Origin: a virus
Reading direction: 5' to 3' (one strand)
IMG/VR virus record: IMGVR_UViG_3300024231_000066
Coordinates: 1 to 21,285 of that record
DNA: 21,285 bases
Shown piece after piece: positions 1-21,285 of this stretch. How positions within the stretch are numbered: position 1 is the first letter of the stretch; the number at the start of each line of letters is the position of its first letter. The position numbers and the translations under genes are program-made. A model generated the notes under the pieces. That model worked only from the letters and a program-made list of their open reading frames with translations. It did not search any database and had not been told where the DNA came from.

Positions 1-1091
1 ACAAACTTACTTGCATTATTTGTTTGAACTAAAGAATAATCAATAAAGAATGAAGTACATATATTTTTATCCCATGACATAAATGTTCCTGTTGTTCCAT
101 CTAATTCTTTTTTAAATAGACTTGAACGTAATCCTGATGCGGCGGTTTGTGAAACAAGATGCTGGTCAGCAAACATATTATTGAAAGAGTTTTCAGTTAC
201 AACTTCTGTATTTTTTCTTGACCTACCGTATAATCCACCTAAGAACTCACTTGCAACTGAAATAGTTGTAGCTTTTGTAGGTTCGACTGTTCCAGTAGAT
301 TGCGTAGAGAAATAATAATCATCTTCATTTGCTACTGTTTCTTTATAAAATCCATTCATATATGGATTAGAATAAGGGTCTAACGATGGTTCAGATACTT
401 TTACTGTTGTTGTAGTTGTTCCTGCTACTGGATCAGTATAAGATAATAGTATTTCACCCTGTGTATATATTGAGTGTTTAATTAGATTTATATCAACTGT
501 CTCACCACCTGTTAACGCAACAGATCCATCGTTGCTGAATTTAACAACCTGTCCTGTCACTGTATAGTTGTCAGTTGTGATGCCTTGTGCATCTGTTTCT
601 TGTTGGGGGATGACCGTACCGTCAACTTTTACTGTTGATACACTCCAAAGAGTTTTTGGAGTTAAATCTTTATTAATTGTAAAATCTGTCTGATCCGCGA
701 TTGATGTAAATGTTTCTGTTTCATCTTCTATTACATATTGATATAGAGTTTCGCCTGCTGTAAATGTTTCAACTGAGTCAAAAACTATCACTTGTTCAAA
801 GTAATGCATTTTAGATAACAATTTATCAATATCTTGAACATCTCTGATAATTAAATCTTCGTCAACTATTAATCCAGGTTCTGGGTTATCAACACTATTC
901 AACCAAGATTGAATTGTCGCTTGTGCATTCGCAAATGGATCAAACTGAACTTCGTCAATAGCATTTTCAATACCAATATATAATTGGTTCGTATCTACTG
1001 TAAAGCCCATTTCTCCAGGTACAAGGGTATCATGACTGATATCTTTTCTCAAGCCACGTCTTAATAAGATTTTAACATTGGTTGTGGACAT
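1..1091 (-). CDS. Phage structural protein, tail-fibre/adhesin-like (3' part outside window)
   Basis: Open reading frame that starts with ATG at 1091 and is still open at the left edge (363 codons visible). The first ~40 residues (LRRG...LVPGEMGFTVDT..LYIG) resemble the short beta module found at the N-terminus of many phage fibre and tropism proteins, where it attaches the fibre to the virion. The rest is rich in Thr, Val, Ser and Asp with few Cys or Lys, as expected for extended beta-structured virion proteins. An AGGAG ribosome site lies 8 nt before the ATG, and a late promoter GATAAATA sits 24 nt before it inside the end of the upstream exonuclease gene. The role as a fibre, neck or baseplate component is inferred; the exact virion position cannot be told from the visible part. 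Confidence 0.7.
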   Translation of the reverse strand, partial: MSTTNVKILLRRGLRKDISHDTLVPGEMGFTVDTNQLYIGIENAIDEVQFDPFANAQATIQSWLNSVDNPEPGLIVDEDLIIRDVQDIDKLLSKMHYFEQVIVFDSVETFTAGETLYQYVIEDETETFTSIADQTDFTINKDLTPKTLWSVSTVKVDGTVIPQQETDAQGITTDNYTVTGQVVKFSNDGSVALTGGETVDINLIKHSIYTQGEILLSYTDPVAGTTTTTVKVSEPSLDPYSNPYMNGFYKETVANEDDYYFSTQSTGTVEPTKATTISVASEFLGGLYGRSRKNTEVVTENSFNNMFADQHLVSQTAASGLRSSLFKKELDGTTGTFMSWDKNICTSFFIDYSLVQTNNASKF

Positions 1092-1108
1092 CTAAAACTC
1101 CTAATTAC

Positions 1109-1798
1109 TTACATGTATTTATCAAAATACTCTTGAACCTTGCCTGCCCACGCAAGACTATACTTGTCAAACTCATCGTTTTCTACAACAAATTCTTGAT
1201 AATTGCCTAAATTGTCTGCTTCGGCATCCCAACCAATCATCATAATTACAATAGTCTTAATATCTGTTCCATGTATTTCATTATGTGCGGCAGAATAAGC
1301 GGCACCTTGTAAAAAGTAATCATCAATCCATTCACGTTTTTTTGGTTTGCGAGTAGTCTTAAAGTCGATGATAGCAGGTTTGCCTTTCCATACTCCGACA
1401 CAATCTGTCGTGCCTGCATATAATCCGGGATAATACAGAGGAACTTCTGTACCCCAAACTTCATCTACATTTGAGAGACCCTTGTCAATAATAATGTCTG
1501 ATAATTCTTTTGCCATTTGATGAATGAGATTAGAACCACCTGGTCTATTTTCTTCAAGTATATACTTCTCGACATGTAAGTGTACTTGAGTACCTATACC
1601 AGTGGCTAATTTAGTAATGCGATTTGCTTCTTCATCGCCTACTCTTTTTCTCCATTCATATAATGCTGTTTTGTCTTTTAGTGCGTCTAGTACAGTTGTG
1701 ACACTTGGCAATGGTTCGCCATTAGGAGTTTGATAGTGTCTACTTCCTTCTATACTGACTCGTTCTAAGGGTTGGTAATTGTATCGTTCTTTTAGCAT
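1109..1798 (-). CDS. MGME1-like PD-(D/E)XK exonuclease
   Basis: 229-residue nuclease of the RecB/Cas4/MGME1 type, expected to degrade or trim single-stranded DNA ends during phage replication, recombination or host DNA breakdown. Seen: the N-terminal PSVTTVLDAL and GIGTQVHLHVE (His73) segments typical of the MGME1 group; E118 in GTEVPLYYP; D132 in GTTDCVGVW; the core motif IIDFKT with D145 and K147; and Q164..Y168 after it. These are the metal-binding and catalytic positions of the PD-(D/E)XK fold. No Cys cluster for a 4Fe-4S site is visible, unlike Cas4. No Shine-Dalgarno is seen; a sigma70-type promoter has its -10 box 6 nt before the ATG, which suggests early, leaderless expression. The last codons contain the late promoter for the next gene. 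Confidence 0.83.
   Translation of the reverse strand: MLKERYNYQPLERVSIEGSRHYQTPNGEPLPSVTTVLDALKDKTALYEWRKRVGDEEANRITKLATGIGTQVHLHVEKYILEENRPGGSNLIHQMAKELSDIIIDKGLSNVDEVWGTEVPLYYPGLYAGTTDCVGVWKGKPAIIDFKTTRKPKKREWIDDYFLQGAAYSAAHNEIHGTDIKTIVIMMIGWDAEADNLGNYQEFVVENDEFDKYSLAWAGKVQEYFDKYM
1116..1123 (-). promoter_or_regulatory. Late promoter GATAAATA for the fibre-like gene
   Basis: GATAAATACATG on the minus strand matches the T4-type late box (NATAAATA, no -35). It lies inside the last codons of the exonuclease gene (D-K-Y-M-stop) and 24 nt ahead of the ATG at 1091, leaving a short leader with AGGAG. Confidence 0.7.
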
Positions 1799-1804
1799 AG
1801 TAAT

Positions 1805-1833
1805 AGTATACTACACTTTGTTATAGATTGCAA
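1805..1833 (-). promoter_or_regulatory. Sigma70-type early promoter for the exonuclease gene
   Basis: Minus strand reads TTGCAA (1833-1828), 17 bp spacer, TATACT (1810-1805). The -10 box ends 6 nt before the ATG at 1798, so the expected +1 is the A of the start codon. Confidence 0.65.
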
Positions 1834-1840
1834 TAGTTAA

Positions 1841-2281
1841 TTAGAGATTCTTTTGGATTTCTTCAATCATTGCAGACTTAGTTTTTCTACGGTCTAGTGC
1901 CATACCTAAGTTTTCTTCTGCCCAAATGTCTAATTCTTTTTTAGTCATTGCTTCGAACACTGGTCTTTCACCTAAAGATACAGATTTTGTTGCTTCGATA
2001 ACTTTGGCTTTTTCTGCTCTTGCTTCTACTACAACCTCTGGTGTTGCTAAAACTTTTTCAACTTGTTTCTGATGTTCTTTAGATTTTGCTTTGTCTTTTT
2101 GAACTCTAAGCATAAATTCACGGTGTCTTTTAGCGTTTAGAATTTCTTGACGAATTTCTTTTTGTGAATCTGATAATTTTTCTAGGCCATTTTCTTTTGC
2201 TTTTTCTGATGTATCAACGGCCTTTTTTTGAGCATCTTGTTTAGATACGATGTTGGTGTTACCTTTTACAATTAATGGCAT
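1841..2281 (-). CDS. Charged helical protein with C-terminal SAP/HeH-like motif
   Basis: 146 residues, dominated by Lys, Glu, Ala and Gln and predicted mostly helical from composition, with long charged stretches in residues 10-100. The C-terminal ~35 residues (MTKKELDIWAEEN..., then DRRKTKSAMIEEI) look like a helix-extended-loop-helix (SAP/HeH, Rho-N-like) module, which in known proteins binds nucleic acid. The ATG overlaps the stop of the upstream gene (TAATG), so it is translationally coupled and last in a three-gene late unit. A virion-associated or DNA-binding role is inferred from the motif and operon; no specific function is recognised. Confidence 0.6.
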   Translation of the reverse strand: MPLIVKGNTNIVSKQDAQKKAVDTSEKAKENGLEKLSDSQKEIRQEILNAKRHREFMLRVQKDKAKSKEHQKQVEKVLATPEVVVEARAEKAKVIEATKSVSLGERPVFEAMTKKELDIWAEENLGMALDRRKTKSAMIEEIQKNL

Positions 2282-2607
2282 TATTTTATCCTCTTCTGTG
2301 CAGTTTTCACTGCTAGTTTACTAATCTTCTCTCTGTCTTTATCTGCATCTTGACCTTGACTAGGTGGGGCGCCTTTTAAGTCAATAGTGTCTACAGTAAC
2401 TTTGCTTATGTATTTGCTATTGGCTAACATATCAACTAAACTCTCTGGTGTTACGCTGTAACCCATTTTAGTCAATTCGTCAACCATCATATCGGTGCCT
2501 ACGGAACCAATATCGTTTGCTTTCAAGCGAACAAGATACGCATTTAAATCATTACGTAGTTGTGCTTGATAGTTCTTGTCTTCATTTAAAAGACTAGCAA
2601 CCTTCAT
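2281..2607 (-). CDS. Conserved phage protein of unknown function
   Basis: 108 residues, soluble, no membrane segment and no catalytic motif that I can see. The first ~80 residues have a compact mixed alpha/beta pattern (MVDELTKMGYSVTPESLVDML followed by beta-like KYISKVTVDTIDL); the tail is Lys/Asp-rich and likely disordered. The start lies 2 nt after the stop of the large acidic protein gene and its stop overlaps the next start, so it belongs to the late unit driven from 3479-3486. Its neighbours suggest a virion or head-assembly role, but that is inference only. Confidence 0.55.
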   Translation of the reverse strand: MKVASLLNEDKNYQAQLRNDLNAYLVRLKANDIGSVGTDMMVDELTKMGYSVTPESLVDMLANSKYISKVTVDTIDLKGAPPSQGQDADKDREKISKLAVKTAQKRIK

Positions 2608-2609
2608 AA

Positions 2610-3443
2610 TTAGTCTCTTTTCGAACGGCCAAGTGGTTCATCAACTTCACCAGCTGATGCTTCATCGCCGCCTAGGTCTGCCGCGATATCATCTTCCATA
2701 TCGTCTTGCATGTCACCGCCAACTTCTGCTGTTGCTGGTTCCATATCACCTGCCGGTGCTTCACCTGAAAGAACTAGAGCCGCATTGTTAACTGCATCTT
2801 TAGTTGAACGTGCAGAATCTAGTAAACTAGAAATTGCTGAATCAACAGAAGATTTAAATGCCTCTGATTGTTCTGGTCCATGTGTGTAAGCCATTTCATC
2901 TGCTAGTGGACCTAATTGGTCGTTTTGAATTTTTCCTAATTTTTCAACAACGTCTTGTAGTTCATCTACGATACCACGTGCCGCCATTGTGATTTCAGCC
3001 TCTGCCGCATCACCTTCTAATAGTTTATTTAACTGGTCTAAAAGTGATTCTTCTAAATTTTGTGGAGCCTCGACTGCTTTTTCTTCGATTTTTGATTCTT
3101 GTTTTTTCATCTTTGGTTCCTTTGTTTCTTCGGCTTTCTTGGCATGAACTGCTTTACGTTGTGCGTCTGAAACATACTTGTGTTTGCCACCTTCTGCTAA
3201 TTCTTGTTCACCGTGAACTTTTAGCAAAGATTTGACAGTTTCTAGCATAAGCATAGTTTCAACATAATCCTTACTTTGATAGTCAGGAGTCATATTACGC
3301 TTTTTCGCTTCTAAGTTTGCTTTAGCCTCACGCAATGAATCCATGTCACCTTCAACTGCATAGCCGAAATTTGACTTTAGATAGTCATTTAAACGTGATG
3401 ATACTGATATAGTATCTGTTTTAAAAAAGTTTGTACTTCTCAT
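2610..3443 (-). CDS. Acidic virion-type structural protein
   Basis: 277 residues. Three parts are visible: an N-terminal helical region (1-100) ending in the phage-typical GKHKYVSDAQRKAVHAKK stretch; a Lys/Glu-rich linker (~105-130); a helical domain (~130-235, ARGIVDELQDVVEKLGK...MAYTHGPEQSEAF) and a very acidic Gly/Asp/Glu tail (~235-270) ending in basic RSKRD. I recall similar proteins from T4-like marine phages as hypothetical or virion structural proteins. First gene after the late promoter at 3479-3486, with a short leader holding a hairpin and only a weak GGGG ribosome site. A core, scaffold or capsid-associated role is inferred from the acidic helical nature. Confidence 0.6.
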   Translation of the reverse strand: MRSTNFFKTDTISVSSRLNDYLKSNFGYAVEGDMDSLREAKANLEAKKRNMTPDYQSKDYVETMLMLETVKSLLKVHGEQELAEGGKHKYVSDAQRKAVHAKKAEETKEPKMKKQESKIEEKAVEAPQNLEESLLDQLNKLLEGDAAEAEITMAARGIVDELQDVVEKLGKIQNDQLGPLADEMAYTHGPEQSEAFKSSVDSAISSLLDSARSTKDAVNNAALVLSGEAPAGDMEPATAEVGGDMQDDMEDDIAADLGGDEASAGEVDEPLGRSKRD

Positions 3444-3460
3444 GGTATTTGCCCCATTTA

Positions 3461-3478
3461 CATAATAGTTATATTATG
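3461..3478 (-). repeat. 7-bp inverted repeat in the leader of the acidic protein gene
   Basis: CATAATA-TAAC-TATTATG (minus strand) directly follows the late box at 3479-3486, so it would form at the very 5' end of the transcript. It is AT-rich and weak. Confidence 0.5.
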
Positions 3479-3486
3479 TATTTATC
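3479..3486 (-). promoter_or_regulatory. Late promoter GATAAATA for the 3443-1841 unit
   Basis: GATAAATACATA on the minus strand, no -35 box, in the short gap after the stop of the upstream gene at 3495 and 35 nt before the ATG at 3443. Confidence 0.7.
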
Positions 3487-3494
3487 TTTTTGAA

Positions 3495-4133
3495 TTAAAT
3501 TCGTGTATTTTTAGATTCTGTAGCTTCAAATATATCGTAGATTCGGTCTTTTGCTTTTTCAGCCTCTACCTTGGATCTGCTGAATCTAGCTTCTGCTATA
3601 TCCATTTTGCCATAATCACCACGTTTTTTAGCTACTTTATATGTATATTTGAATTGTAGAGCATCACAATAGTATCTTTCAAAGACTGCATTAGCTGAAA
3701 TCATCTTAGTAATCTCATCTGAATTAATCTTTTTGCCTTCGTTTAGATGCTTAACGATGACATATGCACATTTATATAAACGTAGACCCTCAAACAATGT
3801 ATCTTTTGTTCTACTATCTAGTACGTCATATGCACCGTCTTCTGTTTTAATAACTGAATATATACCTACATCAACCCCTTTTTCGGTTTTTTTAGTAGCT
3901 TCATTCAGTGTAGTTGAAACTTTCTTGGCAACATTTGTTGTTGCACTAACAAAATTTCGCATGATGTTTTCCATCGCTTTGACATCTGCCTGTTTTACTC
4001 CAGGTGTAATATCAATTTCCCCTCCCTGTGTGTTAGACGATTTTGCAGATTCACGCAAACCACTCTTATCTCCGCTCATTGCTTTGAGTATGTTTGCCAT
4101 TGCACCTACGTCTTGTCTTGTTGGTCCCGTCAT
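3495..4133 (-). CDS. Late conserved phage protein, unknown function
   Basis: 212 residues with no family that I can name. The N-terminal half contains two similar short blocks, GPTRQDVGAMANILKAMS (2-19) and GVKQADVKAMENIMRNF (45-61), which look like an internal duplication of a helical motif. The C-terminal half (about 100-212) has a folded domain rich in aromatic and basic residues (LRLYKCAYVIVKHL, ERYYCDALQFKYTYKVAKK). It has a strong GGAGG ribosome site and lies 11 nt after the gene before it. It is the last gene of the late unit that starts at 5752, so a structural or assembly role is likely but not shown. Confidence 0.55.
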   Translation of the reverse strand: MTGPTRQDVGAMANILKAMSGDKSGLRESAKSSNTQGGEIDITPGVKQADVKAMENIMRNFVSATTNVAKKVSTTLNEATKKTEKGVDVGIYSVIKTEDGAYDVLDSRTKDTLFEGLRLYKCAYVIVKHLNEGKKINSDEITKMISANAVFERYYCDALQFKYTYKVAKKRGDYGKMDIAEARFSRSKVEAEKAKDRIYDIFEATESKNTRI

Positions 4134-4144
4134 AATGTCCTCCG

Positions 4145-4339
4145 TTATACCGTTCTATAGCCTCTTAGGGTAGGCATAAGAACACCTTTGTGTGTCAATC
4201 TATCAGCAACTACTTGTTCTCTTTCTGATAGTTGAATTTCATTTACATATTCATTTTCTGAGAAGTATTTAACAACTAAGTCGTTTTCTTCCTCAGTAAT
4301 CATTACATAAATTCCGCCTAAAACTTCTGTTAATCTCAT
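4145..4339 (-). CDS. Small conserved protein, possible winged-helix-like fold
   Basis: 64 residues. The pattern is a beta-like N-terminus (GGIYVMITEEEND), then an acidic helix, then SEREQVVADRLTHKGVL, which resembles the recognition-helix end of a winged-helix or HTH unit followed by a short beta wing (MPTLRGYRTV). This is a pattern judgement, not a family match. It starts 3 nt after the upstream stop with AAGGGG as ribosome site inside the upstream reading frame, so the two are coupled. Confidence 0.55.
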   Translation of the reverse strand: MRLTEVLGGIYVMITEEENDLVVKYFSENEYVNEIQLSEREQVVADRLTHKGVLMPTLRGYRTV

Positions 4340-4342
4340 CTA

Positions 4343-5212
4343 TTACCCCTTATTATTCAATTTGTTTAACAAGTTTCTAAACTGTGTTGCTGTCTTTGGA
4401 TCCTGTGCTAACGCATCAACTGATGCCGCCTGTTGCGCCATTGCTTTACGTTGAATTGGTGTTAGTGTCTTTCCTTGTCCAGCTTTGTCAAGTGCATCTG
4501 CGGCTTGTTGTGCAGTTGCACCCCCTAAATTCTTTTTACCTAAACGCATCATCGCCTGTGCTTTTTTAGTTTTGTTTTGAGGATTAGTGGCACCTTGTGA
4601 CTGTGCTTGTGCTTGTCCTTGAGATGCTCTCATCTCGCCTGGAGACATTGTTCCGCCTTGATTATATTCATTCACTGGATAATACTTATCTAGTATTTTC
4701 CAGTATTCATCATAGTTGTAAACTTTATCATCAACTTCTACATCCATTGGATATGCATCAAAATGTTTTTTGTGGTCTTGAACATAATCGTTAATATCTT
4801 TTGCTATTTGTTTTTCGTCTTCGTTTACTTCATCTGTTTCTTCATTCATAAATTTAACTGGTACTGAAACTGTGGCACCTGACTCAGGGTCTAGAATGAC
4901 CATACGTTCTTCGCCTGGTGTGTCATTTTTAAAATCTTTATGAATTTTTTTAAATTCTTCTGGAGATATAAGAGATACTTTACCATCATAGTAATACTTT
5001 GTTTCTTCAAGACCAAGACCTAATATCTCTCTTGCTCTTTCCATCTCTACTTCTTTAACTGCTTTTGATAGTTCAATGTAATCACGGAAGTTCAAAGTTT
5101 TTAATCTATCTCTAACAACTTCTTCTTTTTCACCAACTAAGTCGGCTATGTCAGCAATCTTATCAGAAATATCTTCGTTCATTGAATTCATAATATCTTT
5201 CTTTAGTTCCAT
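4343..5212 (-). CDS. Late phage protein with Gln/Ala-rich C-terminus, unknown function
   Basis: 289 residues. The first ~80 residues are helical and acidic (DKIADIADLVGEKEEVV...). Residues ~90-125 have a beta-like segment (PGEERMVILDPESGATVSVPV), ~130-185 are again acidic and Tyr-rich (NYDEYWKILDKYYPVNEYN), and the last ~100 are Gln/Ala/Asn/Lys-rich low complexity (QGQAQAQSQGATNPQNK, AQQAADALDKAGQG). No catalytic motif. GAGGG ribosome site, 10-nt gap to the basic protein gene. It is likely virion-associated, inferred only from the late promoter context and the alternating low-complexity composition common in structural proteins of these phages. Confidence 0.55.
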   Translation of the reverse strand: MELKKDIMNSMNEDISDKIADIADLVGEKEEVVRDRLKTLNFRDYIELSKAVKEVEMERAREILGLGLEETKYYYDGKVSLISPEEFKKIHKDFKNDTPGEERMVILDPESGATVSVPVKFMNEETDEVNEDEKQIAKDINDYVQDHKKHFDAYPMDVEVDDKVYNYDEYWKILDKYYPVNEYNQGGTMSPGEMRASQGQAQAQSQGATNPQNKTKKAQAMMRLGKKNLGGATAQQAADALDKAGQGKTLTPIQRKAMAQQAASVDALAQDPKTATQFRNLLNKLNNKG

Positions 5213-5222
5213 GTTACTACCC

Positions 5223-5501
5223 TCATCTTCTGTTCAAACTTTTTAATCTTTTACTGGCTGGGTTCATACGTCTTGTCATTTTTGACTTACGTGCCAGTCT
5301 TGCACCCATTTTTGCTTTTGTTCTAGCAAGAGTAAATCTTTTTTTAATATCAACTGGTTTAAAACAATTACTTGGATTAGAAACTGTTTTACCTTTTAAT
5401 CTTCCGCTACCACAACGATATTTACGCACAATTTGTTTGCCCTTACGAGCATAAACAAGTTTTGCTTCAAATACATCATCATATACTTCGGACAACTGCA
5501 T
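5223..5501 (-). CDS. Small highly basic protein, likely nucleic-acid binding
   Basis: 92 residues with about one third Arg/Lys and a strongly basic C-terminus (ARLARKSKMTRRMNPASKR). Two cysteines (C30 in KYRCGSGRLKG and C46 in NPSNCFKP) sit 16 residues apart with Gly between, which could be a minimal metal site or disulfide but is too few Cys for a classic zinc finger. Proteins of this type are common in marine T4-like phages. A DNA-packaging or condensation role is inferred from the charge. Its start overlaps the stop of the coiled-coil membrane gene (TAATG). Confidence 0.6.
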   Translation of the reverse strand: MQLSEVYDDVFEAKLVYARKGKQIVRKYRCGSGRLKGKTVSNPSNCFKPVDIKKRFTLARTKAKMGARLARKSKMTRRMNPASKRLKSLNRR

Positions 5502-5752
5502 TAATTTAAGCCTCCAAATACAGAAGTTAACAACGCTAAAAGCATTGTTGCAAACAATGTAGAACTAGCCCAAACAATAATTTTTTTAAGTTCAGATAAG
5601 CCTTCTTTTGTTTCAGCGGCATTTTTTTCAATAAGACCTTCTAGTCTATTGATACTTGTGTCTAAGTTCTTAAAACGTTCATGTGCAACTGCAACATGAG
5701 TTTCTAAACTCTCTGTTTCTAATTCTGCTAGTTTTGTATCTATTTCTGGCAT
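5501..5752 (-). CDS. Coiled-coil protein with one C-terminal membrane segment (XhlA-like)
   Basis: 83 residues: a heptad-type helical region (about 5-56, ELETESLETHVAVAHERF, then LDTSINRLEGLIEK) followed by a single hydrophobic segment (about 58-80, IIVWASSTLFATMLLALL). This layout is that of haemolysin XhlA-type accessory lysis proteins and of some tail membrane anchors. No endolysin gene is seen in this window, so a holin-like role remains inference. First gene of a late unit: late box 39 nt upstream of the ATG and a clear TAGGAG ribosome site. Confidence 0.6.
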   Translation of the reverse strand: MPEIDTKLAELETESLETHVAVAHERFKNLDTSINRLEGLIEKNAAETKEGLSELKKIIVWASSTLFATMLLALLTSVFGGLN

Positions 5753-5790
5753 AATATACTCCTACTTGGGAAGTCTGGTCCCGTTGATTG

Positions 5791-5798
5791 TATTTATC
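5791..5798 (-). promoter_or_regulatory. Late promoter GATAAATA for the 5752-3495 unit
   Basis: GATAAATACAATC on the minus strand, preceded by a near-match TATAAATG. The leader of ~34 nt contains GGGA...TCCC arms and TAGGAG before the ATG at 5752. Confidence 0.7.
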
Positions 5799-5822
5799 AT
5801 TTATAATCAGAAATTTTATATG

Positions 5823-6494
5823 CTATCTAAATTTAATATACTCATCTTTATCTGGTTTGCGTTCTATATCCCACATCTTTCCAACATGAGCAAACGTATT
5901 GACCCATTGATTTTTATGTAAATTAAGTGTTCTTTTTAACGATGAACCGTATCCAAGACCTAATGACAAGTAAATATCTTTGATATTATCTACTTCTAGC
6001 TTTTCTTTGATAGCATTAACATGTTCATAATTCCAGTTAAAACACTGACAATAACCTGTGTCCAATCCTTTTGCTTTTGCTGATAGAATTATATTAGCTG
6101 ATGCTATCCCTGTTTCCATAGAACTCGTAAAATGTGTATTATAAACTTGTGTTTCAAAATCTGTATCAGGATGTCCTAATTTTGAAGGATCACCTTCTCT
6201 ATTCCAGTATACATTTCTTCTTGTAAAAATTATCAAATAGGGTGCTAGAACCTGGGTGTTATATTCTACTGGTATTTTGTATGGTTCTCTGATACAAAAT
6301 TCATTGAAATGATTTCTAAATTCTGTATCTGACCAATCAAATATATGTATATTATATCGAACTAAGTTTTGTTTTGAGGCAGAACGTTTATGTACCTCTG
6401 ACATTATTTCTTCAATAACATCTTTGGATACTTCTTTATCCATGTCCCATGTTGTTGTTTGTACTCTTGCGTCTATCAGTTTTTCCCAATCCAT
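5823..6494 (-). CDS. Nitroreductase-family flavoprotein
   Basis: 223 residues, close to the usual size of FMN-dependent NAD(P)H nitroreductases. Seen: an N-terminal RVQTTTWDMDKEVSKDVIEE segment in the place where the family has the Arg-rich FMN phosphate-binding loop (here only R10 with Thr residues), the central strand VLAPYLIIFTRR, and the METGIASANIILSAKAKGLD helix-turn that matches the family's conserved GxAxxNLxLxAxxxGL block. Such enzymes reduce nitro-aromatics, quinones or flavins as dimers. Natural substrate unknown. Second gene in a late two-gene unit, 14 nt after the upstream stop, with no clear ribosome site. A nitroreductase in a virion-gene region is unusual; a redox or flavin role in the infected host is inferred. 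Confidence 0.7.
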   Translation of the reverse strand: MDWEKLIDARVQTTTWDMDKEVSKDVIEEIMSEVHKRSASKQNLVRYNIHIFDWSDTEFRNHFNEFCIREPYKIPVEYNTQVLAPYLIIFTRRNVYWNREGDPSKLGHPDTDFETQVYNTHFTSSMETGIASANIILSAKAKGLDTGYCQCFNWNYEHVNAIKEKLEVDNIKDIYLSLGLGYGSSLKRTLNLHKNQWVNTFAHVGKMWDIERKPDKDEYIKFR

Positions 6495-6508
6495 GATAAA
6501 CTCAATTA

Positions 6509-6901
6509 TTACAACAAGTCAGACATTACAAATTCAATGTTAGCTGGGTGCGATAGTGTTACACCATCGATTGTGATACCTTCAAACAACTCTTTAAGAA
6601 CAGAAGTAGTATCTCCGTTTCTTTCGAATACTCTACCATGCTCTACTGCAAACTTAAATAAAAATCCTGCGCCTGTTAACGACGGTGCTAGACCATTAAG
6701 TGTAACTGCGATTGGATTATTCATAATGATTGGTTGTGCAACTAATGAAATTAAGTTAACAACATCATCAAGGTTTTGTTGTGTTTGGTCTGCTACACTA
6801 CCAGTTGCAGTGATATCTAAACCACTAAGGTATAATGTATAAAAATTTATATTACCGCCTAAAGTCTCTCCAGCACTTGCGGCACCATGTATCTTTGCCA
6901 T
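6509..6901 (-). CDS. Small virion-type protein, longer paralogue (MAK-H...AG..L.GN.N family)
   Basis: 130 residues. The N-terminus MAKIHGAASAGETLGGNINF aligns with that of the neighbouring 87-residue protein at 7039-7302 (MAKVHESYDAGQFLTGNLNH): MAK[IV]H, AG, L, GN.N are shared. The remainder is beta/alpha mixed, hydrophobic, with no catalytic motif and no membrane helix. Small proteins of this type are frequent in marine T4-like phages. GGAG ribosome site 9 nt before the ATG and its own late promoter. A decoration or minor virion protein is a reasonable guess; not shown. Confidence 0.6.
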   Translation of the reverse strand: MAKIHGAASAGETLGGNINFYTLYLSGLDITATGSVADQTQQNLDDVVNLISLVAQPIIMNNPIAVTLNGLAPSLTGAGFLFKFAVEHGRVFERNGDTTSVLKELFEGITIDGVTLSHPANIEFVMSDLL

Positions 6902-6932
6902 ATTGTTTTCTCCAATATTTTAATTATATATG

Positions 6933-6940
6933 TATTTATC
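6933..6940 (-). promoter_or_regulatory. Late promoter GATAAATA for the 6901-5823 unit
   Basis: GATAAATACATATA on the minus strand, between the terminator of the upstream small gene and the ATG at 6901, ~32 nt before it. Confidence 0.7.
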
Positions 6941-6960
6941 TATGAAAGGTATTTAGAATA

Positions 6961-6990
6961 AAAAAAAGGCCCACTATAAAGTGAGCCTTT
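6961..6990 (-). terminator. Rho-independent terminator after the 87-residue gene
   Basis: On the minus strand: AAAGGC-T-CACT, loop TTAT, AGTG-G-GCCTTT, followed by a run of seven T. Arms 6985-6990/6965-6970 and 6980-6983/6972-6975 pair with one mismatch between them. It ends the unit that begins at 7302 and insulates it from the next late promoter at 6933-6940. Confidence 0.85.
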
Positions 6991-6994
6991 TAAT

Positions 6995-7026
6995 ACACGC
7001 AAAGTGTGGGGTTGGACTTACGTCCA
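6995..7026 (-). repeat. Two short stem-loops in the 3' untranslated region of the small gene
   Basis: TGGAC-GTAA-GTCCA (7026-7013) and ACAC-TTTGC-GTGT (7007-6995) on the minus strand lie between the stop at 7039 and the terminator. With the terminator they give three consecutive hairpins in ~70 nt, next to a CCCCCC run (7032-7027). Confidence 0.45.
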
Positions 7027-7038
7027 GGGGGGTAAAAA

Positions 7039-7302
7039 TTAGTATGCGAAATCAGCCACTGAGAAGTCAGCACCTAGAGCCGCGTCTAAACCAGCGGCAT
7101 CCCATGCGCCGTTGTTTTCTACTGCGATTCTTACATCGTTACCATCGATAGCACCTAATAGTACTACTGTTGCACGTGTTCCTGCACCTTCTACGATTGC
7201 TTTCATGTCGCTTGCCGCCATACCAGTTTTTGTAACTGTAAAGTGATTTAAATTACCTGTTAAAAACTGACCTGCGTCATATGATTCATGTACTTTTGCC
7301 AT
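7039..7302 (-). CDS. Small virion-type protein, probably highly expressed
   Basis: 87 residues, short paralogue of the 6509-6901 product through its N-terminus (MAKVHESYDAGQFLTGNLNH). The middle carries beta-strand-like TRATVVLLGAIDGNDVRIAVE; the C-terminus is Ala/Asp-rich. No catalytic motif. It stands alone: two tandem late promoters, a GGAG ribosome site, and an own three-hairpin terminator region. That layout fits a protein needed in many copies, such as a capsid decoration or tail-tube-associated protein, but the function is not recognised. Confidence 0.65.
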   Translation of the reverse strand: MAKVHESYDAGQFLTGNLNHFTVTKTGMAASDMKAIVEGAGTRATVVLLGAIDGNDVRIAVENNGAWDAAGLDAALGADFSVADFAY

Positions 7303-7330
7303 TTTAGTTCTCCTAAATGAAATTAAAACT

Positions 7331-7349
7331 GAGCATATTTATATTGCTC
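7331..7349 (-). repeat. Inverted repeat enclosing a TATAAATA late box
   Basis: Minus strand GAGCA-ATATAAATA-TGCTC: 5-bp arms with the late promoter in the loop. If transcribed from the upstream late box (7358-7365), the second box would lie in a hairpin loop of the leader. Confidence 0.5.
7336..7343 (-). promoter_or_regulatory. Second (proximal) late promoter TATAAATA for the 87-residue gene
   Basis: Exact T4 consensus TATAAATA on the minus strand, 33 nt before the ATG at 7302, about 14 nt downstream of another late box. Confidence 0.65.
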
Positions 7350-7357
7350 TATGCTTT

Positions 7358-7365
7358 TATTTATC
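7358..7365 (-). promoter_or_regulatory. First (distal) late promoter GATAAATA for the 87-residue gene
   Basis: GATAAATAAAAG on the minus strand directly after a perfect 16-bp palindrome and ~22 nt after the stop of the upstream gene. Confidence 0.65.
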
Positions 7366-7381
7366 ATTTTTTGCAAAAAAT
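7366..7381. repeat. Perfect 16-bp palindrome next to a late promoter
   Basis: ATTTTTTGCAAAAAAT, its own reverse complement, abuts the GATAAATA at 7358-7365 and follows the stop of the gene ending at 7388. It could be a protein-binding site or part of a weak bidirectional terminator. Confidence 0.5.
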
Positions 7382-7387
7382 CGGGCG

Positions 7388-8182
7388 TTACGAGGACTTT
7401 TTATATCTCTGAGATAAATCCCTGCCCTTGTTTCTATCCGTACTTTGGTAAGAAGTTTTACCTAAAAACTTACCAGCCTTGTTTGCGGCGACGGCCGCGG
7501 CTCCAAATGCCGCTACTTTAGTGATTGGCTTGTCCCAAATGCTTTTTACTACAGATTTTGTTGATTTTTTGTCTTTATACATGTAATTTCCACGCTTTTG
7601 AAACGATTTTAACGCTGGCATCAACTCACTACGCATTGCTTTTGCACGTGTATACTGCATCATTCTTGTAGTAACTAGTGCTTTTTGGTTCTGATTTAAG
7701 TTATCCCAATCACCTATAAGTCTTCTCATGGATTTCAACATGCCATCTTGTACATTTAAGTCACGTTGAAATCTTAATAACATTCTTTGTTCAAACCCTG
7801 AATCTGACTTACCTGCACCAATATGTCCTAAATATCTCAACAAGTCTTGTTTCTTTATATTAATTCTTCCGTGTGCAATTTTATCTCTTGGGTCTGTGTA
7901 ATCTATGCCTTTGCCCATCATACGATGTAGTGTAGCATATAAATCTGTACCACTTGTTCTAAAGTAATCAAAGTTTCTATATGCTATTGTTCTATTAGCA
8001 TATTCTTTTGCCAATGGTGCAAACTCATAATCTTTATTCATCATGTTTAACTGCATAAGATAAGCAAACGTAAGTTCACCTGCATCTGAAACGTTAAGAC
8101 TATTCATATTCTGCTTTGTTCTGAATAATCTACTTTCTGTAAGTGTATTAACTAATTGTAATTTGCCTTTATACTGTTCCAT
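7388..8182 (-). CDS. Late basic protein, unknown function, with Ala-rich C-terminal segment
   Basis: 264 residues, very Lys/Arg- and Met-rich, mostly helical by composition (FEQRMLLRFQRDLNVQDGML, TTRMMQYTRAKAMRSELM). Near the C-terminus (~220-240) there is a short Ala-rich hydrophobic stretch (KVAAFGAAAVAANKAGKF), too weak to call a membrane helix with confidence, followed by a basic, Ser-rich tail. The start overlaps the stop of the upstream 65-residue gene (TAATG). Last gene of the late unit from 10,195. A virion-internal or DNA-associated protein is plausible from its charge. Confidence 0.55.
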   Translation of the reverse strand: MEQYKGKLQLVNTLTESRLFRTKQNMNSLNVSDAGELTFAYLMQLNMMNKDYEFAPLAKEYANRTIAYRNFDYFRTSGTDLYATLHRMMGKGIDYTDPRDKIAHGRINIKKQDLLRYLGHIGAGKSDSGFEQRMLLRFQRDLNVQDGMLKSMRRLIGDWDNLNQNQKALVTTRMMQYTRAKAMRSELMPALKSFQKRGNYMYKDKKSTKSVVKSIWDKPITKVAAFGAAAVAANKAGKFLGKTSYQSTDRNKGRDLSQRYKKSS

Positions 8183-8379
8183 TATTTTTTCCTTGATTGT
8201 AATACTTGATTACATTTGTCACTTGCATATGTTGAAAACCATCTTGGAGCAAACGCATGTATAAAACACGCATATGCGGCCTTTTCTAGTTGCCACGAAA
8301 CCCACATTGCATGTTTAAAATGTTCCCAACGTGTTTCACCGACTTCTTCTAAGTGTAGTTTACATTTTTTACTTAACAT
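8182..8379 (-). CDS. Small DUF6356-like protein
   Basis: 65 residues matching, as I recall it, the pattern of the short DUF6356 family: HLEEVGETRWEHFKHAM, hydrophobic mid helix, then CFIHAFAPRWFSTYASD. In related proteins this His-Ala-x-x-Pro plus T-x-AS block follows two amphipathic/hydrophobic helices. Biochemical function is unknown; weak membrane association is possible. The ATG follows the upstream stop directly (TAGATG), so it is coupled to the nucleotidyltransferase-like gene. Confidence 0.65.
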   Translation of the reverse strand: MLSKKCKLHLEEVGETRWEHFKHAMWVSWQLEKAAYACFIHAFAPRWFSTYASDKCNQVLQSRKK

Positions 8380-9729
8380 CTAATCTCTCGGTGCGAAATT
8401 TGCCGCACTAAACTCTAATCTATCTACAATCTTCATTGCTCTACCAACATGGTCAACAATGACAAAGCCTTCTGGATCTGTTACTTTAAATGATCCGTCT
8501 GGTTGTTCAATAAAACTATCAATCGCTTTTATATTTCTCATCTTTTTCTGAAACATCATTTTAACTGCCTCAGTTTTTAGATATGCACGATACATATCAG
8601 CGATTTGTGTCTTATTGTTATTTATAATTCCCGAAACGGCTGATTTAGCCGATAATTTTGCCTGACCTGCTTTACCTTCTGGTCCTGTTTTTAATTTTGC
8701 TACTGCATCATCAAACTTTGACTCTAGTGAAGTTAAAAAGTCTTGTGCAAACTTACTTGCATCTTGTTCTAATGCCTGTCCTGAACGAATTGGTGCATTA
8801 GCATGTGCCTTAATAGCATTTACTAATTCAATACCACCAATCTTTTGATTTAATGCTTTAAATGTATTAGCATCTACTGACATTGAACTTAATTCTTTAA
8901 TTGCTGAACGAATTTTAGCACTGTTCTCTTTAGATAACTGTACTTGCCCTGTTACATCTTTAATTCTTGCATCAGTAAACCAAACATTCTTTGAAGGTCT
9001 TAATTTACTACTATCAAACCCAAATGTTGCTTTCATTTCTTCCATACTATTACCTGAGTAGCTTGTATGAAACACAATACCAATATCAGCCGACATCATT
9101 TCTTTGGCTGTTTTACTATCAGCAGGAACAACATAAGTGATTGTATTTGGTTTGAATGCAATATGAGGTTTGCCCTCAATATTAACTTGTTTCAAATCAC
9201 CTTTAGTGAATAACAAGTCACCTTGTAATACACCTTCAATACCTAAGTCTTTTAAATGTTCTAAAGATGAATTTAATTTACTACGCAATCCGGCTTTACT
9301 TACTTCTTCACCTTTGTTCGTAGTATCAGGATGATTTGTTTCAATATCTTGTGAAGATTTATTAAGTTTTGGTGTTTTTGCAAAGACACCTTTTGTGCCT
9401 ACAAAGAATTTACCATCTTGTGGGTCTGTTCCAGCAAATACAGCCGGAGATCCGTCCCATTTTGTAGTGATTGCATCACCGCCACCTTGACCATCTAGTG
9501 TGCTTAACAGTTTAGTAAATGTACCTACTATTCTTTTTATACCTTCAGAACCTTGCATGAACACAAGTTCTTCTGCGTGGTCTAAGTGTGTGTTCTTATC
9601 TTCTTCCTGTAAATCTGCATCTAACAAGCCTTTCATCTTTTTATGGAAGCCAACTTGTTTTAGACGTGGTTTTCTTGGACCTCTAAATCTACGTTCTCTG
9701 CCTTTACCTAAAATATCTTTTACTTTCAT
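8380..9729 (-). CDS. KWDG-motif nucleotidyltransferase/ligase-like protein
   Basis: 449 residues. After a basic N-terminus (1-33) comes a domain with ITTKWDGSPAVFAG, where K90-W-D92-G93 matches the KxDG nucleotidyl-acceptor motif of DNA/RNA ligases and capping enzymes. Further matching blocks are FFVGTKGVFAK (108-118), GIEGVLQGDLLFT (163-175, with an acidic residue in motif IIIa/IV position) and IAFKPN (190-195, possible motif V lysine). Residues ~210-449 are helical with no recognised domain. Similar proteins in marine T4-like phages are, to my memory, annotated only as unknown function (possibly DUF6267). Activity (ligase, capping or protein AMPylation) is inference. Its ATG overlaps the upstream stop (ATGA) and it belongs to a late unit, unlike typical replication ligases. 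Confidence 0.6.
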   Translation of the reverse strand: MKVKDILGKGRERRFRGPRKPRLKQVGFHKKMKGLLDADLQEEDKNTHLDHAEELVFMQGSEGIKRIVGTFTKLLSTLDGQGGGDAITTKWDGSPAVFAGTDPQDGKFFVGTKGVFAKTPKLNKSSQDIETNHPDTTNKGEEVSKAGLRSKLNSSLEHLKDLGIEGVLQGDLLFTKGDLKQVNIEGKPHIAFKPNTITYVVPADSKTAKEMMSADIGIVFHTSYSGNSMEEMKATFGFDSSKLRPSKNVWFTDARIKDVTGQVQLSKENSAKIRSAIKELSSMSVDANTFKALNQKIGGIELVNAIKAHANAPIRSGQALEQDASKFAQDFLTSLESKFDDAVAKLKTGPEGKAGQAKLSAKSAVSGIINNNKTQIADMYRAYLKTEAVKMMFQKKMRNIKAIDSFIEQPDGSFKVTDPEGFVIVDHVGRAMKIVDRLEFSAANFAPRD

Positions 9730-9947
9730 TTATTATCCCCAAGAGGTCTTTCACCGGTTAAATGAGGCTTAGCAAACCATAGCTTAAACCATTCGTCTGT
9801 GCCAGGTTGTATATTGTGCTTTTTTTGTAGTTTAGATTTTTCAGTTCCAGTATAAGATATATTCTCTTGCTGAGTTTCCTCGGGAAGATATGGCTTATAT
9901 ATACCAGATAGTACTTTTAATCTTTGTAATTGTTTCTCAAAATCCAT
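9726..9947 (-). CDS. Small conserved phage protein
   Basis: 73 residues, soluble, with conserved-looking blocks FEKQLQRLKVLSGIYKPYLP and GTDEWFKLWFAKPHLTGE. I recall very similar short proteins in many T4-like cyanophages without assigned function. Start overlaps the stop of the upstream gene (TAATG), stop overlaps the next start (ATGA), so translation of three genes is coupled. Confidence 0.65.
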   Translation of the reverse strand: MDFEKQLQRLKVLSGIYKPYLPEETQQENISYTGTEKSKLQKKHNIQPGTDEWFKLWFAKPHLTGERPLGDNK

Positions 9948-10195
9948 TACTTCTTAGCCTTAACACTGTTTATACCACGTTTAAACTTTCGAATATCACC
10001 AGAACGAATGCTATTAACAAGTCGTTTCTGTAAATCTAAAGCGTCATCTTCATCGAATTCACGATTAATGAATTCAATAAGATTTAATGCACCTGAAATG
10101 ATATTTTCTCCTTTTTGTTCTACAAATCTTTCACGTTCATTAGAATACGCTAAAGAATTTAGTTCTTCAAAGAGACTTTTTCTAGGTTTATCCAT
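9947..10195 (-). CDS. Small conserved phage protein, first gene of a late unit
   Basis: 82 residues, acidic/basic helical protein with the pattern ALNLIEFINREFDEDDALDL and a basic end (IRKFKRGINSVKAKK). No motif of known activity. GGAG ribosome site 9 nt ahead of the ATG and a late promoter that overlaps the stop codon of the helicase gene. It opens the late unit that contains the KWDG protein. Confidence 0.65.
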   Translation of the reverse strand: MDKPRKSLFEELNSLAYSNERERFVEQKGENIISGALNLIEFINREFDEDDALDLQKRLVNSIRSGDIRKFKRGINSVKAKK

Positions 10196-10216
10196 TGGTA
10201 TTTCTCCGTTCTACTG

Positions 10217-10224
10217 TATTTATC
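10217..10224 (-). promoter_or_regulatory. Late promoter GATAAATA for the 10195-7388 unit
   Basis: GATAAATACAGTAG on the minus strand. Its first two bases are the GA of the helicase stop codon TGA (10225-10223). Predicted start ~16 nt before the ATG at 10195, leaving CGGAG as ribosome site. Confidence 0.7.
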
Positions 10225-11635
10225 AGTTTTCATCAAAAGGAGAACGTGTTTTGGTCTTCAACATTGCTCTTAAGTCTTTTGCAACATCTGTTTGTTCTTC
10301 GGATTTTTCTTGGGTTTCTGCGACTACTGTAGTCTTTTTTCTTAAATTATCCATGATATTTAACGTAGATGATGTTTGTGTACCATCACCATCGTCAAAA
10401 CCTTCTGAATTATCATCTGTAATCTTCAAACTATCTCTATCAAATAACAGATTAATCTTACTTCCTACACCACTTGATGAACGAGTTTTTAGTAATTGTA
10501 ACTGATATTGTCCACGTTCACGCATTGCTTGACTTGTAAAAATACCAATAACATTGTCCGCAGTCTGAATTTTAGAGATACCACCAGCAATATGCGAATG
10601 GTCAAACTCAATTTCCTCAACTGCACTTCTGTTTAACTGTGATGCAGTTACTACGACATTTTCAGTTTCCATTGCAAAGTTACGAATTTCTTCTGTTACA
10701 TATTTGTCTTTAATAAACAAATCTCCAGCCGAAACTTTTTTAGTTGCTGGCATTAACAAATCAAGATAATCGATACACATGCAATCTACTCGTTTGCCAG
10801 TTTGTATTTGTAATTCTTTAATATAAGAACGCAAGTCGTTAACTGTAGAGCCTGATGGAAGATACTTTACTCTTAACATGCCAGACTTTTTACCTTTAGT
10901 TTTAACTGCTAATTCAACATCATCTAATTCTTTAAAAATTCTTTTTGTACTTCTATCTGTAAGCATTGCATCCATACGCATACTTGATAATTCTTCTGAA
11001 AGTTCAAGTGTAAAGTATACACAGTTTAATCCTGCTTCTGCCCAATTCAAACTCATATTTTGCATGAACAAAGATTTACCTGCACCAGATCCGCCTGCAA
11101 AGATTGTAATCTCGCCACGATTTATTCCGCCATACAATTTATCGTCTAGTACTTTCCAACCAGTCGTAATCTGACCATTGTTATCTTTTAGTTTTTCAAG
11201 TCTTGCTCTAGGATCTTCAAAATAATCTGTACCTAATGAACGTGCTAGTCCAGTTTGTACTGCTTCTTTAATTCTAAGTTCTACTTCACCATACTTACCT
11301 GTTTCAAGCAAATCTGCACTATCAATAATTGCTTTTTCTATTGATTTATGTCTACAGAATGTTTCAAACTCATCGATAAACCAATCTGTGTGTTGACTAA
11401 TATTGTCTACTTTCTCAATGTCTTGTCCTGTTTGTGCTTTAATAATTTCAGGAGTAGGAATAGTTGCATATTCTTCTGAATGGTCAACTAATAAATCAAC
11501 TACTTTTCTTATACTTCTATCAAAATAACCAGGCTTTACAATACTACGGACCCTAGAGTATAACTCTGGATCTGATATCATAAATTGCACAAACAATTTT
11601 TGTAAATCTGAACTATAATCTTTTATATCGGACAT
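10223..11635 (-). CDS. 41: Replicative DNA helicase, DnaB/T4 gp41 type
   Basis: 470 residues, the size of T4 gp41. It unwinds DNA 5'-3' at the fork as a hexamer and works with the primase encoded at 13768-14769. Seen: N-terminal helical domain (1-135); RecA-type ATPase with Walker A GGSGAGKS (181-188), FTLELSEE (208-215, catalytic Glu region), Walker B VDCMCIDYLD with D289, TASQLNRSA (Q333, sensor), and KTRSSSG (383-389) carrying the arginine-finger region. The C-terminal ~65 residues are acidic and Ser/Thr-rich, probably disordered. No Shine-Dalgarno; a near-consensus sigma70 promoter has its -10 box 6 nt before the ATG, so the transcript is predicted leaderless. The stop codon overlaps the next late promoter. 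Confidence 0.93.
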   Translation of the reverse strand: MSDIKDYSSDLQKLFVQFMISDPELYSRVRSIVKPGYFDRSIRKVVDLLVDHSEEYATIPTPEIIKAQTGQDIEKVDNISQHTDWFIDEFETFCRHKSIEKAIIDSADLLETGKYGEVELRIKEAVQTGLARSLGTDYFEDPRARLEKLKDNNGQITTGWKVLDDKLYGGINRGEITIFAGGSGAGKSLFMQNMSLNWAEAGLNCVYFTLELSEELSSMRMDAMLTDRSTKRIFKELDDVELAVKTKGKKSGMLRVKYLPSGSTVNDLRSYIKELQIQTGKRVDCMCIDYLDLLMPATKKVSAGDLFIKDKYVTEEIRNFAMETENVVVTASQLNRSAVEEIEFDHSHIAGGISKIQTADNVIGIFTSQAMRERGQYQLQLLKTRSSSGVGSKINLLFDRDSLKITDDNSEGFDDGDGTQTSSTLNIMDNLRKKTTVVAETQEKSEEQTDVAKDLRAMLKTKTRSPFDEN

Positions 11636-11641
11636 TCTTAT

Positions 11642-11670
11642 ATTCTACTCTCTCTTATGGTAAATGTCAA
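11642..11670 (-). promoter_or_regulatory. Sigma70-type early promoter for the helicase gene
   Basis: TTGACA (11670-11665), 17 bp, TAGAAT (11647-11642) on the minus strand. The -35 box overlaps the TGA stop of the psiE-like gene. The ATG follows 6 nt after the -10 box. Confidence 0.75.
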
Positions 11671-12095
11671 TCCTTATCCTTCTCTCTTAAAAACTTTTTT
11701 TCTAAACTAAGTTTATCTTTTAAACTCATAAGATATGCCGCTCCTGCCAATACTGCAATAGCACCTGCTTCTGCAACAAGCATCCACGGGTCTGCTTCTT
11801 TCGAATGAAGTACAATTAATCTACAAAGTGCCGTCATGGCAATGATGATAGGTAAAGTAACAGGTATTCTATTACTGATATAGAATGCACCTACCATACC
11901 AACAATCTCTGCATAAATGAAAAGTAAGAACAAGTCACCTAGTTCTACTTTTAAGTTTTTCACCATATGAAAAATATCCATACCTGCGGCAAGCATTGTT
12001 AGTAATCCAATTACTGCTAATAATAGTTTTTCACTGTAAAGTGTTGTCCAGTGTAATCTACTATTAATCTTAGTTAAATCTAATTTAATTTTCAT
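11667..12095 (-). CDS. psiE: PsiE-like inner-membrane protein
   Basis: 142 residues from the ATG at 12095. A longer frame opening at 12167 would overlap the prs coding end by 68 nt and is not used; the ATG at 12095 follows the prs stop by 4 nt. About four hydrophobic helices are visible (roughly 24-42, 54-74, 81-96 and 106-122). The middle matches the E. coli phosphate-starvation protein PsiE in order and character: LFLLFIYAEIVGMVGAFYIS, then P[VL]...IIIAMTALCRLIVLHSKEADP (PsiE: TAIVRLIIVDHKSPLD). The C-terminus is charged and cytosolic-type. PsiE's own molecular function is unknown; a link to phosphate limitation in the host is inferred. Co-transcribed with prs. Confidence 0.72.
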   Translation of the reverse strand: MKIKLDLTKINSRLHWTTLYSEKLLLAVIGLLTMLAAGMDIFHMVKNLKVELGDLFLLFIYAEIVGMVGAFYISNRIPVTLPIIIAMTALCRLIVLHSKEADPWMLVAEAGAIAVLAGAAYLMSLKDKLSLEKKFLREKDKD

Positions 12096-12099
12096 AATA

Positions 12100-13047
12100 C
12101 TAATGTACTTTCGCTTTAAACAGACTACTAACACTTTCTTCATTATTAACTCGTCTGATTGCTTCACCTAACAACCCACAAATTGAAACTGTTCTTGTCT
12201 TTTTACAATCACTAGGACATCTAAATTCAATACTGTCTGTGATAACTAATTCTTCTAGTACACTCTTTTCAACTTTCTTACATGCTTCACCACTTAGAAC
12301 ACCATGTGTAATATATGCTCGTACACTCAGAGCGCCAGCATCTAAAATTGCCTGAGCCGCATTGCAAAGGGTTCCACCACTATCAACAATATCATCTACA
12401 AGAATTGCATGTTGTCCTTTTACTTCACCAATTAAATTCATTACTTCTGCTTTACCGGCTTCTGGTCTACGTTTATCAACGATAGCATAATTGGCATGAT
12501 ACATATCAGCAAACTTTCTTGCTCTTACTGTACCACCAGCATCTGGAGAAACAAATACAATTGGTTCTTCATCTACATTAAGTTGTTTTTTGATATCTCT
12601 TGCAAAAACTAATCTACTTGTTAAATCATCAACGGGTATATCAAAGAAGCCTTGAATTTGTCCAGCATGTAAATCCATTGTTAAGATTCTATCTGCACCT
12701 GATTTAGTAATAAGATTAGCAACAAGTTTTGCAGTAATAGGAGTACGTGATGCACTCTTACGATCCTGTCTTGCATAACCAAAATAAGGAATAACGGCAG
12801 TGATACGTTTGGCTGAACTACGTTTAGCCGCATCAATCATGACCATCATTTCCATTAAATTATCATTTACTGGTGAACTTGTACTTTGTATGATGAAAAC
12901 ATCTTCACCTCTGATGTTATCAAAAAATTCTACACTACATTCTCCATCTGCAAAAGTTTTAATATCAGACGGGACAATATCAGTAAAACAATGTTCAGCA
13001 ATCTTTTCCGCTAAATCTCTGTTACTGTTACCAGCTATAATCTTCAT
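12100..13047 (-). CDS. prs: Ribose-phosphate pyrophosphokinase (PRPP synthetase)
   Basis: Makes PRPP from ribose-5-phosphate and ATP, the precursor for purine, pyrimidine and NAD synthesis. 315 residues from the ATG at 13047, the normal length of class I enzymes; an in-frame GTG at 13056 adds three residues but the family starts MK-I/L-x-AGN, so the ATG is preferred (AAGGTGAGG ahead). Seen: [13 protein letters not shown] at the N-terminus, [15 protein letters not shown], the flexible-loop stretch [18 protein letters not shown], metal site [17 protein letters not shown], and the PRPP-binding loop [10 protein letters not shown]. All key motifs are intact. Likely boosts nucleotide supply during phage replication. 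Driven by a sigma70-type promoter with a symmetric element in its spacer. Confidence 0.95.
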
Positions 13048-13080
13048 AGACCTCACCTTTATGTTACAGTTAATACTGTT

Positions 13081-13109
13081 ATAATAGCAAATTTATTTGC
13101 AATAGTCAA
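13081..13109 (-). promoter_or_regulatory. Sigma70-type early promoter for prs-psiE
   Basis: TTGACT (13109-13104), 17 bp, TATTAT (13086-13081) with a TGC extension before the -10 box. Leader ~27 nt with AAGGTGAGG before the ATG at 13047. Confidence 0.78.
13087..13100. promoter_or_regulatory. Inverted repeat in the prs promoter spacer, possible operator
   Basis: GCAAAT-TT-ATTTGC fills most of the 17-bp spacer between -35 and -10. Six-base arms with a 2-nt centre are suited to a dimeric repressor. No such repeat is seen in the other early promoters here. Confidence 0.4.
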
Positions 13110-13119
13110 TAGAAAACTG

Positions 13120-13758
13120 TTAGTAAGTAGTAATTAATTTGTCAGCGATACCGTGCTTGATTGCTTCTTCTGGAGTTAACCAATGGTCTGTTTTAGGTGC
13201 TAACAAGTTCTTACGAATATATGCTTTCGTTTTGCCTGTACATTTAATGTAATGTTCCATTAATTTTTCATTGGTCCAGTCCATATGCTTACGGCTTTCT
13301 ACCATATCATGGTATTGTCCTTTTGTTCCACCTGAGAACTCATGTGACATGACCGCAGTGTTTTGTGTAAGATAACGATGACCTTTTACACCAGACATCA
13401 TCAACATAACTCCACAACTTGCAATAGAACCCATACCGTATGTATAAACTGGAATACGTGACTGTTTGATTGTATCAATTAGATGCATACAACTGTCTAC
13501 AAACCCACCAGGTGAATTGATATACAAGTGAATAGTTTCTGGTGCTTTGTCTTTTGGCATAAGATTGTATTCAATAATCATTTTTACCAAAGGCATACAG
13601 TTGTCTTGATTAAATTCCTTGTCCATGAAAAGAATACCATTATCTTTGCTATACTCGCCTGGTTGCTTGGGTGGTGCCGGCGGCATCGGAGGGGGTGGGG
13701 GAGCAGGCATTTTGGGTTGTTCTTTTGGTAGTGGAATAATTGGTTTATCATTTTTCAT
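13120..13758 (-). CDS. clpP: ClpP-like serine protease
   Basis: 212 residues. The core (about 38-210) aligns with ClpP: IHLYINSPGGFVDSCMHLID (oxyanion/head region), GMGSIASCGVMLMMSG with catalytic S114, VMSHEF with H139, and a TDHWLTPEEAIKHGIAD segment with D191; the triad is complete. Residues 9-33 form a Pro-rich, flexible N-terminal arm not present in typical ClpP, and the usual N-terminal ClpX/ClpA-docking loop is not recognisable. It could work with host Clp ATPases, as a separate peptidase, or in head maturation. It begins 9 nt after the primase stop, with only a weak AGGA site, so it is probably co-expressed with primase. Confidence 0.88.
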   Translation of the reverse strand: MKNDKPIIPLPKEQPKMPAPPPPPMPPAPPKQPGEYSKDNGILFMDKEFNQDNCMPLVKMIIEYNLMPKDKAPETIHLYINSPGGFVDSCMHLIDTIKQSRIPVYTYGMGSIASCGVMLMMSGVKGHRYLTQNTAVMSHEFSGGTKGQYHDMVESRKHMDWTNEKLMEHYIKCTGKTKAYIRKNLLAPKTDHWLTPEEAIKHGIADKLITTY

Positions 13759-13767
13759 GTTTTTATT

Positions 13768-14769
13768 TTATCCTATTCTCATTTTTACACTAATCTTAGT
13801 GTTGTTACTTATACGTGCATCTATAATACTTTTGAGAGTATATAGTTTACCATAACGTTGAATTGCATCTGCGGCATCTTTTATATCATCTTCCCACATA
13901 GGGAAAGATACACTCCAACCATTTTCTTGTGCTTGTTTAATTAATTTCTCTCCAGCTTTATCTCTGTCCGGACAAACAATCACTTCTCCTTTAAACTGAT
14001 TAATATAATCAATTTGATCCTGTGAAGCCTCGTTACTTGTAATCGCAATACAATCTAATGCAATAGCATCTATTATACCTTCGCATACGATTAAGTATTT
14101 ATGACTTGTTTTAATTCTATCTGCATTATGTAGAAACTTTTTTGGTGACTTTGTAATATACTTTGATGCAGATTTACCTGTAATATCACGTGCAGTATAA
14201 CCAACTATCCTATCACCTTGATAGAAAGGAAATATAACTCTGTTTTTAAAATTCATATGAGGGGACCAGTATGCATTATCTATATGGTCAAACACACCTC
14301 TATCTATCAAATACTTTGTTGCAAAGATGGCACCTTCTGGTGGATTATCTTTTGCTAAGATAACTTCTAAATCTTCTGAACCTTCTGGCAACTCACATTC
14401 AGGATAACTAGGTATCCTAGTAACTTGTGTTTTTGAAATGAATAGGGATGGACCTTCAGACAATTCTTTCTGACGGATAGCTTCTAACTGTAAACGCTTT
14501 ATATCACTCTCAGAAATATTAAGATTACGCATGAGTTTCAAAAATTTCTTGTTAAGTATTCTTCCGTGACGATGACTTGCAGTGAATCCACAGTTGAAAC
14601 AGTGGTATGATATGGAATCGCCGTCGCTACGAACACCCCCACGCATTCTAGTATCTAAACGAGGTTCACCCTCGTCAACACAACAAGGACAGTTGAAGCT
14701 AGTCCAACCACCACTAGATTGTTTATTCTTACCAGGTATATGTGTATATATTACTTGTTGAAGGTCCAT
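13768..14769 (-). CDS. 61: DNA primase, zinc finger + TOPRIM (gp61-type)
   Basis: 333 residues. Makes RNA primers for lagging-strand synthesis, working with the gp41-type helicase. Seen: N-terminal zinc site with C27/C30 (NCPCC) and C57/C60 (YHCFNCGF); a middle region with RVIFPFYQGDRIVGYTARDI typical of DnaG/T7-type catalytic cores; TOPRIM motif LIVCEGIIDAIAL with E230 and VCPDRDKAG with D268 and D270. Length matches T4 gp61 (342). A sigma70-type promoter with TATTAT ends 6 nt before the ATG, and no Shine-Dalgarno exists, so leaderless expression is predicted. Followed 9 nt later by the ClpP-like gene. Confidence 0.92.
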   Translation of the reverse strand: MDLQQVIYTHIPGKNKQSSGGWTSFNCPCCVDEGEPRLDTRMRGGVRSDGDSISYHCFNCGFTASHRHGRILNKKFLKLMRNLNISESDIKRLQLEAIRQKELSEGPSLFISKTQVTRIPSYPECELPEGSEDLEVILAKDNPPEGAIFATKYLIDRGVFDHIDNAYWSPHMNFKNRVIFPFYQGDRIVGYTARDITGKSASKYITKSPKKFLHNADRIKTSHKYLIVCEGIIDAIALDCIAITSNEASQDQIDYINQFKGEVIVCPDRDKAGEKLIKQAQENGWSVSFPMWEDDIKDAADAIQRYGKLYTLKSIIDARISNNTKISVKMRIG

Positions 14770-14775
14770 AGTAGT

Positions 14776-14804
14776 ATAATAGCAAACTACAGCCCGAAAG
14801 TCAA
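14776..14804 (-). promoter_or_regulatory. Sigma70-type early promoter for primase-clpP
   Basis: TTGACT (14804-14799), 17 bp, TATTAT (14781-14776), with TTTGC directly before the -10 as in the prs promoter. The ATG at 14769 follows after 6 nt. Confidence 0.78.
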
Positions 14805-14812
14805 GTGTAATA

Positions 14813-15613
14813 TTAGTTTCTTAGTAGAACTTTTTTGATAGATCCACTTGTCGCAGTGTATCTTACTCTAATCCAGTTTACATTTGATTTAAGTACAAAT
14901 GCTTGTACGCCTGTCTCATTGTTGACAGTGATTGTTGGATTAGAAAATAGTTCAGGAGAAATTAAGAACCAGTCACTTTGAGAACTACTTGGTTGTTCAC
15001 TTAAATCGCCCTGTATCTCAACTGTACCTGAAAAATTATCAAAGTACATAGCAATAGTATGTACTGATTTAGATTTCGATGTTTCGCCTGATCCGTTAAA
15101 TGCAGTAGAAATAAAGTAAGTACCATCGTTAAAGAAGTTTTCACATACTTGTGACGGTTCGAACTCTGGATAAACATCGTCAATTACTTCGATTGTGCCT
15201 TTGGCATTATCATACGTATCGGTGTATATAATTTGCTCTACTCCATTTTCTACAGTGTACATCGCAAACTGATAAAATCCCTGAGGAAGCATGATTGTAT
15301 CAGACGTTTGAATTGTAAGTGATGCCATACCTTTAGATGCGTTGGTGACAGTAAGGTATTTGAATAGTACGTTTTCTCTTGACTCTCTATCATACATTTT
15401 CCATATAATAGTTTTATTTGTTAAATCGATAGGCTTTCTATCAGTGTCTTTTATTTTAAATCTAAGAGTATTATCTATACCCTTATGCAATTTGTGTGTT
15501 CCATCATACATTGGCATATTCCCCAGGTAACTTGTCATAGTGCTTGTGTTGTCACCATCGACACAAGCAATTTCAATATCTCTTTCATACTGATACATAT
15601 TGAAGTTTATCAT
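14813..15613 (-). CDS. Baseplate/tail structural protein with BppU-like beta domain
   Basis: 266 residues. Residues ~30-125 (LRFKIKDTDRKPIDLTNKTI, then LTVTNASKGMASLTIQTSDT and LPQGFYQFAMYT) match the Ig-like N-terminal domain of phage baseplate upper proteins. The C-terminal ~100 residues form a second beta domain (TYFISTAFNGSGETSKSK..., then FVLKSNVNWIRVRYTATSGS). Rich in Thr, Ser, Asn as in tail proteins. A late promoter lies 5 nt before the ATG at 15613; start at that ATG would be leaderless, while an ATG at 15598 would leave a leader without a ribosome site. It is separated from the other structural genes by the early block. Partner and location in the virion are inferred. Confidence 0.65.
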   Translation of the reverse strand: MINFNMYQYERDIEIACVDGDNTSTMTSYLGNMPMYDGTHKLHKGIDNTLRFKIKDTDRKPIDLTNKTIIWKMYDRESRENVLFKYLTVTNASKGMASLTIQTSDTIMLPQGFYQFAMYTVENGVEQIIYTDTYDNAKGTIEVIDDVYPEFEPSQVCENFFNDGTYFISTAFNGSGETSKSKSVHTIAMYFDNFSGTVEIQGDLSEQPSSSQSDWFLISPELFSNPTITVNNETGVQAFVLKSNVNWIRVRYTATSGSIKKVLLRN

Positions 15614-15618
15614 ATATG

Positions 15619-15626
15619 TATTTATC
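15619..15626 (-). promoter_or_regulatory. Late promoter GATAAATA for the baseplate-like gene
   Basis: GATAAATACATAT on the minus strand, immediately before ATG at 15613 and between two divergent genes. Confidence 0.7.
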
Positions 15627-15637
15627 TAAATAGTATT

Positions 15638-16447
15638 ATGGAAAAGGTTCTAATAAACTATAATGGTGCCACAGGTGGAGACTTTCTAAGAAGCTGTTTA
15701 TGGATACTGAAAAATCCAAATCATGAATTGCGTATAGAAGAAAATAAACTAATACTAAATGATATATGGTTATTTTGGATTAAACCAAACGGCCAAGTTT
15801 TTCCTAATCCTGATATATCAATTTTAATGGACCTCATGAGGTGGAAAAATTTACATCATAACAGAAGAAATGGACTTCTAATGTACAGTCAATGGCAGTA
15901 TAATATAGAGTATGAGTATAAGTTACAAAAGAAAATGAAAATATTTGATAGTACTATATTAAATTCAAACGTAGATATACAAATAACTCATGACCCTTTT
16001 GAAGTAAAATATAACGATATGCACCGAGTAAAAGAAATTATTCAAGAACGAGATAATATATTAAAAAATCTATATGACCATACGTGGGATAAAATTTACT
16101 GGATATTTAATACCACTAATGAAGATATGGCATGGAGTATGTATTTTAATAGTACGAAAAATCCAAAATACAGAGAAAGCAAGATAAAACAAGAACTAAT
16201 TTTTAGAAAAAAGAGTTATGAAGAATTAGTAAAATTCCTAAAGATAAGTAATAGTAGTATCATATCACATAATGATATAATTAATAACAAAGTACATGAT
16301 TTTTTTAACTTAGAACCAACTCCAATATACATAGAATGGTGCAAGATATATAGAAAATTAAATAAATTAGATAAACCACCAGAGAGATATTTTGAACTCC
16401 TGGGAATGACAGAAAAGATATTGACTAAATACAACGATGGACACTGA
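15638..16447 (+). CDS. P-loop/sulfotransferase-like protein, unknown specificity
   Basis: 269 residues from ATG 15638; the frame is open further upstream, but that part lies antisense to the baseplate-like gene and is ignored. N-terminus VLINYNGATGGDFLRSCLWI has a Gly-rich turn resembling the 5'-PSB loop of sulfotransferase-like P-loop proteins. It is followed by QITHDPFEVKY and by KIYWIFNTTNEDMAWSMYF, a spacing and character that recall the His-Pro and R-x-P-x-x-x-x-x-S blocks of sulfotransferases, though the canonical Lys and Arg are absent. The product of 20374-21156 shares Y-x-G and THxxF landmarks. Lys/Asn/Ile-rich and AT-biased. The last 11 nt overlap the next gene. Function not established. 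Confidence 0.6.
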   Translation: MEKVLINYNGATGGDFLRSCLWILKNPNHELRIEENKLILNDIWLFWIKPNGQVFPNPDISILMDLMRWKNLHHNRRNGLLMYSQWQYNIEYEYKLQKKMKIFDSTILNSNVDIQITHDPFEVKYNDMHRVKEIIQERDNILKNLYDHTWDKIYWIFNTTNEDMAWSMYFNSTKNPKYRESKIKQELIFRKKSYEELVKFLKISNSSIISHNDIINNKVHDFFNLEPTPIYIEWCKIYRKLNKLDKPPERYFELLGMTEKILTKYNDGH

Positions 16448-16826
16448 AAAGCAACAATGGATGCAAGAGAATTATCCGTTCTTCTCATACGTGAGATACG
16501 GAAATAAAAAAGAATTTACAGAGCATCTAGGCATTATAATAAACTCTGACCAAGTAATAACTTCAATGTATAATTTTGAAGCAATACCAACTCCAGAACT
16601 AAGAAAGAAATTTATCGAACTTGGTGAACAATGGTGGTGGGAATCAAATAGACTCATGCCTATAAATTTATTTCTTGGAAATCAAATAAGCCAGTATAAA
16701 AATTGGATTTTAAATATGAATTCTAAGGACACTGAGGTTCTTTGGGGTCCTGCGACTAGTCTATCAAATATTATTCAAAAACGTATCAAGAGGCGTTCTG
16801 TTCAACTTGTTCGCAAAATAGATTAA
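16437..16826 (+). CDS. Conserved phage protein, unknown function
   Basis: 129 residues. Conserved-looking block KKFIELGEQWWWESNRLMPI and a basic C-terminus with KRIKRRSVQLVRK; I recall similar proteins in marine T4-like phages without assigned function. Start overlaps the preceding gene by 11 nt in another frame, so the pair is likely co-translated. Its last 41 nt overlap, tail to tail, the end of the mini-DnaE gene on the other strand. Confidence 0.6.
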   Translation: MDTEKQQWMQENYPFFSYVRYGNKKEFTEHLGIIINSDQVITSMYNFEAIPTPELRKKFIELGEQWWWESNRLMPINLFLGNQISQYKNWILNMNSKDTEVLWGPATSLSNIIQKRIKRRSVQLVRKID

Positions 16827-17391
16827 GCTGAACTACGATACTGACTGAATATGCAAACGCATGTGCTTTCTTAAAAAAATAACTATCATCTTCTGGTTTC
16901 TTCCATACTTCATTACTGATAGTTTCTTTACTTTCATTAAGTAAATGCCTTTTAGCAGGACGAATGACTGCTAGTACTTCTGCTAATTCTTCAATACTTT
17001 GAGGCTTCATTACTTTTAAAACATCTAAATGATTATGAACATGTGCAAGATTTTTAACTACATCCGCATGTTGTAATAAATCCCAAATAGGTTCTTTTGC
17101 AATAAGTTTATCTAAATGTGCTTCATCTTGTATGCCTTCATACAAACTGTTGTTAAGAAAATCTAACTTGAAGTATCCACGTTCCTCTGCTTCTTTATAT
17201 TCTATACTTGAAAGTCCACTAACTGGATCAAAGGGTATAGGTTGAAGATACACGCCACTATTATGTTTTGTATATTCATTCTTCTTTTTTATACTTGCTG
17301 TTATGTGTCGAAAATGTGTTAGCACACTATCTCTATCGATAACATCAATATCTATATCAGTTTGTACTTTCATTTTTTTATTATACATCAT
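16786..17391 (-). CDS. Miniature DnaE (DNA polymerase III alpha)-like protein
   Basis: 201 residues from ATG 17391 (overlaps the upstream stop as ATGA; a TTG at 17397 is less likely). Conserved blocks of bacterial DnaE appear in the right order: DIDIDVIDRDSV (D14, D16; DnaE DFDVDF, D401/D403), KHNSGVYLQP (DnaE KHAGGVVIAP), RGYFKLDFLN (K75, D77; DnaE LVKFDFLGL, K553/D555), IWDLLQ, LKVMKPQSIEELAEVLAVIRP (DnaE LKRLQP...VALFRPGP region) and FKKAHAFAYSVSIVVQLNL (173-191; DnaE FNKSHSAAYALVSYQTLWL). So the three catalytic Asp are kept, but ~90 residues between D16 and D77 are missing, as are PHP, most of the fingers, YQEQ and the C-terminal domains. Full polymerase activity is doubtful. The match is from remembered E. 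coli sequence, not a search. Confidence 0.72.
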   Translation of the reverse strand: MMYNKKMKVQTDIDIDVIDRDSVLTHFRHITASIKKKNEYTKHNSGVYLQPIPFDPVSGLSSIEYKEAEERGYFKLDFLNNSLYEGIQDEAHLDKLIAKEPIWDLLQHADVVKNLAHVHNHLDVLKVMKPQSIEELAEVLAVIRPAKRHLLNESKETISNEVWKKPEDDSYFFKKAHAFAYSVSIVVQLNLFCEQVEQNAS

Positions 17392-17693
17392 TTCCAATAC
17401 ATTGTAAAGTATGCGGCATCATTATCATTCTTAAAATAAAACTTACCTTGATATGCAACATAATGGTCTTGTAAATGACTATTACACCAATCTACCAACT
17501 GTGTTATATGTCCAGCACCCTCTATCATAACTTTTTCGTAGTTGATATTTTCATGAGAAACACATGTCCAGTCTAAGAATTCTTTGTTTTCAAAGTCACT
17601 ATGAAATCGCCTAAGATGTTCAATCTTACCACTTAACTTTCTAAGTCTTTCTAATCTTTCTTTGACATTTGAATGCCTTAACATGTCAGCCAT
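17388..17693 (-). CDS. Early small protein upstream of mini-DnaE, unknown function
   Basis: 101 residues: a basic amphipathic helical start (NVKERLERLRKLSGKIEHLR), then a small folded part ending in the aromatic YVAYQGKFYFKNDNDAAYFT. No recognised family. AGGTG ribosome site and near-perfect sigma70 promoter (TTGACA/TATAAT). Its stop overlaps the start of mini-DnaE, so both proteins are made together and may form a complex. Confidence 0.6.
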   Translation of the reverse strand: MADMLRHSNVKERLERLRKLSGKIEHLRRFHSDFENKEFLDWTCVSHENINYEKVMIEGAGHITQLVDWCNSHLQDHYVAYQGKFYFKNDNDAAYFTMYWK

Positions 17694-17713
17694 ATCTACA
17701 CCTATTTCTTTAT

Positions 17714-17743
17714 ATTATATACTAAAAAGTGTATGAATGTCAA
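17714..17743 (-). promoter_or_regulatory. Sigma70-type early promoter for the small protein/mini-DnaE unit
   Basis: TTGACA (17743-17738), 18 bp, TATAAT (17719-17714) on the minus strand: both hexamers are exact consensus. It lies between the desaturase stop (17747) and the ATG at 17693, with a leader of ~14 nt. Confidence 0.8.
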
Positions 17744-17746
17744 TAG

Positions 17747-18388
17747 TTAATTTTTGTGTTTATAACTATGATGGTCGCCATGATCCCACGCCCATGGCAT
17801 AAAAGGTAATAAAAACCAAGCATTATATGGTTTACCTTCAAGATGTCCTAATGTATTTTGCATAGACCCTGAGTGAAATGTATAGATTACGAAAGGAGAA
17901 AGCACAAAACATAATGCTTTAAATTCTATTAACGCCACAATTAATATCAATAATATTTGCAGATAAAACCAATTTTTATGCATCCGCTTTTGAAATTTGC
18001 TACGCACATAGTCTGCAATTAATCTAGGGTGTATACTCTGAGATTTCCAATCTAAAAAGTACACTCTTAGCCAGCCTATGTGTTTAGGTGAATGTGGGTC
18101 TCTTTCTGTGTCTGTGTGTCTGTGATGTTGTCTATGAGAAGCCGCAAAACTAATTGGAGAACCAAGACCTGTTGCCAAAGTCAGAAATGTATATAAGTAT
18201 CCTTTTACTGAGTCCTCATATTTGCCATGTCCAAAGTAATAGTGCATAATATCGCTACCTACAAATTTAGTCCATGCCATACTCGCAAAGAAAATAGCGA
18301 TAGCCCAACCAATATTAAAACCATATAAGTAAATACCAATCGCTAAAACTACATGATGAAACAGTACTATTGCTTGTCCTTTATTCAT
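17747..18388 (-). CDS. Fatty acid desaturase, delta-9-like
   Basis: 213 residues, integral membrane diiron enzyme expected to introduce a double bond into acyl lipids. All three histidine boxes are present: H49-YYFG-H54, H85-RQ-HH89 (with H91), and H203-GD-HH207, plus HLEGKPYN (182-189), which matches the H-x-x-G-x-x-PYD block of delta-9 desaturases. Hydrophobic segments lie at about 8-40, 63-83, 142-170 and 190-200. It is shorter than typical bacterial enzymes (~300), lacking N- and C-terminal extensions. GGAG ribosome site 6 nt before the ATG. A TTGACT at 18423-18418 has only a weak -10 partner, so its promoter is unclear. It shares the upstream region with the divergent radical SAM gene. 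Probably adjusts host membrane lipids. Confidence 0.88.
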   Translation of the reverse strand: MNKGQAIVLFHHVVLAIGIYLYGFNIGWAIAIFFASMAWTKFVGSDIMHYYFGHGKYEDSVKGYLYTFLTLATGLGSPISFAASHRQHHRHTDTERDPHSPKHIGWLRVYFLDWKSQSIHPRLIADYVRSKFQKRMHKNWFYLQILLILIVALIEFKALCFVLSPFVIYTFHSGSMQNTLGHLEGKPYNAWFLLPFMPWAWDHGDHHSYKHKN

Positions 18389-18398
18389 TTTTTCTCCA

Positions 18399-18406
18399 GA
18401 TAAATA
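18399..18406 (+). promoter_or_regulatory. Late promoter GATAAATA for the radical SAM unit
   Basis: GATAAATATATAC on the plus strand, ~35 nt before the ATG at 18441, leaving AAGGAAACC as ribosome site. The only plus-strand late box with a gene behind it in this window. Confidence 0.6.
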
Positions 18407-18440
18407 TATACATATATTTAGTCAATTAAGGAAACCATAT

Positions 18441-19379
18441 ATGGCTCAGGAATTATTCCAATATAAAATAACAGAACCAGAAGACAATACATTTGCAGAT
18501 ATTTTTGCAGACATTACGCATCAATGTAATATGACCTGCAAGAACTGTTACATTCCTGGACGTGATATTCCTGATATGGATTTGGATAAGTTTAAAGACT
18601 TTATGAGTAAATTAGGTGGTAGAGCATTTATACGTATTATCGGTGCAGAACCAACTGTTGCACCCCAATGTGCAGAATTTATTCGTGCAGTATATGAGCA
18701 TGGTAGAACTAATGGAAGAAAGCATAGTTGTACATTAGTAACAAATGGCCTAAGATTATCTCATAAAAAATATTTAGATAAGCTATTTGAAGCAGGATTG
18801 AGAAGTGTCACACTAAGCCTTAATGGAGTAGATAATGACGATTGGTATGAACAAATTGATGAAATGCGTTGTGCTACTAAAAAACTAAAAGCACTACGTA
18901 ACGTAGTCGATAGAAAAATGAACTTAAACACAGGTACAATTATCGTTCCAGAAATTAATTATGAGGCTCCTGCAAGATTAAATGAACTTATTGAACGTGA
19001 AAAAATTAGAAACATAATGATGCGAATTAAAAACGTTGGACAGATTGGAAGATATCAAAAAGACGCAGATGGCAACATTAAATTAGATGGGCTAGTCAAA
19101 CTATGTGCAGACCAATTTAATGTCTCAGAGGACTATATTTGGAGCTTTCACGGTGTACCTTACTATAATAAATTCATCGAAAAGAATAGCATCTTATTCC
19201 CATTAAGAGAGGGTAATAAACTATTAAATAGAGGTCGATGGGTAAAAATAACAAATTGGGATACAGACAATGAAGGTGGTATACCGGATCCCGGAAGTAT
19301 AAGAAGAGGTCGTATCACACAGAATTTCAAACTAGCACCATTCTATGAACACGTAAAAGAAAACGAAGGCGGGTATTAG
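18441..19379 (+). CDS. Radical SAM enzyme
   Basis: 312 residues. The 4Fe-4S site CNMTCKNC (C29, C33, C36; CX3CX2C), the GAEPT segment (69-72, variant of the GGEP SAM-binding motif), TLVTNG (98-103) and LSLNG (126-129) give the complete partial TIM-barrel core typical of MoaA/SPASM-like radical SAM proteins. The C-terminus lacks the Cys cluster of SPASM auxiliary iron-sulfur domains, so it is a single-cluster enzyme. MRIKNVGQIGRY (194-205) is a conserved-looking basic loop. Substrate unknown; peptide, nucleoside or cofactor modification are all possible. It is directly followed (TAGATG) by the gene at 19380, a strong sign of joint function. Confidence 0.87.
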   Translation: MAQELFQYKITEPEDNTFADIFADITHQCNMTCKNCYIPGRDIPDMDLDKFKDFMSKLGGRAFIRIIGAEPTVAPQCAEFIRAVYEHGRTNGRKHSCTLVTNGLRLSHKKYLDKLFEAGLRSVTLSLNGVDNDDWYEQIDEMRCATKKLKALRNVVDRKMNLNTGTIIVPEINYEAPARLNELIEREKIRNIMMRIKNVGQIGRYQKDADGNIKLDGLVKLCADQFNVSEDYIWSFHGVPYYNKFIEKNSILFPLREGNKLLNRGRWVKITNWDTDNEGGIPDPGSIRRGRITQNFKLAPFYEHVKENEGGY

Positions 19380-20408
19380 ATGATAATACATATGCGTGGT
19401 CTGGATATAGATTTAGATAATGAAATAGACATTTACTTTCTACATGAACGTGTAATGTATGATAAAGTAAAGCAACTAGAATCTTTATCTGATACCGATA
19501 TATATACTAAAATATTTAAAAAAGAAGTTCAAAAAACATATCTTTGCAAAGTCAATGAGGGCAGTTATAACACATTTAAAAATGTAGTGCATACTTACGA
19601 TGAAGAACGTTTCGAAAATGTAAGCAAAGACTTTACGATGTGTTGGAAAAAGACAGACAAAGAGTATGATACTCTTATAATAAATCTAACTAGTTTTGCA
19701 GGACACGAAGGTAGACTAACAAGCCCTCTAACAAATGTTAGTGATAAAATAATAAATTTAGACACTGACTTACTAATTGTCAATGAAGACCCTTTTAGAT
19801 TTCCAGAAAGTCTATATCCTAGTGCAATGATTCTTGGTGTTAGCAAAGATAATGATACACAAGAAAAAACGTGTAATCAAATACGAAAGTATATAAAGAA
19901 AGATTATAAAAACGTTATCATCTATGCGGATTCAAAACATGCCGGTAGTGCAGTAAGCATTGCATATCATCTAAAAGATATTGTAACAAATGTACTTGTT
20001 ACTGGTGGACAAACTACATATTCCTGGGATCATTCACCATGGGTTAAACGTTATATGAAATGGCATAATAGACCAATAGAGTTATCAGACCAAACTTTAG
20101 ATATGACTGATGTTGCTATTATATCAATGATAAAAGGTTGGGGGTACAAAAAACTAAACATCAAATCTGAAATTCTAGACCCTTTTAGATTCTTAAATGA
20201 ATATCCAAATATTAGAGTAGATTACCTTTACGGGAAATATGATAGCGACTACTATCCATTTTTAGAATATATAAGGCAGTTTGACTACAAAAATTTACAT
20301 ATACAAGAGATAGACTATAAAATATCAGAAACACAAAAGCACAATATAAGACCTTATGTCGATAGAAAATTGCTTAAGAGTTATGTAGATAATCCTCCAA
20401 AGCCTTAA
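19380..20408 (+). CDS. Possible alpha/beta-hydrolase-like protein, coupled to radical SAM
   Basis: 342 residues, no family recognised with certainty. The segment KNVIIYADSKHAGSAVSIAY (177-196) resembles a strand-nucleophile elbow-helix (G-x-S-x-G type, here with S185 in YADSKHAGSA), followed by TNVLVTGGQTTYSWDHSPW and later VDYLYGKYDSDYYPFLEYI, where an acidic residue could complete a triad. A short motif is used twice: EDPFRFPESLYP (136-147) and LDPFRFLNEYP (~265-276). N-terminal ~130 residues are unassigned. The ATG follows the radical SAM stop with no gap, so it is probably part of the same pathway (hydrolysis, transfer, or substrate carrier). Its last 35 nt overlap the convergent gene. 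Confidence 0.55.
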   Translation: MIIHMRGLDIDLDNEIDIYFLHERVMYDKVKQLESLSDTDIYTKIFKKEVQKTYLCKVNEGSYNTFKNVVHTYDEERFENVSKDFTMCWKKTDKEYDTLIINLTSFAGHEGRLTSPLTNVSDKIINLDTDLLIVNEDPFRFPESLYPSAMILGVSKDNDTQEKTCNQIRKYIKKDYKNVIIYADSKHAGSAVSIAYHLKDIVTNVLVTGGQTTYSWDHSPWVKRYMKWHNRPIELSDQTLDMTDVAIISMIKGWGYKKLNIKSEILDPFRFLNEYPNIRVDYLYGKYDSDYYPFLEYIRQFDYKNLHIQEIDYKISETQKHNIRPYVDRKLLKSYVDNPPKP

Positions 20409-21156
20409 TGAAGTTTGGATTATTTGTTTTCGTTTCTTTATATAATTTTTTCGTATACCAATTTAGCAAATCCATTTTTTCTGTATTGTAATTAGATTTG
20501 TATTCTTCAAACTTTTCTCTATTTACATCACCATATAAAACTATATCTTTTGCAGACAGTTTATCTATATCTTCAATAATGAATAATTTTTCTTTTGGTA
20601 TGCATTCTAATGCGCCTTTTTGTTTGTCTACTTGAGAACTAAAAACGCCAAAGAAAGTTTCTAAATCTGTATCTGAGTCATGAATTCTACTTGTGTAATA
20701 TTCATTACATGCAACTTTAAATATAGCATCAAACTCTAATGGTATTGCTAAGAATTTTGTTTTAGTATTTTTAAATTTATTCGTAATCGTTCTATAAATA
20801 ACAGGATTATCACCGTGCCCAAATGTTGGGTGTGTATTAAACAATACTTTTTTTGGTTGCATCTTATCATAATGAGGCTGAAATTCTAACCATATTTTAT
20901 GAGACAACATGAAGTCTGTATAATTCTCTACATGTTCATACCCACCGCCTCTAAGACTCAATGCATATCTATTCCTTCTTACAAGAGAATTATTTGCTTC
21001 CCAATACCTATCACCGTCAGGCATATGAGCATAATTATCATAGAAGTCTTCTATCGAATAAGATATAATACCAGAAACATAATCTCCATATGTTCCTGCA
21101 TAATATTCTAATAAATGTGTTTCTTGTTCAAGTTGTGATGGAATAATATTTTTCAT
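20374..21156 (-). CDS. Second P-loop-like/unknown protein
   Basis: 260 residues from ATG 21156 (a TTG at 21180 would add eight residues; the ATG overlaps the stop of the upstream gene as ATGA and is preferred). N-terminus LLEYYAGTYGDYVSGIISYS is similar to the start of the protein at 15638 (Y-x-G-x-x-G-D-[FY]), with a one-residue gap; VLFNTHPTFGHGD matches QITHDPF of the other; later TKFLAIPLEFDAIFKVACNEY sits where its IYWIFNTTNEDMAWSMYF is. A distant relationship is suggested. The typical Walker A lysine is missing. No known catalytic set is complete. Possible sulfotransferase- or kinase-like enzyme; function unknown. Confidence 0.6.
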   Translation of the reverse strand: MKNIIPSQLEQETHLLEYYAGTYGDYVSGIISYSIEDFYDNYAHMPDGDRYWEANNSLVRRNRYALSLRGGGYEHVENYTDFMLSHKIWLEFQPHYDKMQPKKVLFNTHPTFGHGDNPVIYRTITNKFKNTKTKFLAIPLEFDAIFKVACNEYYTSRIHDSDTDLETFFGVFSSQVDKQKGALECIPKEKLFIIEDIDKLSAKDIVLYGDVNREKFEEYKSNYNTEKMDLLNWYTKKLYKETKTNNPNFIKALEDYLHNS

Positions 21157-21285
21157 TGTTCCCAAGGAAATGTTATCCAATTGTCATCTTCTGAGTATAG
21201 TTCTTCATAATAATAATCAGTATCTACAATAGAATTTGGATCCATAATAAGTGATGCAAACTTAACATTATCGTGCCAAATGTTT
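21153..21285 (-). CDS. Partial gene at right edge (C-terminal end)
   Basis: Frame open from the window edge to the TGA at 21153-21155; the visible 43 residues end in acidic/aromatic SEDDNWITFPWEQ. The stop shares ATGA with the next start, indicating an operon reading leftward from outside the window. Family cannot be judged. Confidence 0.6.
   Translation of the reverse strand, partial: NIWHDNVKFASLIMDPNSIVDTDYYYEELYSEDDNWITFPWEQ

Follow-up and report, generated by a model that had tools for sequence, protein, structure and literature searches.

A phage gene for the probable C-terminal half of a split minimal DNA polymerase III alpha core

A split, minimal form of the alpha subunit of DNA polymerase III (Pol III) was reported from sequence in 2021 for jumbo phages of group 2.2 by Iyer et al. 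(PMC7824862). Earlier, in 2017, the authors of the CBB genome had described a truncated alpha subunit (CBB_328, which corresponds to the N-terminal half, here called the N-unit; PMC5259590), and in a survey of marine jumbo phages PF07733 was found in 51.9% of the PGC_A group (PMC9123017); this protein is probably the N-unit as well. In the PHROG collection the pair is represented by families 11778 (C-terminal half, here called the C-unit) and 11127 (N-unit), exemplified by CBB gp287 and gp328. Two other groups of proteins are related. The full-length DnaE of phages (phrog_405; e.g., Bacillus phage G, group 3.2) has the C-family catalytic core in common with the split pair, but is a host-like protein of a single chain with a PHP domain and functions as main replicase. 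The bacterial alpha subunits (DnaE, DnaE2, PolC) resemble the pair in the palm Asp triad, K553, the RP block and the region of H760, and also in the GRGS loop, which in the split form resides on the partner. No experimental study of the split pair was found in the literature searched.

The window, i.e., the whole stretch of 21,285 nucleotides which was analysed (positions 1 to 21,285 of IMG/VR record IMGVR_UViG_3300024231_000066), contains a gene for a C-unit. A first-pass annotation had considered this protein to be a miniature DnaE-like polypeptide with no described function; the claim of novelty was wrong, since Iyer et al. (PMC7824862) describe it as one of two halves into which a minimal Pol III alpha is split. 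With their proteins it shares the family, the size, the split, the distant location of the two genes and the co-existence with a family B polymerase, and a stand-alone C-unit of about 200 amino acids with a Mg-binding Asp triad and finger/template elements was found here too. Differences from the phages of Iyer et al. are that the virus is uncultured, that its near relative has a size of 342 kb, and that the N-unit is expected outside the 21-kb fragment, within which none is present. The features of the window which are of relevance are as follows.

10223-11635, minus strand: DnaB-like replicative helicase (T4 gp41-like)
13768-14769, minus strand: DNA primase (T4 gp61-like), a downstream replication gene in conserved order
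16437-16826, plus strand: convergent gene of 129 amino acids (phrog_11637), overlapping the tail of the C-unit gene by 41 nt
16786-17391, minus strand: putative C-unit of a split minimal DNA polymerase III alpha (phrog_11778), with palm Asp triad, K-x-D strand, and RP and FKKxHA finger helices
16861-16863, minus strand: H177 (equivalent to DnaE H760, putative steric gate)
17161-17169, minus strand: K75-x-D77 (equivalent to DnaE K553 and D555)
17344-17358, minus strand: catalytic DIDID motif, residues 12-16 (D14 and D16 equivalent to E. coli DnaE D401 and D403)
17388-17693, minus strand: gene of 101 amino acids upstream of the C-unit, with ATGA overlap; conserved in position in the 342-kb relative; weak match to phrog_25204
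17714-17743, minus strand: promoter-like site with perfect sigma-70 consensus, upstream of the 101-amino-acid gene and the C-unit; a consensus match only

The open reading frame extends on the minus strand from 17391 to 16786 and encodes 201 amino acids when counted from the first ATG (17391), which overlaps the stop codon of the upstream gene as ATGA; the start codon shared with homologs is the ATG at 17373, corresponding to a C-unit of 195 amino acids. The landmarks TDIDIDV (D12/D14/D16), K75-L-D77, I143-R144-P145 and FFKKAHAFAY (172-181) follow each other in the order of DnaE, as had been recognised from the sequence in the first-pass annotation. Each of 66 diverse viral homologs has residues D12, D14, D16, R20, K75, D77, R144, P145, K147 and H177 unchanged (100%), and Y181 is kept in 97% of them; because of this conservation the landmarks cannot be attributed to chance. 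The equivalents in E. coli DnaE are D401 (D14), D403 (D16), K553 (K75), D555 (D77), R639-P640 (R144-P145) and H760 (H177). Of these, D401, D403 and D555 are active-site residues of DnaE and H760 is its putative sugar steric gate (PMC8485763); all three catalytic carboxylates are retained in the C-unit.

Identity to DnaE is about 20%, and searches of PDB sequences with the C-unit by phmmer and by single-family hmmsearch gave no match; profile-profile and fold comparisons were needed. With hhalign, the profile of 66 C-unit sequences aligned to a DnaE profile at E. coli residues 510-641 with an E-value of 8e-7 and a score of 57.8, compared to a maximum score of 27.1 with 40 column-shuffled controls. 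Pfam DNA_pol3_finger was matched weakly by 40 of the 66 C-units; for the window protein alone, the sole Pfam match was to RHD3, which was below the threshold and is considered spurious. An AlphaFold2 model of the C-unit (pLDDT 89) contained predicted strands at residues 13-17 and 76-80, around D14/D16 and D77. When this model was compared with the PDB by Foldseek, the best 15 matches were all to Pol III alpha or PolC, with a probability of 1.0 for the top eight, and no other family turned up among them. Whole-chain TM-scores were modest (0.34-0.45), which is to be expected when only parts of the DnaE core are kept. For the parts retained, the C-unit is a relative of DnaE, as judged from profile and predicted fold, and the kinship proposed in the first-pass annotation was thus upheld.

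In PHROG, the C-unit belongs to phrog_11778 ("DNA polymerase"; E 2.1e-72), and the match to the full-length phage DnaE family phrog_405 was weak (E 2.6e-4). Homologs were detected in 90 named phage records, which include RaK2, CBB, GAP32, PBECO4/121Q, PA5oct/MIJ3, Atu_ph07, Phosso, SCTP-2, XacN1 and relatives, and in at least several hundred IMG/VR contigs. Carriers of the pair comprise at least several hundred viral contigs and many isolated jumbo phages, among them phages of laboratory E. coli and Pseudomonas. In public records (PA5oct, MIJ3, RaK2, CBB and others) the C-unit is often labelled "hypothetical protein", "putative membrane protein" or plainly "DNA polymerase". Internal stops were flagged in some homologs; where inspected, they were confined to the ends of the matches, which rules out recoding or introns in those cases. 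A search of cellular genomes yielded 11 matches, every one on contigs of metagenome-assembled genomes (MAGs), and they are most simply read as binned phage contigs. Two contigs of one Neomarinimicrobiota MAG (L251, 335 kb, and L261, 153 kb) both carry a C-unit, with identical match scores, and probably stem from a jumbo phage which was binned together with the bacterium.

The core of DnaE requires a GRGS nucleotide-binding loop, which is situated N-terminal to the DxD strand. This loop is absent from the chain of the C-unit and is located on the separate N-unit, which speaks against the small stand-alone nucleotidyltransferase that had been suggested in the first-pass annotation. When whole genomes were searched with the DnaE profile, the N-unit came to light as another small gene in each of the nine large genomes tested. 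It belongs to phrog_11127 ("DNA polymerase"), has a length of about 170 amino acids and ends in a GRGSS...EFLK region; the GRGS loop is 100% invariant across the N-units of divergent phages. Pfam DNA_pol3_alpha was found in 50 of 50 N-units, and hhalign matched the N-unit to DnaE residues 315-392 (E 4e-8); fold matches of the N-unit were individually weak (best E 0.067). The two halves are exactly complementary: the N-unit ends at the DnaE position ...RFLN (393), and the motif of the C-unit starts at DFDVD (401) of DnaE. In 13 of 13 genomes compared, N-units end with ...(Y/F)xLDxxEFLK and C-units begin with (M)..DIDID. Concatenation of paired halves in silico produced one continuous hhalign alignment to DnaE 206-791 (E 1.5e-16, score 136). 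The passages of PMC7824862 drawn on here contain neither the exact split point nor the losses of R390 and R709 described below.

Both units were present in 14 of 15 records of at least 280 kb, these records having been picked for carrying one unit. The genes were never less than 10 kb apart in 124 loci with a C-unit and 99 loci with an N-unit, and among these loci, which were searched for a fused or adjacent gene, none contained both. The identity matrices of N- and C-units are correlated (r 0.80, Mantel p 0.0002), which could be explained by shared ancestry alone. Among sizeable relatives of the window virus, G005 (342 kb) is the nearest; its C-unit is 83% identical and is embedded in the same gene order as in the window. 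This relative carries both units at a distance of 84 kb, and its N-unit adjoins a GroES gene. A family B polymerase was found in all of the 17 large records tested (nine plus eight, including the 342-kb relative); in the window virus it would be situated outside the fragment. The co-existence with such an enzyme, which the first-pass annotation had anticipated for a T4-like phage, is therefore borne out.

The C-unit is probably the C-terminal half, responsible for the binding of Mg and template, of a minimal Pol III alpha core made of two proteins; the halves would assemble for auxiliary nucleotidyl transfer in the service of a T4-like replisome. From the C-unit would come the Asp triad of the palm (D14, D16, D77) and K75, together with the first finger helix and the last, the sugar-gate His (H177) included. 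The palm helix and the loop GRGSS, which binds the nucleotide, would come from the N-unit of about 170 amino acids. The chains should meet in the palm sheet at the place where the continuous chain of DnaE would run (DnaE 393/400). Such a complex might bind (d)NTP by the loop of the N-unit and metal by the Asp triad of the C-unit, as well as primer-template, on which nucleotidyl transfer would be performed. It would work beside the family B replicase, clamp loader, primase and helicase of the phage, presumably in lagging-strand, gap or repair synthesis and not as the main replicase.

Several features of DnaE are missing in the pair. The two-chain form lacks about 100 residues of the fingers, and the alignment leaves no residues for the PHP, thumb, clamp-binding, OB and tau-binding regions (201 versus 1160 amino acids); the region for attachment of epsilon is likewise missing from the C-unit. 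In the absence of the thumb and of the attachment regions for clamp, tau and epsilon, the pair is unlikely to replicate DNA processively, and its activity is more probably auxiliary or altered. R390, which is invariant in eight DnaE sequences, is replaced by Glu in 98% of N-units; R709, also invariant in the eight sequences, falls into the stretch of the fingers which is absent from the C-unit and has no counterpart. Both losses are additions of the present analysis. In ternary complexes of C-family polymerases, R390 and R709 contact the incoming triphosphate. It follows that the handling of dNTP phosphates must differ, or that activity may be lost; normal polymerase activity of the split pair would not be assured.

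The losses of R390 (to Glu), R709 and the thumb, together with the constant presence of a full family B polymerase, could also indicate a catalytically inert or regulatory remnant, whose halves, though still able to come together and to bind nucleotides or the ends of DNA, would no longer polymerise and would form a subunit of the phage replisome with a structural or sensing function. This appears unlikely, since no exchange occurs among divergent phages at the three catalytic Asp, at K75 and H177 or in the GRGS loop (100% invariance), which would be unusual for an inert remnant. A specialised nucleotidyltransferase on a Pol III palm, with, e.g., the ends of RNA or DNA or a protein as substrate and no copying of a template, would be compatible with the minimal size, and the changed triphosphate contacts and missing thumb would fit an altered use of substrates; the conserved finger elements and sugar-gate His, as well as the position of the gene with primase and helicase, make it rather improbable. 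With respect to the split polymerase core preferred here, the halves may represent a C-family enzyme in which triphosphates are handled differently (Glu for R390, loss of R709 and of the thumb) and which is now dedicated to auxiliary nucleotidyl transfer (e.g., primer handoff, gap filling or end processing) in a T4-like replisome which is driven by a family B polymerase. This would be a replisome mixed from families B and C, of a kind not characterised by experiment, and we regard it as possible rather than probable. If the pair is active, no smaller core of a C-family polymerase is known to us, and it would be one that naturally consists of two chains; the occurrence of C-family and B-family enzymes within one replisome would have a bearing on the evolution of the bacterial replicase.

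The surroundings of the gene form a replication cluster. Downstream of the C-unit, the window contains the convergent 129-amino-acid gene, a structural-type gene, primase, a ClpP-like protease, Prs and the DnaB-type helicase. The order C-unit, convergent small gene, structural-type gene, primase and helicase is repeated in CBB, RaK2, PBECO4, Phosso, SCTP-2 and PAC2, and in most named jumbo phages examined a small convergent gene overlaps the C-unit at the same place. Atu_ph07 possesses a variant of this order without an annotated primase, and in XacN1 primase and helicase are absent from the neighbourhood. In Phosso and PAC2, a GroES-like gene and a clamp-loader-type ATPase follow downstream of the N-unit at a distance of one or a few genes; in CBB the N-unit has its place upstream of the clamp loader.

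The site at 17743-17714 (TTGACA-18-TATAAT) agrees with the sigma-70 consensus in 12 of 12 positions. The designation as an early gene in the first-pass annotation finds circumstantial support in this site just upstream of the two-gene unit. Possible early expression from the sigma-70-like promoter and the homology to DnaE might also be brought forward for the main idea of the first-pass annotation, a decoy of host origin or an inhibitor which would act on the host Pol III holoenzyme by binding to clamp or tau. This reading is rejected as extremely improbable: PHP, clamp-, tau- and epsilon-binding and OB regions are absent and the remainder is catalytic core; identity to DnaE is low, and the family is ancient, deeply conserved in phages of many hosts beside primase and helicase, and paired with an N-unit.

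Prs (ribose-phosphate pyrophosphokinase; 12100-13056, minus strand) and the ClpP-like protease with a proline-rich N-terminus (13120-13758, minus strand) lie between primase and helicase, an order which is kept in the 342-kb relative. At 17747-18388 (minus strand) a desaturase-like membrane protein is encoded, as judged from histidine boxes read by eye; the PHROG match was weak, and the gene has the same position in the 342-kb relative. A radical SAM protein is encoded at 18441-19379 (plus strand) beside an unassigned gene of 342 amino acids, and both are kept in that relative.

Follow-up and report, generated by a model that had tools for sequence, protein, structure and literature searches.

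Alkyne pathways of the JamA/JamB/JamC type combine a ligase, a desaturase, and an acyl carrier protein (ACP). The phage genes described below resemble them in the joint occurrence of an acyl-AMP ligase, a membrane desaturase, and an ACP; they differ in being viral and in adding a radical SAM enzyme (rSAM), a halogenase, a carbamoyltransferase, and an alpha/beta-hydrolase, and no acetylenase activity is claimed for them. Mitomycin assembly is ACP-dependent and involves the ligase MitE, the ACP MmcB, and tailoring enzymes, the radical SAM enzyme MitD being proposed to act in scaffold assembly (PMC8621148). The phage genes share with it a ligase, an ACP, ACP-dependent tailoring, and a proposed role for a radical SAM enzyme. 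However, mitomycin assembly is bacterial and AHBA-based, whereas the phage genes are viral and come with desaturases, a halogenase, and a ketosynthase.

Phages are known to have acquired individual metabolic genes, halogenases and the occasional ACP among them. The flavin halogenase VirX1 comes from cyanophage Syn10 (PMC8407142), and tryptophan halogenases occur in cyanophages (PMC10452541). The halogenase of the relatives discussed here is likewise a phage-encoded member of the Trp_halogenase family, but it is only about 30% identical to named-phage halogenases and shares its operon with genes for an acyl ligase and a ketosynthase. Pelagimyophages are reported to carry radical SAM cassettes in a host-recognition region (PMC7029224). 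These are also variable radical SAM gene cassettes of marine phages, but the passages describing them give no link to an ACP or a hydrolase, and the present locus belongs to a jumbo phage. The literature searched, in which subscription papers and preprints were thinly covered, yielded no description of a viral carrier-protein assembly line.

The phage and its radical SAM and hydrolase genes

The stretch of DNA analysed (21,285 nucleotides, hereafter the window) is part of a marine jumbo phage, the named phages nearest to its helicase and to its DnaE-like polymerase piece being the jumbo phages PA5oct and Atu_ph07. Its relatives are metagenome-derived and include a contig of 342 kb (G394), the helicase of which is 88% identical to that of the window. 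The polymerase piece (16786-17397, minus strand) is separately encoded, its 203 residues matching the DnaE-like polymerase family (PHROG 11778, 2e-72). Genes that by eye look like a PRPP synthetase and a ClpP protease (12100-13056 and 13120-13758, minus strand) lie beside replication genes. The features under study are the following.

17747-18388, minus strand (divergent): short, desaturase-like membrane protein; it has three histidine boxes (HX4H, HX2HH, HX2HH) and an NCBIfam DesA match (6e-7) far under the cut-off
18399-18406, plus strand: predicted late-promoter element GATAAATA; the rSAM start follows 35 nt downstream
18427-18432, plus strand: Shine-Dalgarno-like TAAGGA ahead of the rSAM ATG, read directly from the sequence
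18441-19379, plus strand: single-cluster radical SAM enzyme, 312 aa, with 62 viral relatives
18525-18548, plus strand: codons of the CX3CX2C motif (C29, C33, C36), at least 90% conserved in 32 homologues
19379-19380, plus strand: rSAM/hydrolase junction, zero gap; site of an ACP gene in sister phages (5941-6177 in L005), empty here
19380-20408, plus strand: alpha/beta-hydrolase, 342 aa, proposed thioesterase or acyltransferase
19932-19934, plus strand: codon of Ser185, the proposed nucleophile, which the model puts at a strand-helix elbow
20241-20243, plus strand: codon of the proposed acid Asp288
20340-20342, plus strand: codon of the proposed His321

An earlier note on this DNA had described a complete single-cluster radical SAM enzyme, followed without gap by a protein with a possible nucleophile elbow and preceded by a late promoter, and these elements were all borne out. 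The rSAM reading frame is intact up to its stop codon (19377-19379), scores 58.4 bits against Pfam Radical_SAM (PF04055; cut-off 29.5; E 1.3e-15), and contains one copy of the cluster motif C29-x3-C33-x2-C36. Together with the barrel found in the structural model (pLDDT 88.3) and by Foldseek, this places the protein in the radical SAM superfamily. No auxiliary-cluster cysteine motif is visible in its sequence, and across 32 rSAM sequences the only near-invariant cysteines are C29, C33, C36, and C144, the last of which could, as a guess, be a hydrogen donor. Nearly all members of the family in the collections searched are viral, and the gene is under purifying selection (pN/pS 0.13-0.17).

The closest folds are MoaA, the top structural match, and tetraether lipid synthase, which are also nearest when the rSAM profile is compared with solved structures (5.8e-22 for the latter). 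The enzyme shares the CX3CX2C barrel with MoaA, Tes/GDGT-MAS, and TrsS (TIGR02666, NF045702, NF045646), its best structural or profile matches, but it falls far under all their curated cut-offs, lacks visible auxiliary-cluster cysteines, and has an invariant Cys144 and a C-terminal region of its own with a conserved RRGR motif. An identity as MoaA (GTP 3',8-cyclase) was rejected at 56.9 against 284 bits, the C-terminal half having no CX2C...C motif. Tetraether lipid synthase (Tes) was rejected at 38.2 against 450 bits and at 312 aa against about 500 aa, and a SPASM/twitch maturase on the absence of C-terminal auxiliary-cluster cysteines from the 32 sequences.

The hydrolase gene is complete as well, starting with the ATG at 19380. 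Its sequence had no significant match in Pfam, PHROG, or PDB, but the PDB matches listed by Foldseek for its model (pLDDT 79.5) and the top viral matches were all alpha/beta-hydrolases. All 11 homologues in alignment A2 share S185 (in a YADSKH elbow), D288 (YGKYD), and H321, ordered as a catalytic triad requires. Fold and ordered triad place the protein in the alpha/beta-hydrolase superfamily, contrary to the possibility, allowed for earlier, of a structure unrelated to hydrolases. Purifying selection acts on this gene too (pN/pS 0.29-0.35). Gene order beside ACP and ketosynthase genes suggests that it may encode a thioesterase or an acyltransferase acting on carrier-bound acyl groups. Named phage records contained relatives of neither rSAM nor the hydrolase.

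As for the promoter, ATAAATA is the most start-enriched of all 7-mers in the window (p 2.7e-10), with nine of its 12 sites found, in sense orientation, in the 70 nt before a gene start, a zone that makes up 4.8% of positions. Counted without regard to position, neither TATAAATA nor ATAAATA is enriched in the window, both being at chance level. Diverged relatives also have GATAAATA ahead of rSAM; it is missing in L063, L068, L069, and L076, where an oxygenase gene runs straight into rSAM, as is expected within an operon. A TATAAATA-like element just upstream of late genes is the mark of a T4-type late promoter, and GATAAATA has this form and position, supporting a predicted late promoter ahead of the rSAM gene.

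Carrier proteins and other neighbours

Six-frame HMM searches detected an ACP gene placed precisely between the rSAM and hydrolase genes of sister phages (L005, L008, L034, L038, L007, and L010). It encodes 78 residues with a GVDSLDS serine motif, and its PP-binding domain with the DSL serine exceeds the PF00550 cut-off (1.4e-13 for PF00550 in L012). The two genes abut without an ACP in the window, L032, L033, L039, and L041, so that the window pair is a reduced form of an rSAM-ACP-hydrolase cassette. No ACP gene was found in the 21-kb window; this being a fragment, the phage may still carry one elsewhere. Among 18 phage contigs, several of which are close relatives, nine of the 11 ACP matches lie directly downstream of the rSAM gene. 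Another phage group (L042) has the order rSAM-ACP-hydrolase-hydrolase, rSAM is also followed by an ACP in L044, L053, L056, and L057, and an ACP lies within a few genes of rSAM in L063 and L091. Proteins with an SDCK motif, which could be hydrolases with a cysteine nucleophile, come immediately or one gene after the ACP in L053, L056, and L057. Homology between this family (K76) and the window hydrolase is only suggestive (hhalign E 0.0018, 15% probability).

When the viral rSAM loci were grouped at 90% identity into 30 phage clusters, a gene of the Fe/2OG-type oxygenases lay at most two genes from rSAM in 22 of them (families K1 and K2; Pfam Asp_Arg_Hydrox for K1, weak for K2). An ACP occurred within a few genes in seven of the 30, and so did, in seven, the family of the divergent desaturase-like protein, a gene that the earlier note had overlooked. 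The oxygenases are the more widespread partners, while ACP and desaturase-like genes recur in several groups. The desaturase-like family is found near rSAM in L063, L065, L067, and L091; the relative in L003 matches Pfam FA_desaturase at 0.003, under the cut-off.

The idea of a compact cassette of biosynthetic type was upheld, but not that of a dedicated two-gene unit, the two genes being split by an ACP in sister phages. Recurrent pairing holds in part: 14 of 20 hydrolase loci adjoin rSAM or its ACP, whereas the hydrolase occurs with no rSAM beside it in six sister contigs (L097-L100, L107, and L111), and a hydrolase of the window type is absent from most of the 62 viral rSAM loci. Since the two genes are found apart, strict pairing fails.

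A different cassette built on the same rSAM family is present in L047, L050, L054, and L113, where rSAM is followed by IMPDH/GMP-reductase-like and short AMP-ligase-like proteins and, in some of them, preceded by a class IV aminotransferase and a B12-type radical SAM protein. With one rSAM group beside such genes, the substrate may differ among phages.

Acyl-carrier genes in phage relatives and an acyltransferase operon in bacteria

Three ACPs are encoded in the 342-kb relative G394, along with a holo-ACP synthase (phosphopantetheinyl transferase), an acyl-AMP ligase, and a FabF-like ketosynthase. After the ligase gene come, in turn, genes for a Trp_halogenase-family protein (4e-88), a short desaturase-like protein, an unassigned GNAT-like protein, a desaturase, and the ketosynthase. 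The order ligase-halogenase-GNAT-ketosynthase, often with desaturases, recurs in nearly all of the 27 viral loci found by a halogenase search, although, being shared by descent, these do not count as 27 independent observations. In relatives of this jumbo phage, the conserved operon, made up of genes for the ligase, the flavin halogenase, one or more desaturases, the GNAT-like protein, and the ketosynthase, is represented by L168-L194 (the 27 loci) and by L155 (8104-14551). L182 has a window-hydrolase homologue (6.5e-66) that directly follows the ketosynthase gene and overlaps its end, which, on gene order, would be an independent tie of the hydrolase family to carrier-protein chemistry. The ligase-ketosynthase operon lies about 30 kb from an rSAM-ACP-hydrolase-hydrolase run on a single contig (G400) and about 160 kb from the rSAM cassette in G394. 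No named phage with a ligase-halogenase-ketosynthase operon was found; ketosynthase and ligase matches in named phage records were set aside, being mostly unannotated fragments in records of host-like appearance.

Bacterial homologues of rSAM were found at two diverged loci, one in the BD1-7 clade (L114, 7929-11991) and one in genome G028 (L119, 13-4045). Both have an operon of rSAM, a heme-oxygenase-like diiron protein, an MBOAT acyltransferase, and a fourth protein, the composition of which suggests acyl transfer to an exported molecule. Several hundred genomes contained no further cellular homologues than these and a near copy of L114 in G057.

Proposed acyl pathway and alternative readings

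We propose, with a probability of roughly 0.55, that rSAM and the hydrolase are expressed late and belong to an acyl pathway that is phage-encoded and depends on a carrier protein. The acyl-AMP ligase would activate an acid for loading onto a phage ACP, itself made holo by the phage phosphopantetheinyl transferase, and the FabF-like ketosynthase would optionally extend the bound acyl group. The tethered acyl would then be tailored by rSAM with desaturases and Fe/2OG-type oxygenases, after which the alpha/beta-hydrolase would release or transfer it through its Ser-Asp-His triad. In this scheme, the rSAM substrate would be ACP-bound, judged from gene order alone, the hydrolase would act on a thioester, and the separate gene sets would form one pathway. 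With no ACP at its locus, the window copy would need one elsewhere in the genome, as in the 342-kb relative, or a host ACP. As a guess, the product would most likely serve to decorate the envelope or virion glycans with acyl groups, or be a small molecule.

The observations beneath this proposal are the gene identities, the rSAM-ACP-hydrolase order in sister phages, the pathway genes in the relative, the selection on both genes, and the late promoter. We count in its favour the ACP between the genes, the recurrent rSAM-ACP order, the G394 gene set, the L182 arrangement, the bacterial MBOAT operon, the Tes/MoaA profile matches, and the mitomycin precedent. Counted against it are the empty junction in the window and several close relatives, the gap of about 160 kb in G394, the six hydrolase-only sisters, the many rSAM loci without ACP or hydrolase, the rSAM group found beside IMPDH-like and aminotransferase genes, and the quite different substrates of the nearest rSAM relatives of known function. 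The earlier note had rightly held that the substrate is not readable from the window; among its candidate targets (virion protein, lipid, DNA base, or metabolite), the wider context speaks for an acyl or lipid-like metabolite rather than for DNA-base modification.

The prevalence of Asp/Asn beta-hydroxylase-like oxygenases in 22 of the 30 clusters would also fit a post-translational modification of a protein such as a tail fibre, with the hydrolase as unrelated cargo. Late expression suits virion maturation, several rSAM loci adjoin what by eye are likely tail-fibre or glycosyltransferase-like genes, and the pelagimyophage cassettes are reported to lie in a host-recognition region (PMC7029224). 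Yet neither auxiliary cysteines of the SPASM/twitch type nor a precursor peptide were seen, and protein modification accounts neither for an ACP lying between rSAM and hydrolase nor for the position of the hydrolase behind the L182 ketosynthase; we judge it unlikely. A shade less probable is that the genes have no joint function and are independent cargo of a variable locus, abutting after loss of the ACP and each working with host pathways. The hydrolase does stand alone at the same site in the six sister contigs, and desaturase, oxygenases, and ACP come and go; against this, both genes are under purifying selection, the rSAM-ACP adjacency recurs in divergent phages, and the hydrolase family is also tied to the ketosynthase operon.

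The least probable of these alternatives, and a quite doubtful one, has rSAM acting on a nucleotide or nucleoside, as MoaA-like or BlsE-like enzymes do, whereby a nucleotide or DNA base would be modified. In its favour, the best structural match is MoaA, the genes after rSAM in L047, L050, L054, and L113 are IMPDH-like and AMP-ligase-like, and 2OG oxygenases and carbamoyltransferases are known in phage base-modification systems. But the score is far below the MoaA cut-off, a second cluster motif is missing, the thymidylate synthase of the relatives looks ordinary by eye, a base-hydroxymethylating enzyme was not noticed in the same inspection by eye, and ACP, desaturase, and ketosynthase would have no explanation.

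Returning to the acyl pathway, a more tentative extension is that these jumbo phages encode an assembly line (ACP, transferase, ligase, ketosynthase, halogenase, desaturases, rSAM, oxygenases, and hydrolase) making a halogenated or unsaturated acyl product late in infection, the window pair being its tailoring and release module. If true, a virus encoding loading, activation, elongation, tailoring, and release would possess a viral biosynthetic gene cluster with its own product. The radical SAM family defined by the cassette is largely viral and has a clear, testable candidate substrate class, namely ACP-bound acyl groups.

Elsewhere in G394, several more radical SAM proteins, one of the twitch-domain type (6.7e-131), occur in a run with oxygenase-like genes (L140, 5598-16641; about 95-107 kb in the contig), with a carbamoyltransferase (L141) nearby. 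A second, FAS-type ACP (L142, 4210-6364; about 32-34 kb) lies beside Fe-S assembly-like genes that by eye resemble HscB and IscA.
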